From Pseudomonas fluorescens (GTDB taxonomy: Bacteria > Pseudomonadota > Gammaproteobacteria > Pseudomonadales > Pseudomonadaceae), in NCBI RefSeq assembly GCF_001307275.1, contig NZ_CP012831.1, positions 310,001 to 374,000 on the forward strand: DNA of 64,000 bases. Reading direction: 5' to 3'. The position numbers and the translations under genes are program-made. This document shows, in pieces, positions 1 to 64,000 of this stretch. The stretch's first letter is position 1; each line of letters starts with the position of its first letter. Below the pieces are notes generated by a model. The model worked only from the letters and a program-made list of their open reading frames with translations, was not told the origin of the DNA and ran no database searches.

Positions 1-33
1 GCAAAAACAACACCCCCGACCCGAGGCTTCCCC

Positions 34-474
34 ATGAAAACCGTCGCGCAGTTGCTCCGGCTAAAAGACGATAAGAACCAGCAAGTGCACACCATCTCAC
101 CGGACGACATGGTATTGCAGGCCCTGATGCGCATGGCCGAGAAGAACGTCGGCGCCTTGCTGGTGGTGAAGGACGAAAAAGTGCTGGGGATCATCAGCGA
201 GCGCGACTATGCACGCAAAATGGTCCTGCACGGTCGCTCATCCGTGGGCACGAAAGTGAGCGACATCATGGTATCCCCCGTGATCACCATCGACCCGCAC
301 CAGAATGTCGAGACGTGCCTGAGCATCATGACCGACAAGCACTTGCGACATTTGCCGGTGGTAGAAGACGGCAAGCTCGTCGGGCTGCTGTCCATTGGCG
401 ACCTGGTCAAGGAAGCCATCGCCGAACAGGCCGACCTGATCCGACAACTGGAGCAATACATTCGCGGCGAATGA
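34..474 (+). CDS. CBS-domain pair protein
   Basis: A 146-residue soluble protein made almost entirely of two CBS domains (about residues 12-65 and 76-130), each ending in the usual G-I/L-(I/L)-S-x-x-D pattern. CBS pairs bind adenine nucleotides and usually act as sensors for energy charge or as regulators of a partner. Family members of this size are common stand-alone proteins in Pseudomonas, and the target is unknown. It lies directly before the pqi genes with a 69-base gap, so co-transcription is possible but not shown. Confidence 0.9.
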   Translation: MKTVAQLLRLKDDKNQQVHTISPDDMVLQALMRMAEKNVGALLVVKDEKVLGIISERDYARKMVLHGRSSVGTKVSDIMVSPVITIDPHQNVETCLSIMTDKHLRHLPVVEDGKLVGLLSIGDLVKEAIAEQADLIRQLEQYIRGE

Positions 475-543
475 TCCTTTCCATCGGGTTGCTCATTCCC
501 AACACACTTCTATATTGAAGGGGTTGTTCCTGCGAGCATCCCG

Positions 544-1140
544 ATGGCCGCCACCGACCGACTGATCATTTGTGAACATTGCGATGCGGTGTACGAGCCG
601 GTTGTGCTCGCCCCGCATCAAAAGGCCACGTGCGTGCGCTGCCACGCGGTGATCCAGCGCTACAACGGCCTGACCATCGAACAGCGCCTGGCCTTGAGCG
701 TGACGGCCGCGGTGCTGTGGGCTTTCGCCAACCTCTACCCGGTGATGAGTATCCGTCTCCAGGGCCTGAGCAACAGCGCGACGTTGTGGGATTCCATCGT
801 GGCGCTGAGCCTGGGACCCATTACCTTCATCGCCCTGGTGACAGCGGTGGCGATCATCATTGCACCGGCCTTCCAACTGGCGCTGCTGCTCTGGGTACTG
901 GGCCATGCCTACCTCCAGCAGCGGGCGCCAGGGTTCAGCCTGTGCATGCGCAGCCTGGAAACCCTGCGGCCCTGGAGCATGCTGGAGGTGTGCCTGCTGG
1001 GCGCGCTGGTGGCGGTGATCAAGCTCGCCGGCCTGCTGGACGTGCTCCCGGGTATCGGCCTGTTCGCCCTGGCGGCCTTGAGCCTGCTGATGATCCGTAT
1101 CGCCGGGCGCGATGTCCGCGACCTGTGGGACACCCCATGA
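544..1140 (+). CDS. pqiA: Paraquat-inducible protein A, first half (PqiA-like membrane protein)
   Basis: 198 residues. The N-terminus carries a zinc-ribbon-like set of cysteines (C10, C13, C30, C33), followed by about four hydrophobic membrane segments. In E. coli PqiA is one protein of about 417 residues with two such halves; here the halves are separate genes. The PqiABC complex is known as an MCE-type system linking inner and outer membranes for lipid traffic. The stop overlaps the start of the next gene by four bases (ATGA), which points to translational coupling. Confidence 0.9.
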   Translation: MAATDRLIICEHCDAVYEPVVLAPHQKATCVRCHAVIQRYNGLTIEQRLALSVTAAVLWAFANLYPVMSIRLQGLSNSATLWDSIVALSLGPITFIALVTAVAIIIAPAFQLALLLWVLGHAYLQQRAPGFSLCMRSLETLRPWSMLEVCLLGALVAVIKLAGLLDVLPGIGLFALAALSLLMIRIAGRDVRDLWDTP

Positions 1141-1796
1141 ACGGCCAGCCGCAGGACACCCCGCCAGAGGCCCGCGACCTGGACCTGTGCCTGTGCCACA
1201 GTTGTGGCCTGGCCTGCGACATGGCCGGCGGCCCCCAGACCTGCCCGCGTTGCGACGCCGCCCTGCACCGCCGCAAACCCGACGCCATCACCCGCACCTG
1301 GGCCTACATGCTCGCGGCGCTGGTGTTCTACATCCCGGCCAACCTGCTGCCAGTCATGAACACCCAGATGCTCGGCGAAGGTGCCGACAGCACCATCATC
1401 AGCGGTGTCATCGAGTTCTGGCAAAGCGGCGCCTGGGACATCGCGCTGATTATCTTCATCGCCAGCATCGCGGTGCCCGGCATCAAGTTCGTGGTACTGA
1501 CCCTGCTGCTGGTGACCGTACAACGACGCAGTACCTGGGCCCAGGTCCAGCGGGCGAAGCTGTACCGGCTGGTGGAAGTCATCGGCTACTGGTCGATGCT
1601 CGATGTGCTGGTGGTGGCCCTGGTGGCCGCCCTGGTCAAGTTCCAGGCACTGAGCGATATCGAGCCACGACCGGGTATCCTGTTCTTCGGCCTGGTGGTG
1701 CTGTTCACCATGCTCTCGGCCATGAGTTTCGACCCCCGCCTGATCTGGGACACTCAACCATCCGAGGAGGTCATGGATGAAGTCGCAAGCCACTGA
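1137..1796 (+). CDS. pqiA: Paraquat-inducible protein A, second half
   Basis: 219 residues, starting at the ATG that overlaps the previous stop. The N-terminus has a cysteine cluster (C18, C20, C23, C27, C36, C39) resembling the zinc ribbon of the second PqiA half, followed by about four membrane segments. A longer open frame extends upstream, but it lies inside the first pqiA gene and is not likely to be used. The last 20 bases overlap the start of pqiB, so these genes are clearly one operon. Confidence 0.9.
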   Translation: MNGQPQDTPPEARDLDLCLCHSCGLACDMAGGPQTCPRCDAALHRRKPDAITRTWAYMLAALVFYIPANLLPVMNTQMLGEGADSTIISGVIEFWQSGAWDIALIIFIASIAVPGIKFVVLTLLLVTVQRRSTWAQVQRAKLYRLVEVIGYWSMLDVLVVALVAALVKFQALSDIEPRPGILFFGLVVLFTMLSAMSFDPRLIWDTQPSEEVMDEVASH

Positions 1797-3435
1797 CGGG
1801 CAACAACCCGCCCCCGGCCGGGCCCACGTCACCACCCGCCGCTGGACGGTGTCGCTGGTGTGGATCGTGCCGATCATCGCGGTGCTGGTGGGTGTTTCCC
1901 TGGTGGTCCACAACTGGCTGCAGGAAGGCCCGACCATCACCATCACCTTCAAGACCGGCCAGGGCCTGACCGCCAACAAGACCCAGGTGAAATACCGCAA
2001 CGTGGTCATCGGCCAGGTCACCGACGTGCAACTGAGCAACGACCAGAAGAACGTCACCGCCACGGTCAAGCTCGCCAAGACCGCCGACACCTTCACCCAC
2101 GAAGACTCGGTGTTCTGGGTCGTACGGCCGCGCATCGGGGCCGGTGGGATCTCGGGGATCGACACGCTGCTGTCCGGTGATTTCATCGGTGCCGACGCCG
2201 GCCAGTCGAAAGTGCGCGCCAAATCCTTCACGGGGCTGGAGAACCCGCCGCCGATCACTTATGGCGAACCGGGCAAGCGCTTCACCCTGCACGCCCAGGA
2301 CCTCGGCTCGCTGGACATCGGCTCGCCGGTGTACCTGCGCAAGATCCCCGTGGGCCAGGTGGTGTCCTACGCCTTGGACGCCGACGGCAAAGGCGTCAAC
2401 ATCGACGTGTTCGTCAACGCGCCCAACGATGTGTATGTCACCGAAAACACCCGGTTCTGGAATGTCAGCGGCGTGGACGTGAACGTCGGCGCCAACGGTT
2501 TCGCCGTCAAGACCGAATCGCTCTCGGCCTTGCTGCTGGGCGGTATTGCGTTCCGGGCACCGGAGTACAGCCCCAACGATACCGCCGCCAGCGAAGACAA
2601 GACCTTCGAACTGTTTGCCGACCAGCAGAGTGCCCTCGCCCCGCCCGATGGCAAGGGCCAATACCTGGCCCTGCGTTTCGACCAGGCCCTGCGCGGGTTG
2701 CGCGTCGGTGCGCCGGTAGAGTTCCTCGGCGTGGAAGTCGGCAGGGTGGTGGCCATCAACCTTGATTTCGATGAGAAGCAACGCAGCTTTCCGGTCAACG
2801 TCGGCGTAGTGATCTACCCTCAGCGCCTGGGCAAGGCCCATGAAAAACTGCTCAAGTCGCTCAACCACGACCCCGAAGACGAAGCCGCCGGTGCCCGCCT
2901 GATCGGCAGCTTCGTCGAGCGCGGCCTGCGCGCCCAGGCCCGTAGCGGCAACCTGCTGACCGGGCAGTTGTACATCTCGCTGGACTTCTACCCCAAGGCC
3001 GAAAAAGTGGTCTTCGACCCCAGCGCCCGCCCCGTGCGTATCCCGACCCTCCCGGGCAGCCTCCAGCAATTGCAGGAACAACTGCAGACGATGGTCGAGC
3101 GAATCAACAAGCTGCCACTGGAGAGTATCGCCGGCAACCTGGATGGCAATCTGGTGGAGCTGCGCAAAGGCCTGGCCCAGTTCAACAGCAAGACCTTGCC
3201 AGGGGTGCAAAACACCTTGCAGGACGTCAGCAAGACCCTGCAATCGGCCAACTCGACCCTGGCCGAAGATTCACCCCAGCGTGAACAACTGACCCAGACC
3301 CTGGACGACCTGGGGCGCATGTCGCGTTCGCTGCGCGAGCTGTCGGACTACCTGAGCCGCCATCCCGAATCGCTGCTTCGCGGCCGGCCCAAGGACGCAC
3401 CGGCACAGAACCTCACATTGCCGGTGAAAGAATGA
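1777..3435 (+). CDS. pqiB: PqiB, MCE-domain intermembrane transport protein
   Basis: 552 residues, close to the 546 of E. coli PqiB. There is one membrane anchor near residues 24-46, then three MCE/MlaD domains (about 50-140, 165-230 and 290-400) and a long helical C-terminus (about 425-530). In E. coli PqiB forms a stacked MCE tube with a coiled-coil needle across the periplasm and is thought to carry lipids between membranes. Start at 1777 is preceded by GAGGAGG-like bases inside the end of pqiA. It is followed directly by pqiC. Confidence 0.95.
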   Translation: MKSQATDGQQPAPGRAHVTTRRWTVSLVWIVPIIAVLVGVSLVVHNWLQEGPTITITFKTGQGLTANKTQVKYRNVVIGQVTDVQLSNDQKNVTATVKLAKTADTFTHEDSVFWVVRPRIGAGGISGIDTLLSGDFIGADAGQSKVRAKSFTGLENPPPITYGEPGKRFTLHAQDLGSLDIGSPVYLRKIPVGQVVSYALDADGKGVNIDVFVNAPNDVYVTENTRFWNVSGVDVNVGANGFAVKTESLSALLLGGIAFRAPEYSPNDTAASEDKTFELFADQQSALAPPDGKGQYLALRFDQALRGLRVGAPVEFLGVEVGRVVAINLDFDEKQRSFPVNVGVVIYPQRLGKAHEKLLKSLNHDPEDEAAGARLIGSFVERGLRAQARSGNLLTGQLYISLDFYPKAEKVVFDPSARPVRIPTLPGSLQQLQEQLQTMVERINKLPLESIAGNLDGNLVELRKGLAQFNSKTLPGVQNTLQDVSKTLQSANSTLAEDSPQREQLTQTLDDLGRMSRSLRELSDYLSRHPESLLRGRPKDAPAQNLTLPVKE

Positions 3436-3452
3436 GTACAGGAGCCCGTCCC

Positions 3453-3989
3453 ATGCCACTGACGCTGAAATTCACCCTGCTCGCCATGGCACTGCTGCTC
3501 GGCGCCTGTCGCAGCGATCCGATTCATTACCACACCCTGAGCCCGGCTCAGCCGACAGGCCAGGCACGCGCCGGCGTGGACATCCAGATCGAACAGGTGA
3601 GCGTCCCACCCCAGGTGGATCGCACCCAAATGGTCATTCGCCAGGGCAACAGCGGGTTGGCGATCCTGGAAACCGAATGGTGGGGTGCCAGCCTGGCAGA
3701 TGAACTGCACAGCAGCCTGGACGAACAACTGAGCAACCCTGGCGCGCCGAAATCATCGCTGCGGGTAGACGTGCAGCGCTTTGACTCGATTCCCGGCCGC
3801 TATGCCCGCATGGACGTGCAATGGCGCCTGCGCAACCTGGGTGGCGATACCCGCCCCCTCACCTGTCGCAGCAGCCTGCAAACGCCGGCGGGGGCCAGTA
3901 TCGACGAACTGGTGACGGCGCATCAGCAGAACGTCCAGCAGTTTGTCGACTTGGTTGAGCAGGCGGCTGTACGCAAGGCTTGTCCTTGA
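3453..3989 (+). CDS. pqiC: PqiC outer-membrane lipoprotein
   Basis: About 178 residues with a lipoprotein signal peptide ending in L-L-G-A-C (Cys19 lipidated). It matches the PqiC/YmbA family (DUF330), which docks the PqiB tube at the outer membrane. I prefer the ATG at 3453 because AGGAG lies eight bases upstream; an in-frame ATG at 3432 overlaps the pqiB stop and would add seven residues before the signal peptide. It is the last gene of the pqi operon. Confidence 0.9.
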   Translation: MPLTLKFTLLAMALLLGACRSDPIHYHTLSPAQPTGQARAGVDIQIEQVSVPPQVDRTQMVIRQGNSGLAILETEWWGASLADELHSSLDEQLSNPGAPKSSLRVDVQRFDSIPGRYARMDVQWRLRNLGGDTRPLTCRSSLQTPAGASIDELVTAHQQNVQQFVDLVEQAAVRKACP

Positions 3990-3992
3990 CCC

Positions 3993-4104
3993 GTAGGAGC
4001 TGCCGAAGGCTGCGATCTTTTGATCTTTTGATCTTTTGATCTTTCGCTTGAGATTCCAGCGTTAGCGCAAAGATCGCAGCCTCGCTTCGCTCGGCAGCGC
4101 CTAC
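3993..4104. repeat. Intergenic inverted repeat with 8-bp tandem units
   Basis: The two ends, GTAGGAGCTGCCGA and TCGGCAGCGCCTAC, and the inner CTGCGATCTTT/AAAGATCGCAG form a nested inverted repeat. One arm contains four tandem copies of GATCTTTT (4014-4045; last copy ends in C). This is a second repeat type in this genome, different from the TGTGGGAGC REP elements. It lies between two convergent genes and may help end transcription. Confidence 0.75.
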
Positions 4105-4739
4105 GAAGGCCAATGCAACGACAGCATCGGTGCAACGCGCGGATGGTGGTCGATACGCTCCAACAATCCGTAGAACGCCGGACGGGCGTTGAGCATTGCC
4201 TCCCGCGTGTTTCTCCACTTCGTGATCACGGCCGCCAGGATATCCATCGCCCCCGGCTCGGCACCGCCAAGGAAAGGCTGGGCCGGGAACTGATCGGCAA
4301 ACAGCGCCCAGTTGCGGTACAGCCGCTGCTGGGTGCCCGCTACCAAGCGCTGCCGAGTCGCTTCGTCCGCATCGTCCGCATCGTCCAACCAGCGTTCCGG
4401 AAAATCGATGATGCCGATGGGCGTGTAGCAATTGGCTGCGATATAGACCAGCCCCCGTATGGCTTGGGCACGCTGGGTTGCGTCATCAGGGAGCAGCTTC
4501 GAGGCCGGAAAGGTCAGCCCGAGGTGAATCAGGATCGCCGCCGCTTCGGTCAGCACCGAGCCGTCCGGCAACTGCAAGGTCGGGACCTGCTTCTGAGGGT
4601 TGAGTGCCTCGAGCGCTTTCGCGGCGTCGTTGTCCTGGGTCGAATAGGCATCGACCCGCCGATACGCCACATCACAAAGGTCCAGGGCAATCTCCACCGC
4701 CGCAGAACCGGATTGCCTGTAACCGAATAACTGGTACAT
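4101..4739 (-). CDS. Glutathione S-transferase family protein
   Basis: 212 residues starting at MYQLFGYRQSGS. The N-terminal thioredoxin-like domain (about 1-80) contains the conserved V-P-T-L cis-proline loop and the L-T-E-A turn that contacts glutathione; the rest is the all-helical domain. I chose the ATG at 4739 because AGGAGG lies just upstream; a longer frame to 4781 lacks this. The substrate is unknown. It is monocistronic, convergent with pqiC. Confidence 0.88.
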   Translation of the reverse strand: MYQLFGYRQSGSAAVEIALDLCDVAYRRVDAYSTQDNDAAKALEALNPQKQVPTLQLPDGSVLTEAAAILIHLGLTFPASKLLPDDATQRAQAIRGLVYIAANCYTPIGIIDFPERWLDDADDADEATRQRLVAGTQQRLYRNWALFADQFPAQPFLGGAEPGAMDILAAVITKWRNTREAMLNARPAFYGLLERIDHHPRVAPMLSLHWPS

Positions 4740-4960
4740 GAACTTGCCTCCTGCCTGTGGTTTACCCGGTAGAGCCCACAAACCTGGCTGTGTTCCACCC
4801 GGAGGACGACGCGCACGTTGCGGCTCAGCTTCGACATCGATGGGACTGACGAGCTATCACTGCCGTCGATGTTCACCATCATGCCAATGAAGTTCTCTTG
4901 ATGATCGCCCGGGACAACAATGGCCCCACACAAACCACTGCACCCCCGGAGCACACCATC

Positions 4961-5512
4961 ATGAAACGCCAAGTCATCCTCAGCCTCGCTTTCTCCGTAC
5001 TGGCCGCCAACGTATTTGCCGCCTCCTCGCAACCCGTCGTCGCCGAAGGCGGTTCTGATCGCCTGATCGAAAACCGCGTCGCTGAAGGTGGTGCCGATCG
5101 CCTGCTGGAACGTCGCGTCGCTGAAGGTGGCTCTGATCGCCTGATCGAAAACCGCGTCGCCGAAGGTGGTGCCGATCGCCTGCTGGAACGCCGTGTCGCT
5201 GAAGGTGGCTCCGACCGCCTGCTGGAACGCCGTGTCGCTGAAGGTGGCTCTGATCGCCTGCTGGAACGCCGTGTCGCTGAAGGTGGCTCTGATCGCCTGC
5301 TGGAACGCCGTGTCGCTGAAGGTGGCTCTGATCGCCTGATCGAAAACCGTGTCGCTGAAGGTGGCTCCGATCGCCTGCTGGAACGCCGTGTCGCCGAAGG
5401 TGGCTCTGACCGCCTGATCGAGAACCGTGTCGCTGAAGGCGGTTCCGATCGCCTGCTGGAACGCCGCGTCGCCGAAGGTGGCTCCGATCGTCTGATCGAA
5501 AACCGCGCATGA
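4961..5512 (+). CDS. Secreted protein of twelve 13-residue tandem repeats
   Basis: 183 residues: a clear Sec signal peptide (about 1-21), a short linker, then twelve perfect-length tandem repeats of V-A-E-G-G-(S/A)-D-R-L-(L/I)-E-(R/N)-R and one last Ala. Repeats alternate between LLERR and LIENR endings. The 39-bp DNA units are nearly identical, suggesting expansion by slippage or recombination. Each unit is strongly charged yet near neutral. The product should be periplasmic or secreted. I recognise the repeat from Pseudomonas hypothetical proteins, but no function is known to me. The start is the ATG directly before the signal peptide. Confidence 0.88.
   Translation: MKRQVILSLAFSVLAANVFAASSQPVVAEGGSDRLIENRVAEGGADRLLERRVAEGGSDRLIENRVAEGGADRLLERRVAEGGSDRLLERRVAEGGSDRLLERRVAEGGSDRLLERRVAEGGSDRLIENRVAEGGSDRLLERRVAEGGSDRLIENRVAEGGSDRLLERRVAEGGSDRLIENRA
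5036..5509 (+). repeat. 39-bp coding tandem repeat, 12 copies
   Basis: DNA-level tandem array inside the secreted repeat protein. Units share GCTGAAGGTGGCTCTGATCG-like cores and differ mainly at third codon positions and at the LLERR/LIENR switch. There are no spacers, so it is not a CRISPR array. Confidence 0.9.
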
Positions 5513-5562
5513 GTTGCTTGACTGCAATGCCTGAAAATATCGCAAATCATGTGCAACACACC

Positions 5563-5600
5563 CCGTGGCGAGGGAGCTTGCTCCCGCTCGGGCGCGCAGC
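5563..5600. repeat. REP half-element (GGCGAGGGAGCTTGCTCCC type)
   Basis: Single copy of the CGTGGCGAGGGAGCTTGCTC repeat that also occurs as doublets at 15289-15383 and 25798-25917. No matching second half is present here. Confidence 0.7.
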
Positions 5601-5681
5601 GGCCGCAACGTTCAAGCCAGCCGCCGCGCAGCTCACCCGACACACCGCTCCAGAACACCTCCAAACCCAACCCATCACAGT

Positions 5682-5711
5682 AAAAGCCCGGCCTCATCCG
5701 CCGGGCTTTTT
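5682..5711. terminator. Bidirectional intrinsic terminator
   Basis: AAAAGCCCGGC, a 7-base loop, then GCCGGGCTTTTT. Stem with A-run on one side and T-run on the other, located between the repeat protein (+) and the DUF1615 lipoprotein (-), so it can serve both. Confidence 0.9.
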
Positions 5712-5728
5712 CATGTTTCAACGCCTGG

Positions 5729-6823
5729 CTAGCGCCCCGCCGCCCGCGCCATGCAGCGCTGATAACGCTCATCCACCCGCTTGGCAAACCACGCTGTGGT
5801 CAGCTTGCGCGTGATTTTCGGGCTCTTGAGCACGATCCCCGGCAATACCGCCCGCGGCAACGGCTTGCCCTCGGCCCGCTCAGCCAGTTCGAACACACGC
5901 TTGTAGAGCTTGCTGTCCTCGAACGCCAGGCTGTCGCCCTGCTCCAATTGATCGCGAATGGTCGGGTTGCGCATTCCCAACGACTTGCCCAGCGTGCGTA
6001 CCGCCAGCTCCGTGCTGCCCGGCATGATTGAATCATGGGCAACCAGATCGCCATCCAGCGCCAGGGAAATGCCCGACGCTACACTCACCCCATGCTGGAA
6101 AGCCGCGTTGCGACTGGCGTACCACCCGGCATTGAAATCGGCGAAACGATACAACGGCTCGGTATAGTTCACCGGATAGCCCAGCAAATGCGCGATACCG
6201 AAATACATCCCACCACGGCGACTGAACACTTCGCGACGAATCGAGCCATCCACCGTGTAGGGATAATCCCGCGCATGGGCCTGGGCAAACGCGATACTGA
6301 CCTGCATCGGCCCACCCGTGTGCACCGGATTGAAACCGCCGAACAGGGTCTTGCCCAGCGGCACCATGCCGATGAAATCATCGAAAATCCCGCTCAGCTC
6401 TTTCTCGCTACGGGCCGCGTCGAGCCGATCGCTGTAGTTTTTGCCATTGGGCGAACGCACCTGGAGCGCGCCGCTGACCAACAGCTCCGGAATGTGCACC
6501 TTCGCCGCACGGCGGTTGATCTCCTGACGAGCGATCTTGCCCAGCCCCGGCACCGGCGGGTCGGCCTGGAACGTCGACTCCTGCTCGGTCACCGCCAGGA
6601 CCGCACAGATATTCTGCGTCGTGGACGGGATCTGCTGGGCCGCAAAGGCCACGTAAATATCAGTCGCCCAGCCTTCACGATCCACCGTCTTGGCCGGCAA
6701 CAACTGCACGATCTGCTTCTTGACCTCAGCGGGCTGGCGCTCGGGCTCCTGCAACTGACGGCTGCCGCAACCGGCCAGGGCCAGCAACGCCGCGAGGCTG
6801 ATCATCAATGGGTTGAATTGCAT
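5729..6823 (-). CDS. DUF1615 family lipoprotein (YaiW-like)
   Basis: 364 residues. The signal peptide ends in L-A-L-A-G-C with Cys19 as the lipidation site. The body matches the DUF1615 family, whose E. coli member YaiW is a surface-exposed outer-membrane lipoprotein linked to peptide uptake with SbmA. No sbmA-like gene is nearby. The ATG at 6823 gives a normal signal peptide. Function in Pseudomonas is not known. Confidence 0.88.
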   Translation of the reverse strand: MQFNPLMISLAALLALAGCGSRQLQEPERQPAEVKKQIVQLLPAKTVDREGWATDIYVAFAAQQIPSTTQNICAVLAVTEQESTFQADPPVPGLGKIARQEINRRAAKVHIPELLVSGALQVRSPNGKNYSDRLDAARSEKELSGIFDDFIGMVPLGKTLFGGFNPVHTGGPMQVSIAFAQAHARDYPYTVDGSIRREVFSRRGGMYFGIAHLLGYPVNYTEPLYRFADFNAGWYASRNAAFQHGVSVASGISLALDGDLVAHDSIMPGSTELAVRTLGKSLGMRNPTIRDQLEQGDSLAFEDSKLYKRVFELAERAEGKPLPRAVLPGIVLKSPKITRKLTTAWFAKRVDERYQRCMARAAGR

Positions 6824-6890
6824 GGTGCTCCATCGCGTTCGTTATTCCGGAGCAACCATACGATCAAAAGTGGATGCGGGCTATGCCCAA

Positions 6891-6980
6891 TGTGGGAGCG
6901 AGCCTGCTAGCGATAGCGGCGACACAGGCACCCTCGATGCAAGCTGACACACCGCTATCGCGAGCAAGCTCGCTCCCACA
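6891..6980. repeat. REP doublet (inverted pair)
   Basis: TGTGGGAGCGAGCCTGCTAG and its inverted partner AGCAAGCTCGCTCCCACA, separated by a variable middle. One base in the first half (CTAGCG for CTCGCG) departs from consensus. Confidence 0.9.
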
Positions 6981-7026
6981 GGAGAATGGCGGTGTACCCG
7001 GATCTTCCGTCCAACACAAAAACCCA

Positions 7027-7056
7027 TGTGGGAGCGAGCTTGCTCGCGATGACGGC
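7027..7056. repeat. REP single element
   Basis: TGTGGGAGCGAGCTTGCTCG followed by CGATGACGGCGG; no inverted partner before hemB. Confidence 0.85.
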
Positions 7057-7095
7057 GGTACAGTCACCACTGAGGCAAGTAGAAGGAACGCAGGA

Positions 7096-8070
7096 TCAGA
7101 TCCCACTCAGCGCCAGGTCCATGGCGAAGTAGGTGAAGATCAGGTCTGCCCCCGCCCGCTTGATTGCGCCAAGGCTCTCGCGGACCACACGGGCTTCGTC
7201 GATGGCGCCGGCCTGGGCGGCGAATTTGATCATCGCGTATTCGCCACTGACCTGGTAAGCCGACAACGGCAGATTCGAAGCCTGGCGAATATCGCGGATG
7301 ATGTCGAGGTAGGCACCGGCCGGCTTGACCATCAGCGCATCGGCACCCTCTTGCTCATCGAGCAGGGATTCACGCAAGGCTTCGCGGCGGTTCATCGGGT
7401 TCATCTGGTAGCTCTTGCGGTCACCTTTCAGTGCGCTGCCGCCGGCTTCGCGGAACGGCCCATACAGCGCCGAGGCGAATTTGGTGGAATAGGCCATGAT
7501 CGCCGTCTGGCTGAAACCGGCTTCATCCAAAGCCTTGCGAATCGCCTGGACCTGGCCGTCCATGGCCGCCGACGGCGCGATCACATCGGCACCGGCGCGG
7601 GCCGCCGCCACGGCTTGCTTGCCCAGGTTGATCAAGGTCCGGTCGTTGTCCACTTCATCGCCGTGGAGCACGCCGCAGTGACCATGGTCGGTGTATTCAC
7701 AGAAGCAGGTGTCGGACATCACGATCATTTCCGGCACCGCGTCCTTGCAGATCCCGGCCATGCGTGACACCAGACCGCGCTCGCGCCAGGTGTCGCTGCC
7801 CTCGTTGTCCAGGTGATGGGACACGCCAAAGGTCATCACCGACTTGATGCCAGCACGGGCATAGCGTTCGATCTCACCGGCCAGCTTCGACTCCGGGATG
7901 CGCACCACGCCGGGCATGCTCTTGATCGGTACAAAATCATCGATTTCTTCTTCGACGAAAATCGGCAGCACCAGATCGTTCAAGGTGAACTCGGTTTCCT
8001 GGAACAGGCTGCGCAGGCTTGCATTGCGACGCAGGCGGCGTGGACGTGCTTCGGGGAACTGGCTGGACAT
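7096..8070 (-). CDS. hemB: Delta-aminolevulinic acid dehydratase (porphobilinogen synthase), zinc type
   Basis: 324 residues. Condenses two 5-aminolevulinate molecules to porphobilinogen in the heme/B12 pathway. Schiff-base lysines are K197 (A-Y-S-T-K-F-A) and K249 (M-V-K-P-A-G). The metal site reads [11 protein letters not shown] (C122, C124, C132), the three-cysteine zinc site of the E. coli type. The well-known P. aeruginosa HemB lacks these cysteines and is magnesium-dependent, so this is probably a second, zinc-type copy. ATG at 8070 has CAGGAG just upstream; monocistronic. Confidence 0.95.
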
Positions 8071-8187
8071 GGGACTCCTGGGCAAAAAAATGGTATTCGA
8101 TCACAGGGAGCGAAGCTTATGCCCAGGCCAGCCAGGGCACAAACGCCAGCTGGAAAACAGAGTGTTACCAGCCGGGTAATAATCGCC

Positions 8188-9045
8188 TCACACGGTCAGC
8201 GAGCCATTGATGCACGTCACGACGGCACCACCAATCCAAACCTCTTCTCCCAACTGCTCGACATGAATTCGCCCGGCCCGGCCCATCGTCAGCCCCTGGC
8301 TGACCACGTAGGACGCAGGCGCCAGCCCTTTGCCCAGCATCCATTGGGCAAGCCCGGCGTTCAGGCTACCGGTGGCCGGATCCTCGGGCATGCCATCCCC
8401 GGCGATAAAGCCGCGCACTTCGAAGTGGGCCTCATCGCCATCCACGGCCCGATCCCAGGGTGCAACCACGCCCACGGCCAGATCCAGCAACTGCGGGTAA
8501 TCCGGCTCAAGCGTCAGGACTTGCTGGCGATCCTTGAGCATCACCGCCAGCCAGCCGGCACCATTATCGACCCATTGCGCCTCGACAATCGCCTGCGCTG
8601 CGAGCCCCAGCCCCTTGCGCACCCGCTCCAGCAGCTCGGCCTCCAGCGGGCCGGACTTGAGCAAGGGCGGCGCAAGGAACGCCAACCCATGATCGCTGCG
8701 GCGCACCCTGACCAGGCCGACACCGCACTCCTGCACGATCTCCTGCCCTTTGGGCACGCCTCCGGCTTCCAGCCAGGCGTGACAACTGCCCAGGGTCGGA
8801 TGCCCGGCAAACGGCAACTCGGTGGACGTGGTGAAAATACGCACCCGGTAATCGGCTTCCGGGTGCTGCGGCGCCAGCAGGAACGTGGTTTCGCTGAGGT
8901 TGGTCCAGTTGGCAAAAGCGGCCATGCGCGAGTCACTGAGCCCATCGGCCCCCAGCACCACCGCCAGCGGATTACCCTTGAGCGGTACGTCGCTGAATAC
9001 ATCCAGTTGCTTGTAATCGAATCGGCGGGTCGTCGGTTTGCTCAT
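8188..9045 (-). CDS. PhzF-family isomerase/epimerase
   Basis: 285 residues of the PhzF/YddE family (diaminopimelate-epimerase fold), with the conserved N-L-S-E-T-T-F motif (E52 in the position of the PhzF catalytic glutamate) and the L-P-F-A-G-H-P-T motif. No phenazine genes are nearby, so this is a generic family member rather than a phenazine enzyme. The start overlaps the stop of the upstream GST gene by four bases (ATGA), indicating an operon. Confidence 0.9.
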   Translation of the reverse strand: MSKPTTRRFDYKQLDVFSDVPLKGNPLAVVLGADGLSDSRMAAFANWTNLSETTFLLAPQHPEADYRVRIFTTSTELPFAGHPTLGSCHAWLEAGGVPKGQEIVQECGVGLVRVRRSDHGLAFLAPPLLKSGPLEAELLERVRKGLGLAAQAIVEAQWVDNGAGWLAVMLKDRQQVLTLEPDYPQLLDLAVGVVAPWDRAVDGDEAHFEVRGFIAGDGMPEDPATGSLNAGLAQWMLGKGLAPASYVVSQGLTMGRAGRIHVEQLGEEVWIGGAVVTCINGSLTV

Positions 9046-9740
9046 TCCGGAATCTTCAACCCACGGGCCACGGCCGGTCGCGCCAGGAAGCGCTCCAATA
9101 CCCGCGTCACATTGGGGAAGTTCTGGATACCCACCAAATCACCGGCTTCATAAAAACCGATCAAGTTGCGCACCCAGGGAAACGTGGCGATATCGGCAAT
9201 GGTGTAGCGCTCGCCCATGATCCAGTCCCGCCCTTGCAGACGGCCATCGAGCACCTTGAGCAGGCGCCTGCTTTCCTCGACATAACGATCCCGTGGCCGC
9301 TTGTCCTCGTAGTCCTTGCCAGCGAACTTGTTGAAGAACCCCAACTGCCCGAACATGGGCCCGATCCCACCCATCTGGAACATCAGCCACTGGATCGTCT
9401 CGTAGCGCGCCGCCGACTCCTGGGCCAGCAACTGTCCGCTCTTGTCCGCCAGATAAATCAGGATCGCCCCCGACTCGAACAACGCCAACGGCTGGTCCCC
9501 CGGCCCATGGGGATCGAGAATCGCCGGGATCTTGTTGTTGGGGTTCAGGGACAGGAACTCGGGCGACAGCTGGTCGTTGCTGGCGAAGTCCACTTTGTGG
9601 GGCTCGTACGGCAGGCCGATCTCTTCCAGCATGATCGAAACCTTCACGCCGTTGGGGGTTGGCAGGGAGTAGAGCTGGATCCACTCCGGGTATTGGGCGG
9701 GCCATTTCTGGGTGATGAGGTGTGGCGTCAAGTCGGGCAT
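9042..9740 (-). CDS. Glutathione S-transferase / disulfide reductase, YghU/YfcG type
   Basis: 232 residues from MPDLTPHLITQKW. The T-P-N-G-V-K-V motif near residue 28 is characteristic of the nu-class YghU/YfcG group, which binds two glutathiones and reduces disulfides or peroxides rather than having the usual Tyr/Ser active site. The start at 9740 is chosen over a longer frame to 9821 because it matches family length. It forms an operon with the PhzF-like gene. Confidence 0.88.
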   Translation of the reverse strand: MPDLTPHLITQKWPAQYPEWIQLYSLPTPNGVKVSIMLEEIGLPYEPHKVDFASNDQLSPEFLSLNPNNKIPAILDPHGPGDQPLALFESGAILIYLADKSGQLLAQESAARYETIQWLMFQMGGIGPMFGQLGFFNKFAGKDYEDKRPRDRYVEESRRLLKVLDGRLQGRDWIMGERYTIADIATFPWVRNLIGFYEAGDLVGIQNFPNVTRVLERFLARPAVARGLKIPE

Positions 9741-10046
9741 GGGGTCGGCTCGGAAATGAAGAAAACCCCGAGGATAATCCAAGATGTTGGGGACGACACC
9801 ACTGCCCGTCACAGAATTCACGTCGTCCCTTCTTAATTCAGCAACATCCTGTCGTTAACGTTCGTCCCATCTCCTGACGGAGATCGCTACAGTGCACCGG
9901 AATCGAACCAAAGCGCTCGAAGGGACTCTGAGCAATGCCTCCGAAGAACCGACGAGGCGTAACGACAGGGAAAACACCCGAGGCCAAGCGCTTCGCGGTG
10001 CCAGGGTTTGTCAGCCTGACTCAAGCGTGCTGAAGACTATTATTCG
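9741..10046. other. Intergenic region, no gene seen
   Basis: About 300 bases between a divergent pair (GST on the minus strand and the phosphatase on the plus strand). I see no REP element, no convincing terminator and no small ORF with a good ribosome site; it must carry both promoters. Confidence 0.6.
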
Positions 10047-10721
10047 ATGATGAACCCACTGAATTTCGCCAGACGCTTCAAACACCGTTCGTGGCTGATG
10101 CTGCCAACGCTGCTTGTGGTCTGTGGCCTGGTGCTGTCGCTGGAATCCAGCGTCAGCCGCGCCCAGCCAGCCGACGGCGTCCAGACCCTGGTGTTCCTGC
10201 GCCACGCCGAGAAACCCGCCGGTGGCCTGGGCCAGCTCAACTGCCAGGGCCTCAACCGCGCCATCGACCTGGCCACCCTGCTGCCGGAAAAATTCGGCAA
10301 GGCCGACTACGTGTTCGCGGCCAACCCGACCCGCAATGTCGAAGAGGGTGAGCTGGACAACTCCTACAGCTATATTCGCCCGCTGATGACCATCAGCCCC
10401 AGCGCCATCAAGCTCGGGCTGCCGGTAAACATCAATTTTTCAGCCAACGACACCAGCGACCTGGCTGACGAGTTGCTGCACGACAAGTACCACAACTCCA
10501 CCATCTATACCGCCTGGTCCCATGGCTACCTGCCGGAGCTGATCAACAAGGTCGCCGGTGAGGCGGTGGGCAAGGAGCAGACCATTACCGAAGACTGGGC
10601 CTCCGGGGACTTCGATTCGCTGTATGTGCTGACCCTGACCTGGCACAACGGCAAGGCCAGCCTCACCAGCCAGAGCTACAAGCAAGGTTTGGACAATGGC
10701 CAGCAAACCTGTCCGACCTGA
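10047..10721 (+). CDS. Histidine phosphatase superfamily protein, membrane-anchored or exported
   Basis: 224 residues. A hydrophobic stretch near residues 17-36 acts as signal or anchor. It is followed by V-F-L-R-H-A-E-K-P, the phosphohistidine R-H-x-E motif, and a later S-H-G motif (A-W-S-H-G-Y) that supplies the second histidine. Likely periplasmic. The substrate is unknown. An in-frame ATG also starts three bases later. No obvious operon partner. Confidence 0.82.
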   Translation: MMNPLNFARRFKHRSWLMLPTLLVVCGLVLSLESSVSRAQPADGVQTLVFLRHAEKPAGGLGQLNCQGLNRAIDLATLLPEKFGKADYVFAANPTRNVEEGELDNSYSYIRPLMTISPSAIKLGLPVNINFSANDTSDLADELLHDKYHNSTIYTAWSHGYLPELINKVAGEAVGKEQTITEDWASGDFDSLYVLTLTWHNGKASLTSQSYKQGLDNGQQTCPT

Positions 10722-10728
10722 TCATCCG

Positions 10729-10818
10729 TGTGGGAGCGAGCTTGCTCGCGATAGCGGTGGGTCAGCTTGCCTCAAGGGTGCCTGTGTCGCCGCCATCGCG
10801 AGCAAGCTCGCTCCCACA
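10729..10818. repeat. REP doublet
   Basis: TGTGGGAGCGAGCTTGCTCG and inverted AGCAAGCTCGCTCCCACA, between convergent genes. Confidence 0.92.
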
Positions 10819-10820
10819 GG

Positions 10821-11924
10821 TCACCGTACCGAGGCCGCCCGCTCGCGCAAATACTCCAGCACCGCCGCCTGCTCTCCCGAGAACTCGATCCGCAAGCCCT
10901 TCTTTTCCCGCTGGAACACGTACATCGGGTCGTAATACTCACGCAGCAAACCCTCGATCCAACCGCGATGCACGTCGACGGCGCCGCTGCGGGCCTGCTC
11001 GGCCAGGGCTGTTTCCAGGATGTCCTTCAAGCGCCGATGACGGTCGCCACCCAGGCGTTTGTGGATGTTGTCCAGGCTTGCCAGCAATCGCTCGGAAAAC
11101 AGCGAAAAACCTTCGTCGCCATGTACCGCGACAAATTCTCCACACAGGTCGATGACGTAATCCTGCAGGATCCGTTCGACCCGGCGCTCCAGGCTGTCTT
11201 CCAGCCAGACCATCGGAACCTGCTGCATGCGCTGGTACAAGGACAGTGGCAAGGCGCAGCTGCCGACCGCGCGGCTCTCATCTTCCAGCACAAACTGCTC
11301 GATGCCGGCGGCGCGTTTTTTCAGCACATCCACCGCCAGGCGATTTTCAAAATCGATGTTGGAAGGCTGGCCGGTGGCGCGTTTGCCGAAGCTCGAACCG
11401 CGATGGTTGGCATACCCTTCCAGGTCCAGGCTGTTGCCCAGTTGGCCCAGCGCTTCGGTCTTGCCGGTACCGGTCATGCCGCCCAGCAGCACCAGGTCGC
11501 ACTCGGCGACCGCCTGTTCGACGGTGTCCAGCAAGAACGTGCGCATGGCCTTGTAGCCACCACCGACCCGAGGATAGTCGATGCCCGCTTCGTCCTTGAG
11601 CCATTGCTGGACGATCTGCGAACGCAAGCCGCCGCGAAAGCAATACAGCAGACCGTCGGGATGGGCCTTGGCGAACGCCGCCCAAGCCTGGATGCGCTGG
11701 GCCTTGGTCTCACCGGACACCAATTGATGCCCCAGGACGATGGCGGCCTGTTGCCCCTGTTGTTTGTAGCAGGTCCCGACACGTTGCCGTTCGTTGTCGG
11801 TCATCAACGGCAAATTGACCACGCCGGGGAAAGCGCCCTTGATGAATTCGACGGGCGCGCGCGTGTCCATCATCGGTCGGTCATGGAGGAAGATGTCGCG
11901 GTAATCGGTGATGTCATGGCTCAT
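10821..11924 (-). CDS. selU: tRNA 2-selenouridine synthase
   Basis: 367 residues (also named MnmH/YbbB). The N-terminal rhodanese domain has its cysteine at C95 (L-L-Y-C-F-R-G-G), and a P-loop lies at about 148-156 (G-G-M-T-G-T-G-K-T). The enzyme geranylates and then selenates 2-thiouridine at the tRNA wobble base, using selenophosphate. ATG at 11924 shares a base with the selD stop, and a TTG three bases upstream is an unlikely start. It is co-transcribed with selD, its donor enzyme. Confidence 0.96.
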
Positions 11925-12958
11925 CAAGACACCTCGACCGCGTAACGCTGTCGCTCGACCAACTCGCCGATGGGCTCCAGTGCAAGGCCGAGTTCAGTGG
12001 CCACCCGCAGGAACTCGTCCTCGCCTTCGGGGGTGACGGCAATCAACAGGCCGCCGCTGGTCTGCGGGTCGCACAGCACTCGCTTGTGCAGTTCCTGGAC
12101 CCGACCGACCTTGCTGGCGTAGCTGTCGTAGTTGCGCAGCGTACCGCCCGGCACACAGCCCAGGTCGAGGTAGTATTCGACGCCCGGCAGACGCGGCACC
12201 GCGTCATAGCGGATATGCGCGGTCAACTGGCTGCCGTCGGCCATTTCCACCAGGTGCCCGAGCAGGCCGAAACCGGTGACGTCAGTCATCGCCGTCACGC
12301 CATCGAGCTTGCCGAAGCGGCTGCCGGGTTTATTGAGGGTGCACATCCAGTCACGGGCCAGGCCAACATCGGCGGCGCGCAGCTTGCCTTTCTTTTCCGC
12401 CGTGGTGAGGATGCCGATGCCCAGGGGCTTGGTCAGGTACAGGCGGCAACCGACGGTGGCCGTGTCGTTGCGTTTCATATGACGCTTTTGCACCAGGCCC
12501 GTGACCGCCAGGCCGAAGATCGGCTCGGGCGCGTCGATCGAATGCCCGCCCGCCAGGGGAATACCGGCCTCGTCACACACGGAACGACCGCCGCGAATCA
12601 CTTCCCGGGCAATTTCCGGGGCCAATACGTTGACCGGCCAGCCAAGAATCGCGATGGCCATCAGCGGATCGCCGCCCATGGCGTAGATGTCGCTGATGGC
12701 ATTGGTGGCGGCGATGCGACCGAAATCGAAGGGATCATCGACAATCGGCATGAAAAAATCGGTGGTCGAGACCACCCCACGCTCTTCGTCGATGGCATAC
12801 ACCGCGGCGTCGTCGCGAGAAGCATTGCCGACCCACAGCTTGGGATCGAGGTTCTGCGCACCGCTGCCGGCCAGGATCACTTCCAGGACCTGGGGCGAAA
12901 TCTTGCAGCCGCAACCGGCGCCGTGGCTGTACTGGGTCAGGCGAATCGGCTCGCTCAT
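11924..12958 (-). CDS. selD: Selenide, water dikinase (selenophosphate synthase)
   Basis: 344 residues. Makes selenophosphate from selenide and ATP. The glycine-rich N-terminus reads [10 protein letters not shown], with Cys16 in the catalytic position that is selenocysteine in some species; here it is a plain TGC cysteine. ATG at 12958 is preceded by GGAGAG; a TTG at 12976 is less likely. The pair selD-selU shows that the cell makes selenouridine-modified tRNA. Confidence 0.96.
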
Positions 12959-13160
12959 GGGCATCTCTCCGGTCAATCAAGGGGATCGATTCTAACAGCA
13001 ACGCCGCCGACTCAGTGCCGTGCCGAGCATTCGCCCGTGCAACACTTTGGTGCTGCTTCAAGCGAGCGTAAAGCATTCGGCGCACCAGGCCTGACCAAAA
13101 GGACAGGAAAACCGCCTTAAACCCAAGATTTTCAAGCCACTGCGAAAAACTGGTATGGGA

Positions 13161-13178
13161 TGTGCAAACGTTTGCGCA
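13161..13178. promoter_or_regulatory. PurR/LacI-like operator before the nucleoside uptake genes
   Basis: TGTGCAAACGTTTGCGCA, an 18-base near-perfect palindrome with the central CG step and GCAAACG/CGTTTGC arms typical of LacI-family (PurR-type) operators. It lies about 80 bases before the Tsx-like gene. The regulator is not in this window. Confidence 0.65.
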
Positions 13179-13256
13179 TTCGATCATCGCCAGCGGATCG
13201 ACGATTTTTTTCAATCACGGAACCCGGGCTTCGGCCCGCACGAACAAGGACTTTCC

Positions 13257-14207
13257 ATGCACTTCACTTCCCGGTGTCGCGCCACGCCCGGCGTATGGGC
13301 AACCACCCTGCTACTGACCGCCGTTACCGGACTACTCAGCACCACGACCCATGCCCAACCCACCGAGGCGTCCGCCCAAGGCGAAGCCCTCAGTCCAGAA
13401 GCCACCCCATCGAAAAAAGGCGCCTACCTGTCGGACTGGTACAACCAGGACCTGACGCTCATCGGCAGCAAGGACATCAGCTTCGGCCCGCAACCGGTCG
13501 ACGATATCTATCTGGAATATGAATACTTCGGACGCAAGGGGCCCTTCGAGCTCTATGGCTACGTCGACATCCCGAAGATTTTCAACATTGGCAACAGCCA
13601 CGACAAAGGTGCGTGGGACCACGGCTCACCCGTGTTCATGGAACACGAACCGCGGGTTTCCATCGACTACCTGGCCGGCCGCAGCCTGGCCATCGGGCCG
13701 TTCAAGGAATGGTATGTGGCGTTCGACTGGATCTACGATCACGGCAGCAACAGCGCCAATCGCGCGAACACCTTGTACAGCGGCCTGGGCACCGACATTG
13801 ACACGCACTCGAGGGTCAACTTGTCGGCCAACCTCTATGGCCGTTATCAATGGGAAAACTATGGCGCCAGCAATGAATATTCCTGGGACGGCTACCGCGC
13901 TCAACTCAAGTACATCGTGCCGATCAGCCAGTTCAGCAATGGTGCCTCGCTGACGTACATTGGCTTCACCAACTTCGACTTCGGTTCGGACCTGCACAAG
14001 GACAACCCGGCCCGCACCGCCAACGCCACGGTCGCCACCAATGTCTTGCTGTACGCGTTCACCCACGTGCGCTTCACTCTGGTGGGCCGCTACTTCCACA
14101 ACGGCGGCAACTGGCAGGATGGCAGCGAACTCAACTTTGGCGAGGGCAACTTCCGCGCCCGCTCCGATGGGTGGGGGTATTACGCCGGGGTCGGCTATCA
14201 ATTCTGA
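13257..14207 (+). CDS. Tsx-like nucleoside-specific outer-membrane channel
   Basis: 316 residues with a signal peptide (about 1-33) and a beta-rich body ending in the aromatic C-terminal Phe typical of outer-membrane barrels (G-V-G-Y-Q-F). It matches the nucleoside-specific channel (Tsx/OmpK) family. ATG at 13257 has AAGGA upstream; a longer frame from 13155 does not begin with a signal peptide. The next gene, a purine nucleoside permease, starts 46 bases later, so the two form a nucleoside uptake operon. Confidence 0.9.
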   Translation: MHFTSRCRATPGVWATTLLLTAVTGLLSTTTHAQPTEASAQGEALSPEATPSKKGAYLSDWYNQDLTLIGSKDISFGPQPVDDIYLEYEYFGRKGPFELYGYVDIPKIFNIGNSHDKGAWDHGSPVFMEHEPRVSIDYLAGRSLAIGPFKEWYVAFDWIYDHGSNSANRANTLYSGLGTDIDTHSRVNLSANLYGRYQWENYGASNEYSWDGYRAQLKYIVPISQFSNGASLTYIGFTNFDFGSDLHKDNPARTANATVATNVLLYAFTHVRFTLVGRYFHNGGNWQDGSELNFGEGNFRARSDGWGYYAGVGYQF

Positions 14208-14253
14208 GCACATCGTCGCAGCACCCTTTCGAATCCATGGAGGTCACGAACAC

Positions 14254-15279
14254 ATGATCAATCGCCTGTTTGCTTCAATCGGCCTGGCAAGTACTGCACT
14301 CTTCGCGGCAAGCGCCGGGGCCGCACCGCCACTTCAACCCAAAGTGATGCTGATCACCATGTTCGCCCCCGAAGCGCAGAACTGGATCGAACGTTTGCAG
14401 CTCAAGGATGAAATCCGTGTACCGGGGCTGTCCGCCGAGTACCCGACGATCCGCTGCAATGCCGAACGGGTCTGTCTGTTGATCACCGGCATGGGCCAGA
14501 CCAACGCGGCGGCCTCGACCCTGGCCCTGGCGCTCTCCCCGACCGTCGACCTGCGCAAGAGCTATTTCCTGGTGGCCGGGATCGCCGGCATCAACCCGCA
14601 CCACGGCACGCTCGGCACAACCGCCTGGGCCCATTACCTGGTGGAGTTCGGTACTCAATGGGAGCTGGATTCGCGGGATGCGCCCAAGGACTGGCCCACC
14701 GGCTACCTGGGCATCAACACCAAGGGGCCGAACGAAAAGCCGCCGCTGGACTACAAGACAGAAGTCTTCGAACTCAACCCGGCCCTGCAAGCCAAGGCCT
14801 TTGCCCTCAGCCAGCAGGTGACCCTGGCCGAAAGCAAGGAGTCGGCAGCCTGGCGCTTGAAGTATCCGTATGCCCCGGCCAACCAGCCGCCGGTGGTGAC
14901 CCGCTGTGACACCCTGGCCGGCAACACTTGGTTCTCCGGCACGCGCCTGAGCGAGCGTGCCGAAGTCTGGACCCGCCTGCTCACCGACAACAAAGGCGTC
15001 TACTGCACGACCCAACAGGAAGACAACTCGACTTACGAGGCCTTGCTACGGGCCAGCCGTGAAGGTCGGGTGGACATCAACCGGCTGGCAGTGCTGCGGG
15101 CCGGGTCCGACTTCGACCGCCCCGAGCCCGGTGGCAATGAAGTGGATAACCTGCTCAAGTACGCCGACCAGGGCGCGTTCGTCCCTGCGTTGGAAAACCT
15201 GTTCCGCACCGGCAACCCGCTGGTGCAGGACATTGTGAAGAACTGGTCGGCGTGGAAGAACGGCGTGCCTGGCCTCTGA
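14254..15279 (+). CDS. Purine nucleoside permease (NUP family)
   Basis: 341 residues with a signal peptide (about 1-23). It matches the NUP family of fungal and bacterial purine nucleoside transport proteins, which resembles nucleoside phosphorylases; motifs such as I-T-G-M-G-Q-T-N and A-G-I-A-G-I-N-P are seen. With a signal peptide and no membrane spans it is probably periplasmic and may bind or cleave nucleosides that enter by the Tsx-like channel. GGAGG lies before the ATG. Confidence 0.88.
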   Translation: MINRLFASIGLASTALFAASAGAAPPLQPKVMLITMFAPEAQNWIERLQLKDEIRVPGLSAEYPTIRCNAERVCLLITGMGQTNAAASTLALALSPTVDLRKSYFLVAGIAGINPHHGTLGTTAWAHYLVEFGTQWELDSRDAPKDWPTGYLGINTKGPNEKPPLDYKTEVFELNPALQAKAFALSQQVTLAESKESAAWRLKYPYAPANQPPVVTRCDTLAGNTWFSGTRLSERAEVWTRLLTDNKGVYCTTQQEDNSTYEALLRASREGRVDINRLAVLRAGSDFDRPEPGGNEVDNLLKYADQGAFVPALENLFRTGNPLVQDIVKNWSAWKNGVPGL

Positions 15280-15288
15280 TTTCTCCTC

Positions 15289-15383
15289 CGTGGCGAGGGA
15301 GCTTGCTCCCGCTGGGCTGCGCAGCGGCCCCTGGCTCTTTGCGGCTGCTGCGCACCCGAGCGGGAGCAAGCTCCCTCGCCACG
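15289..15383. repeat. REP doublet, GGCGAGGGAGC variant
   Basis: CGTGGCGAGGGAGCTTGCTC and inverted GAGCAAGCTCCCTCGCCACG around a GC-rich middle. Second REP subtype of this genome. Confidence 0.9.
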
Positions 15384-15491
15384 GGGCTATCGAGCTGAGC
15401 ACCAGGGCTGTTCCCAACGGCTCAGCCAATGGAATTTTCCCTCCCGGGCAGGATCATTTGAACATCAACCGCGCGCCCCAGGAGACCGCCG

Positions 15492-15776
15492 ATGCCTCTC
15501 ACACCCTCCGCCGCCGACAGCACTCACCTGGACTACGGTCTCGACACCCTGTTCGGCCGCCAGACCAAAAGTATCGACTGCCAATACGCCGTCCAGCGCC
15601 TCGACGAGGACAAGCCGGTATGGTTCGCGCTGCACGTTCAACCGCCGATGCCGGACGACCTGGACAAGGCCGAGATCGTGGTGTTCAGCGCCGAGGGCCG
15701 GCGCCTGAGCGGCATCGTGCGCAGTACTGAACGCCTGGCCGATGGCAGTCTGCAACTCAACGTGGAACCCGACTGA
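15492..15776 (+). CDS. Conserved hypothetical protein, 94 residues
   Basis: A small soluble acidic protein with no signal peptide and no motif I recognise. AGGAG lies nine bases before the ATG and codon use matches its neighbours, so I accept it as a gene. It ends five bases from the convergent YdcZ-like gene. It resembles short hypothetical proteins common in Pseudomonas; no function is proposed. Confidence 0.75.
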   Translation: MPLTPSAADSTHLDYGLDTLFGRQTKSIDCQYAVQRLDEDKPVWFALHVQPPMPDDLDKAEIVVFSAEGRRLSGIVRSTERLADGSLQLNVEPD

Positions 15777-15781
15777 ACCGT

Positions 15782-16234
15782 TCAGGCCTGACGGGCATTG
15801 CTGCGATACATGAACACCAGCGCCAATGCCAGGCAGGCCATGGCGAAGACTCGGCTGCCGGACAATTCGATGGCCGGGTTGCCCAGCCAGCCGAAGTTGT
15901 CGATCAGCATGCCCATGCCCAGTTGCCCGACGATGACCGCCACGGTGGCCACGGCCGTGCCGACCCTGGGCACCGCGCCCACCATCACCATCATGTACAC
16001 GACACCGAACAAGGCCCCGCTGAGTTGCCATTTCGGCATGTCCAACAGCGTCAACCCGTGGGCCGGTTCGAAAAACACGATCAGCAGCCCGGTGGTCACC
16101 GTGCCCACCGTGAACGTCAGCAAGCTGCTGCGCAACACACCGACCGTCTGGCCCAGGCGCCCGTTGATCGCCGCCTGCACACTCAACACCGCACCGGCCG
16201 CGACCACCAGCAGCAACAAAACAAACCGGTTCAT
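15782..16234 (-). CDS. YdcZ/DUF606 (DMT-type) membrane protein
   Basis: 150 residues with four to five membrane segments. Contains the family pattern of small inner-membrane proteins of the drug/metabolite superfamily (N-G-R-L-G-Q, G-Q-L-G-M-G-M-L-I-D-N-F-G). Such proteins often work as pairs, and the upstream gene encodes a second one. The start ATG at 16234 overlaps the upstream stop by a few bases, so the two are translated together. Substrate unknown. Confidence 0.88.
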   Translation of the reverse strand: MNRFVLLLLVVAAGAVLSVQAAINGRLGQTVGVLRSSLLTFTVGTVTTGLLIVFFEPAHGLTLLDMPKWQLSGALFGVVYMMVMVGAVPRVGTAVATVAVIVGQLGMGMLIDNFGWLGNPAIELSGSRVFAMACLALALVFMYRSNARQA

Positions 16235-16236
16235 GT

Positions 16237-16734
16237 TCAACCTCGGGCAATCAGGACAAGGGCAACGACAATCAAGGCCAACGCCAGCCAGCGTTCGCCA
16301 TTGACCCGCTTGCGGGCCGTGCCGAACCAGCCGAAATGATCGATCAGGACACTTTTACCCACCTGGCCGGAGAGAATCGCGACCATGGTCATGGCGATGC
16401 CGATGTGCGGCGTGGCGAGTGTCAGCACGACCACATAGATCGGACCGAGGAAACCGCCGATCAATTGCCAGCGTGGCAACTCATGCAAGGCTGGGCCTCG
16501 CTGCCGGCCACTGAGCAACAACAGCAGGAAAAGAATCGCCGAACCGACGCCGAAGATGCTCAGCGTGGCCCACAGATGCCCGACCTGGGCCCCGAGCGGC
16601 CCGAGCAGGCCGGCTTCCACCGACAAGCCCATGCCGGCCAGGATCACCAGGGGCAGTAATAGCCAGCGCAGCAATGCCCGGGGTCTGGCGGGCGTCGATA
16701 CCGGCGCGGCCTCGCTGAGTGAAGATGTTTGCAT
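16237..16734 (-). CDS. YdcZ/DUF606 (DMT-type) membrane protein, partner
   Basis: 165 residues with about five membrane segments and the same G-Q-V-G-K-S-V-L-I-D-H-F-G motif as its neighbour. Together they probably form a heterodimeric small-molecule exporter. Start at 16734 excludes a 33-residue non-family extension. It is divergent from a LysR regulator that is the likely controller. Confidence 0.87.
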   Translation of the reverse strand: MQTSSLSEAAPVSTPARPRALLRWLLLPLVILAGMGLSVEAGLLGPLGAQVGHLWATLSIFGVGSAILFLLLLLSGRQRGPALHELPRWQLIGGFLGPIYVVVLTLATPHIGIAMTMVAILSGQVGKSVLIDHFGWFGTARKRVNGERWLALALIVVALVLIARG

Positions 16735-16847
16735 GATCAGAACCTGTTCACTTGAAAGAGGGCCGGCATTATCGGCTGGTGTCGCTGTGCAATAAATGTG
16801 AGTATCCCGACAACACTTTTGCGCAATACGCACAGGAAGCCCACCCC

Positions 16848-17780
16848 ATGCACGGCCTCAATGAACTGGGTTTCAAGGCATTGCGATTGTTCGTCGCGGT
16901 GCTCGATCACGGCAGTTTTTCGGAAGTCGCACGGCGCGAAGGCCTGGCGCCGTCTTCGATTTCCCGGCAGATCCAGTTGATGGAACAGGCCCTGAACCAA
17001 CAGTTGCTCTATCGCCACACCCGCGCCGTTTCACCCACCGAGGCTGGCCGCCTGTTGGGGCATCATGCACGGCTGCTGCTGGTGCAACTGGAGGAAGCCG
17101 AACAGGCGCTGCAGGAGCAACACAGCGAGCCGTCCGGACTGGTGCGGATCAATGCGCCGGTGGTGTTTGGCCAGCGCCACCTGACACCGTGGTTGGGGCA
17201 GCTATGCGAGCGTTATCCGAAGCTGCAACTGGAGATCCAGCAGACCGACAGCTACGTCGACCCACTGCAGGAAGGCGCCGACCTGCTGTTCCGTATCGGT
17301 CCGCTGCACGATTCGAGCATGCAGGCGCGCATCCTCGCGCCCCATCGCTTCCAGATCGCCGCCAGCCCGACCTACCTGGCCCGCCACGGCGCACCACTCA
17401 AGCCCCAGGACCTGGTTCACCACCGGTGCCTGGCCTACAAGGGCGTAACCGGTCAGCAGCGCTGGTTCTTCCGCCGCCCGGGCCAGGCCTGGACACCCTA
17501 CAGCGTCAGCGGCCCGATCACCGGCAACCACGCCGACACCTTGACCCAGGCCGCCGAACAAGGCCTGGGGCTGGTGATGTTCCCGTCGTGGCTGATCGGC
17601 GAAGCCGTGCGTCATGGCACGCTGGTCCCGGTGCTGCAGGATTACCAGGCCTCCAACAGCCTTGAACCGCAACAGATCGCCATCCTCTGGCCGGGCAGTC
17701 GACGCCTGTCGGTGAAGGTCCGCACGGTCATCGATTTCTTCCTCGAGTGTTTTGGCGAAGTGCCCTACTGGGATCGCTGA
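16848..17780 (+). CDS. LysR-family transcriptional regulator
   Basis: 310 residues: N-terminal helix-turn-helix (about 10-68) and a periplasmic-binding-like effector domain. It lies divergent from the two YdcZ-type genes with 113 bases between them, the usual arrangement for a LysR protein controlling its neighbour. ATG at 16848 follows AGGAAG. Effector unknown. Confidence 0.92.
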   Translation: MHGLNELGFKALRLFVAVLDHGSFSEVARREGLAPSSISRQIQLMEQALNQQLLYRHTRAVSPTEAGRLLGHHARLLLVQLEEAEQALQEQHSEPSGLVRINAPVVFGQRHLTPWLGQLCERYPKLQLEIQQTDSYVDPLQEGADLLFRIGPLHDSSMQARILAPHRFQIAASPTYLARHGAPLKPQDLVHHRCLAYKGVTGQQRWFFRRPGQAWTPYSVSGPITGNHADTLTQAAEQGLGLVMFPSWLIGEAVRHGTLVPVLQDYQASNSLEPQQIAILWPGSRRLSVKVRTVIDFFLECFGEVPYWDR

Positions 17781-17793
17781 ACACGGCGCGGCC

Positions 17794-18405
17794 TCAGTCG
17801 AACTTGACCAGGTTCAGCACCGGCAGCGGGCCGCCTGGGAACTGGGTCAAGCGTGCGCCGACACTCAAGGGGCCCAGGTCTACGCCGAAAAAGCCCAGGC
17901 GCTCGATCAACTGCGCGACTTCACTCCGTGCCTGCGCGTCGTCACCGGTCAGGAACAGCACCCGCTTGCCGCCTTCGGACGTTGGGTCTGCCTCCAGCAG
18001 GCGCGCCAGCAGATGATTGAAGGCCTTGACCACCCGTGCGCCCGGCACCCACTCGCTGAACACCTCGGTCGAGGCCCGGCCCTGGAGATCCACGGCCTTG
18101 AACCCCGGCACTTCGATCGCGTTGTTGGCGTCGATCACGATGCGTCCGGCAAAATCCGGCAGACCGCCCAGCGCCTGGGCCAACTTCGACCAGTTGACCG
18201 CCACCAGCACCATCGGCTGGGCGGCGGCCTCCTCCACGGTGCCGGCGCGCACGCTTGGACCGAGGTCAGCCACAAGTTCGGCCAGGCTTTGCGGGCCACG
18301 GCTGTTGGCAATCACTACGTTGATGTTCTGGCGGGCCAGGGCGCGGGCGAAAGCACTGCCGATGGCGCCAGCGCCAATGATGCCGATGGTGTCGATGCTG
18401 CTCAT
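17794..18405 (-). CDS. NADP-dependent oxidoreductase (F420 reductase/NPDH-like Rossmann protein)
   Basis: 203 residues. The N-terminal nucleotide-binding motif is G-I-I-G-A-G-A-I-G-S, followed by a Rossmann fold of the NADPH-dependent F420-reductase-like family. Pseudomonas does not generally use F420, so it more likely uses NAD(P)H with an unknown substrate. Start at 18405 is the ATG before the Rossmann motif; the longer frame adds a non-family segment. It is divergent from a LysR gene. Confidence 0.87.
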   Translation of the reverse strand: MSSIDTIGIIGAGAIGSAFARALARQNINVVIANSRGPQSLAELVADLGPSVRAGTVEEAAAQPMVLVAVNWSKLAQALGGLPDFAGRIVIDANNAIEVPGFKAVDLQGRASTEVFSEWVPGARVVKAFNHLLARLLEADPTSEGGKRVLFLTGDDAQARSEVAQLIERLGFFGVDLGPLSVGARLTQFPGGPLPVLNLVKFD

Positions 18406-18474
18406 GTCTTGTGTCCTCAAGGTTGGATAAGCCTGGCGGTGATGTCCGCCGTTGAGGTGCATGGTGCCCTTGCC

Positions 18475-18498
18475 ATTACCTTCTGATTAGCCGGTAAT
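18475..18498. promoter_or_regulatory. Possible LysR operator
   Basis: ATTACC, 12 bases, GGTAAT: an inverted repeat of LysR-site size in the gap between the reductase and the LysR gene. Inference from position and symmetry only. Confidence 0.4.
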
Positions 18499-18538
18499 AC
18501 GGCGAATCATTTTCAAGCATTACTATCAGGTTCATGCC

Positions 18539-19468
18539 ATGGAAAGCCTCGCCAACCTCGAATGCTTTGTCCGCAGCGCCGAAACTGGCAGTTTCTCGGC
18601 GGCCGCGCGGCTGCTTGCCCTCACTCCCGCTGCCGTGAGCCGCAACGTGGCGATGCTGGAGCGCAACCTGGGGGTGCGGCTGTTCCAGCGCTCGACCCGT
18701 AAGCTGTCCCTGACCGAAACGGGGGAACATTTCCTGGCCAGCATCGGTGGCAACCTGCACGCCCTGCAGTCGGCCATTGGTGCGGTGACCACGGAGCGCG
18801 GCGAACCGGCCGGCGTCTTGCGCGTCAGCCTCTCGCCAAGTTTCGGCATCGGCCAGGTACTGCCGTTGATGCCGCAATGGCTGGCCCGCTACCCGCTGAT
18901 CCGTCCGGACTGGCATTTCGAAAACCGTCCGGTGGACCTGATCGCCGAAGGTTTCGACGCGGCCATCGGAGGCGGTTTCGCACTGACGCCCGGGGTGGTA
19001 TCGCGCACCCTGGCGCCCGCGCACCTGATTGCCGTCGCCAGCCCCGCCTACCTGGCCGAACGCGCCCTGCCCCGACAGCCCGAGGACCTGGCCGGCCTGG
19101 ACAACATCGTGCTGCGGGCCAGCCGCACCGGCCGGGTGCGCCAGACCGTGCTGCGCAACGCCGCCGGGGACGAATGCGCCGTGCAACTGGCCGAATCCAT
19201 GATCTTCAATGATCCCGTCGCCATGCGAGAGGCCGCCTTGCTCGGCCTGGGCGTGACCCTGCTGGTGGTGCCCGACGCCCTGCCCTGGCTGGAACGTGGC
19301 GAACTGGTGCGGCTGTTACCGGATTGGTACGTCGATCTGGGGGTGATTTCCCTCTACTACCCCAGTCGCACGCTGATGCCGGCCAAGACCCGGGCCTTTA
19401 TCGACTTCATCACCGAGCACTTCGAGCGCGAGGCGTTGGCTCGGCGCTTCAGGGCCGGGCCGGATTGA
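18539..19468 (+). CDS. LysR-family transcriptional regulator
   Basis: 309 residues with a typical N-terminal winged helix (M-E-S-L-A-N-L-E-C-F-V-R and A-A-A-R-L-L-A-L-T-P-A-A-V-S-R) and the AaeR/CrgA-type effector domain. Divergent from the NADP reductase gene with about 130 bases between them; it probably regulates that gene. Confidence 0.93.
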   Translation: MESLANLECFVRSAETGSFSAAARLLALTPAAVSRNVAMLERNLGVRLFQRSTRKLSLTETGEHFLASIGGNLHALQSAIGAVTTERGEPAGVLRVSLSPSFGIGQVLPLMPQWLARYPLIRPDWHFENRPVDLIAEGFDAAIGGGFALTPGVVSRTLAPAHLIAVASPAYLAERALPRQPEDLAGLDNIVLRASRTGRVRQTVLRNAAGDECAVQLAESMIFNDPVAMREAALLGLGVTLLVVPDALPWLERGELVRLLPDWYVDLGVISLYYPSRTLMPAKTRAFIDFITEHFEREALARRFRAGPD

Positions 19469-19566
19469 ATATCGGCGACGCGGCATTGAAGGCGCGTCGG
19501 CTGTCGGTGGATGACCTGGGCGAGGCGGTGCTAACGTGACGGCCCACCTCCGACAAGGATGATCGC

Positions 19567-20331
19567 GTGCTGCTGCTCAAACTGCTGGTGATTCCCGCTT
19601 TCCTGCTGCTGATTTCCCGGGCGGGCAGGCGTTGGGGACCGAGCGTGGCCGGCTGGCTCTCGGGGTTGCCGGTGGTGGTGGGGCCGATTCTGTTGTTCCT
19701 GGCCGTGGAGCAAGGCGAGGTGTTCGCCGCGCAGTCGGCGACCGCGGCACTGGCGGCCATGTTTGCAATGATCGCTTTCTGCGTGGTGTACGCCCAGGTT
19801 GCCCAGCGTCGTGCCTGGCCCTGGGCGTTGGGCATCGCGCTAGGCGTCTGGGCCTTGGTGGCGTTGATCTTGTCCTGGCTACCGGCTTCGCTGCCGTTGT
19901 CGAGCCTGATCGCCCTGGTCGCGCTGCTGGGGGCGCCGTATCTGTTCCCGACGGTCCGGCCGGTGATGAGCGGGCCGGCGGCCAAATCCGACAAACTGCT
20001 GCTACGCATGATCGCCGGCGCGCTATTGACCCTGGCGGTGACACTGCTGGCCAGCACCGTAGGCGAACGCTGGAGCGGGTTGCTGGCGGTATTCCCGGTG
20101 CTGGGCAGTGTGATGGCGGTGTTCTCCCAACAAACCCGCGGGCCGGCCTTCACCGCTGCGCTGCTGCGGGCGACGGCCACCGGCATGTATTGTTTCGCCG
20201 CCTTCTGCCTGACCCTGGCTCTTGCCCTGCCGGTGCTGGGCATGCCGGCCTTTGCCTTGGGCGTCGCGGTGTCGGTGGCCATGTTGCTGGTGACCCGCCG
20301 CCTGCTGGTGCGAGCGGCATCGCCAAAATGA
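19567..20331 (+). CDS. Multi-pass inner-membrane protein
   Basis: 254 residues, GTG start, with about eight hydrophobic segments (for example around 5-20, 30-50, 57-77, 84-105, 110-128, 150-172 and 205-245) and very few charged residues. No family is recognised with confidence. No cognate soluble partner is adjacent. Likely a transporter-like or integral membrane protein of unknown role. Confidence 0.8.
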   Translation: MLLLKLLVIPAFLLLISRAGRRWGPSVAGWLSGLPVVVGPILLFLAVEQGEVFAAQSATAALAAMFAMIAFCVVYAQVAQRRAWPWALGIALGVWALVALILSWLPASLPLSSLIALVALLGAPYLFPTVRPVMSGPAAKSDKLLLRMIAGALLTLAVTLLASTVGERWSGLLAVFPVLGSVMAVFSQQTRGPAFTAALLRATATGMYCFAAFCLTLALALPVLGMPAFALGVAVSVAMLLVTRRLLVRAASPK

Positions 20332-20407
20332 CGGTCTCTTGCTGGAGTCCGGTACGACGCCCATGGGATGATCGGTCTTCAAGCGCGACCATCCGTGGAG
20401 ATTTTCA

Positions 20408-20995
20408 ATGTCATTGCTGAGTAAACAAGCCGCCGTCCTGTTGCTGGGAGCCATCGCCAGCCTGGTCGTGGCATCCGCCCAGGCGGCCCCGGCCAAACCT
20501 GCCAGCGATGCACCGGCGCAGAAGGTGTCGATGCTGGGCGGCAAGTTCACCTTCACCTTGCCCAAGGGTTTTACGGCGACGCCATTGCCCGCCGGTGAAG
20601 CCGCCCAGGGCACCGCCGGGGCGACGGGGACGATGTACAGCAATGCCACCAGCAAGACCGTGGTGATCGCAGCGGAAAACATCATCATCGACGGTGCGAA
20701 TGTGAAGGATGACGATGGCACGTTCCTCGACACCACCATGGCCGACTTCGCCGCCCAGCGCCTCAAGTCGCTGCCGGATGCCAAGATCCTCAGCGAAAAA
20801 AGCCTGAAGCAAAAAGGCACCGGCCTGGGCCTGCGCCAGCTCGACACCCGCGCGACCCAGGGCGGCGGACCGACCCTCGACACCACCTTGCTGGGTGCCT
20901 CCGGCACGCGCATGGCGGTGGTGCAGATCATCTCCCGGGCCAGCGACAAGACCGGCCATGAAGCGTTGGTGAAACAGATCGCCAGCGGTCAATAA
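20408..20995 (+). CDS. Conserved exported protein, unknown function
   Basis: 195 residues with a signal peptide (about 1-26, ending A-S-A-Q-A-A). The mature part is beta-rich with no cysteines and no motif I recognise, typical of periplasmic Pseudomonas proteins. The ATG at 20408 gives a good signal peptide. Monocistronic between a membrane protein and a REP cluster. Confidence 0.8.
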   Translation: MSLLSKQAAVLLLGAIASLVVASAQAAPAKPASDAPAQKVSMLGGKFTFTLPKGFTATPLPAGEAAQGTAGATGTMYSNATSKTVVIAAENIIIDGANVKDDDGTFLDTTMADFAAQRLKSLPDAKILSEKSLKQKGTGLGLRQLDTRATQGGGPTLDTTLLGASGTRMAVVQIISRASDKTGHEALVKQIASGQ

Positions 20996-21008
20996 GCCCC
21001 CCGGAACA

Positions 21009-21099
21009 TGTGGGAACCGAGCTTGCTCGCGATGGCGTCGGCACACCCAACCTTGAGGCAAGCTGACCCACCGCCATCGCGAGCAAGCTCGCTCCCACA
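21009..21099. repeat. REP doublet, first of three tandem copies
   Basis: TGTGGGAACCGAGCTTGCTC (one extra base) with inverted AGCAAGCTCGCTCCCACA. Followed by a 45-base linker containing GCCGAAGAATCGAGGACAAT that recurs after the next copy. Confidence 0.9.
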
Positions 21100-21289
21100 G
21101 GGATCTGTCTTCGCCGAAGAATCGAGGACAATCACCATCAAAAATGTGGGAGCGAGCTTGCTCGCGATGACGCCGGCACACCCAACCTTGAGGCAAGCTG
21201 ACCCACCGCCATCGCGAGCAAGCTTGAACTGGCCTAATAATTCCGGACACCTCTTAAGGGCGATATGATTTCGCCAACTTGGAGGTTCC

Positions 21290-21595
21290 ATGAACGAAAG
21301 AAAGGTCTATACCCGCGAGTTCAAGCTGCATGCTGCCAGCATGGTGCTTGATGATAACTGCCCGGTACCAGAAGTTTGTGCATCTCTGGACATCGGACCC
21401 ACCGCTTTACGGCGCTGGGTTGATCAGGTTCGTAAGGAACGCGAGGGCCAGCCAGTTAAAGGCACCAAGGCGATTACTGACGATCAGCGCCAGATCCAGG
21501 AGCTAAAAGCCAAGATCAAGCGCATGGAGATGGAAGCTGAAATCCTAAAAAAGGCTACCGCTCTCTTGATGTCGGATCCCGATCGTTTCCGATGA
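21290..21595 (+). CDS. IS3-family transposase OrfA
   Basis: 101 residues: N-terminal helix-turn-helix that binds the IS ends (Y-T-R-E-F-K-L-H-A-A and A-S-L-D-I-G-P-T-A-L-R-R-W) and a C-terminal leucine-zipper-like helix. Its stop overlaps the orfB start by four bases. Near its 3' end the in-frame A-AAA-AAG at 21547-21553 should allow a -1 frameshift to make the OrfAB transposase. Confidence 0.95.
   Translation: MNERKVYTREFKLHAASMVLDDNCPVPEVCASLDIGPTALRRWVDQVRKEREGQPVKGTKAITDDQRQIQELKAKIKRMEMEAEILKKATALLMSDPDRFR
21547..21553 (+). promoter_or_regulatory. Programmed -1 frameshift slippery site of the IS
   Basis: A-AAA-AAG in the orfA reading frame. Reading on in the -1 frame (GGC TAC CGC TCT ...) meets no stop before the orfB ATG at 21592, so an OrfAB fusion is possible. 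Confidence 0.85.
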
Positions 21596-22428
21596 TCGCA
21601 GAGCTAAGAGAGTCATTTCCGACGGCCGTGGTGTGTCGTGTGTTCGGCGTGAAGCGCAGCAGCTTTTATGAGTGGATTCAGCGGCGATCCAAGCCGCGGA
21701 TCAGACGTGAAGAACTCAGGCTGAAAGTCGTTGAACTGCACAGTGAAAGTCGCGAAGCCATGGGCTCCAGGATGATCAGCAAGGGCCTGAAATCGCAAAA
21801 TATTGCAGCGGGAAGAAGCCTGGTCAGAGCGCTGATGAGGGAAGCCAACATTGTCAGTAAACAACGCCAGCCGCATCCATTTAGATCCAAAGGCGTGGAG
21901 GCATTTGTCGCGCCTAATCGGCTCAAACGCAACTTCAAACCGACTGCAATCGATCAGGTTTGGTGTGGCGACGTTACCAGCCTGATGGTGGGTAAACGCT
22001 GGATTCATCTGGCCATCGTGATCGATTTGTTTGCTCGCAGGGTTATTGGTTGGGCTTTTTCTCTGGTTAATGAGGCCAACCTAGTCAGCAAAGCGCTACG
22101 CATGGCGACAGCTGTACGAACGTGTCCTCCAGGGCTGATGTTTCACTCAGACCAAGGATGTCAGTACACCAGTCGCAAGTTTCAAGAAGAACTGACCCGC
22201 CACGGCATTGTGCAAAGCATGAGTCATCGGGGACAGTGCTGGGACAACGCTCCAATAGAGCGTTTTTTCGGCACACTGAAGTCAGAGTGGGTACCTCGCA
22301 ACGGCTACAGCCTGATCGAGGAGGCAAAAACGGACATGGTGCGTTTCTTCATGTACTACAACCGCACCAGGCTCCACAGCTACAACAACTACCTGTCGCC
22401 AATAGCCATGGAGCAAAAAGCGGCATAA
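21592..22428 (+). CDS. IS3-family transposase OrfB (DDE integrase)
   Basis: 278 residues with an HTH_21 segment and the rve integrase core. The DDE residues are in W-C-G-D-V-T-S, H-S-D-Q-G-C-Q-Y and P-I-E-R-F-F-G-T-L-K. No frameshift or stop interrupts it, so the element may still be active. The codon style is less GC-rich than the surrounding genes. Confidence 0.95.
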   Translation: MIAELRESFPTAVVCRVFGVKRSSFYEWIQRRSKPRIRREELRLKVVELHSESREAMGSRMISKGLKSQNIAAGRSLVRALMREANIVSKQRQPHPFRSKGVEAFVAPNRLKRNFKPTAIDQVWCGDVTSLMVGKRWIHLAIVIDLFARRVIGWAFSLVNEANLVSKALRMATAVRTCPPGLMFHSDQGCQYTSRKFQEELTRHGIVQSMSHRGQCWDNAPIERFFGTLKSEWVPRNGYSLIEEAKTDMVRFFMYYNRTRLHSYNNYLSPIAMEQKAA

Positions 22429-22525
22429 ACACCGTAATCGGTGTCCGGGATTACTTGACCAGTTCAGCTCAGCTCCCACAGGGTTCTGTATTCGCCGAAG
22501 AATCGAGGACAATCACCATCAAAAA

Positions 22526-22616
22526 TGTGGGAGCGAGCTTGCTCGCGATGGCGTCGGCACACCCAACCTTGAGGCAAGCTGACCCACCGCTATCGCGAGC
22601 AAGCTCAGCTCCCACA
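22526..22616. repeat. REP doublet, third tandem copy
   Basis: Intact copy of the same doublet and linker as 21009 and 21145; its right half has an extra CA (GCAAGCTCAGCTCCCACA), the same variant as the IS-split copy. Confidence 0.9.
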
Positions 22617-22630
22617 GGGTTCTATTTTGG

Positions 22631-23347
22631 TCAGGGGTTGAGCCGCTCCAGCCAGGCCCGCAGGTCCTGCACCTCCAGGGCGCTGATGCTGTGGCCAACG
22701 CCGGGGTAGGCATGGAATTCCGGTTCCAGCGCCAGGGTCTTGAGGAAGGTGTTGGCCTCGGTGCCATCGTGGTAGGGAATGATCGGGTCTGCCGTGCCAT
22801 GGCCGATGAACACCGCCAGCGTCCGTCGTGATTCGTCGGGGGTCAGTTCCGCCCGCAGTACCGACAGGACCCGCCCGCCCATCGCGGCAATACCCCCGAC
22901 GGCTTCGGGGTGTCGCAGGGCCACTTCGTAGCTCATCATCGCGCCCTGGCTGAACCCCACCAGGTAGACCTTGCTCGCGTCGTTCGAATACTTGGCCCGG
23001 GCCTTGTCGATGAACTCCAGCAGCATCTGGCCACTGGCCTTCAGGTCGGAGGTGTCACCGTCGTAGGCGCCCTCGCCCTTTTTGGCGAACCACTGGTAAC
23101 GGTCCTGCTCCATGCTCTTCGGCGCCCGCACCGAGAGGTAGTTGTAATCGCGCGGCAACTCGTCCTTGAGTGCGAACAGGTCCTGCTCGTTACTGCCGGA
23201 ACCGTGCAGGAAGATCACCAGCGGTCGGTTCCGAGCCTGCTCATCGACTTGGGCCAGGTAGTTGAGCGGCAAGTCCGTGTGCAGCGAAGGTTGGGCCTGC
23301 AACCCGGACGAGACCAGCAACAGGAACAGGGCGAGCGCTTTGAACAT
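22631..23347 (-). CDS. Exported carboxylesterase/phospholipase-type alpha/beta hydrolase
   Basis: 238 residues with a signal peptide (about 1-18). The catalytic triad is visible: Ser133 in G-F-S-Q-G, Asp187 in G-T-A-D-P, His219 in G-V-G-H-S; the oxyanion segment is F-L-H-G-S-G-S. It matches the YpfH/carboxylesterase 2 group of small esterases. GGAGGAAG precedes the ATG at 23347. Substrate unknown; predicted periplasmic. Confidence 0.88.
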   Translation of the reverse strand: MFKALALFLLLVSSGLQAQPSLHTDLPLNYLAQVDEQARNRPLVIFLHGSGSNEQDLFALKDELPRDYNYLSVRAPKSMEQDRYQWFAKKGEGAYDGDTSDLKASGQMLLEFIDKARAKYSNDASKVYLVGFSQGAMMSYEVALRHPEAVGGIAAMGGRVLSVLRAELTPDESRRTLAVFIGHGTADPIIPYHDGTEANTFLKTLALEPEFHAYPGVGHSISALEVQDLRAWLERLNP

Positions 23348-23412
23348 CGATCTTCCTCCATCGTTTCGATAGCCGCACGGCAAGGCCCGTGCGGTGAGGT
23401 AGACAGCAGTTA

Positions 23413-24525
23413 TCAGTCGTTGATCAATTTCCCCGTACGAATCGGTTCACGCCCGGCGACTTTTGCCTGCCAGATCCCCGGCTGCGTGTAGCGCCCGCGG
23501 TCCAGGGCAAACAGCACGCCACTGGTGCCGGCCCGCACGGTGGTGACCCGATCATTCAGCGGGTCGACCACTTCGAACAGCGGATCGCCCCGCTCCACCC
23601 ATTCGCCAGCCTCCCGCAGGAAACTCACCACGCCATGGTGCGGCGCGAACAGGTATTGCGTGCCTTCGAACGGAAAGCCTTCGCAGCACTCGCTGGGTGC
23701 GGGCGGCCAGTCCCCAGCGATAAGTCCCTGCTCGGCGAGAAACCCGAGGATGGCTTCACAATTGGCCTGGGCCTGCTCCACCCGGGTATCGCCCATGCTG
23801 CCCAATTCCAGCGTCGTCGCCAGGTTCGCCGGTGGGATCGCCGCCCCAGGAAAGGCCTTGGCCAGGCGCAACCAGGGCGAGGAGCAGGATTCATCGAACG
23901 AACTGCCGCCCGAATCCTCGCACAGCAAGGCCACACCGGCTTTCAAGCGTGCGGCCAAAGAACGCCACTGCGGCCACTGCTGTGGCAAGGCATACAAATG
24001 GATCGCTGCCTCGAAATCGCAATGCAAGTCCAGGGTGATGTCGGCATCGCAGGCATGGCGCAGCAGCAGGCGATGCAGCGCTTCGAGTTGCGAAGGGGGT
24101 GGCGGCAAGTCATCGAGGACCTCGGCCATGGTCTGGCGGATCAAGGTGATATTGGCGGCCGGGTCGTCCCCCAGGCGATCACCGATGCGTTGCGCCACCG
24201 GCGCACTGAGCTCCACGAAGGAACGGTTGAAATTCTTGCCGCTGCCCAGTTCGAAACGCCCCATGTGGGCGCTTTGCAGGTGTTGATCCAGGCCGATGGG
24301 GTTGGCCACCGGCACCAGTTCGATGACCCCCTTGAGCAAGCCTTGGGCCTCAAGGTCGTTGAGCCGCTGCTTCAGTTCCCAGGCGGTGCGCATGCCCGGC
24401 AATTCATCGGCGTGCAGGCTGGCCTGGATGTAGGCCTTGCGCGGCCCATGGCCGTAGCGAAACACACTGAGCCGGCGCTCGGTGCCCAGGTGGCTCCATG
24501 GCAGGGTATGGTCGATGCGTTGCAT
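23413..24525 (-). CDS. Succinylglutamate desuccinylase/aspartoacylase family protein (AotO-like)
   Basis: 370 residues of the zinc-dependent AstE/AspA family. Metal-site motifs are H-A-D-E-L-P-G (His and Glu) and L-D-L-H-C-D (second His). In P. aeruginosa a protein of this type, AotO, is encoded inside the arginine/ornithine transport operon aotJQMOP. Here it follows an AotJ-like binding protein but no permease or ATPase. A terminator-like hairpin lies in the gap. Substrate not known. Confidence 0.88.
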   Translation of the reverse strand: MQRIDHTLPWSHLGTERRLSVFRYGHGPRKAYIQASLHADELPGMRTAWELKQRLNDLEAQGLLKGVIELVPVANPIGLDQHLQSAHMGRFELGSGKNFNRSFVELSAPVAQRIGDRLGDDPAANITLIRQTMAEVLDDLPPPPSQLEALHRLLLRHACDADITLDLHCDFEAAIHLYALPQQWPQWRSLAARLKAGVALLCEDSGGSSFDESCSSPWLRLAKAFPGAAIPPANLATTLELGSMGDTRVEQAQANCEAILGFLAEQGLIAGDWPPAPSECCEGFPFEGTQYLFAPHHGVVSFLREAGEWVERGDPLFEVVDPLNDRVTTVRAGTSGVLFALDRGRYTQPGIWQAKVAGREPIRTGKLIND

Positions 24526-24577
24526 GAGGAACTCCGGATGGCGGCATTACGATAGGCGCAGGGTAAACAATCGCCCA

Positions 24578-24616
24578 TGAAAAAGGTGGCCGGCCGGGTC
24601 AACGACGGGCCACCTC
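24578..24616 (-). terminator. Intrinsic terminator or attenuator between the binding protein and AotO-like gene
   Basis: On the minus strand AGGTGGCC pairs with GGCCACCT and is followed by TTTTTC. It should reduce read-through from the binding-protein gene into the AotO-like gene. Confidence 0.7.
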
Positions 24617-24628
24617 GGGGGTCAGCGA

Positions 24629-25408
24629 TTAATTCCCGTAGACGTCAAAGGCGAAGTATTTGTCCTGCACTTTCTTGTACGTGCCGTTGGCGCGGATTTC
24701 GGTGATGGCTGCGTTGAATTGATCGGCCAGGGCCTTATCGCCCTTGCGCACCGCAATGCCGGCACCGCCGCCGAAGTATTTCGCATCTTCATAGGTCGGG
24801 CCGACGAAGGCGAAACCTTTGCCGGCGTCGGTTTTCAGGAAACCTTCGTCGAGGTTCACCGAGTCGGCCAGCATGGCGTCGAGGCGGCCGGCGACCATGT
24901 CCAGGTTGGCTTCCTGCTGGGAGCCGTAGCGCACCAGGTCGATGCCGGCGGGCACCAGCACTTCAGTGGCGAAACGGTCATGGGTGCTGGCGCGCAGCAC
25001 ACCGACTTTCTTGCCCTTGAGTTCGGTCAGTGGGTCCTTGATGTTGGAGCCTTCCTTCATCACGAAGCGCGCTGGGGTGTGGTAGTACTTGATGGTGAAA
25101 TCGACGTTTTTCTTGCGATCGTCGGTGATGGTCATGGACGACAGGATCGCGTCGATTTTCTTCACTTTCAGCGCAGGGATCAGGCCATCGAACTCCTGCT
25201 CGACCCAGACGCACTTGACCTTCATCTGTTCACACAGCGCATCGCCGATATCGACATCGAAGCCGGCCAGCTTGCCGTCGGGGGTTTTCATCGAAAAAGG
25301 CGGGTAACCGGCTTCGATCCCGAGGCGGATCGGCTTGGCGTCTTCGGCCACGGCCGACAGGGACAACACGGACAGTGCCAGGGCACCGAACATGGCTAGC
25401 TTCTTCAT
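24629..25408 (-). CDS. Amino-acid ABC transporter substrate-binding protein (arginine/ornithine/lysine type)
   Basis: 259 residues with a signal peptide (about 1-21). It closely follows the AotJ/HisJ/ArgT pattern ([24 protein letters not shown]). It should bind a basic amino acid in the periplasm. No permease or ATPase genes are adjacent, so it must use a transporter encoded elsewhere. AGGAG precedes the ATG at 25408. Confidence 0.93.
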
Positions 25409-25628
25409 TTTCGCTCCTGAGTGTGCAGGGGTTTTTATTGGCAATTATTGGCAGATTCGTAGGCAGGTTCGGTCAACGAGGAACCGAAGTGGCCGGGAGT
25501 CTAGAGGGGTGCTCAGGAGGGGAATTGTGTAGAAGCGACAATTAGTTATAAAAATAGCTTGATTTGTAACAGGCCAAAGCGAGGCAGCCTTATAGCCGGC
25601 CTGTCTCTTTGTCGTACTCCGCCCCAAC

Positions 25629-25718
25629 TGTGGGAGCGAGCTTGCTCGCGAAAGCGGAGGATCAGTTTGCGGTGATGTCGATTGTGACGACGTCATCGCG
25701 AGCAAGCTCGCTCCCACA
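25629..25718. repeat. REP doublet
   Basis: TGTGGGAGCGAGCTTGCTCG with inverted AGCAAGCTCGCTCCCACA. Confidence 0.92.
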
Positions 25719-25797
25719 AGTTTTTGACGCTCCGCGTTCCGCTTCTGAAATCAATTGCTCCTCTGGCCTTCTGAAAATCTCGTAGGAATTCACTCAC

Positions 25798-25917
25798 CGT
25801 GGCGAGGGAGCTTGCTCCCGCTGGGCTGCGAAGCAGCCCCCTCTTTTCGTCAGACCAACCCCATGCCCAGGGTTTACGGCAGCTGCGCCACCGAGCGGGA
25901 GCAAGCTCCCTCGCCAC
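25798..25917. repeat. REP doublet, GGCGAGGGAGC variant
   Basis: CGTGGCGAGGGAGCTTGCTC and inverted GAGCAAGCTCCCTCGCCACT around a longer middle; same subtype as 15289-15383. Confidence 0.9.
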
Positions 25918-26016
25918 TGGGTTTGTGGGCGTCCTACAGGTCGGTTGTTGCCTCACCCCCCCTTCTATAGTCTGGTTCACCTGCTGGCTTTGGTCAGTGG
26001 GGAGGGTTTCGCACTC

Positions 26017-26133
26017 ATGGCCTGTACTACCCTGCGCGATTCAGCCGAGGCCGACATCAACACCATCACCAACATCGCCAACATCGCCCGGATCATGGTC
26101 CAGGATGTGGCGGATGTTTTTTGGGGTGATTGA
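26017..26133 (+). CDS. Possible small protein, 38 residues
   Basis: An ATG preceded by GGGGAGGG at good distance opens a 38-residue frame (MACTTLRDSAEADINTIT... ending VFWGD). It has no homology I recognise. It lies in a repeat-rich gap, and it could be a remnant or chance ORF. The purine-rich ribosome site is the only positive evidence. Confidence 0.3.
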   Translation: MACTTLRDSAEADINTITNIANIARIMVQDVADVFWGD

Positions 26134-26171
26134 ACAGCGCGGGCTCGAAGAGCAATAAAGCTTCCCTGAGA

Positions 26172-26236
26172 AGCGAGCTTGCTCAGCATCCTCATCGACA
26201 GTTACATCGCCTTCGCGAGCAAGCTCGCTCCCACAG
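26172..26236. repeat. Degenerate REP pair
   Basis: AGCGAGCTTGCTCAGC... and GCGAGCAAGCTCGCTCCCAC; the left half has lost its TGTGGG end. Confidence 0.7.
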
Positions 26237-26391
26237 GGTGAACGCGTTCACTCTGAACCAGGCCGGCTATATGGCCGCCTCGCGTTTGATTTTGATCTGG
26301 GGCGCCCCGTTAAACCACGCTGGCCGATCACAGGCATTTGCGCAGCGGGCATCCCGGCATGAATGCCGGGATAGCCACGCAGGGCAAAAAG

Positions 26392-26826
26392 TCAGCAGTC
26401 GCAGCGGATCGCCTCGTCCGCCACGCGCTCCACCAAGCCGGTCAGGCGAAAGCCTTCATCGAGCCACCCCATGACGCCACCGATCATTTCCTTGACCGGA
26501 TACCCCAAGGTCGCCAGACGCACCGCCGCCTTGTTCGCACCATTGCAGTGGGGGCCGGCGCAATACACCACGAACAGGCTGGTCTTGGCATAGGCGGCCA
26601 ATGCCTGGGCGGTGAGCGTGCGGGTCGGCAGGTTGATCGCCCCGGGGACGTGGCCGCGTTCGTAGGCCAGCGGCCCGCGTACATCCACCAGCACAAAATC
26701 GACATTGCCGGCCTGTTGACTGGCGTGAACGTCGGAACAATCCGTTTCGAATGACAGACGACGGCTGAAATGCTGTAGGGCGATATCGGAAGGGGCGGCA
26801 GGCACTTCGCGAACCAGGCTAGTCAT
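26392..26826 (-). CDS. Rhodanese-like sulfurtransferase
   Basis: 144 residues, single rhodanese domain. The active-site loop is Y-C-A-G-P-H-C-N-G with the catalytic Cys first in that loop. D-V-R-G-P and G-H-V-P-G-A-I-N-L-P are the CH2 motifs. The longer frame to 26841 adds five residues with no support. It is divergent from an FtrA-type regulator, a common pairing, so it is probably its target. Role: transfer of sulfane sulfur; acceptor unknown. Confidence 0.9.
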   Translation of the reverse strand: MTSLVREVPAAPSDIALQHFSRRLSFETDCSDVHASQQAGNVDFVLVDVRGPLAYERGHVPGAINLPTRTLTAQALAAYAKTSLFVVYCAGPHCNGANKAAVRLATLGYPVKEMIGGVMGWLDEGFRLTGLVERVADEAIRCDC

Positions 26827-26929
26827 GGGGGTGTACTCCAAGGGTAGATAAAGGCGTGAAGAGACTTTATCCCCCCGAAGCTTACGGCTACAGTGGCGTA
26901 CAAGACACTCTGTGGGAATTTTCCGACAA

Positions 26930-27889
26930 ATGCAGCCTCTCCCAGGTCTGGTCGCGATCCTTGCCTACGACGGCCTATGCACCTTTGAATTCGGCGTTGC
27001 CGTCGAAATCTTCGGATTGGAGCGGCCGGAATTCGATTTCCCCTGGTACGAGCATCGGATCGTCGCGGTCGATGACGGTCCGATGCGCGCCATGGGTGGC
27101 TTCCAGGTATTGGCCGATGGCGGCATGGAACTGCTCGAAACCGCCCGGACCATTGTCGTGCCAGGCTGGCGCAGCCGCAGCGAGCCACCTTCCGAGGCGT
27201 TGCTCGATGCACTACGCCGGGCCCACGCCCGTGGGGCGCGCCTGCTGTCGATCTGCTCCGGGGCCTTCGTACTCGCCGCCGCCGGGCTGCTCGATGGCCT
27301 GGGCGCCACGACTCACTGGCGCTACACCGACGAACTGGCCAAGAGTTTTCCCGCCGTCCGGGTCGACCCGGATGTGCTGTACGTGGACTCAGGACAGGTC
27401 ATCACTTCGGCAGGCAGCGCTGCCGGCATCGATGCCTGCCTGCACCTGGTGGCACGGGATTATGGCGTCCAGGTCGCCAACACCGTAGCGCGCCGTTTGG
27501 TCATGTCACCACAACGTACGGGTGGCCAGGCGCAGTTCATTCCTTCGCCGGTCAGCCGTACGCCACGCAGCGACCTGTCGAGCGTCATGCAATGGGCCCG
27601 TGAGCGCCTGCACGAACCCCTCGGTGTGCGCGAACTGGCCAGCCAGGCGGCCATGAGCGAACGCACCTTCCTGCGCCACTTCACCCAGGCCTGCGGCGTG
27701 TCGCCCAAGGCCTGGCTGCAACACGAACGCCTGGCCCGGGCTCGCGAACTGCTGGAAAGCACCGGCGACAACACCGACAACATCGCGCAACTGTGTGGCT
27801 ACCGCTCGGTGGAAAGCTTTCGCGTGGCGTTTCGCAGCGTCGTGGGGTTGGCGCCGTCGGTGTATCGGGAGCGGTTTGGGCGGGGGTAA
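26930..27889 (+). CDS. ftrA: AraC-type regulator with DJ-1/PfpI domain (FtrA/GlxA family)
   Basis: 319 residues. The N-terminal class-I-glutaminase-like (DJ-1/PfpI) domain (about 5-175) has the nucleophile-elbow cysteine in S-I-C-S-G-A-F; the C-terminal AraC HTH pair lies at about 220-315. FtrA-type proteins start close to the V-A-I-L-A-Y-D-G-L-C motif, which favours the ATG at 26930 over the GTG at 26912. It probably controls the divergent rhodanese gene. Confidence 0.9.
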   Translation: MQPLPGLVAILAYDGLCTFEFGVAVEIFGLERPEFDFPWYEHRIVAVDDGPMRAMGGFQVLADGGMELLETARTIVVPGWRSRSEPPSEALLDALRRAHARGARLLSICSGAFVLAAAGLLDGLGATTHWRYTDELAKSFPAVRVDPDVLYVDSGQVITSAGSAAGIDACLHLVARDYGVQVANTVARRLVMSPQRTGGQAQFIPSPVSRTPRSDLSSVMQWARERLHEPLGVRELASQAAMSERTFLRHFTQACGVSPKAWLQHERLARARELLESTGDNTDNIAQLCGYRSVESFRVAFRSVVGLAPSVYRERFGRG

Positions 27890-27940
27890 ATAGCCTACTG
27901 GCGATGAAGCTGTCGAACGCTGTCAGGGCGAGGGAATAAG

Positions 27941-28027
27941 GTGGGAGCAAAGCTTGCTCGCGATATGAGCGCCTCGATTTCTGGAAGACCTACATCGCCT
28001 GTATCGCGGGCAAGCCTTGCTCCCACC
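27941..28027. repeat. Degenerate REP doublet
   Basis: GTGGGAGCAAAGCTTGCTCG and GGGCAAGCCTTGCTCCCACC, both with extra or changed bases relative to the consensus. Last REP before a REP-free stretch that runs to 39.8 kb. Confidence 0.8.
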
Positions 28028-28055
28028 TACCTCTCGCCACAGGTTGATGGCGGCA

Positions 28056-28814
28056 TCATTGAGGCTTACGCAACAAATACGTATCCATGATCCACCCATT
28101 GGCTGTTCGCGCGGCCTTGCGGGTGCGTTCGATGTCATCGGCCACGTCCCCCAGCCGGCCGGCGATCAGGATTTCATCCGGCGTCCCCACATAGGCGCCC
28201 CAGTAAATCTGCGTATCGGGATCACTCACCTGGCGGTAGGCATCCTCGGCATCGAGCATCACCACCACGCTCGCCGCGTCGCCCACCTGCCCTGCCGACA
28301 AGCGGCGTCCGGTGGTGATTTCCAGCGCACCACCAATGCTGTTCAACGGCACTTTATGCCGGGCGGCCAGGGCCTGGACACTGGTGATGCCGGGGATCAC
28401 CTCGAATTCGAAGGCGCAACGGCCCCCGTCGAGAATAGCCTGCAGGATGCGCACGGTACTGTCGTACAACGCTGGATCGCCCCACACCAGAAAACCGCCA
28501 TGCTCCCCGTCGGACAGTTCTTCATCGATCAAGCGTTCGAAGGTGGCCTGTTTCGCACGGTTCAGCGCTTCGACGCTGTCCTTGTAGTCCAGGTCGCCGC
28601 GTTGGCGTTCCGGGCTGTAGGTTTCGACGAAACGGTAGGTGCGATCAACGATGTAGCGTCGACAAATTTCGCGCCGCAGGTCCAACAGTTTGTCCTTGGC
28701 CGGGCCCTTGTCCATGAGGAAGACCACGTCCAAACGGTTCAAGGCTTTCACAGCCTGCATCGTCAGGTGATCCGGATCGCCGGCCCCAATGCCAATGACT
28801 GACAGCATTTTCAT
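28056..28814 (-). CDS. cobF: Precorrin-6A synthase (deacetylating)
   Basis: 252 residues, SAM-dependent tetrapyrrole methylase fold (V-I-G-I-G-A-G-D-P-D-H and G-D-P-A-L-Y-D-S). CobF methylates C1 of precorrin-5 with loss of acetate in the aerobic cobalamin pathway. AGGAG lies eight bases before the ATG at 28814. It overlaps the upstream phosphatase stop by four bases. The other cob genes are not in this window, so this step is encoded apart from the main cluster. Confidence 0.93.
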   Translation of the reverse strand: MKMLSVIGIGAGDPDHLTMQAVKALNRLDVVFLMDKGPAKDKLLDLRREICRRYIVDRTYRFVETYSPERQRGDLDYKDSVEALNRAKQATFERLIDEELSDGEHGGFLVWGDPALYDSTVRILQAILDGGRCAFEFEVIPGITSVQALAARHKVPLNSIGGALEITTGRRLSAGQVGDAASVVVMLDAEDAYRQVSDPDTQIYWGAYVGTPDEILIAGRLGDVADDIERTRKAARTANGWIMDTYLLRKPQ

Positions 28815-29389
28815 CGCGGCGACTCCTGGCCAGGTTCCTGGGTGCGAAATCGCCATACGCCGTTGAAACGCAACTCCAGGGTGGACAACGGTTCAATGTC
28901 GATTCGATTGAAGGTGGCGGCCGGGCAGCCCAAGACGGTCATCAAGGCTGCGCGGATCACGAAGGGGTGGGTGACGGCCAGCAGATGACCCGGTCGGGTT
29001 TCCAGGCTGACCAGCCAATCCCCGACCCGGCGACACAACCGGGCGACGGATTCACCGCCATGGGGGGCCGCCTCGGCATCGTCGAGCCAGGTTTGCAGGG
29101 CCTGCGGTTCCACCTTGAGCAATTCATCGATGGACAACCCGCGCCAGCGTCCCAGATCGCAATCTGCCAGGGCCGGGTCCACCTCAAACTCGTCGCCGAA
29201 CAGCGCGGCCGTCTGGCGAGTGCGCAGTTCCGGCCCGCACAGCAGTTGCCGGACGTTTCGATAGCCATGCCCGACCTGCCCGCTTCGCCTCAGCCAGTCG
29301 GCGTCCAGCGCTTCGTCCACGCTGAAGCGCGCCTGTTTCTGGGCAACGGTGCGGGCGTGGCAGATCAACGTCAGGCGAGTGGCTTGCAC
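28811..29389 (-). CDS. Histidine phosphatase superfamily protein with altered R-H-G motif
   Basis: 192 residues, GTG start. It has the superfamily layout (L-I-C-H-A-R-T near the N-terminus, L-R-T-R-Q-T-A, late A-V-T-H-P-F-V-I-R), but the usual R-H-G is C-H-A, so the first arginine of the phosphate pocket is missing. It is translationally coupled to cobF by an ATGA overlap, and by analogy with CobC-type phosphatases it may act near cobalamin or another phosphate ester; activity is uncertain. Confidence 0.82.
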   Translation of the reverse strand: MQATRLTLICHARTVAQKQARFSVDEALDADWLRRSGQVGHGYRNVRQLLCGPELRTRQTAALFGDEFEVDPALADCDLGRWRGLSIDELLKVEPQALQTWLDDAEAAPHGGESVARLCRRVGDWLVSLETRPGHLLAVTHPFVIRAALMTVLGCPAATFNRIDIEPLSTLELRFNGVWRFRTQEPGQESPR

Positions 29390-29612
29390 ACTGGATTCTC
29401 GGGTAATCGAACGGGTCGCATGGACGGGATATTCACGGGTTTAGTTGTACAGCACCTTATACGAAATCAAATAACTGAGACAAAAAGGCGCTATGTCCGA
29501 CATGTCCAAGACACAACGCCTGACATACTCATTCCACCTGGCCGAGACCAACTCCTACAGGGTTTTCGCACAACTTTGGAGCATTTTAAACGGAACGTAA
29601 AAACCACTGGAC

Positions 29613-29630
29613 ATGTAGCACCAGCTACAT
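29613..29630. promoter_or_regulatory. Perfect inverted repeat upstream of the RpiR gene
   Basis: ATGTAGC-ACCA-GCTACAT, 7-base arms with a 4-base centre, about 60 bases before the RpiR start and about 20 before an upstream ATG. Could be the operator for RpiR autoregulation. Confidence 0.5.
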
Positions 29631-29689
29631 AAATACTGTTTTCAGGAGTTATGAAAGAAATTCAACATTCATCCAGGCAAGGAGCACGG

Positions 29690-30544
29690 ATGCCGCCCCT
29701 CAGAGACCTGATCACCGATCCCGGCCTGGTGTTGACGCCGTCGGAACGCAAGGTCGTACGTGCCCTGCTCGATCACTACCCACGCAACGGCCTCGGTCCG
29801 ATGTCACGCCTGGCAGACCATGCCGGCGTCAGCGACCCGACCATCGTGCGGCTGGTGAAAAAACTCGGGTTTGGCGGTTATGCCGAATTCCAGGATGCGC
29901 TGCTCAGTGACATGGACCATCGCCTGCGCTCCCCTCGCACGCTGCTGCAACCGCGGGCCAAACTGCAGCAAGGCGATACCTGGAGCCAGTACCTGGCCGC
30001 CAGCCAACGCAATCTCGTCGACACCCAGGCCCTGACCCAACCCGAAGACGTGCGCATTCTCGTGCAGTGGTTGCTCGACAGCCGCCACCAGGTGCATTGC
30101 TTCGGCGGGCGCTTCAGCAGCTTCCTGGCCCATTACCTGCTCAACCATTTGCGATTGCTGCGCGCCGGCTGTTTTGCCCTGGAAGACAATGCCCAACTGC
30201 CTGACCGGCTGTTCGACGTGCAGCGCCAGGACGTGGTGCTGATTTTCGATTACCGCCGCTACCAGGCCCAGGCCCTGCGCGTGGCCAGCGCGGCCAAGGC
30301 GCGGCACGCCCGGGTCGTCCTGTTCAGCGACGTCTATGCTTCGCCGTTGCGCGAGCTGGCCGACCTGATCATCAGCGCCCCGGTGGAATCGGCGTCGGCC
30401 TTCGACAGCCTGGTACCGGCGCTGGCCCAGGTCGAGGCCCTGATCGCCTGCCTGACCCTGCAATGCCCCGAGCTGGCCGAACGCCTGGAAGGCATCGACG
30501 CCCTGCGCACGGAATTCAACACGCACCTGCTGGAGGAAAAGTAA
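29690..30544 (+). CDS. RpiR/MurR-family transcriptional regulator
   Basis: 284 residues: N-terminal HTH (about 15-90) and a C-terminal SIS sugar-phosphate-isomerase-like sensor domain (about 110-260). I prefer ATG 29690 because AAGGAG lies five bases upstream; ATG 29651 has AGGAG only two bases away. It heads a run of catabolic genes, ending two bases before the next gene, so it is the probable regulator of the cluster. Confidence 0.88.
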   Translation: MPPLRDLITDPGLVLTPSERKVVRALLDHYPRNGLGPMSRLADHAGVSDPTIVRLVKKLGFGGYAEFQDALLSDMDHRLRSPRTLLQPRAKLQQGDTWSQYLAASQRNLVDTQALTQPEDVRILVQWLLDSRHQVHCFGGRFSSFLAHYLLNHLRLLRAGCFALEDNAQLPDRLFDVQRQDVVLIFDYRRYQAQALRVASAAKARHARVVLFSDVYASPLRELADLIISAPVESASAFDSLVPALAQVEALIACLTLQCPELAERLEGIDALRTEFNTHLLEEK

Positions 30545-30546
30545 GG

Positions 30547-31191
30547 ATGTTCTCGCTCCCCCACCACTCGCCCCGGGATTTGCCGTTCACCCGCCAGCAC
30601 ACGGCCCTGCTGTTGGTAGACATGCAACGCGCCTGGCTGGAACCGCAATTCGATGCCCACCTGCACAGCCCCGAGGCCGAGTATTTCCTCCAGCGGGCTC
30701 GCCAGCAGGTCATTCCCAACCAGCAGCGCTTGCTCGAGGCGATGCGCGCGGCGCAGCACAACGTGTTGCACACCCACATCGAAAGCCTCACCGCCGATGG
30801 CCGCGACCGCTCCCTGGATCACAAGCTGTCGGACATGCACCTGCCCAAGGGCAGCCCCGAGGCGCAGATCATTGCCGAACTGGCGCCGCAGGAAAACGAA
30901 ATCGTGCTGCCCAAGACCTCCTCCGGGGTGTTCAATTCCACCAACATCGATTACGTGCTGCGCAACCTGCAGACCCGGCACCTGATCGTCGCCGGAATCG
31001 TCACCGACCAGTGCGTCGACATGGCCGTGCGTGACGCCGCCGACCGCGGCTACCTGGTCACGCTGGTGGAAGACGCCTGTGCGACCCACACCGAACAACG
31101 GCACCTGGCGTGCCTGAACGCGATCAAGGGCTACTGCTGGATCACCGACACCGACACCGTACTCGCTCGTTTGCAGGAGATGCAGCCATGA
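30547..31191 (+). CDS. Isochorismatase-family cysteine hydrolase
   Basis: 214 residues. The Asp-Lys-Cys triad is complete: D25 (L-L-V-D-M-Q), K123 (L-P-K-T-S-S) and C156 (T-D-Q-C-V-D). Members hydrolyse C-N bonds of amides, for example nicotinamide, ureidoacrylate or N-carbamoyl compounds. Position after an RpiR regulator and before a glutamate-amine ligase-like gene suggests an amidase step in a nitrogen-compound pathway. It overlaps the next gene by four bases. Confidence 0.9.
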   Translation: MFSLPHHSPRDLPFTRQHTALLLVDMQRAWLEPQFDAHLHSPEAEYFLQRARQQVIPNQQRLLEAMRAAQHNVLHTHIESLTADGRDRSLDHKLSDMHLPKGSPEAQIIAELAPQENEIVLPKTSSGVFNSTNIDYVLRNLQTRHLIVAGIVTDQCVDMAVRDAADRGYLVTLVEDACATHTEQRHLACLNAIKGYCWITDTDTVLARLQEMQP

Positions 31192-32540
31192 GCCGTCTCG
31201 ATGCCGCTGCCCTCCTCGCACCGCTGCCGGTCACGACCCTGGTGACCACCGACCTGATCGGCGTGACCCGCGGGCGCTCGTTTCCCAGCGATGAGTTGCC
31301 CCACTACGTCACCGCCGGTTGCGGCTGGGTGCCGGCCAACAGCGCGTTGACGCCCCAGGATGTCATCGCCTCGACCAACCCCTGGGGCGCCTATGGCGAC
31401 CTGCGGCTGGTACCGGACCTGTCCAGCCGGGTGACCGTCAACAATGGCCCCGATGCCCAGGCGCCGGCCCTGGACTTCATCCATTGCGATATCCGGGAGA
31501 CCGACGGCCGCCCCTGGAGCGCCTGCCCGCGCACGCTGCTGCAGGACGAAGTGGAGCGTTATCGCAGCGAACTGGGCCTGCAGGTTTTCGCCGCGTTCGA
31601 ACATGAATTCAACCTGGCTGCCGCGCCTGCGCAGCCTGATCGCCTGGCCTTCAGCCTCCAGGCCCAGCGCCAGCAGGCCGGGTTCGCCGGGTGGCTGCTC
31701 AGTGCCCTGCGGGCCGGCGGCGTCGAACCGGAAATGTTCCTGCCGGAATACGGCAAGCAGCAATACGAGATCACCTGCCGCCCGACCCTGGGCGTGGCCG
31801 CTGCCGATCGGGCAGTGAACGTACGGGAAATCACCCGCGAGATCGCCCGGCAGATGGGCCTGGACGTGAGTTTTGCCCCCAAGACCTCGGAAAATGCCGT
31901 GTGCAACGGCGTGCATCTGCATCTGAGCCTGCAAGACCTGAGCGCAGACCCGGTGCTGCATGACGCTGCCAGCAGCAATGGCTTGTCCAGCCTCGGCCAG
32001 CATTGGGCCGCGGGTGTGCTGCACTATCTGCCGGCGCTGTGCGCGCTGACCGCGCCGACGCCGTTGTCCTACGAGCGCCTGCAACCTCATCATTGGAGCG
32101 CATCCTATGCGTGCCTGGGACAGCGCAACCGCGAAGCGGCGCTGCGCATCTGCCCGACCGTGAGCCTGGGTGGCAAGCCGCTGGCGAACCAGTACAACCT
32201 GGAGTTTCGCGCCATGGACGCCACCGCCTCACCGCACCTGGCGATGGCCGCGCTGTTGATTGCCGGGCGGCTGGGCATCCAGCACCGATGGGCATTGAAC
32301 GCTGTCACCGATGAAATACCCGATGAGCTGGATGAAACACAACGTCGCGCCCGTGGCATTATCGCCCTGCCGACAACCCTGGCCCAGGCACTGGACTGCC
32401 TGCGCCACAGCGGGGCGCTGCTCGAGGCCCTGCCCGGCCCGCTGGTCGAAACCTATTTCGCCTTGAAGGCCCAGGAGCAGGCCTTGACCCAGGCGCTCTC
32501 ACCTGCCGAGCGTTGCGAGCACTATGCACGAATCTATTGA
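31188..32540 (+). CDS. Glutamine-synthetase-family ligase (gamma-glutamylamine synthetase-like)
   Basis: 450 residues of the GS class that includes PuuA/SpuI-type gamma-glutamylpolyamine synthetases, with catalytic motifs F-A-A-F-E-H-E-F-N and N-G-V-H-L-H-L-S. Such enzymes use ATP to join glutamate to an amine so that it can be oxidised. It is not the ammonia-assimilating glnA type. ATG 31188 overlaps the previous stop. The amine substrate is unknown. Confidence 0.88.
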   Translation: MSRLDAAALLAPLPVTTLVTTDLIGVTRGRSFPSDELPHYVTAGCGWVPANSALTPQDVIASTNPWGAYGDLRLVPDLSSRVTVNNGPDAQAPALDFIHCDIRETDGRPWSACPRTLLQDEVERYRSELGLQVFAAFEHEFNLAAAPAQPDRLAFSLQAQRQQAGFAGWLLSALRAGGVEPEMFLPEYGKQQYEITCRPTLGVAAADRAVNVREITREIARQMGLDVSFAPKTSENAVCNGVHLHLSLQDLSADPVLHDAASSNGLSSLGQHWAAGVLHYLPALCALTAPTPLSYERLQPHHWSASYACLGQRNREAALRICPTVSLGGKPLANQYNLEFRAMDATASPHLAMAALLIAGRLGIQHRWALNAVTDEIPDELDETQRRARGIIALPTTLAQALDCLRHSGALLEALPGPLVETYFALKAQEQALTQALSPAERCEHYARIY

Positions 32541-33276
32541 GTGTGCTGAATCGGGCCTCTACACCAGGCCAGCCTATCGACTGACCCGGGAGGAGTCCGA
32601 CCACCCGGTGCTGCTGGTGTGCGAACACGCCAGCCGTTTCATTCCCGCGGCGCTGAACGACCTGGGCCTGGATGAAACCGCGTCCCAGGAACACATCGCC
32701 TGGGACATCGGCGCGCTGCTGCTGGCCGAACGCCTGTCCGAAACCCTCGGCGCGACCTTGCTGTCGGCCAATTATTCACGGCTGTTGATCGACCTCAACC
32801 GCCCGCTGCACGTGCCGGACAGCATTCCGCCCCAGAGCGAGATCTACCAGGTCCCGGGCAACCACGACCTGGACGAGGCCACGCGCGAGTATCGCCAGCA
32901 GTGCCTGTTCCATCCCTTTCATGATCGCTTGCGGGCGCTGATCGACCGACGCCTGGCCGCCAACCGGCCAGTACGCGTGGTGGGCATCCACAGTTTCACC
33001 CCGGTGTTCTATGGCCAGCCGCGCGCCCTGGAAGCCGGTGTGCTGTTCGGCGAAGCCAAGGAATACGCCCAGCGCATCGTCGACGGACTGAGCCGGCATT
33101 CGCTGCGGGCAGCGGGCAACCAGCCCTACAAGATCAACCCCCTGACCGACATGACGGTCCCGGTGCACGGCGATGGCCGCGGCCTGGATTCGGTGCTGAT
33201 CGAAGTGCGCAACGACCAACTGCGCAGCCCCGACGGGGTACGGACCTGGAGCGCATACCTGGCGCCCCTGCTGTAG
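32524..33276 (+). CDS. N-formylglutamate amidohydrolase family protein
   Basis: 250 residues of the zinc-dependent FGase family (V-C-E-H-A-S at about 33-38 and G-I-H-S-F-T as metal or active-site motifs). HutG-type enzymes release formate from N-formylglutamate; here, beside a glutamate-ligase gene, a related N-acylglutamate or glutamylated intermediate is plausible. It overlaps the upstream gene by 17 bases. Confidence 0.88.
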   Translation: MHESIECAESGLYTRPAYRLTREESDHPVLLVCEHASRFIPAALNDLGLDETASQEHIAWDIGALLLAERLSETLGATLLSANYSRLLIDLNRPLHVPDSIPPQSEIYQVPGNHDLDEATREYRQQCLFHPFHDRLRALIDRRLAANRPVRVVGIHSFTPVFYGQPRALEAGVLFGEAKEYAQRIVDGLSRHSLRAAGNQPYKINPLTDMTVPVHGDGRGLDSVLIEVRNDQLRSPDGVRTWSAYLAPLL

Positions 33277-33346
33277 CGGCAGCGGAAGTGACCAACGACA
33301 GACAGCAAGCAAGCGCAACCTATACAGCTGAAAAGGAAAACGGCTC

Positions 33347-34696
33347 ATGAGCATCGAGGCATTTGGCTACAAGCAGGAATTGAAACGCGGCCTGTCGCTG
33401 ACAGACCTGGTGGTATACGGGATGATTTTCATGATCCCCATCGCACCGTTCGGCGTGTATGGCTACGTCAACGCCGAGGCTCCGGGAATGGTGCCGCTGG
33501 CGTACATCATCGGCATGGTGGCGATGCTGTTTACCGCCTTGAGCTACGGCAGCATGGCCCGGGCCTTTCCGGTGGCCGGCTCGGTCTATTCCTACGCGCA
33601 ACGAGGCCTTAACCCACACGTCGGGTTCATCGCTGGCTGGCTGATGCTGCTGGACTACCTGCTGATCCCGCCGCTGCTCTATGTCTACGCCGCCATGGCG
33701 CTGAACCATTTGTACCCGGACATTCCCAAGGTCGGTTTCATCCTGGCATTCCTGGTGAGCGCGACCTTCGTCAACCTGCGGGGCATCACGTTCACCGCAC
33801 GGATGAACATCATTTTCCTGCTGGCACAGCTGGTGGTGCTGGGGATTTTCCTGTTCTACGCCTGGAATGCCCTGCACGGCGGGGCCGGCCACGGCCAACT
33901 GACCCTGGCGCCGCTGTACAGCCCGGAACACTTCAACTTCGCCCTGCTGATGCAAGCCGTGTCCATCGCGGTCCTGTCGTTCCTGGGCTTCGACGCCATT
34001 TCCACCCTGGCCGAAGAAATCAAGGGCGACCCGGGCCGCAGCGTCGGCAAGGCTGCGTTGGTGACCTTGCTGGTGATGGGGGCGATTTTCGTGGTGCAGA
34101 CCTGGATCGCCACCGACCTGGCAGCCGGCATGGGCTTCAAGTCCGCCGATACCGCCTTCTATGAAATCGCCGAATTGGCGGCCGGCAGTTGGCTGGCCAC
34201 CTTGACCGCGGTGGCCACAGCCCTGGCCTGGGGCGTAGCGGTAGCGATCACCTCCCAGGCAGCGGTGTCGCGCCTGTTGTTCGGCATGGCCCGGGACGGC
34301 CAGTTGCCCAAGGTGCTGGCCAAGGTCCATCCGAAACACAACACCCCCTACATGAGCATCTACCTGGTGGCGGTGCTGTCGTTGCTGATCTGCTACCTGT
34401 TCATCAACGCCGTGGACACCCTGACCTCCCTGGTCAACTTCGGCGCCCTGAGCGGCTTCATGTTGCTGCACATCACGGTCATCAACCATTACTGGCGCCG
34501 CCAGCGGTCCGGCCAACTGATTCGTCACGTGATCTGCCCGCTGGTCGGCTTCGTGATCGTCGCGGCCATCATGTACAACATGGGCGTGGCCGCGCAGAAA
34601 CTCGGCCTGATCTGGATCGCCGCGGGTGTGGTCTATCTGTGCCTGCTCAACAAATTCGGCAGTCGTACCGCCCTGCCCGATCCGGCGGGTCAATGA
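33347..34696 (+). CDS. APC-family amino acid/amine permease
   Basis: 449 residues with about twelve membrane segments and the N-terminal D-L-V-V-Y-G-M-I-F-M-I-P pattern of PuuP-like APC importers. Placed within the cluster, it probably imports the compound broken down by the flanking enzymes. The ATG at 33347 follows AAAAGGA. Confidence 0.9.
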   Translation: MSIEAFGYKQELKRGLSLTDLVVYGMIFMIPIAPFGVYGYVNAEAPGMVPLAYIIGMVAMLFTALSYGSMARAFPVAGSVYSYAQRGLNPHVGFIAGWLMLLDYLLIPPLLYVYAAMALNHLYPDIPKVGFILAFLVSATFVNLRGITFTARMNIIFLLAQLVVLGIFLFYAWNALHGGAGHGQLTLAPLYSPEHFNFALLMQAVSIAVLSFLGFDAISTLAEEIKGDPGRSVGKAALVTLLVMGAIFVVQTWIATDLAAGMGFKSADTAFYEIAELAAGSWLATLTAVATALAWGVAVAITSQAAVSRLLFGMARDGQLPKVLAKVHPKHNTPYMSIYLVAVLSLLICYLFINAVDTLTSLVNFGALSGFMLLHITVINHYWRRQRSGQLIRHVICPLVGFVIVAAIMYNMGVAAQKLGLIWIAAGVVYLCLLNKFGSRTALPDPAGQ

Positions 34697-34807
34697 GAAA
34701 CGGCGGTCGAAGGGTTCGGCCAGCCATGGTTGTAACGCGTGGACATCGACAGTGATCGTCAAGCCCGGTGCCGGTCACCGGGTTCTCTGGGAACAGGAGT
34801 GCAATCC

Positions 34808-35824
34808 ATGCTGGCCTTACGTCCAGTTCAATTAGCCGATCTGCCGCAACTGCAACGACTGGCCCGTGACAGCCTGGTGGGCGTCACGTCGCTGCCGGAC
34901 GATACCCGGCGGCTGGAGGAAAAAATCCTCGACTCGTGCGCCTCGTTCGCCGCCGATGCGCAGGGGCCGGGAGCCGAGAATTACTTTTTCGTCTTGCAGG
35001 ACCTGGAATCCGGACGCCTGGTCGGTTGTTCGGAAATCCTCTCCAGCACCGGTTGCAACGAACCGTTCTACAGCCTGCGCAACCGGCCGTTTTCCAGCGA
35101 ATCCCGGGAGTTGAACATCCAGCACGGCGTACCCGCGTTGTCACTGTGCCAGGACCTCAACGGGCAAACACTGCTGCGTGGCTTCCACATCGACGCCGGA
35201 CGGGTGCGCACGCCGGAATCAGAGCTGCTGTCCCGGGCCCGGCTGATGTTCATCGCCGCCCACCCCCAGCGTTTTGCCGAATCGGTCATCACCGAAATCG
35301 TCGGTTTCAGCAGCGAAGACGGCCAGTCGCCCTTCTGGGACGCCATCGGCCAGCACTTCTTCGACCTGCCCTACGTCGAAGCCGAACGGTTGTGTGGCTT
35401 GCAAAGCCGGACCTTTCTCGCCGAGCTGATGCCGCAGTACCCGATCTACGTGCCCATGCTGCCACCCGCAGCCCAGGCTTGCATCGGCCGGGTGCATCCC
35501 GACGGCCAGGAAGCCTTCGACATCCTCGAGCGCGAGGGTTTCGAGACCAACAGCTACGTCGATATCTTCGACGGCGGGCCGACCTTGCATGCCCGTATCG
35601 CCAATATCCGTTCCATCACGCAAAGTCGCACCACTACGGCCAGGCAGAGCCCGCAGATTGACGCACGGGGCCTGTACCTGGTGAGCAACGAGCACCTTGC
35701 CAGCTACCGGGCCATCGTCGCCGAGCTGGACGTCGGCGCCGACGGCCCTGTGGCCCTGTCGCCCGCCATGCTGACGGCCCTGGACATCCAGGATGGCGCG
35801 CGGATCCGGGTGATTGCCCTATGA
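34808..35824 (+). CDS. Arginine N-succinyltransferase-like subunit, AruF paralogue
   Basis: 338 residues of the AstA family. Its sequence tracks the P. aeruginosa AruF (alpha) subunit: L-R-P-V-Q-L-A-D-L-P, G-V-T-S-L-P-D-D, F-D-G-G-P-T-L-H-A-R. AruF/AruG together succinylate arginine or ornithine in the AST pathway. Here the pair lies apart from aruCDBE, so it is a second copy with perhaps a different substrate. AGGAG precedes the ATG at 34808. Confidence 0.9.
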   Translation: MLALRPVQLADLPQLQRLARDSLVGVTSLPDDTRRLEEKILDSCASFAADAQGPGAENYFFVLQDLESGRLVGCSEILSSTGCNEPFYSLRNRPFSSESRELNIQHGVPALSLCQDLNGQTLLRGFHIDAGRVRTPESELLSRARLMFIAAHPQRFAESVITEIVGFSSEDGQSPFWDAIGQHFFDLPYVEAERLCGLQSRTFLAELMPQYPIYVPMLPPAAQACIGRVHPDGQEAFDILEREGFETNSYVDIFDGGPTLHARIANIRSITQSRTTTARQSPQIDARGLYLVSNEHLASYRAIVAELDVGADGPVALSPAMLTALDIQDGARIRVIAL

Positions 35825-35876
35825 ACCTCACGCGATCCCATGGCCTGCACCGACGTTTGGATGAAGGAGCTGCATC

Positions 35877-36911
35877 ATGATTGTCCGTCCGGTGGCCCTC
35901 ACCGATCTGCCTGCCTTGCTGGACCTGGCCCGTTGCGCGGGCCCGGGGTTTACCAGCCTGCCGGCCAACGAAGAGCGTCTGGCCCACCGCGTTCGCTGGG
36001 CCCAGCGGACCTTCGCCGGCCAAGTCGAACGTGCCGACGCCGACTACCTGTTCGTGCTCGAAGACGATGACCGGCAGGTGGTGGGCATCAGCGCCCTGAC
36101 CGGGGCGGTGGGGCTGCGTGAGCCCTGGTACAACTATCGGGTCGGGGTCACGGTCAGTTCGGCGCCGGAGTTGGGAATCCAGCGGCAGATCCCGACGCTG
36201 TTTCTCAACAACGAGATGTCCGGGCAATCGGAAATCTGCTCGTTATTCCTGCACCCCGAGCAACGCCACGGGCACAACGGACGCCTGCTGTCCCTGGCGC
36301 GTCTGCTGTTCGTGGCCGAGTTTTCCCAGCTGTTCGGCGAAAAACTCATTGCCGAGCTGCGGGGCCATGCCGACGAACAAGGCTGTTCGCCGTTCTGGGA
36401 CAGCCTGGGACGGCATTTTTTCCAGAAGGATTTCAGCTACGCCGACCAGTTGTCCGGGATGGGCAACAAGTCGTTCATCGCCGAGCTGATGCCACGCCAG
36501 CCGCTGTACACCTGCCTGCTCACCGAACAGGCCCAGGCGGTGATCGGCAAGGCTCACCCGAACACCGAACCGGCCCTGAAAATCCTCAGCGCCGAAGGTT
36601 TCAGCCATAGGGGCTACATCGACATTTTCGACGGCGGCCCGGTGATCGAAGCGCCGGTGTCGAAAATCCGCAGCGTACGCGACAGCCAGACACTGACCCT
36701 GGCCATTGGTACTCCGGACGAACAAGCACCGGTCTGGCTGATTCACAACCGGCGCCTGGAAAACTGCCGCGTCACCAGCGCCCGCGCACGCCTGCATGGC
36801 AACAGCCTGCTCGTCGATCGCCTCACCGCCAAACGCCTGCAAGTGCAACCGGGTGATACGGTGCGCGCCGTGGCATTGTCCAGACAGGGGCAACAGGCGG
36901 TGGCGGCGTAG
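35877..36911 (+). CDS. Arginine N-succinyltransferase-like subunit, AruG paralogue
   Basis: 344 residues, AstA family, matching AruG (beta): M-I-V-R-P-V, L-P-A-N-E-E-R-L, L-R-E-P-W-Y-N-Y-R-V-G, F-D-G-G-P-V-I-E-A. AGGAGC lies just upstream of the start, and it follows the AruF-like gene in the same direction. Last gene of the cluster. None of the later AST enzymes (AruD, AruB, AruC, AruE) is here, so the N-acyl product must be handled by others. Confidence 0.9.
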   Translation: MIVRPVALTDLPALLDLARCAGPGFTSLPANEERLAHRVRWAQRTFAGQVERADADYLFVLEDDDRQVVGISALTGAVGLREPWYNYRVGVTVSSAPELGIQRQIPTLFLNNEMSGQSEICSLFLHPEQRHGHNGRLLSLARLLFVAEFSQLFGEKLIAELRGHADEQGCSPFWDSLGRHFFQKDFSYADQLSGMGNKSFIAELMPRQPLYTCLLTEQAQAVIGKAHPNTEPALKILSAEGFSHRGYIDIFDGGPVIEAPVSKIRSVRDSQTLTLAIGTPDEQAPVWLIHNRRLENCRVTSARARLHGNSLLVDRLTAKRLQVQPGDTVRAVALSRQGQQAVAA

Positions 36912-37013
36912 CCCTTTCTCGCGTCTCGTACACCGATATCCGATCACCGCCGCCCCGGCGGCCGGTCTCATCGCCCTACCAAAAGCGCAGCGTTACCGAG
37001 TCTTTAACAACTC

Positions 37014-37037
37014 AAGTATTGTTCATCGGCAATACTT
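37014..37037. promoter_or_regulatory. Perfect inverted repeat before the unknown operon
   Basis: AAGTATTG, 8 bases, CAATACTT. No T-run follows, so an operator or leader structure for the 37116 operon is more likely than a terminator. Confidence 0.5.
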
Positions 37038-37115
37038 CCCGACAATTCCATAATTGCCTCCACCCCCTCCCAAAACCATACTTGTGCCCATCGCCCTACT
37101 GTAACGAACCCGCTC

Positions 37116-37889
37116 ATGATCAAGACTCTGATTTCCACGCACCGGCTGCCTGAAGAGATCGCAGAACAAATAAAAACATTGGACATGACCGCGCAAATCA
37201 ATCAATTAATTGCCGAGCTGAACAACCAGCCAACATTTACCGATGCCCGTTCTCGACGTGCAGCCATCATGAACATTACCAACTTGCACACGGCCACCAT
37301 CACGTTGCATTGCACGAACATTGGCAATATCAGCATCAAGCCACTGACATCCGTCGATGTCTCTTCGCAACTGTATTCAATACCCGGCCGAAGTATTCTG
37401 TTCGCCGTTGATCGCCCCTTCGACGTACAGCGATATACCCTCGAGGGGCATCGGCTTGAAAAGGCCGACACCGTACGCATAGATAAAAACAACCCACTGG
37501 TGATCGATGGCAGCCGGACACTCTTTGACTACTGCCGCCCAGCGCAAACGAACACCGGGCTGGTAGGCAGGATCAATCTGCCGGACAGGAGTGCAGACAT
37601 CGGAGTATTCGATCGTGCCTCGTTACGCAAGGTCGCCTGGCTACCCCATGACGACAGCGCCGCCCGCTACCTGGTGAGCCTGGAGCTGCTCGAAACGGTT
37701 CAAGACCCCGAACGCAGCCGCGTCGCCGGGGAGCTGATCTACCACTATCACCCGGCCGTGGCGTGGAAAGCCTTCCAGGTGCTCTATCGGGCCAATCCCC
37801 AGGACGCCTTGAGCTACATTGCGCTGCTGAAAAAACACCAGGATTCGCGCCTGGACAATTTGCTCCAACCGTTCGAGCAGGCGGCATGA
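37116..37889 (+). CDS. Unknown protein, first gene of a three-gene operon
   Basis: 257 residues, soluble, no signal peptide. The middle (about 60-170) is predicted beta-rich; the C-terminal 85 residues look helical and contain Y-H-Y-H-P-A-V-A-W-K-A-F. I recognise no family. Base composition is visibly less GC-rich than the flanking catabolic genes, which suggests transfer. The stop overlaps the next start by four bases (ATGA), so it works with that protein. Confidence 0.75.
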   Translation: MIKTLISTHRLPEEIAEQIKTLDMTAQINQLIAELNNQPTFTDARSRRAAIMNITNLHTATITLHCTNIGNISIKPLTSVDVSSQLYSIPGRSILFAVDRPFDVQRYTLEGHRLEKADTVRIDKNNPLVIDGSRTLFDYCRPAQTNTGLVGRINLPDRSADIGVFDRASLRKVAWLPHDDSAARYLVSLELLETVQDPERSRVAGELIYHYHPAVAWKAFQVLYRANPQDALSYIALLKKHQDSRLDNLLQPFEQAA

Positions 37890-38527
37890 AGCTGGAAGCC
37901 TTTGTCGAGCGATTGAAAACCCATGACCTGCAGCGAGATAGATCCCGGATTATCGAAGACCTGCGACAGTTGGCCAACAATCGCACTTTGTTGAGCGATC
38001 ATCTGTACGCCACGATCCAACGAGACGGCTTTGATACACGCAGCAGCCTCTACAACGCCTATGGGTTTGTTCTGCACCGCAATGACTCGTTTACCCTTCG
38101 CTTGAATTTCTGGGCACCGGCAGGAACCCCTGATGAAAAAGAAACGTTCATCTATAACCTGAACCACAGCCACGACTTCGAGATTTATGCCGTTGGCTAC
38201 AGCGGTGACGGCTATACCACTATCACCCGCGAGATACTCGACGACCTACCGCTGCAAAAGAATAAGAGACCGCGCCTGGGTAAAGCGCGACGACTAAAAC
38301 TTGCACCCGGCGAAGTGCTGTACATGCCCGCACTCAAAGAAATCCATAGACAGATCCCGCCAATGTCAATGTCGGCCTCATTGAGCCTGCTCGTCCATCC
38401 GCAACATTGGCTCAAACTCGATGAAGCCTGGTGTTTCGATAAGGACTACCGACCGCTTCACCCGGGTGTAGCGACGCAAGAAATCGCACTATTCACAGAC
38501 ACGTTGTCATTGCTCAACACCGGATAG
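37886..38527 (+). CDS. Cupin-like protein of unknown function
   Basis: 213 residues. A cupin-type metal-site pattern is visible: H94-x-H96-x-x-E99 followed by G104 (motif 1), then G142 in P-G-E-V-L-Y-M-P and H154 (motif 2). This suggests a metal-binding beta-barrel, either an oxygenase/isomerase or a binding protein. The start overlaps the upstream stop; a longer frame lies inside that gene. The product works with the first protein and perhaps the peptide encoded next. Confidence 0.75.
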   Translation: MKLEAFVERLKTHDLQRDRSRIIEDLRQLANNRTLLSDHLYATIQRDGFDTRSSLYNAYGFVLHRNDSFTLRLNFWAPAGTPDEKETFIYNLNHSHDFEIYAVGYSGDGYTTITREILDDLPLQKNKRPRLGKARRLKLAPGEVLYMPALKEIHRQIPPMSMSASLSLLVHPQHWLKLDEAWCFDKDYRPLHPGVATQEIALFTDTLSLLNTG

Positions 38528-38565
38528 TCATTTCGTTGTCCGGTATTTAAAAGAAGGAGAAAAAC

Positions 38566-38748
38566 ATGAATAACCTGATGCAAGACTGGGAGGAAACGCC
38601 CTTGTTGCGAGCCAGCACTCAGGTGATCGACACCGCTACGCAGTTGATCAACGAAATCCAATGCACAATCCCCGGGTTCCCCACTCGCTTCAACGTTGCA
38701 AACATCCACGAGATCAAGCAACTGTGGAGCGTGCCAACCTCAGACTGA
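38566..38748 (+). CDS. Small protein/peptide, 60 residues, third gene of the unknown operon
   Basis: Preceded by AGAAGGAGAAAAAC, the strongest ribosome site of the operon, and followed after 25 bases by an intrinsic terminator. The first 38 residues are helix-like, and the rest contains one Cys and the stretch G-F-P-T-R-F-N-V-A-N-I. No signal peptide. It could be a small partner protein or a peptide precursor modified by the cupin-like enzyme; I have no family match. Confidence 0.65.
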   Translation: MNNLMQDWEETPLLRASTQVIDTATQLINEIQCTIPGFPTRFNVANIHEIKQLWSVPTSD

Positions 38749-38773
38749 GCGACACACCAAGGACGCTTTCGCT

Positions 38774-38806
38774 GGCCGCAGACTTACCGGGTCTGCGGCC
38801 TCTTCC
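38774..38806 (+). terminator. Intrinsic terminator of the unknown operon
   Basis: GGCCGCAGAC, 7-base loop, GTCTGCGGCC then TCTTCCC. Ends the 37116-38748 transcript. Confidence 0.85.
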
Positions 38807-38930
38807 CATGCAGCGAACGCATCGCCCATACACATTCGTCATCATCTTTACGCTTGCCACGTGATAGCCTTTGGATCTTTCGGCGTTGACACTTTTGTTC
38901 AAGCCTTTCCATTCCATTGGTGGAACTCAT

Positions 38931-39800
38931 ATGTCCAGGCTTTCCCATCAAGATTTGCGTCGTAACTTTCGTCAACTGCTGGCTTCCAAGACCTGCTACC
39001 ACACCGCCTCGGTGTTTGACCCGATGTCGGCGCGCATCGCCGCCGACCTGGGTTTTGAAGTAGGTATCCTGGGAGGCTCGGTCGCGTCGTTGCAAGTATT
39101 GGGCGCGCCGGACTTCGCCCTGATCACCCTCAGCGAGTTTGCCGAACAGGCCACCCGTATCGGTCGCGTGGCCCAGTTGCCGGTCATTGCCGACGCCGAT
39201 CATGGCTACGGCAATGCCCTGAACGTGATGCGCACCATCATTGAACTGGAACGGGCCGGCGTCGCGGCGCTGACCATCGAAGACACCCTGCTGCCGGCCC
39301 AGTTCGGGCGTAAATCCACCGACCTGATCGGTGTCGCCGAGGGCGTCGGCAAGATTCGGGCAGCGCTGGAAGCACGCGTCGATCCGGAAATGGCGATCAT
39401 CGCCCGGACCAACGCCGGGATCTTGCCAGTCCAGGAAATCATCAGCCGGACCCAGCAATATGAGCGTGCCGGGGCCGACGGGATTTGCATGGTGGGCGTG
39501 CAAGACTTCGATCATCTGGAAAAAATCAGTGAAAACCTGACGGTGCCGTTGATGCTTGTCACCTACGGCAATCCACTGCTGCGCGACGACAAGCGCCTGG
39601 CCGACTTGGGCGTCCGCGTGACCATCGACGGCCACGGCGCCTACTTCGCCGCGATCAAGGCCACCTACGACAGCCTTCGCGAACAACGGCAGATCTTCAC
39701 CCAGGCCTCGGACCTCAGCGCCACCGAACTGACCCACACCTACACCCAGCCCGAGGACTACATCCGCTGGGCCGAGGAGTACATGAGCGTCAAGGAGTAA
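38931..39800 (+). CDS. Oxaloacetate decarboxylase (PEP mutase/isocitrate lyase superfamily)
   Basis: 289 residues, closely following the P. aeruginosa PA4872 oxaloacetate decarboxylase ([14 protein letters not shown] near the N-terminus; [17 protein letters not shown]). It converts oxaloacetate to pyruvate and CO2 with a divalent metal, linking the TCA cycle to pyruvate. ATG at 38931; a longer frame to 38871 has no family support. Confidence 0.92.
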
Positions 39801-39821
39801 GAAGGCTCACTGTCCTGGAGG

Positions 39822-39850
39822 CCGCCATCGCGAGCAAGCTCGCTCCCACA
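39822..39850. repeat. REP single element
   Basis: GCCATCGCGAGCAAGCTCGC followed by TCCCACA; unpaired right half. Confidence 0.85.
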
Positions 39851-39896
39851 ATGGGTTGGCGGTGCGACGCCTATCTCGGGCACACCCCACACTCCC

Positions 39897-39986
39897 TGTG
39901 GGAGCGAGCCTGCTCGCGATAGCGGCGGTTCAGCTTGCATGAGTGTTGGATGTGCCAACGCCATCGCGAACAGGCTCGCCCCCACA
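39897..39986. repeat. REP doublet
   Basis: TGTGGGAGCGAGCCTGCTCG and inverted GAACAGGCTCGCCCCCACA (two changes from consensus). Confidence 0.88.
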
Positions 39987-40033
39987 GGGGATTTGTGGTG
40001 AGCGCGATGGCGTTGCCAGGGTGAAACAGGCCT

Positions 40034-41263
40034 TCAGCGCCCGCTACGCAACATTTCCTTGGGCACGTACTTGCCGATCTCGAACTTGCCAATGGCGGCG
40101 CGGTGGACTTCATCCGGGCCGTCGGCCAGGCGTAGGGTGCGTTGCATGGCGTACATGTAGGCCAGCGGGAAGTCGTTGGAAACCCCGGCACCACCGTGGA
40201 TCTGGATCGCCCGGTCGATGACCTTCAAGGCCACGTTCGGCGCGACGACCTTGATCTGGGCGATTTCACTTTTCGCCACCTTATTGCCCACCGTGTCCAT
40301 CATGTACGCCGCCTTCAACGTCAGCAGGCGCGCCATGTCGATCTCCATCCGCGAGTCGGCGATCTTATCGATGTTACCGCCCAGACGCGCCAACGGCTGG
40401 CCGAAAGCAGTGCGGCTGACGGCACGTTTGCACATCAATTCCAAGGCGCGTTCGGCCATGCCGATGGAACGCATGCAGTGGTGAATCCGGCCTGGGCCCA
40501 GTCGACCCTGGGCTATTTCAAAACCGCGGCCTTCGCCCAGTAGGACGTTTTCGTACGGCACCCGCACGTTATCGAACAGCACTTCGGCATGCCCGTGAGG
40601 CGCATCGTCGTAGCCAAACACCGGCAGCGGCCGGACGATCTTGACCCCGGGGGTGTCCACCGGGACCAGGATCATCGAGTGCTGGGCATGGCGCGGCGCA
40701 TCGGGGTTGCTCAGGCCCATGAAGATCAGGATCTTGCAGCGCGGGTCGCAGGCGCCCGAGGTCCACCATTTCTTGCCGTTGATCACCCACTGGTCGCCGT
40801 CACGCTCAGCGCGGGCAGCCATGTTGGTGGCGTCCGAAGAGGCCACGTCCGGTTCGGTCATGGCGAAGGCCGAACGAATCTCGCCGCGCAGCAGCGGCTC
40901 GAGCCAGCGTTGCTTCTGTTCTTCGTTGGCGTAGCGCACCAGCACTTCCATGTTGCCGGTGTCCGGGGCCGAGCAGTTGAACGGCTCCGGCCCCAGCAGC
41001 GAGCGCCCCATGATCTCTGCCAGCGGCGCATATTCCAGATTGGTCAGGCCGGCGCCCAACTCGGACTCCGGCAGAAACAGGTTCCACAGGCCTTCTGCCT
41101 TGGCCTTGGCCTTGAGTTCTTCCATGATGGCCGTGGGTTGCCAGCGGTCGCCCTCGGCCACTTGTCGTTCGAACACTGCTTCGGCCGGGTAGACGTAGGC
41201 ATCCATGAACGCCGTGACGCGTTCACGCAGTTCCTGAACCTTGGGGGAATAGGCAAAATCCAT
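40034..41263 (-). CDS. Acyl-CoA dehydrogenase (ACAD10/11-like)
   Basis: 409 residues. FAD-dependent acyl-CoA dehydrogenase with the [15 protein letters not shown] signature, the W-W-T-S-G substrate-binding loop and the C-terminal D-G-P-D-E-V-H motif of the ACAD10/11 branch. Oxidises an acyl-CoA of unknown chain length. ATG at 41263 follows AGAAGG. Divergent from a LysR gene that probably regulates it. Confidence 0.92.
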
Positions 41264-41452
41264 GAGCAGCACCTTCTTGGCAGAGGTTGTTTTAGGTCAT
41301 GAAATCGATGCTAGTTCAGCTACGAAAATTTACCTAACCTATTCTCGGCGTGTATTAACATTCATCACCGATATATGTTTCACTGATTCGCATCGCCACC
41401 CGGCACCTCACAACAAGCCTAAGAACAAGCCCAAAAATAAGAGTGCAGCGCC

Positions 41453-42382
41453 ATGAATCTGAGCAAGGTCGACCTCAACCTTTTCATTGTCTTCGATGCG
41501 ATCTACACCGAAGCCAACCTGACCCGCGCCGGGCAGATCGTCGGCATCACTCAGCCAGCGGTGTCCAATGCCCTGGCGCGTCTTCGCGAGACCTTCAACG
41601 ACCCGCTCTTCGTGCGCACCGCCCAAGGGATGGTGCCGACGCCCATGGCCCAGAACATCATCGGCCCGGTGCGCAATGCCTTGTCGCTGCTGCGGGTGTC
41701 GGTGCAGGAAAGCCGGATCTTCAACCCGCTGCAGGCGGTCAAGACCTACCGCATCAGCATGACCGACCTCACCGAAGGCGTGATCCTGCCGCTGCTGTTC
41801 CAGCGCCTGCGCCGCCTGGCGCCAACCGTGGCGATCGAGAGCTTCCTGTCCAAGCGCCGTGAAACCACCAAGGAACTGGCCGCCGGCCGCCTCGACTTCG
41901 CCGTGGACGCGCCGCTCAATACCGACCCACAGGTGCGCCACGTCAAGTTGATGGAAGATCGCTACGTGTGCGCCATGCGCAAGGGCCATCCGCTGGCGGG
42001 CAAGGAAAAGATCACCCTCGATGATTACCTGGCCCAGACCCACGTGCACATTTCCAGCCGCCGCAACGGGCTGGGTTACGTCGACCTGGCCCTCGGCAAG
42101 ATGGGCATCCAGCGCAAGATCGCCCTGCGTTCCCAGCATTACCTGATGGCCTCCCAGGTGCTGCAGCAGACCGACATGGTCATGACCGTTCCCGAGCGCT
42201 TTGCACGGCGTCACGATTTGCACGCCTTCCTGCTCCCGGTCAACGACGTGCCCCCGGTGGAGACCCATCTCTACTGGCACGAAAGCACCGACCAGGACCC
42301 GGCCAACCGCTGGATGCGCGAGCAGATGATCGAGCTGTGCCAACAGGTGACGGCCCATGAGAAGAAGCTCGATAAGGTTTAA
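41453..42382 (+). CDS. LysR-family transcriptional regulator
   Basis: 309 residues: N-terminal HTH (D-L-N-L-F-I-V-F-D-A-I-Y, A-G-Q-I-V-G-I-T-Q-P-A-V-S-N-A-L) of the NodD/LeuO-like branch, plus an effector domain. About 190 bases separate it from the divergent acyl-CoA dehydrogenase, its likely target. Confidence 0.93.
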   Translation: MNLSKVDLNLFIVFDAIYTEANLTRAGQIVGITQPAVSNALARLRETFNDPLFVRTAQGMVPTPMAQNIIGPVRNALSLLRVSVQESRIFNPLQAVKTYRISMTDLTEGVILPLLFQRLRRLAPTVAIESFLSKRRETTKELAAGRLDFAVDAPLNTDPQVRHVKLMEDRYVCAMRKGHPLAGKEKITLDDYLAQTHVHISSRRNGLGYVDLALGKMGIQRKIALRSQHYLMASQVLQQTDMVMTVPERFARRHDLHAFLLPVNDVPPVETHLYWHESTDQDPANRWMREQMIELCQQVTAHEKKLDKV

Positions 42383-42394
42383 AAGATCGAAACG

Positions 42395-42482
42395 GTGGGA
42401 GCGAGCTTGCTCGCGATAGCGGTAGACCGGCCAATATCCATGGCGACTGATACGACGCCATCGCGAGCAAGCTCGCTCCCAC
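42395..42482. repeat. REP doublet
   Basis: GTGGGAGCGAGCTTGCTCGC and inverted GCGAGCAAGCTCGCTCCCAC, before liuR. Confidence 0.9.
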
Positions 42483-42507
42483 AGGGTTTTGTGCAGAACC
42501 TCACTGC

Positions 42508-42523
42508 TTGACGCGAACGTCAA
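42508..42523. promoter_or_regulatory. Putative LiuR site at the liuR promoter
   Basis: TTGACGCGAACGTCAA: arms TTGACG and CGTCAA are perfect. Same class as the sites at 46458 and 46502, located about 46 bases before liuR. Confidence 0.6.
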
Positions 42524-42568
42524 CCTGCCTTTAGCTTAGCGCCAGCCCCTTTCGTTTCGAGCGCTTCC

Positions 42569-42970
42569 ATGAGCAGCCAGACCTACAGCATCTCCGACCT
42601 CGCCCGCGAATTGGATATCACCACACGGGCCATCCGTTTCTATGAAGAACAAGGCCTGTTGAGCCCGGAGCGACGGGGCCAGGAGCGCATTTATTCGCCG
42701 CGGGACAAGGTCAGCCTGAAGCTGATCCTGCGCGGCAAGCGCATTGGCTTTTCCCTGGCCGAGTGCCGCGAGCTGATCGAACTCTACGACCCCTCCAGCG
42801 GCAATCAGAAACAGCTGCACAGCATGCTGGCGAAAATCGCCGAGCGCCGGGAACAGCTCGAACAGCAATTGCTGGACATCGAACAGATGAAACTGGAACT
42901 CGACACCGCCGAAGAACGCTGCATCCAGGCGTTGGAGCAGACAATCAAGGGCGAGGAAATCGTCCAGTAA
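42569..42970 (+). CDS. liuR: MerR-family regulator of leucine/isovalerate catabolism
   Basis: 133 residues: MerR HTH (Y-S-I-S-D-L-A-R-E-L-D-I-T-T-R-A-I-R-F-Y-E) and a coiled-coil dimer helix (about 85-130). No metal-binding cysteines. LiuR represses the liu operon in Pseudomonas and relatives. Position near liuE and liuABCD and a palindrome in its own promoter support the name. Confidence 0.92.
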   Translation: MSSQTYSISDLARELDITTRAIRFYEEQGLLSPERRGQERIYSPRDKVSLKLILRGKRIGFSLAECRELIELYDPSSGNQKQLHSMLAKIAERREQLEQQLLDIEQMKLELDTAEERCIQALEQTIKGEEIVQ

Positions 42971-42979
42971 CACTCTCCC

Positions 42980-43068
42980 TGTGGGAGCGAGCTTGCTCAC
43001 GATAGCGTCGGATCAGTTGGAGTTGATGTGGCTGACACACCGCTATCGCGAGCAAGCTCGCTCCCACA
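42980..43068. repeat. REP doublet between liuR and liuE
   Basis: TGTGGGAGCGAGCTTGCTCA and inverted GAGCAAGCTCGCTCCCACA. It separates liuR from liuE and may reduce read-through. Confidence 0.9.
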
Positions 43069-43121
43069 ATGGGTTCATCATTGCGCTCGACATATTGGCA
43101 ACTCACCACAGGTCAATCCCC

Positions 43122-44021
43122 ATGTCCCTCCCCTCCTTTGTACGCTTGATCGAAGTCGGCCCCCGCGACGGGCTGCAGAACGAAGCACAGCCCATCAGCG
43201 TCGCCGACAAGGTGCGCCTGGTGGATGCCCTGAGCGCCGCCGGCCTGGGCTATATCGAAGTCGGCAGTTTTGTCTCGCCCAAGTGGGTGCCGCAAATGGC
43301 CGGGTCCGCCGAGGTGTTCGCGCAGATCCAGCGCAAGCCCGGCGTGACCTATGGCGCCCTGGCGCCGAACCTGCGGGGGTTTGAAGATGCGCTGGCGGCG
43401 GGCGTGAAAGAGGTGGCGGTGTTCGCCGCCGCGTCCGAAGCGTTTTCCCAGCGCAACATCAACTGCTCCATCAAGGACAGCCTGGAGCGCTTCGCGCCGA
43501 TCATGGCGGCCGCAAAACAGCACGGTGTCAGTGTGCGCGGCTACGTGTCCTGCGTGCTGGGTTGCCCCTATGAAGGGGCGGTCAAGCCTGAGCAGGTGGC
43601 GTGGGTCGCCCGGGAACTGTATGCGATGGGCTGCTATGAGGTCTCCCTGGGCGACACCATTGGCACCGGTACCGCTGGCGCCACACGCAGGCTGTTCGAG
43701 GTGGTAGGCGCCGAGGTGCCCCGGGACAAACTCGCTGGACACTTCCACGATACCTACGGCCAGGCCATGGCCAATGTCTACGCCAGCCTGCTGGAAGGCA
43801 TCGCGGTGTTCGACAGCTCCATCGCCGGCCTTGGCGGTTGCCCGTACGCCAAGGGCGCCAGCGGTAACGTCGCCACCGAAGACGTGCTGTACCTGCTCGA
43901 CGGGCTGGGTATCGAAACCGGTGTCGACCTGGACGCACTGATCGCCGCGGGCCGACAGATTTGTGATGTGCTCGGCCGCCCGAGTGGTTCGCGCGTGGCC
44001 AAGGCCCGCAACGCACACTGA
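43122..44021 (+). CDS. liuE: Hydroxymethylglutaryl-CoA lyase
   Basis: 299 residues. Cleaves 3-hydroxy-3-methylglutaryl-CoA to acetoacetate and acetyl-CoA, last step of leucine degradation. Metal and catalytic motifs are seen: V-G-P-R-D-G-L-Q-N-E, H-F-H-D-T-Y-G and the G-L-G-G-C-P-Y-A-K-G-A-S-G-N cysteine loop. In P. aeruginosa liuE ends the liuABCDE operon; here it stands alone, followed directly by the crcY sRNA gene, the same arrangement as mvaB-crcY in P. putida. Confidence 0.95.
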   Translation: MSLPSFVRLIEVGPRDGLQNEAQPISVADKVRLVDALSAAGLGYIEVGSFVSPKWVPQMAGSAEVFAQIQRKPGVTYGALAPNLRGFEDALAAGVKEVAVFAAASEAFSQRNINCSIKDSLERFAPIMAAAKQHGVSVRGYVSCVLGCPYEGAVKPEQVAWVARELYAMGCYEVSLGDTIGTGTAGATRRLFEVVGAEVPRDKLAGHFHDTYGQAMANVYASLLEGIAVFDSSIAGLGGCPYAKGASGNVATEDVLYLLDGLGIETGVDLDALIAAGRQICDVLGRPSGSRVAKARNAH

Positions 44022-44023
44022 GG

Positions 44024-44063
44024 TGTTACCGCCGGCTTTGTAACAGGGGCGAAACGAGTAACA
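44024..44063. promoter_or_regulatory. CbrB-type upstream activating sites
   Basis: TGTTAC at 44024-44029 and GTAACA at 44040-44045 and 44058-44063, about 85-120 bases before the sigma54 promoter. TGTTAC repeats are the known CbrB recognition pattern in crc sRNA promoters. Confidence 0.75.
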
Positions 44064-44145
44064 CGGAAACAATTTGTCAGGTTTGGTCGGTCAGAATTTT
44101 CAGGCGAAAATCACAAGTATTTGATTTATATAGATTTTTAAAAGT

Positions 44146-44161
44146 TGGCACGCCACCTGCT
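44146..44161 (+). promoter_or_regulatory. Sigma54 promoter of crcY
   Basis: TTGGCACGCCACCTGCTA with GG at 44147-44148 (-24) and GC at 44159-44160 (-12); start of transcription predicted near 44172. Confidence 0.88.
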
Positions 44162-44171
44162 ATATCTCTTG

Positions 44172-44552
44172 CATAACAAGAATAAAAAAACGCAGCAAAC
44201 CCAATAAAAACAAGACGAAACGACTCTGACATAACAAAAACAACACGGCAGAGACGCAGCTAACAGATTTTTTTGGAGAAGATGTGCTTTTCAGGGTGCT
44301 TCCAGGAGCAACCCGCAACCGGGCAGAGAACAATAAAACTACCTTCAGGTAGCTCCCGAATCGGTTGGATCGCCAGGCGAAAAAGCAGATCAGCGCTCAA
44401 AAAAATACGTTTGCTCTTGATCCCGGATGGGGATCGCCAAAAACAGCGGTAAAGGGCCACGGCTACCAAAAACAACAACAGGCCGCCCCTCAATAATAAA
44501 AAAAGAGCACGCGACGACAAAATTAAAGGGGAGCTTCGGCTCCCCTTTGTGC
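44172..44552 (+). ncRNA. crcY: CrcY sRNA (Hfq/Crc-sequestering RNA)
   Basis: A transcript of about 380 nt, close to the 368 nt of P. putida CrcY. It contains several A-rich AACAANAA-type boxes (for example AACAAGAATAA, AAAACAAGACG, AACAAAAACAAC, AAAAACAACAAC) that titrate Hfq/Crc and so relieve catabolite repression. It lies after the HMG-CoA lyase gene, as crcY does in P. putida, and is preceded by a sigma54 promoter with CbrB sites. No protein is encoded. Confidence 0.9.
44525..44552 (+). terminator. Intrinsic terminator of crcY
   Basis: AAAGGGGAGC-TTCG-GCTCCCCTTT, strong stem with UUCG tetraloop and T-rich flank. Confidence 0.9.
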
Positions 44553-44576
44553 TTTCCCGGATGTCACATTTCCCCC

Positions 44577-44666
44577 TGTGGGAGCGAGCTTGCTCGCGAT
44601 GACGGCGACACAGCCAACCTATCTGTCAACTATCCCACCGCCATCGCGAGCAAGCTCGCTCCCACA
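44577..44666. repeat. REP doublet
   Basis: TGTGGGAGCGAGCTTGCTCG and inverted AGCAAGCTCGCTCCCACA, between crcY and the convergent ligase. Confidence 0.92.
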
Positions 44667-44675
44667 GTATTGGGG

Positions 44676-46373
44676 CTAGTTTTGCTTATCGCGCAGCTCT
44701 TCGATGCTGATCTCGCGCATGCGGAATTTCTGGATCTTGCCGGTGACGGTCATGGGGAATTCTTCGACGAATTTGAAATGACGCGGCGTCTTGAAGTGGG
44801 CGATGCGCTCCTTGCACCAGGCTTGCAGCTCTTGCTCGCTGGCGCTGTGGCCAGGATGGAACTTGATCCACGCCACGATTTCTTCGCCATAGCGTGAACA
44901 CGGGATGCCGATCACTTGCACGTCCGCCACCGCCGGGTGGGTGAAGAAGAACTCCTCCAGCTCACGGGGGTAAATGTTCTCCCCTCCACGGATGATCATG
45001 TCCTTGTTACGCCCGACGATGCAGACGTAGCCCTGCTCATCCATAGTCGCCAAGTCGCCGGTGTGCATCCAGCCCTCCGGGTCGATGGCATCGGATGTGC
45101 CCTTGGGGTTGTTCCAGTAGCCGAGCATTACGCTGTAGCCGCGGGTACACAATTCGCCGACAGCGCCCCGCGAGACGAGATTGCCCGCCTCATCAATAAT
45201 CTTGCTTTCCAGTTGCGGCTGGGTGCGGCCGACGGTGGTTACACGCAGTTCCAGTTCGTCTGAAGGACCGGTCTGCAACGACACCGGGCTGGTTTCCGTC
45301 ATGCCGTAGGCAATCTGCACTTCGGCCATGTGCATTTCGTTGATGACCCGTCGCATCACTTCGATGGGGCATGTGGCCCCGGCCATGATGCCCGTGCGCA
45401 GGCTAGACAGGTCGAAGTCGCCTCGCTGCGGCTGGTCCAGCAGGGCAATGAACATCGTGGGCACGCCATACAACGCAGTGGCTTTTTCTTCGGCCACGGC
45501 CTTGAGCGTCAGCAGCGGGTCGAAGGCATCGTTGGGGTAGATCATGGTGCTGCCATGGGTCATGCAGCCCAGGTTGCCCATGACCATGCCGAAGCAATGG
45601 TAGAGCGGCACCGGGATCACCAGCCGATCGCCGGCCGTCAGGCCCAGGCTTTCACCAACCATGTACCCATTGTTGAGAATGTTGTGATGGCTGAGGGTTG
45701 CGCCTTTGGGAAAGCCCGTGGTGCCGGAGGTGTACTGGATATTCACCGGCTGATCGAACCGCAGGCTGGATTGACGCTCGGCCAGTTGTCCAGGCGTCAC
45801 CGCCGCGCCCAGGGCGGCCAGTTGCGACCAGGGCAGGAAGCCTGCCGGTGGTTGGGAATCGAGGCTGATCACACCGCGCAACTCCGGCAGGCGCTCACTC
45901 TGCATCTGGCCGATCGGTTGCTCTGCCAGCTCTGGCGCCAGCGTTTGCAGCATGGCGTGATAATCCGAGGTCTTGAACGCACCGGCGCACACCAGCCATT
46001 GGCATCCGGATTGTTTGAGCACGTATTCGAGTTCGGAAACGCGATAGGCCGGATTGATGTTGACCAGAATCACACCGAGCTTCGCACTGGCGAACTGGCT
46101 GATACACCACTGGGCGCAATTGGGCGCCCACACGCCGAGGCGATCGCCGGTTTTCAAGCCTAGCGCCAACAACGCTCGGGCGTGCAGATCGACGGCCTCG
46201 GCCAGTTGTTGCCAGGTGTAGCGCAGCGATTGATGGCGAACCACCAACGCCTCGCCCTCCGGATAACGGGCCACCGTCTGGTCGAAAACCTCGCCGATGG
46301 TTTGGGCCAGCAAGGCCTTGGCCGCAGAACCACGGGTGTAGCTGAGCTGCGAATGCGAACCGGGTTGATCCAT
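44676..46373 (-). CDS. Acyl-CoA ligase (AMP-binding), liu-associated
   Basis: 565 residues. AMP-forming ligase with [11 protein letters not shown], the Y-G-M-T-E-T-S motif and the C-terminal M-T-V-T-G-K-I-Q-K lysine. Activates an acid to its CoA ester; beside liuABCD it may be isovalerate or a related branched acid. Start at 46373 leaves out a 23-residue extension without family match. It is divergent from liuA, and the shared promoter region carries two LiuR-like sites, so it is probably co-regulated. Confidence 0.92.
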
Positions 46374-46457
46374 GACGCCCCCTCTTGTCTTTATTAGTGG
46401 GTGTAGCGGTAACCTGATGCAACAACATGCCTTGGTGGACACTTACTCTGGCCCAAG

Positions 46458-46473
46458 TTGACGTTAACGTAAA
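46458..46473. promoter_or_regulatory. Putative LiuR operator 1
   Basis: TTGACGTTAACGTAAA, close to palindromic, in the gap between the ligase and liuA; near-copy of 46502-46515. Confidence 0.7.
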
Positions 46474-46501
46474 GGGCGATTGACAGCTTCTCACCGCAGG
46501 C

Positions 46502-46515
46502 TTACGTTAACGTAA
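46502..46515. promoter_or_regulatory. Putative LiuR operator 2
   Basis: TTACGTTAACGTAA, a perfect palindrome about 55 bases before liuA. Together with site 1 it could control both directions. Confidence 0.72.
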
Positions 46516-46569
46516 AGGTGAGAGCCACTCCCCGCTCTCCGCACCCGATAAAAAAGCCAAAGGTGTCCC

Positions 46570-47733
46570 ATGAGCTACCCATCCCTGAACTTTGCCCTCG
46601 GCGAAACCATCGACATGTTGCGCGACCAGGTGCAGGCCTTCGTCAAGGCCGAGCTGGCCCCCCGGGCAGCGCAGATCGATATCGACAACCTGTTTCCCGC
46701 CGACATGTGGCGCAAGTTCGGTGACATGGGCCTGCTGGGCATCACCGTACCGGAAGAATACGGCGGCGCTGGCCTGGGCTACCTGGCCCACGTGGTGGCG
46801 ATGGAAGAAATCAGCCGCGGCTCGGCCTCGGTCGCCCTCTCCTACGGTGCCCACTCCAACCTCTGCGTGAACCAGATCAACCGCAACGGCAATCACGAAC
46901 AGAAAACCAAGTACCTGCCCAAGCTGATCAGCGGCGAACACATCGGCGCCCTGGCGATGAGCGAACCGAACGCCGGCTCCGACGTGGTTTCGATGAAACT
47001 GCGAGCCGACAAGCGTGGCGACCATTACGTGCTCAACGGCAGCAAGACCTGGATCACCAACGGCCCCGATGCCAACACCTACGTGATCTATGCCAAGACC
47101 GACCTGGAAAAGGGACCTCACGGCATCACCGCCTTCATCGTCGAGCGCGACTGGAAAGGCTTCAGCCGCAGCAACAAATTCGACAAGCTCGGCATGCGCG
47201 GTTCCAACACATGCGAGCTGTTTTTCGATGACGTCGAGGTGCCGGAAGAAAACATCCTCGGCGCGCTCAACGGTGGCGTAAAAGTCCTGATGAGCGGCCT
47301 CGACTACGAACGCGTGGTGCTGTCCGGCGGCCCGACCGGGATCATGCAGGCCTGCATGGACCTGATCGTGCCCTACATCCACGACCGCAAACAGTTCGGC
47401 CAGAGCATCGGCGAATTCCAGCTGATCCAGGGCAAGGTCGCGGACATGTACACCCAACTCAACGCTAGCCGCGCCTACCTGTATGCGGTGGCCCAGGCTT
47501 GCGAGCGCGGTGAAACCACCCGCAAGGACGCCGCCGGGGTGATCCTCTACAGCGCCGAACGCGCCACGCAAATGGCCCTCGACGCCATCCAGATCCTGGG
47601 GGGCAATGGCTACATCAATGAATTCCCCGCCGGTCGTCTGCTGCGTGACGCCAAGCTGTACGAAATCGGTGCCGGCACCAGTGAGATTCGTCGGATGTTG
47701 ATTGGCCGCGAACTGTTCAACGAAACCCGCTAA
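46570..47733 (+). CDS. liuA: Isovaleryl-CoA dehydrogenase
   Basis: 387 residues. FAD enzyme oxidising isovaleryl-CoA to 3-methylcrotonyl-CoA, with [11 protein letters not shown] and the L-D-Y-E-R-V-V segment that carries the catalytic glutamate in this branch. First gene of liuABCD, 11 bases before liuB. ATG at 46570. Confidence 0.95.
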
Positions 47734-47744
47734 CGGAGCTGACC

Positions 47745-49352
<1,608 letters not shown>

Positions 49353-49365
49353 ACGAGGAATGCCC

Positions 49366-50187
49366 ATGGATAATTTCAACACCCTCGAACTGCACAGCGA
49401 CCCACGGGGCGTTGCCACCCTGTGGCTCAGCCGCGAGTCGAAAAACAACGCGTTCAACGCCGAAATGATCCGCGAACTGATCCTCGCCCTGGACCACGTC
49501 AGCAGCGATCCTAACCTGCGCTTCCTGCTGATCCGCGGTCGCGGCAAGCATTTCAGCGCCGGCGCCGACCTGGCCTGGATGCAGCAATCGGCCGAACTCG
49601 ACTACCACACCAACCTCGATGATGCCCGGGAACTGGCAGAACTGATGTACAACCTCGCCAAACTGAAAATTCCTACGCTGGCCGTCGTCCAGGGTGCGGC
49701 GTTTGGCGGCGCGCTGGGGCTTATCAGTGCTTGCGACATGGCCATTGGCGCCGATGAAGCACAGTTCTGCCTGTCGGAAGTGCGCATTGGCCTGGCGCCG
49801 GCGGTGATCAGCCCGTTCGTGGTGCAAGCCATCGGCGAACGGGCGGCGCGTCGTTATGCCCTGACGGCTGAACGCTTCGACGGGCAACGTGCGAAAGAGA
49901 TCGGTTTGCTGTCGGAAAGTTACCCAGTCGAGACCCTGGACCAGCAGGTCGAACAGTGGATCGACAACCTGTTACTCAACAGTCCGGCCGCCATGCGCGC
50001 CAGCAAGGAACTGCTGCGTGAAGTCGGCAACGGCGCCCTTACCCCGGCGCTGCGGCGCTACACCGAAAACGCCATCGCCCGCATCCGCGTCAGCCCGGAG
50101 GGCCAGGAAGGCCTGCGCGCCTTCCTGCAAAAACGTGCGCCGAACTGGCAAGCCGAGTCGAATAACAACAAGGAGCCGCGTCGATGA
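49366..50187 (+). CDS. liuC: Methylglutaconyl-CoA hydratase
   Basis: 273 residues of the crotonase family with the oxyanion-hole motif H-F-S-A-G-A-D-L and Q-G-A-A-F-G-G-A-L-G. Hydrates 3-methylglutaconyl-CoA to HMG-CoA, the substrate of LiuE. I chose ATG 49366 because AGGA is at good distance; ATG 49360 overlaps the ribosome site. Four-base overlap with liuD. Confidence 0.93.
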   Translation: MDNFNTLELHSDPRGVATLWLSRESKNNAFNAEMIRELILALDHVSSDPNLRFLLIRGRGKHFSAGADLAWMQQSAELDYHTNLDDARELAELMYNLAKLKIPTLAVVQGAAFGGALGLISACDMAIGADEAQFCLSEVRIGLAPAVISPFVVQAIGERAARRYALTAERFDGQRAKEIGLLSESYPVETLDQQVEQWIDNLLLNSPAAMRASKELLREVGNGALTPALRRYTENAIARIRVSPEGQEGLRAFLQKRAPNWQAESNNNKEPRR

Positions 50188-52133
50188 GCGCCCCTGCCCT
50201 CACCACGTTGCTGGTGGCCAACCGTGGCGAAATCGCCTGCCGCGTAATGCGCACCGCCAGGGCCATGGGCCTGACTACCGTTGCCGTACACAGCGCCACC
50301 GACCGTGATGCCCGCCACAGCCGTGAAGCCGACATTCGCGTCGACCTGGGCGGCAGCAAAGCCGCCGACAGTTACCTGCAAATCGACAAACTGATCGCCG
50401 CAGCGAAAGCCAGCGGCGCCCAGGCCATCCACCCCGGTTATGGCTTTCTGTCCGAGAACGCCGGGTTCGCCCGGGCGATTGAAAATGCCGGGCTGATCTT
50501 CCTCGGCCCACCGGCTTCGGCCATCGACGCCATGGGCAGCAAATCGGCGGCCAAGACGCTGATGGAAACCGCCGGTGTGCCCCTGGTGCCCGGTTATCAC
50601 GGCGAAGCCCAGGATCTGGAGACCTTTCGCGACGCCGCCGAGCGCATCGGCTACCCGGTATTGCTCAAGGCCACTGCCGGCGGTGGCGGCAAAGGCATGA
50701 AAGTCGTCGAGGACGTCAGCCAACTGGCCGAAGCCCTGGCCTCGGCCCAGCGCGAAGCACAGTCCTCGTTCGGCGATTCACGGATGCTGGTGGAAAAATA
50801 CCTGCTCAAGCCGCGCCATGTGGAGATCCAGGTCTTTGCCGATCAACACGGCAATTGCCTGTACCTCAACGAGCGCGATTGTTCGATCCAACGCCGCCAC
50901 CAGAAAGTCGTGGAAGAAGCCCCCGCCCCCGGCCTGACCCCGCAACTGCGCCGGGCGATGGGGGAAGCCGCCGTGCGCGCGGCCCAGGCGATCGGTTATG
51001 TCGGGGCCGGTACGGTGGAGTTCCTGCTGGATGCCCGGGGCGAATTTTTCTTCATGGAAATGAACACTCGGTTGCAGGTCGAGCACCCGGTCACCGAGGC
51101 GATCACCGGGCTGGACCTGGTGGCCTGGCAGATTCGCGTCGCCCAAGGCGAGCCATTGCCCATCACTCAAGCGCAAGTGCCGCTGCTCGGTCACGCCATC
51201 GAAGTGCGGTTGTATGCCGAGGACCCGGGCAACGATTTCCTGCCGGCCACCGGGCGCCTGGCGTTGTATCGCGAGTCGGCCGAGGGGCCGGGTCGGCGGG
51301 TCGACAGCGGGGTTGAAGAAGGCGATGAAATCTCGCCGTTCTACGACCCGATGCTCGGCAAGCTGATTGCCTGGGGTGAAGACCGTGAGCAGGCGCGCTT
51401 GCGGCTGTTGAGCATGCTCGATGAGTTTGTCATTGGCGGGCTGAAAACCAATATCGGGTTTCTGCGCCGAATCGTCGCCCATCCCGCCTTCGCGGCGGCA
51501 GAGCTGGACACCGGATTTATCCCACGTTACCAGGCGCAATTACTGCCAGAGCCCAGCGAATTGGATGACGCGTTCTGGTTCGCCGCCGCCCAGGGAGTCG
51601 CCTTGAGCCTGGCACCGCACGTACGTGGCGATGACGCCGGTTCACCGTGGGCCAGCACCACCGGGATGCGCCTGGGGTTGCCGAGGGAAACCACCCTGCA
51701 CCTGAGCTGTGAAGGCCAGGATCGTGCGCTGACGCTGGACGTCACAGCCCATTGCGCGGAACTCGAGGGTGAGCGACTGACGATCGAGCACCACGGTGTG
51801 CGCCGCAGCCATCGGGCCATTCGCCAGGTCGACAGCCTGTACCTGCAATGGGAAGGTGACTTGCATCGGATCGACCTGTACGACCCGCTGGCCGCTGCCG
51901 AAGCCAGCCACAGCCATCAAGGCGGCCTGGTCGCGCCCATGAACGGCAGCATCGTGCGGGTCTTGGTGGGTGTCGGCCAGACGGTGGAAGCCGGGGCTCA
52001 ACTGGTGGTACTGGAGGCCATGAAAATGGAGCACAGCATTCGTGCGCCCAAGGCCGGTGTGATCAAGGCGCTGTATTGCCAGGAAGGCGAAATGGTCAGC
52101 GAGGGCAGTGCCCTGGTGGCGTTCGAAGAATAG
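50184..52133 (+). CDS. liuD: 3-Methylcrotonyl-CoA carboxylase alpha subunit (biotin carboxylase/BCCP)
   Basis: 649 residues: biotin carboxylase (about 8-450; ATP-grasp loop G-G-G-G-K-G-M-K), a middle BT domain, and a C-terminal biotinyl domain with E-A-M-K-M, biotinyl lysine K614. Partner of LiuB. Last gene of the liuABCD operon. Confidence 0.95.
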   Translation: MSAPALTTLLVANRGEIACRVMRTARAMGLTTVAVHSATDRDARHSREADIRVDLGGSKAADSYLQIDKLIAAAKASGAQAIHPGYGFLSENAGFARAIENAGLIFLGPPASAIDAMGSKSAAKTLMETAGVPLVPGYHGEAQDLETFRDAAERIGYPVLLKATAGGGGKGMKVVEDVSQLAEALASAQREAQSSFGDSRMLVEKYLLKPRHVEIQVFADQHGNCLYLNERDCSIQRRHQKVVEEAPAPGLTPQLRRAMGEAAVRAAQAIGYVGAGTVEFLLDARGEFFFMEMNTRLQVEHPVTEAITGLDLVAWQIRVAQGEPLPITQAQVPLLGHAIEVRLYAEDPGNDFLPATGRLALYRESAEGPGRRVDSGVEEGDEISPFYDPMLGKLIAWGEDREQARLRLLSMLDEFVIGGLKTNIGFLRRIVAHPAFAAAELDTGFIPRYQAQLLPEPSELDDAFWFAAAQGVALSLAPHVRGDDAGSPWASTTGMRLGLPRETTLHLSCEGQDRALTLDVTAHCAELEGERLTIEHHGVRRSHRAIRQVDSLYLQWEGDLHRIDLYDPLAAAEASHSHQGGLVAPMNGSIVRVLVGVGQTVEAGAQLVVLEAMKMEHSIRAPKAGVIKALYCQEGEMVSEGSALVAFEE

Positions 52134-52135
52134 GC

Positions 52136-52158
52136 ATCGGCCCGCTCCCAGGGCCGAT
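52136..52158. terminator. Hairpin between liuD and the repressor
   Basis: ATCGGCCC and GGGCCGAT with a 7-base loop, between convergent genes. No clear T-run; possible bidirectional terminator. Confidence 0.5.
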
Positions 52159-52162
52159 CCAG

Positions 52163-52810
52163 TCAGAACCTGATGGTGGCCTGCACCACTACACCGATGA
52201 TGCGGCATTGCTCGGTGTACAGGTTTTTCGGGTAAGTCGGATTGAGCGGAACCAGGTAACGCTGCCCGCTCTCTTCGATCAGTTTGCGAAAGGTCGCGTC
52301 ACTGCTACCGGGCAGGCAGGCGACCACCAGTTTGCCGGGCACCGCCTCGATGGCCGGATCCACCAGGATCGACATGCCCTCGGGAATGCTCAACCCACTG
52401 GGTGCGGTCATCGCATCGCCCACCACCACCAGCCAGAATGCATCGCCCAGGGCGTGGTAGTCCGTCAGTTCGTAGCGCGCCTGGCTGTAGGCGCCGGGAT
52501 CGCCTTCGCGAACCTCGCCAACCTCGTGCCACTCACTGATCGGGTAACGGAAGTACGGATTGTACTTCTGCGCCAGGGCCATGCCTTCTTCGGTGGAGGT
52601 GTCCGGCTCGCGGATCACCATGGCCACTTCCAGAAACTCCAGCCCCAGCTCCCGCAGGACCCGGTTCATGTCGTCGACACTGGGCTGCCGGCGCTTGGTC
52701 AGCCAATGGCCGACGCCGCCCTGGGACATTCCCAACCGCTCTGCGAGCACCACTTGCGTGATGCGCAGCTCCTTCATCTTGGCCTTGACCAACTCTATCC
52801 ATTTATCCAT
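52163..52810 (-). CDS. CI/LexA-type repressor with Ser-to-Ala change in the protease site (PrtR-like)
   Basis: 215 residues: XRE-type HTH at the N-terminus (W-I-E-L-V-K-A-K-M-K-E-L-R-I-T-Q) and a C-terminal S24 peptidase fold. It strongly resembles pyocin/phage repressors of the PrtR/CI type. The G-(N/D)-S-M-T-A-P nucleophile motif is G-D-A-M-T-A-P (A133, codon GCG), while the lysine (K176, T-F-R-K-L-I) remains; no Ala-Gly or Cys-Gly cleavage pair is visible in the linker. So it is probably not self-cleaving on SOS signals. No phage genes flank it. Confidence 0.9.
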   Translation of the reverse strand: MDKWIELVKAKMKELRITQVVLAERLGMSQGGVGHWLTKRRQPSVDDMNRVLRELGLEFLEVAMVIREPDTSTEEGMALAQKYNPYFRYPISEWHEVGEVREGDPGAYSQARYELTDYHALGDAFWLVVVGDAMTAPSGLSIPEGMSILVDPAIEAVPGKLVVACLPGSSDATFRKLIEESGQRYLVPLNPTYPKNLYTEQCRIIGVVVQATIRF

Positions 52811-52865
52811 GTGCGGCACGATACGTGGGTGGCTCCGACCCGCAAAACACAAATTGTAGTATTTA

Positions 52866-52881
52866 AATTGTCGTCACAATT
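52866..52881. promoter_or_regulatory. Putative repressor operator
   Basis: AATTGT-CGTC-ACAATT, perfect arms, with a related ACAAATTGTA at 52849-52858, in the divergent promoter of the repressor and the DUF6124-type gene. Confidence 0.55.
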
Positions 52882-52940
52882 ACGGTAAGTACTATTCTGG
52901 ATTCAGGAGTTCAGCCCCTCACACGGAGATTTTCATCGCC

Positions 52941-53282
52941 ATGGACACACCCAATACAGACCAGCCCAGCAGCCCTTTCGACGGCACGTTCCCTTCATTG
53001 CAGGATTGCCCGGCAGCCAAACGCGCCCTCGATTACTACTTGAAACCAGGTGTTTCGCCAGCCCAGGCAGAACATCGTTTTTTCGAGGTCAGCCACAGCG
53101 TCAGCGCGGAGGAAGCCCTGGTCCATGCGTGCGACCTGCTGCGCTGTGCAGCGGCAACCGCCCATGAGTCGGCCAACCAGTTAGACGGTTCGAGCCGTGA
53201 CCTGGCATTTTCGGTGGTGCACATGATCGATCTGGTCAAGGTGATGCTTGACCGATCCCTGGATGGCTACCCTACTCGCTAG
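52941..53282 (+). CDS. DUF6124/DUF3077-type small protein
   Basis: 113 residues, helical, acidic, with the typical middle segment A-L-D-Y-Y-L-K-P and a C-terminal helix (V-H-M-I-D-L-V-K-V-M-L-D-R). Family common and often multi-copy in Pseudomonas; function unknown. It is divergent from the repressor with shared operator candidates, so its expression may be controlled by it. Confidence 0.8.
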   Translation: MDTPNTDQPSSPFDGTFPSLQDCPAAKRALDYYLKPGVSPAQAEHRFFEVSHSVSAEEALVHACDLLRCAAATAHESANQLDGSSRDLAFSVVHMIDLVKVMLDRSLDGYPTR

Positions 53283-53354
53283 CGGTAACCTTGGGAATGT
53301 CGTCGCGAACGCGGACGACGAGAAAAAATTTTCCAATCGATGCGATAAAACCAT

Positions 53355-53382
53355 TTGACTTGCAAATGATAATGATTATTAT
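53355..53382 (+). promoter_or_regulatory. prrF promoter
   Basis: TTGACT (-35, 53355-53360), 16 bases, TATTAT (-10, 53377-53382), overlapping the Fur box. Predicted start near 53389. Confidence 0.85.
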
Positions 53383-53386
53383 TGCA
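53368..53386. promoter_or_regulatory. Fur box of prrF
   Basis: GATAATGATTATTATTGCA matches the 19-base Fur consensus at 14 positions by my count and overlaps the -10 region, so iron-loaded Fur should block transcription. Confidence 0.88.
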
Positions 53387-53388
53387 TC

Positions 53389-53501
53389 AGCTGATCGCGA
53401 GATCAGTCGATAGACCAGAAGACCTTAGGTCGGACTTCTGGAATATCTCCTCATCAGGCTAATCACGGTTTTTGACCCGGCTTTTTGCCGGGTCTTTTTT
53501 T
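53389..53501 (+). ncRNA. prrF: PrrF iron-responsive sRNA
   Basis: About 113 nt. It contains the conserved PrrF segments: CTGATCGCGAGATCAG at the 5' end, the core TATCTCCTCATCAGGCTAAT and the CACGGTTTTTGACCCGG tail, ending in a terminator (GACCCGGC-TTTTT-GCCGGGTC then T-run). PrrF RNAs, made when iron is scarce, repress mRNAs of iron-containing proteins such as SodB, aconitase and succinate dehydrogenase. In P. fluorescens-type genomes the two PrrF copies are at separate loci; this is one. Confidence 0.93.
53476..53501 (+). terminator. PrrF terminator
   Basis: CCCGGCTTTTTGCCGGGTC followed by seven Ts. Confidence 0.92.
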
Positions 53502-53777
53502 GCCGATTTTTCGGCTTATGTCTTCAGGCTAATGAAGTCTTTTTGGGGTGCTGCCAATTCGATGGCGGCGATGATAGCAAATGAATATCCGTTTACAAAC
53601 GTCCCCCCGCCACTCGGACGAAAACTATCGACATCCAGCACTTGAGAATCAATTGCAGACTCTCTAAGCTGGCTCGGCGTCCAGGGAGGACGCCCCCTCG
53701 TTTAGGTGACGTAAATCGTCCCGGTTTGCCCTTTCTTGCGTGTAAAGTAACGGCCATGAAAATCCTTTCCAGGAATC

Positions 53778-54929
53778 GTGACCGTGGCTAAATCTTCCTT
53801 TGATATCAGTGCCAATTTCGACAGCGGCAACATCGAAGTCGTCGACATCAGCAACCCGTTGCAGTCGTTGCTCAAGATCAGGCCCGACACCCGCAGCGCC
53901 CATTTCCAGTGGTTCCACTTCAAGGCCAGCGGCTTGCACGTCGGCCAGGAATATTCCTTCCGCCTGCTCAATGCCAGTCAATCGTCTTACAACAAGGCCT
54001 GGACGGGCTACCAGACCGTTGCCTCCTACGATCACGTCAATTGGTTCCGCATTCCGACCCAGTTTGAAGGCGACGCCCTGCGCTTTCATCTGGAAGCCGA
54101 ACAACCCCATGCCTGGTTCGCCTACTTCGAACCCTACAGCCGTGGCCGTCATGACTGGCTGATCGAGCAAGCGCAACACAAGGCCGGCACCGAGCTATTG
54201 GCCGTTGGTAAAAGCGTGGAAGGCCGTGACATTCAATTGCTGCGCAAGGGCAACGGTGCCGAGGGCCGGCGCAAAATCTGGATCATCGCCCAGCAGCACC
54301 CCGGTGAGCACATGGCCGAGTGGTTCATGGAGGGCGTGATCGAACGCCTCCAGCAGCATGACGATGGGCAACTGAACCGGTTGCTCGCCAAGGCCGACCT
54401 GTACCTGGTGCCGAACATGAACCCGGACGGGGCGTTCCACGGTCATCTGCGGACCAACGCCATGGGCCAGGACCTCAACCGCGCCTGGCAGAACGCCAGT
54501 CCGGAAATCAGCCCCGAAGTCTTTTTCGTCCAGCAGCAAATGGAAAAGTACGGCGTCGATCTGTTCCTCGACGCTCACGGCGATGAGGAAATTCCCCATG
54601 TCTTCACCGCCGGTTGCGAAGGCAACCCGGGCTACACGCCGCGCATCGCCGAACTCGAAGAGCGCTTTCGCAGCCACCTCAAGCATCAGACCAAAGACTT
54701 CCAGACCGCTCACGGCTACACCCGCGACGAACCGGGCCAGGCCAACATGACCCTGGCCTGTAACGCGGTCGGACAGAAATATGACTGCCTGTCCCTGACC
54801 CTGGAAATGCCATTCAAGGACCATGACGATCACCCGAACCCGATCACCGGCTGGTCTGGCAAACGCTCGATGCAACTGGGCAAGGATGTGTTGAGCACCA
54901 TTGAGGCCATGGTTGACCAATTGCGCTGA
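53778..54929 (+). CDS. M14-family zinc carboxypeptidase (cytosolic carboxypeptidase-like)
   Basis: 383 residues, GTG start (another in-frame GTG at 53784). N-terminal beta-sandwich domain followed by the M14 peptidase domain with zinc motif Q-H-P-G-E-H (His and Glu) and D-A-H-G-D-E, and the catalytic E-M-P-F-K late. Related to CCP-type enzymes that remove C-terminal residues, found in many Pseudomonas as single genes. No signal peptide. Role unknown. Confidence 0.88.
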   Translation: MTVAKSSFDISANFDSGNIEVVDISNPLQSLLKIRPDTRSAHFQWFHFKASGLHVGQEYSFRLLNASQSSYNKAWTGYQTVASYDHVNWFRIPTQFEGDALRFHLEAEQPHAWFAYFEPYSRGRHDWLIEQAQHKAGTELLAVGKSVEGRDIQLLRKGNGAEGRRKIWIIAQQHPGEHMAEWFMEGVIERLQQHDDGQLNRLLAKADLYLVPNMNPDGAFHGHLRTNAMGQDLNRAWQNASPEISPEVFFVQQQMEKYGVDLFLDAHGDEEIPHVFTAGCEGNPGYTPRIAELEERFRSHLKHQTKDFQTAHGYTRDEPGQANMTLACNAVGQKYDCLSLTLEMPFKDHDDHPNPITGWSGKRSMQLGKDVLSTIEAMVDQLR

Positions 54930-54970
54930 TCCAACGACCTGATCAACCCTATCCAAAGTGGATACGCTGG

Positions 54971-54993
54971 GTGGGAGCGAGCTTTGCTCCCAC
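54971..54993. repeat. REP single, short form
   Basis: GTGGGAGCGAGCTTTGCTCC followed by CAC; compact inverted repeat. Confidence 0.75.
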
Positions 54994-55017
54994 CATCATC
55001 CAAGTCCCCTGAATCCC

Positions 55018-55103
55018 TGTGGGAGCTCGCTCGCGATAGCGGCGGGTCAGCTTGCAGAGATATTGGCTGTGCTGCCGTCATCGCGAGCAAGCTCGCTCCC
55101 ACA
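55018..55103. repeat. REP doublet
   Basis: TGTGGGAGCTCGCTCGCGAT (deleted form) and AGCAAGCTCGCTCCCACA. Confidence 0.85.
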
Positions 55104-55126
55104 GTATTTTGAGTCGTTCACCCACT

Positions 55127-55663
55127 TCAGCCCTTGCCGCGCAACATACTGTCCAGCACCTCATCCCGGCGCACCCACGCGTGAAACAGCGCCGCCGCCA
55201 GATGCACCAGCACGGTCAGGAACAACAAGTAAGCCAGGTACCCGTGGGCCTTGCGCAGCAGTGCGAACGTCTGGGCGTGGGCGGGCAGGATCGAAGGCAG
55301 TTGCAACCAGTTACCGAGCATCACCGGATCCCCCGCCGCCGAAATCATGCCCCAGCCCAACAGGGGCAGAACCAGCATCAAGGCGTACAACAGCACATGG
55401 GAGACGTTTGCCGCCAGCACTTGCCAGCCCGGCAGATCGGCCGGCAGCGGTGGTTGGCGGGTAGTGAAACGCACCACCAGGCGCACGATCACCAACAACA
55501 AAATCGCGATGCCCAATGGTTTGTGCAACTGCAGCAGCCATTCATGGCGCGCGGACACCGAAGCGACCATGCCGGCGCCGATAAACAGCATGGCGATGAT
55601 CATCAATGCCATCAGCCAGTGCAGCAGCCGAGCCAGCGGTGCGAAGTGACGAGGGGCGCTCAT
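55127..55663 (-). CDS. Cytochrome b561-type membrane protein
   Basis: 178 residues, four membrane helices with heme-binding histidines (R-L-L-H-W-L in helix 1, L-H-K-P-L-G in helix 2, H-G-Y-L-A and L-V-H-L-A in later helices). Delivers electrons from quinol to a periplasmic partner. Stop-start overlap with the catalase-like gene upstream shows it is the partner of that peroxidase. Confidence 0.9.
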   Translation of the reverse strand: MSAPRHFAPLARLLHWLMALMIIAMLFIGAGMVASVSARHEWLLQLHKPLGIAILLLVIVRLVVRFTTRQPPLPADLPGWQVLAANVSHVLLYALMLVLPLLGWGMISAAGDPVMLGNWLQLPSILPAHAQTFALLRKAHGYLAYLLFLTVLVHLAAALFHAWVRRDEVLDSMLRGKG

Positions 55664-56742
55664 GGGCGGGACTCCTGGGTGGCGGGCAATTGGCTCACTT
55701 CACTGGTACGGCGTAGATAGGAACTGGCATAAGCAGCGGAACGCGCGACCAACAGCGGATCGTCAGACCCTTCGATCCCTTGGGGCAGGATCAGCGGGTC
55801 ATAGTTGATGTCGCGGCATTCACCGTTGTCCTGCGCCTGGGTGCGCTCCAGCACCAGCGTGCCGGCGTTGAGCACCTTACGGTCAGCGGGCCAGGCCTTG
55901 CTGGCGTCGTTCACCGGGTCCCCCGGGTTGGCCAAGGTGATGTTCAGTTGCCAGCGCAACGGCCCGGCGGCGAGACGCGTCGCCAAGTCGTGTTCAAGGA
56001 AGTCGGCACCTTGAGGTGGCGTCGCATCGGCAACGTCCTGGCTCAGTGGTACCACGCCCCAGCGCACGGCCTGGCGCTGCCCGGCGGGGTTGACCAGATA
56101 GAAGGCGTTGATGCCGTTATAGGTTTCGGTGGCGTAGCTGGCCGACGGCTTGGCGGTCTTGATCCATTGCAGGAACGGCACGGCTTCGGGATGCGCGGCA
56201 AAGAACGCCGGTACGGCCGCGGGATTCGGTTTCCCTGTGGCAGGGTCCGGCGACTGGGCTTGCTGGAGCTGGTAGAAGGCTTCGGGGGTGCCCACCGGAA
56301 ACACCGGCATGCTGTTCATGCCGGTGCGCCATTGCTGGCCGTTGGCCTGGGTAAAACGCAGCGCCAGGCTGCGAATCGGCACACTGCCGTCCGGTGCATA
56401 AGGGTTGCCGCTGGGCAAGGCGAAACGTCCAACCACGGGCGTTTGCGGCAGCGAGAACACCTGGGCGCTGGAATAGGCGCTGGCCTCGCCCGAGCTTTGG
56501 AAATAACCCGCGACGCAGACCCCTTTCGAGTGGTTGCGTCGAAAACCCGGATGAACGCCGTTGTTTTTTTCCAAGACATTGACCAGCGCTTCCGGTGTCA
56601 GGCGCTGTGGGTCAAGGCTGCCATTGACGTAGGCAAACAGCCCGGCCATCGCGGCAACAATCACGGCAATGCCGCTCAGGCGCAGTGTCAGGGCGGCGGC
56701 ACTCAAGGGCGGCCGGCTCGACGAGGGTGAAGGATCAACCAT
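55660..56742 (-). CDS. Catalase-family peroxidase (SrpA-like), membrane-anchored
   Basis: 360 residues, smaller than classical catalases. An N-terminal membrane segment (about 20-40) places it in the periplasm. Active-site His is in F-R-R-N-H-S-K-G; the proximal heme tyrosine region is A-R-S-A-A-Y-A-S-S-Y-L-R-R. It probably reduces organic peroxides using electrons from the cytochrome b561 encoded next. Its promoter faces the ECF sigma gene and has the same motif. Confidence 0.9.
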   Translation of the reverse strand: MVDPSPSSSRPPLSAAALTLRLSGIAVIVAAMAGLFAYVNGSLDPQRLTPEALVNVLEKNNGVHPGFRRNHSKGVCVAGYFQSSGEASAYSSAQVFSLPQTPVVGRFALPSGNPYAPDGSVPIRSLALRFTQANGQQWRTGMNSMPVFPVGTPEAFYQLQQAQSPDPATGKPNPAAVPAFFAAHPEAVPFLQWIKTAKPSASYATETYNGINAFYLVNPAGQRQAVRWGVVPLSQDVADATPPQGADFLEHDLATRLAAGPLRWQLNITLANPGDPVNDASKAWPADRKVLNAGTLVLERTQAQDNGECRDINYDPLILPQGIEGSDDPLLVARSAAYASSYLRRTSEVSQLPATQESRP

Positions 56743-56788
56743 GAGAAAGCTCCAGGGCTCGAGGCCATTTGTTGGAAATGGACCCGTC

Positions 56789-56814
56789 AGACGAAGACCT
56801 GGCAGGTTTATTCC
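56789..56814 (-). promoter_or_regulatory. ECF-type promoter for the catalase/cytochrome operon
   Basis: Minus strand GGAATAA, 14 bases, CGTCT. Identical motif spacing to the promoter of the sigma gene. Confidence 0.72.
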
Positions 56815-56842
56815 CACGCCTCGTATTTATTTTTCCTGCACT

Positions 56843-56868
56843 GGAATAATCTCGTTCGCGGGTCGTCT
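56843..56868 (+). promoter_or_regulatory. ECF-type promoter for the sigma/anti-sigma operon
   Basis: GGAATAA, 14 bases, CGTCT, about 40 bases before the sigma start. Indicates autoregulation. Confidence 0.72.
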
Positions 56869-56910
56869 TTCCAGTCCCGGCGCAGTGACTGCCTACAGAA
56901 GCTACTTTCC

Positions 56911-57417
56911 ATGAATGCACTCGACGAACAGTTGCGCGAACTCATCCCCCGGCTACGGCGCTTTGCCGTGTCGCTGACGCGCAACCCGAGCAACGCCGAC
57001 GACTTGGTGCAGATGTGCCTGGAACGGGCGTTGTCCAAATGGAACGACAAGCGCCCGGACGGCGATCTGCGAGCCTGGCTGTTTTCGATCCTGTATCGGC
57101 AGTTTCTCGATGGCCATCGCCGCTCCCGCCGCTACGCGCGCATGCTGGAGTTTTTCACCGGCCGCGACGATGCCCACCCTTCGGCCGAACGCAGCGTGAT
57201 CGCACAGTCGTCCTTGCAGGCCTTCGATCAGCTCACGACGGAACAGCGTGCGCTGTTGTTATGGGTGTCGGTGGAAGGCTTGAGTTACCAGCAAGTCGCC
57301 GACATCCTCGGCGTACCGACCGGCACGGTGATGTCCCGCCTGTCCCGCGCCCGCCAGGCCCTGCGCCAACTCAGCGATGGCGAAATCACCCGCCCCACCC
57401 TGCGGATACTCAAATGA
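56911..57417 (+). CDS. ECF RNA polymerase sigma factor
   Basis: 168 residues with sigma-2 (about 10-75; D-D-L-V-Q-M-C-L-E-R-A) and sigma-4 (about 105-160; L-S-Y-Q-Q-V-A-D-I-L-G-V-P-T-G-T-V-M-S-R). Stop overlaps the start of the anti-sigma gene. Likely directs its own promoter and that of the divergent peroxidase genes in response to oxidative or envelope stress. Confidence 0.93.
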   Translation: MNALDEQLRELIPRLRRFAVSLTRNPSNADDLVQMCLERALSKWNDKRPDGDLRAWLFSILYRQFLDGHRRSRRYARMLEFFTGRDDAHPSAERSVIAQSSLQAFDQLTTEQRALLLWVSVEGLSYQQVADILGVPTGTVMSRLSRARQALRQLSDGEITRPTLRILK

Positions 57418-58166
57418 TCAGCATGCCCCCCAGCGAAAGCGACCTGCACGCCTACGTCGATCGTCAACTGAGCGAGGCCGACCAGCGCCTGGTCGAGACC
57501 TACCTGGCCAACCAGCCCGAAGTCGCCGCCCGCGTCCGGGCCTGGCAACAGGACGCGCAGCACCTGCGCACGGCCCTGAGCGGAGCCTTGCAACAACCGT
57601 CCAACCCGGACCTCGACCCGGCCATGATTCGCCAGCGCCTGAAACATCGCTCCCATCGCCACCTGGCCAGCGCCGCGGTGTTGTTGCTGGCCGTCAGCGT
57701 GGGTGGCTTCGGTGGCTGGCAGGCGCGGCAAATGACCCTGCTCAGCGCCGTTGCGCCCATGGCCGATGCCCTCCAGGCGTACCGGTTGATTGCCCAGCAG
57801 GGCATCCTTCCAGCCGATTACCAGAGCGGCGACGAGCAGCACATGCAAGATTGGCTCGACCGCTACTTCACCCAGGCCGACCGACTGCCCGACCTGTCCG
57901 GCGCCGGCTTCAAACCGGTCAGCGGGCGCTTGCTCAGCACCGAGCAAGGCGCGGCGGCGATGGTGGTCTATCAGGACCCGAGCGGTCAGAAAATCAGCTT
58001 CTACGTGCGCCCACCCGGCCCGAAAAACTTCCTGCTGCCCCGAGGCAGTCGCCGCGATGGCGAGTTGCAAGCCGAGTACTGGTCCGGGCCGGGCTACAAC
58101 TATGCGGTGGTCATACCGAGTGACACGCCGACGATGCAAAGACTTAAGCAGACATTGGACTTCTGA
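57414..58166 (+). CDS. Anti-sigma factor, membrane-bound
   Basis: 250 residues: N-terminal cytoplasmic anti-sigma domain (about 1-75) without the usual HxxxCxxC zinc site, one membrane span (about 82-100), periplasmic C-terminal domain. Overlaps the sigma gene by four bases (ATGA). Typical partner that holds the ECF sigma until a periplasmic signal arrives. Confidence 0.9.
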   Translation: MISMPPSESDLHAYVDRQLSEADQRLVETYLANQPEVAARVRAWQQDAQHLRTALSGALQQPSNPDLDPAMIRQRLKHRSHRHLASAAVLLLAVSVGGFGGWQARQMTLLSAVAPMADALQAYRLIAQQGILPADYQSGDEQHMQDWLDRYFTQADRLPDLSGAGFKPVSGRLLSTEQGAAAMVVYQDPSGQKISFYVRPPGPKNFLLPRGSRRDGELQAEYWSGPGYNYAVVIPSDTPTMQRLKQTLDF

Positions 58167-58180
58167 TCCGCGCAGATCCC

Positions 58181-58270
58181 TGTGGGAGCGAGCTTGCTCG
58201 CGATAGCGGTCTGTCAGTCAACATCATTGCTAACTGAACGGCCGCCATCGCGAGCAAGCTCGCTCCCACA
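58181..58270. repeat. REP doublet
   Basis: TGTGGGAGCGAGCTTGCTCG and inverted AGCAAGCTCGCTCCCACA, between convergent genes. Confidence 0.92.
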
Positions 58271-58300
58271 AAGGGATCCGCGGTGATCTTGAGGCAGTGT

Positions 58301-59137
58301 TCACCCCTGCCCAAACACCTGCGAAGGCCTGCGCAGCAGCGGGTCGAACGGGTTGATCCGCGGCCCGATCAGGGCCGCCTCGCGCTTGAGCATGTCCACC
58401 ACCGTCGGCAGGCGATCGGGCCCCAACCGGTCGCTCACGGTTGCCACGCTCAAGGCGGCCACGGCCCGGCCATCACGGTCCAGGATCGGCACAGCCACCC
58501 CGGCCATGCCTTGCAATACGCCGGTGTTGCGCCCGGCATAGCCCAGCGCGCGCACGTTCTGCACTTCCGAACGCAAGAAGACTTCGTCGTACAGATGGAA
58601 ATCCTTGAGCCGTGGCAGGTTGTATTGAATCACCGTGTCGCGCTCCTCTTCCGGCAGGAACGCCAGGATCGCCAGGCTGCCCTGCCCCACGCCCAACGCC
58701 ACGCGGCCACCAATGTCACCGGTGAACGTGCGGATCGGAAACGGCCCCTCGCTGCGGTCCAGGCAGATGGCATCGAAACCACTGCGGGCGAGCAGAAACA
58801 GCGAGTCCCCCAAGGACGCCGACAACCGCAGTATGGCCGGACGCACCAGGTCGCGCAGGTTACTGGTATTGCCGGCACGGGCCGCCAGGGCGAAGAACTC
58901 CAGGCTCAAGCGATAGCGTTTGCTGCGGGCATCCTGCTCGACCATGCCCTCGTCCATCAGGCTGCGCAGCAAGCGATGCGTGGTGGGCTGGGACAGGCCG
59001 ATGCGCTGGGCCAATTGCGTCACTCGCTCGCCGCCTTCGACGGTGTCACCCAAGCTGCGCAGCACGGCAAACAACCTGGAGACCGCTCCGACACCGACTT
59101 CGCCCTTGTCACTATTCCGATCAGTGGAATCAACCAT
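58301..59137 (-). CDS. IclR-family transcriptional regulator
   Basis: 278 residues from ATG 59137 (another ATG at 59149 would add four). N-terminal winged helix (V-T-Q-L-A-Q-R-I-G-L-S-Q-P-T-T-H-R-L-L-R-S-L) and a GAF-like effector domain. Divergent from the ABC-importer/dehydrogenase operon with about 250 bases between them, so it is the likely regulator of it. Confidence 0.92.
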   Translation of the reverse strand: MVDSTDRNSDKGEVGVGAVSRLFAVLRSLGDTVEGGERVTQLAQRIGLSQPTTHRLLRSLMDEGMVEQDARSKRYRLSLEFFALAARAGNTSNLRDLVRPAILRLSASLGDSLFLLARSGFDAICLDRSEGPFPIRTFTGDIGGRVALGVGQGSLAILAFLPEEERDTVIQYNLPRLKDFHLYDEVFLRSEVQNVRALGYAGRNTGVLQGMAGVAVPILDRDGRAVAALSVATVSDRLGPDRLPTVVDMLKREAALIGPRINPFDPLLRRPSQVFGQG

Positions 59138-59384
59138 GTAATTTCTCATTATTAAATTTACTCACTGAATGAAACTGAAAATAGTCTTCATCTCAGTGAA
59201 ATAGTCCATTGAGCCAATCCTATTCTTCGTCCTACTCTTCGTCCAGACAGGGGCGATTCGAACAACAGCGGCAGCCGACTCAAGGTCGAGCGCCAACGCA
59301 CCCCAGCAGCACCCTTTCGTATCTGCCCATACAAAAAAGCGCGCCCTTGCGGCGACGCATAACAATCCCAGGTGGAGCGCAGCG

Positions 59385-60410
59385 ATGGCTTTTGTGCAAC
59401 TTGAAGGACTTGGCAAACGCTACGGCGACATCGACGCCGTGGTCGCCACCAACCTGTCGGTGGAAAAAGGCGAGTTTGTCTCGCTACTGGGGCCTTCCGG
59501 CTGCGGCAAGACCACAACCCTGCAAATGATTGCCGGCTTCGTCGAAGTCAGCAGCGGGCGCATCCTGCTGGACGGGCGCGACATTACCCACGCCAAGCCC
59601 GCCAGCCGTGGCCTGGGGGTAGTGTTCCAGAGCTACGCGCTGTTCCCCCACATGACCGTCAAGGACAACGTCGCCTTCGGCCTGCGCATGCGCAAAGTGG
59701 CCAACGCCGAACTGCAACAACGGGTGGACCGTGTGTTGAAACTGGTCCGCCTGGACCGCCACGCCGACCGCTACCCACGAGAACTCTCGGGCGGTCAGCG
59801 CCAACGCGTGGCACTGGCCCGGGCTTTGGTGATCGAACCGCCGGTGCTGTTGCTCGACGAGCCGCTGTCCAACCTCGACGCCAACTTGCGCGAAGAGATG
59901 CAATACGAGATTCGCCGCATCCAGCGCGAAGTCGGAATCACCACGCTGATGGTGACCCACGACCAGTCCGAAGCGCTGTCGATCAGTGACCGGGTCGTGG
60001 TGATGCAGGCCGGGCGCATCACCCAGATCGACGCGCCGTACACCCTTTACGAGCACCCGCGCACCGAGTTCATTTCCAGCTTCGTCGGCAAAGCCAACCT
60101 GCTGCCCGGCGTGCGGGACAGTGCGGGCGTCGTTCAAGCCTGCAGCCAGGCCGATGGCGAGCTGACCCTGAGCCTGCGCCCGGAAAAAATCGACTTGTGC
60201 GAGGCTGGTTCGGGGCGACTGCAAGGCACCCTCGTCAGCCGTTTTTTCCTGGGCAGCCAATGGCTGTACGGCGTGTCCACCGGCCTGGGTGAGCTCTGCG
60301 TGGTGCGCCGCAACGACGGCTCGGCGCCCTTGGTCGAAGGCACGGCGGTGGGCCTGGACTGGGATCCGGCACTGCTGCGGGTGCTGAGCGTGGACGAGGT
60401 ACCGGCATGA
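59385..60410 (+). CDS. ABC importer ATPase (PotA/spermidine-putrescine type)
   Basis: 341 residues: Walker A G-P-S-G-C-G-K-T (36-43), signature L-S-G-G-Q (134-138), Walker B with D158-E159, then a TOBE-like C-terminal domain. Energises import via the two permeases that follow. Overlaps the next gene by four bases. The matching periplasmic binding protein is not in the window. Confidence 0.93.
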   Translation: MAFVQLEGLGKRYGDIDAVVATNLSVEKGEFVSLLGPSGCGKTTTLQMIAGFVEVSSGRILLDGRDITHAKPASRGLGVVFQSYALFPHMTVKDNVAFGLRMRKVANAELQQRVDRVLKLVRLDRHADRYPRELSGGQRQRVALARALVIEPPVLLLDEPLSNLDANLREEMQYEIRRIQREVGITTLMVTHDQSEALSISDRVVVMQAGRITQIDAPYTLYEHPRTEFISSFVGKANLLPGVRDSAGVVQACSQADGELTLSLRPEKIDLCEAGSGRLQGTLVSRFFLGSQWLYGVSTGLGELCVVRRNDGSAPLVEGTAVGLDWDPALLRVLSVDEVPA

Positions 60411-61276
60411 AGCTGATCGATGCGATGCGCCGCGGTCGGCAAGGCTACCTGATGTCCGCGCCGGCCCTGGCCTTGTACCTGGGCTTGCTGGTGATTCCCT
60501 TGGGCTTGACCTTGGTCCTGTCGTTCAATGTCTTCGACTACAGTTCGGGCATCGACGGCGACGCCTATACCTTCGAGCACTACACCAGCCTGCTGGGTGA
60601 TCCGTACTTCTACGAGATCTTTTTGCGCACATTCTGGATCAGCGCCCTGACCACTGTTTTGTGCGTGCTGATCGGCGTGCCCGAGGCGTACATCCTCAGC
60701 CGCATGGGCGCGCCATGGCGCTCGATTTTCCTGATTCTGATTCTCACGCCGCTGCTGATTTCGGTGGTGGTGCGGGCCTTCGGCTGGAGCCTCTTGCTCG
60801 GTGCCGACGGCCTGATCAACCAGGCCCTGCAAGCCCTCGGCAGTGCGCCAATGAAGCTGCTCTATACACCGTTCGCCGTGGTCATCGCCCTGGTCCACGT
60901 GATGTTGCCGTTCATGATCATTCCAGTCTGGACCTCGTTGCAGAAACTCGACCCGGCCGCCGAACAGGCCGCGCTGTCCCTGGGGGCGAGCCAGTTCACG
61001 GTGATCCGCAAAATAGTGTTGCCGCAAATCATGCCCGGCGTGCTGTCCGGCACCCTCATTGTGTTCGGCCTCGCCGCCAGCTCCTTCGCGATTCCCGGCC
61101 TGCTCGGCGGACGGCGCTTGAAGATGGTCGCCACGTTGATCTACGACCAGTACCTGTCGGAGCTGAACTGGCCGATGGGCGCGGCCATCGCCGTCGCGCT
61201 GCTGCTGCTCAACCTGCTGATCATGCTGTCGTGGAACCGGATGATCGAAGGCCGCTACAAGAAGTCATTGGGATAA
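60407..61276 (+). CDS. ABC importer permease 1 (PotB-like)
   Basis: 289 residues, about six membrane segments with the EAA-type loop E-Q-A-A-L-S-L-G-A-S-Q-F-T-V-I-R-K-I-V-L-P. Part of the operon; six bases from the next gene. Confidence 0.92.
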   Translation: MKLIDAMRRGRQGYLMSAPALALYLGLLVIPLGLTLVLSFNVFDYSSGIDGDAYTFEHYTSLLGDPYFYEIFLRTFWISALTTVLCVLIGVPEAYILSRMGAPWRSIFLILILTPLLISVVVRAFGWSLLLGADGLINQALQALGSAPMKLLYTPFAVVIALVHVMLPFMIIPVWTSLQKLDPAAEQAALSLGASQFTVIRKIVLPQIMPGVLSGTLIVFGLAASSFAIPGLLGGRRLKMVATLIYDQYLSELNWPMGAAIAVALLLLNLLIMLSWNRMIEGRYKKSLG

Positions 61277-61282
61277 TTCGTC

Positions 61283-62077
61283 ATGTCCAGAAACGGTCCT
61301 TTCGCGCTGCTGTTCCACGCCTTGGTGGTGGTCTTCATGCTCGCGCCGCTGGTGGTGGTCTGCCTCGTCGCCTTCACCCCGGAAAACACCCTGAGCCTGC
61401 CGACCACCGAGTTTTCCCTGCGCTGGTTTCGCGCGGTGTTCGAACGCGCGGATTTTGTCGACGCGTTCTACAACAGCTTGGTCCTGGCGTTCTGCGCGGC
61501 CTCCCTGGCGACGCTGATTGCGGTGCCGGCGGCCCTGGCGATCACCCGGCTCGCGTTCCCGGGGCGGGATTTCTTCAACGGCCTGTTCTTGTCGCCAATC
61601 ATCATTCCGCACCTGGTGCTGGGGGTCGCCTTGCTGCGCCTGTTCGCGCTGATGGGCGTGAATGGCAGCTTCGCCTGGTTGATCTTCGCCCATGTGCTGG
61701 TGATCACGCCGTATGTGCTGCGCCTGGTGCTGGCCTCGGCCATCGGCCTGGACCGCAGCGCCGAACAGGCCGCGCAATCGTTGGGGGCCGGGCGCTTCAC
61801 GCTGTTCCGGCAAATCACCTTGCCAATGATCCTGCCAGGGGTGGCCGGGGGCTGGCTGCTGGCGTTCATCAACAGTTTCGATGAAGTCACCCTGTCGATC
61901 TTCGTCACCTCGCCGGCCACGCAAACCTTGCCGGTGCGCATGTACGTGTACGCCACCGAATCCATCGACCCGATGATGGCGGCAGTGTCGGCGCTGGTCA
62001 TCGGGCTCACCGCACTGACCATGATTCTGCTCGACCGGGTCTATGGCCTGGATCGGGTCCTGGTAGGCAAACAATGA
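61283..62077 (+). CDS. ABC importer permease 2 (PotC-like)
   Basis: 264 residues, about six membrane segments with the EAA-type loop E-Q-A-A-Q-S-L-G-A-G-R-F-T-L-F-R-Q-I-T-L-P. Seven bases before the 2Fe-2S gene, which links transport and oxidation in one transcript. Confidence 0.92.
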   Translation: MSRNGPFALLFHALVVVFMLAPLVVVCLVAFTPENTLSLPTTEFSLRWFRAVFERADFVDAFYNSLVLAFCAASLATLIAVPAALAITRLAFPGRDFFNGLFLSPIIIPHLVLGVALLRLFALMGVNGSFAWLIFAHVLVITPYVLRLVLASAIGLDRSAEQAAQSLGAGRFTLFRQITLPMILPGVAGGWLLAFINSFDEVTLSIFVTSPATQTLPVRMYVYATESIDPMMAAVSALVIGLTALTMILLDRVYGLDRVLVGKQ

Positions 62078-62084
62078 GGGTGTC

Positions 62085-62375
62085 ATGGCACTGCTGAAAC
62101 GACTGGCCGAAGGCGACCGCCCGGCCCTGGACTTCACCCTCGACGGCCAGCCCGCCACCGGGCTGCTGGGGGACACGCTGCTGACCGCCGTGCTGACCTG
62201 CAGCGAACACCTGCGCGGCAGTGACTTCAGCGCCGAGCCCCGGGCCGGCTTCTGCCTGATGGGCGCCTGCCAGGACTGCTGGGTGCGCCTGGGCGACGGC
62301 CGCCGCGTACGCGCCTGCTCGACCCTGCTCGAAGCCGGGCAGCACATTAGCCGCGAACCGGGGCGCCAGGTATGA
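62085..62375 (+). CDS. 2Fe-2S ferredoxin-like small subunit of an amine/opine dehydrogenase
   Basis: 96 residues with a C57-x4-C62-x2-C65-x12-C78 2Fe-2S set. Resembles the small subunit of heterotrimeric dehydrogenases (opine oxidase, D-hydroxyproline dehydrogenase, HcnA, sarcosine oxidase alpha N-part). Followed by FAD-subunit genes, as in those systems. A REP pair separates it from the next gene. Confidence 0.9.
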   Translation: MALLKRLAEGDRPALDFTLDGQPATGLLGDTLLTAVLTCSEHLRGSDFSAEPRAGFCLMGACQDCWVRLGDGRRVRACSTLLEAGQHISREPGRQV

Positions 62376-62397
62376 ACATTGTCGACAGGCATGGCCT

Positions 62398-62495
62398 CAT
62401 CGCGAGCAAGCTCGCTCCCACAGGGGATTTGCGGCGTGCACAAAACCAATATCCACAACAGATCCCATGTGGGAGCGAGCTTGCTCGCGATGACC
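62398..62495. repeat. Inverted REP pair inside the dehydrogenase operon
   Basis: ATCGCGAGCAAGCTCGCTCC (first, inverted) and TGTGGGAGCGAGCTTGCTCG at 62468, the opposite order to all other doublets here. In mRNA the two could pair as a long hairpin. Confidence 0.85.
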
Positions 62496-62541
62496 GTTTC
62501 GACAACCCCACACATCCCCCGGCCCTGCCCGTGAGGTGGCG

Positions 62542-63897
62542 ATGAAACCGATAGCCATCATCGGCGCCGGCCCGGCCGGTATCCGCGCCGCGCAGACCCT
62601 GGTCGCCCACGGCCTGTACCCGGTCCTGCTGGACGAAGCCGCTCGCGGTGGCGGGCAGATCTATCGGCGCCAACCGGCCAATTTCAAGCGCTCGCCTAGC
62701 GAGCTCTATGGCTTCGAAGCGCACAAGGCCAACGCCGTCCACCAGACGCTTGACGCGTTGCGCAAACAGCTCGATTACCGTCCCGACACCCTGGTGTGGA
62801 ACGCCGAGGCCGGCCTGCTCGATACCCTGCATGAAGGCCGCGCCGACCGCCTCGAGTACGCCAGCGTGATCGTCGCAACCGGCGCCACCGACCGGATCCT
62901 GCCCGTGCCGGGATGGACCCTGCCCGGGGTATACAGCCTGGGCGCGGCGCAGATTGCCCTGAAGTTCCAGGGCTGCGCCATCGGCGAACGGGTGGTGTTC
63001 GCTGGCAGCGGTCCCTTGTTGTATCTGGTGGCCTATCAATACGCCCGGGCCGGCGCCAATGTGGTCGCCGTCCTCGACAGCTCGCCCTTTGGCGCCCAAG
63101 TCCGCGCCCTGCCCGGCCTGCTGGCACAACCGGCCACCCTCGCCAAGGGCCTCTACTACCGCGCCTGGCTGGCCGCCCGCGGCATCGCCGTGCATCAAGG
63201 CGCGAGCCTGACACATCTGGATGGAGAACGTCGGGTGCAGTCGCTGCAATGGCGCAATGCAAGCGGTAAACACACCCTCGACTGTGACGCGGTGGCCTTC
63301 GCCCACGGCTTGCGCAGCGAAACCCAACTGGCCGACCTGCTGGGCTGTGCGTTTACCTGGAACGCCCTCAACCGCGCCTGGCTGCCTCAACGAGACCACG
63401 CCGGGCGCAGCAGCGTGCCGGGGATTTACCTGGCCGGTGACGGCGCCGGGATCATGGGCGCCGACGCGGCGCAATTGGCCGGTGAACGGGCGGCCCTGGC
63501 CTTGCTCGAAGACCTCGGCTACTCGACCGACCCGCAGCGTTGCACGCAACTGGAAGAAACCCTTGAACGCATCGGCCGATTCCGGGAAGGCCTGGAGCGC
63601 GCCTTTGCCTTTCCTGAACACTGGGCCGCCGACGCAGCCGATCACCTGATGATCTGCCGCTGCGAAGAAGTCAGCGCGGGCGATATCCGCCGGGTAGTGG
63701 GCGAAGGCCATTGGGAGATCAACCGGGTCAAGGCCCATTGCCGGGTCGGCATGGGCCGCTGCCAGGGGCGGATGTGCGGCGCCGCTGCCGCGGAAATCAT
63801 TGCCTGCGAAAGTGGCCGCGCCGTCGCCAGCATCGGCCGCTTGCGGGCCCAGGCGCCGATCAAGCCCGTGCCGTTCGGCCTGGAGGTCGAGCCATGA
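62542..63897 (+). CDS. FAD/NAD(P)-binding oxidoreductase with 2Fe-2S (BFD-like) C-terminus
   Basis: 451 residues. N-terminal FAD motif G-A-G-P-A-G, second dinucleotide motif in the middle, C-terminal cysteine cluster (I-C-R-C-E-E ... H-C-R-V-G-M-G-R-C-Q-G-R-M-C-G) binding an iron-sulfur centre. HcnB/LhpB/opine-oxidase-A type. ATG 62542 has GAGG upstream; a GTG at 62536 is less likely. Overlaps the next gene by four bases. Confidence 0.9.
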   Translation: MKPIAIIGAGPAGIRAAQTLVAHGLYPVLLDEAARGGGQIYRRQPANFKRSPSELYGFEAHKANAVHQTLDALRKQLDYRPDTLVWNAEAGLLDTLHEGRADRLEYASVIVATGATDRILPVPGWTLPGVYSLGAAQIALKFQGCAIGERVVFAGSGPLLYLVAYQYARAGANVVAVLDSSPFGAQVRALPGLLAQPATLAKGLYYRAWLAARGIAVHQGASLTHLDGERRVQSLQWRNASGKHTLDCDAVAFAHGLRSETQLADLLGCAFTWNALNRAWLPQRDHAGRSSVPGIYLAGDGAGIMGADAAQLAGERAALALLEDLGYSTDPQRCTQLEETLERIGRFREGLERAFAFPEHWAADAADHLMICRCEEVSAGDIRRVVGEGHWEINRVKAHCRVGMGRCQGRMCGAAAAEIIACESGRAVASIGRLRAQAPIKPVPFGLEVEP

Positions 63898-64000
63898 TCG
63901 AAGTGGATGCAGTGATCATTGGTGGCGGTATCGTCGGCGCCTCGGCCGCGTTGTTCCTGAGCCAGGCCGGACGCCGGGTGGCGTTGCTGGAGCGCGACTT
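63894..64000 (+). CDS. FAD-dependent amine/amino-acid oxidase subunit (partial)
   Basis: Only the first 35 codons are in the window: M-I-E-V-D-A-V-I-I-G-G-G-I-V-G-A-S-A-A, the FAD-binding GxGxxG of the DadA/sarcosine-oxidase-beta/HcnC group. It should be the third, substrate-oxidising subunit of the complex. Runs off the end. Confidence 0.88.
   Translation, partial: MIEVDAVIIGGGIVGASAALFLSQAGRRVALLERD

Follow-up and report, generated by a model that had tools for sequence, protein, structure and literature searches.

Three adjacent genes, here called A, B and C, in a Pseudomonas fluorescens genome of 7.12 Mb (one contig) are probably a RiPP-type cassette in which the 60-residue product of C is the encoded substrate and proteins A and B act on it together. 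The genes lie in a 64,000-nucleotide stretch of DNA that was analysed as a whole (the window). As the trio combines a peptide, a partner protein with a helical tail and no histidine triad, and a three-histidine cupin, a peptide-modifying complex is its simplest reading.

Layout of the locus and its DNA signals

The first-pass annotation had described three genes of 257, 213 and 60 residues with an ATGA overlap between the first two, and the open reading frames bear this out. Gene A (37116..37889, +; 257 aa) is joined to gene B (37886..38527, +; 213 aa) by the ATGA at 37886-37889, followed by gene C (38566..38748, +; 60 aa). Strong ribosome sites had been claimed for the trio; that of C was found (AAGGAG, 38554..38559, +), but no clear site precedes A or B. 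The left neighbour is a gene of the arginine N-succinyltransferase family (AstA; 35877..36911, +) and the right neighbour a gene of the PEP-mutase/isocitrate-lyase superfamily (38961..39800, +), both outside the cassette, which agrees with the earlier placement between metabolic genes.

The perfect inverted repeat reported before A (37014..37037) is present as an 8-8-8 arrangement, but its reading as an operator is weak. The repeat was absent from the 250 bases upstream of A in all 30 relatives, 18 of which had other perfect dyads and 12 of which had none, and a shared operator was therefore rejected. The loci L079-L082 share a perfect hairpin (arms of 12 bases) some 120 bases before A, which is perhaps the terminator of the preceding gene. 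The intrinsic terminator proposed after C is likewise a weak reading: a strong hairpin is located at 38774..38800 (+), with a folding energy of -23.4 kcal/mol and z -4.4 for 38765-38812, but it has no T-run and the terminator scan returned no site there.

Predicted folds of proteins A and B

The AlphaFold model of B, built from 32 sequences, had a mean pLDDT of 86.3. Its top Foldseek match was a Pseudomonas aeruginosa thiol dioxygenase (E 8.8e-7), with a moderate TM-score of about 0.55 in the best rows (normalised by query length). VIA-align 2, run on the Foldseek chains, gave Z 14.1 for B against mercaptosuccinate dioxygenase 8vni (rmsd 3.3, 159 residues), with other thiol dioxygenases no more than 1 Z unit from 8vni for both B and A. 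B shares its predicted fold over most of its length, including the N-terminal helices, with cysteine, 3-mercaptopropionate and mercaptosuccinate dioxygenases (PDB 4tlf, 6xb9, 8vni; rat and human CDO), but has about 15–18% identity to thiol dioxygenases and no match to a family profile.

Eight residues (H94, H96, H154, W76, G107, G109, Y110 and L139) were invariant in all 82 B rows. The three histidines (codons 38165-38167, 38171-38173 and 38345-38347, +) would form an iron site like that of cysteine and other thiol dioxygenases, and B is predicted to be a thiol-dioxygenase-type cupin with a putative three-histidine metal site. The cupin identity given to B in the first-pass annotation was right and is sharpened by this model. 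Of the metal pattern proposed with it (H94, H96, E99, H154), the histidines stand in every row, whereas E99, present in the window protein, varies among the 82 rows and was rejected as a ligand. CDO and MDO carry a Ser-His-Tyr set, and that of CDO was not seen in B at the positions equated by eye: residue 165 is Ser in 80 of the 82 rows, residue 167 is N/S/A and residue 169 is M/L/I/V.

No dioxygenase model was matched by window B in Pfam and NCBIfam up to E 1, by the 32 B members in NCBIfam up to E 0.1, or by 17 members of the wide family in Pfam and NCBIfam up to E 0.01. JmjC_2 and Cupin_8 were reached by B at E 0.16-0.17 only. A sequence search of the PDB returned two matches for B, both at E 0.11, and none for A, and neither protein had a confident match in Pfam, NCBIfam, PADLOC or PHROGs. 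Weak matches to Phage_Gp84, Cupin_8, JmjC_2, PilL, archaeosortase and Rlip lay far below their cutoffs and were rejected as identities. Classing B as a cysteine dioxygenase is not warranted: fold and triad agree, but the family profile is unmatched and the Ser-His-Tyr positions were equated by eye.

A thiol dioxygenase of P. aeruginosa was also the top Foldseek match of A (E 2.2e-5; model from 31 sequences, mean pLDDT 90.1), with 3-hydroxyanthranilate dioxygenases mixed in near the top and a moderate TM-score of about 0.4 in the best rows (query-length normalised). Against 8vni, VIA-align 2 gave Z 11.7 (rmsd 3.1, 145 residues). Across 57 A rows W217 was the sole invariant residue and no histidine reached 75%. 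A is predicted to share the fold of B, to lack the His triad and to carry a HEAT-like helical tail, which contains an invariant H210-x-H212 in the close group. Three of the 31 close members of the A family match HEAT_2, at E 0.0089 or weaker; window A does not. Among the distant A and B proteins several match it, and the A proteins of L085 and L086 and the second B of L051 score above its curated cutoff. A comparison of the A and B profiles gave no match, so the kinship of the two proteins rests on the predicted fold.

Peptide C and the distant A-B pairs

A and C were present in all 31 named loci found with B (30 in Pseudomonas, one in Morganella), C always beside A-B, and a second locus set (L028-L049), largely the same loci, had the trio in 22 of 22. 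The first-pass annotation had singled out the trio as a candidate new system and had named two findings that would speak against it, loss of the small ORF from beside the other two genes and a match to a known characterised system; the small ORF kept its place in 31 of 31 loci and no characterised system was matched. The position of C varies between upstream of A, downstream of B and both, and six of the 31 loci have two C genes that are diverged copies. In L074 (5232-7093) and L076 (6862-7134) C genes lie upstream of A only, and a relative of the PEP-mutase-like flank gene precedes A.

The Cys of C (Cys33 in the window, codon 38662-38664, +) was found in 44 of 44 rows, or 43 of 43 without L040, a duplicate of L067, and also in the C copies of L036 and L037, which lie outside that count; a second Cys occurs in four of the 44. 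Further invariant residues are R, N, I, I and K (R41, N43, I50 and K51 in 43 of 43 rows), and the spacing from the Cys to R41 is variable. Both ends of C are conserved and the middle is variable, unlike a classical leader with a free core. Median dN/dS was 0.16 for A, 0.11 for B and 0.17 for C (21 pairs from seven sequences), values that are rough because many dS exceed 1, and C appears to be under purifying selection. C matched no family with confidence. Beside the Pseudomonas trio, where most neighbours were clustered only, neither a protease nor an exporter was identified.

The conserved ends and the invariant R, N, I, I and K, as for a folded partner, would also suit a C that serves an A-B enzyme as a small obligate subunit or as its regulator, the enzyme having another molecule as its target and the Cys of C being structural or a sensor. 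We regard this as unlikely: the variable placement of C and its diverged duplicates argue against it, as do the distant peptides described below, in which a shared leader is followed by a variable C-terminal part. It is rather improbable that B acts as a dioxygenase on a free small thiol, with C and A as accessories. The best fold matches of B do act on free thiols, but B, unlike thiol dioxygenases, has the peptide gene and A beside it in 31 of 31 named loci, and it lacks a Pfam or NCBIfam dioxygenase model.

Remote relatives of the pair required a wide profile that included distant B proteins. The close-relative A profile found its own genome only among 398 genomes of the phylum, and the close-relative B profile found its own and G614 only among 369 genomes of the class. 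The wide B profile matched 15 of the 398 phylum genomes, its own included, 12 of them in one family outside the class, and in that family 43 of 119 genomes had a match. An A-like gene was recognised by profile upstream of B in 12 of 15 loci. Fifty distant loci were compared (15 from the phylum search, 33 from further loci, and L085 and L086), and in all 50 an ORF of more than 150 codons ended near the start of B, as judged by position alone.

A small ORF with a shared leader was present in 46 of the 50 loci, mostly directly upstream of A. At E<=0.01 the leader profile, built from six seed peptides, matched in 43 loci, among them 37 of the 44 non-seeds; at E<=0.5 it matched in 45, and L152 was recognised by eye. 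In the control, none of 1459 small ORFs elsewhere in 15 regions matched at E<=0.01, on a somewhat stricter E-value base (Z 3000 vs 779). The leader reads approximately LPKIDLSSLPDLDTxTGxFGS and the remainder is variable and Val/Ile/Tyr-rich; a Shine-Dalgarno-like 4-mer precedes 37 of 45 distant peptides. Profile comparison of the distant leader and peptides with C gave no match. No leader match was obtained in L113, L116 and L086, which have other small ORFs upstream of A, and no convincing peptide gene was found for the pair of L085 (G614). Only seven of 45 distant peptides contain a Cys, and thiol oxidation therefore cannot be the general reaction; either the chemistry differs in these loci or Cys is not the target.

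Some distant loci have additional genes. In L086, on Alteromonas stellipolaris plasmid CP013927.1 (2761-10929), exporter genes of the HlyD/MacB-like and ABC-2 kinds flank A-B, two small ORFs precede A, and the locus looks like a fuller peptide cluster. L051 (G065; 7887-10760, -) has one A-like gene and two tandem B genes, after which follows a 48-aa ORF without Cys that is preceded by a Shine-Dalgarno site. A Cupin_8/JmjC-type protein is encoded directly upstream of the A-B pair in L085 (7073-8020). Several distant peptide-A-B operons (e.g., L104-L108, oriented about 6000-7400) have two small proteins on the opposite strand that resemble PaaI-type thioesterases.

If the trio is a RiPP-type cassette, A, with its HEAT-like tail and no triad, and B would form a complex in which A may bind or position the conserved parts of C and B would modify C with Fe(II) and O2. 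In the Pseudomonas clade the modification would perhaps fall on the invariant Cys33, a target that we name tentatively. The RiPP-type cassette is the best reading, supported by the synteny, the duplication of C, the invariant Cys, the two folds, the triad of B and the distant leader peptides, and weakened by the Cys-poor distant peptides, a C unlike leader plus core, the failure of C to match the distant peptides and of A to match B as profiles, the lack of a recognised protease or exporter beside the Pseudomonas trio, the unexplained H210-x-H212 and L085 without a peptide. The peptide-plus-enzyme arrangement suggested in the first-pass annotation fits the conserved trio, the duplicated peptide genes and the peptide gene accompanying most distant pairs. 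On a broader view that we consider quite possible, yet somewhat short of probable, the close and distant loci would represent an undescribed RiPP class, spread over several Pseudomonadota groups and built on a heteromeric thiol-dioxygenase-fold enzyme of a three-histidine cupin and a triad-free partner with a HEAT-like tail. Its Pseudomonas branch would oxidise an internal peptidyl Cys at a defined site, and its larger branch would modify mostly Cys-free, Val/Ile/Tyr-rich cores by another reaction of this fold.

Distribution, related systems and meaning

The lower GC content noted earlier is real: 0.539 for 36915-38818 vs 0.620 for the window, and the cassette region is the window's lowest-GC 1.9-kb stretch. 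Two more low-GC stretches (GC <= 0.56) are found in 1.9-kb windows starting at 20701-21101 and 52201-53201. The insertion was delimited to about 36915..38818 by aligning each flank separately to the A-B-free site L182 of the close relative G035, which has 112 unrelated nt in place of the insertion and aligns outside it. Loci of the right-flank protein were sought in 69 genomes of the genus and the best 30 by score were compared, a set in which near relatives are over-represented because only the best-scoring loci were taken. Three of these had A-B, 19 had a succinyltransferase near the PEP-mutase-like gene without A-B, and eight were otherwise arranged. The cassette is accessory, and near relatives lack it at the same site.

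Of the 398 genomes sampled from the genus, 24 have B, its own genome among them. One copy, in G055, is decayed: A is only partly present and an internal stop interrupts B (L050, G055:C39:20000-37000, oriented 7863-8452). The nearest named relative by protein B was Pseudomonas brassicacearum CCUG 51508 (78% identity). The tree places the B of Morganella morganii with its P. farris counterpart (76% identity, support 100/98); a long-branch warning applies to the whole tree. In Vibrio sp. ED002 the trio is found on a plasmid, adjoining Tn3 and restriction-modification genes; the C of this plasmid was missed by phmmer, but is an annotated 59-aa gene that aligns with C. The mobile accessory function proposed earlier fits the near relatives without the cassette, the Vibrio plasmid copy and the grouping of the Morganella B with P. 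farris. A search of viral contigs with two peptide patterns found no B relatives and a search of phage records with one distant B found none, leaving a viral origin unsupported.

The patchy occurrence, the low GC and the plasmid-borne Vibrio copy beside restriction-modification and Tn3 genes would also be expected of a toxin-antitoxin or defence module with C as its toxic or signalling part, but seven proteins of the family had no model in PADLOC-DB 2.0.0 up to E 0.1, and we hold this to be distinctly improbable. That the trio supplies enzymes to the adjacent arginine or PEP-mutase-like metabolism is hardly credible: arginine-succinyltransferase genes are close to the trio in 25 of the 32 loci compared, but the surroundings differ in L027, L070, L075 and L079-L082, and 19 of 30 loci keep the neighbours without the trio. 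In L070 (P. farris; 30-2803) the trio is located away from the usual site, near genes that look to us like type III secretion export components, and the genes near the trio in L079-L082 look, by their sequence features, like sucABCD.

Plant cysteine oxidases and ADO act on the N-terminal Cys of proteins. They have the same fold as B (Z about 11-13), and B too would act on a polypeptide Cys, but Cys33 of C is internal. Among RiPP systems, the biphenomycin-like pbs cluster includes the cupin-like hydroxylase PbsQ, a relative of JmjC proteins whose partners are MNIO and radical-SAM enzymes (PMC12257519). The pbs cluster and the trio both have a precursor gene beside modifying enzymes and a cupin-type enzyme acting on a peptide, putatively so in the trio, but PbsQ is JmjC-related whereas B reaches JmjC_2 and Cupin_8 only at the E-values given above (PMC12257519). 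The Os1348 antibiotic-related cluster of Pseudomonas sp. Os17 comprises four genes with an 85-aa precursor and adjoins efflux genes; compared by description only, it resembles the trio as a Pseudomonas small protein with putative modification genes (PMC7726476).

No description of an A-B-C system was found among the matches listed in open-licence literature, subscription papers and preprints being outside the scope, and in the same open-licence literature none was found that joined HEAT repeat, RiPP and cupin. The trio shares the logic of RiPP systems, and its enzyme type could not be tied to any characterised RiPP class.

Thiol-dioxygenase-fold enzymes act on small thiols and on N-terminal cysteines of proteins. 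A bacterial pair with a dedicated peptide, outside the searched Pfam and NCBIfam models, would extend RiPP chemistry by an enzyme fold, and the A-B-peptide arrangement would give a new handle for genome mining. With the putative substrate encoded beside the enzyme, the system can be tested directly. If most of the distant peptides are truly without Cys, one fold would serve more than one kind of peptide chemistry.
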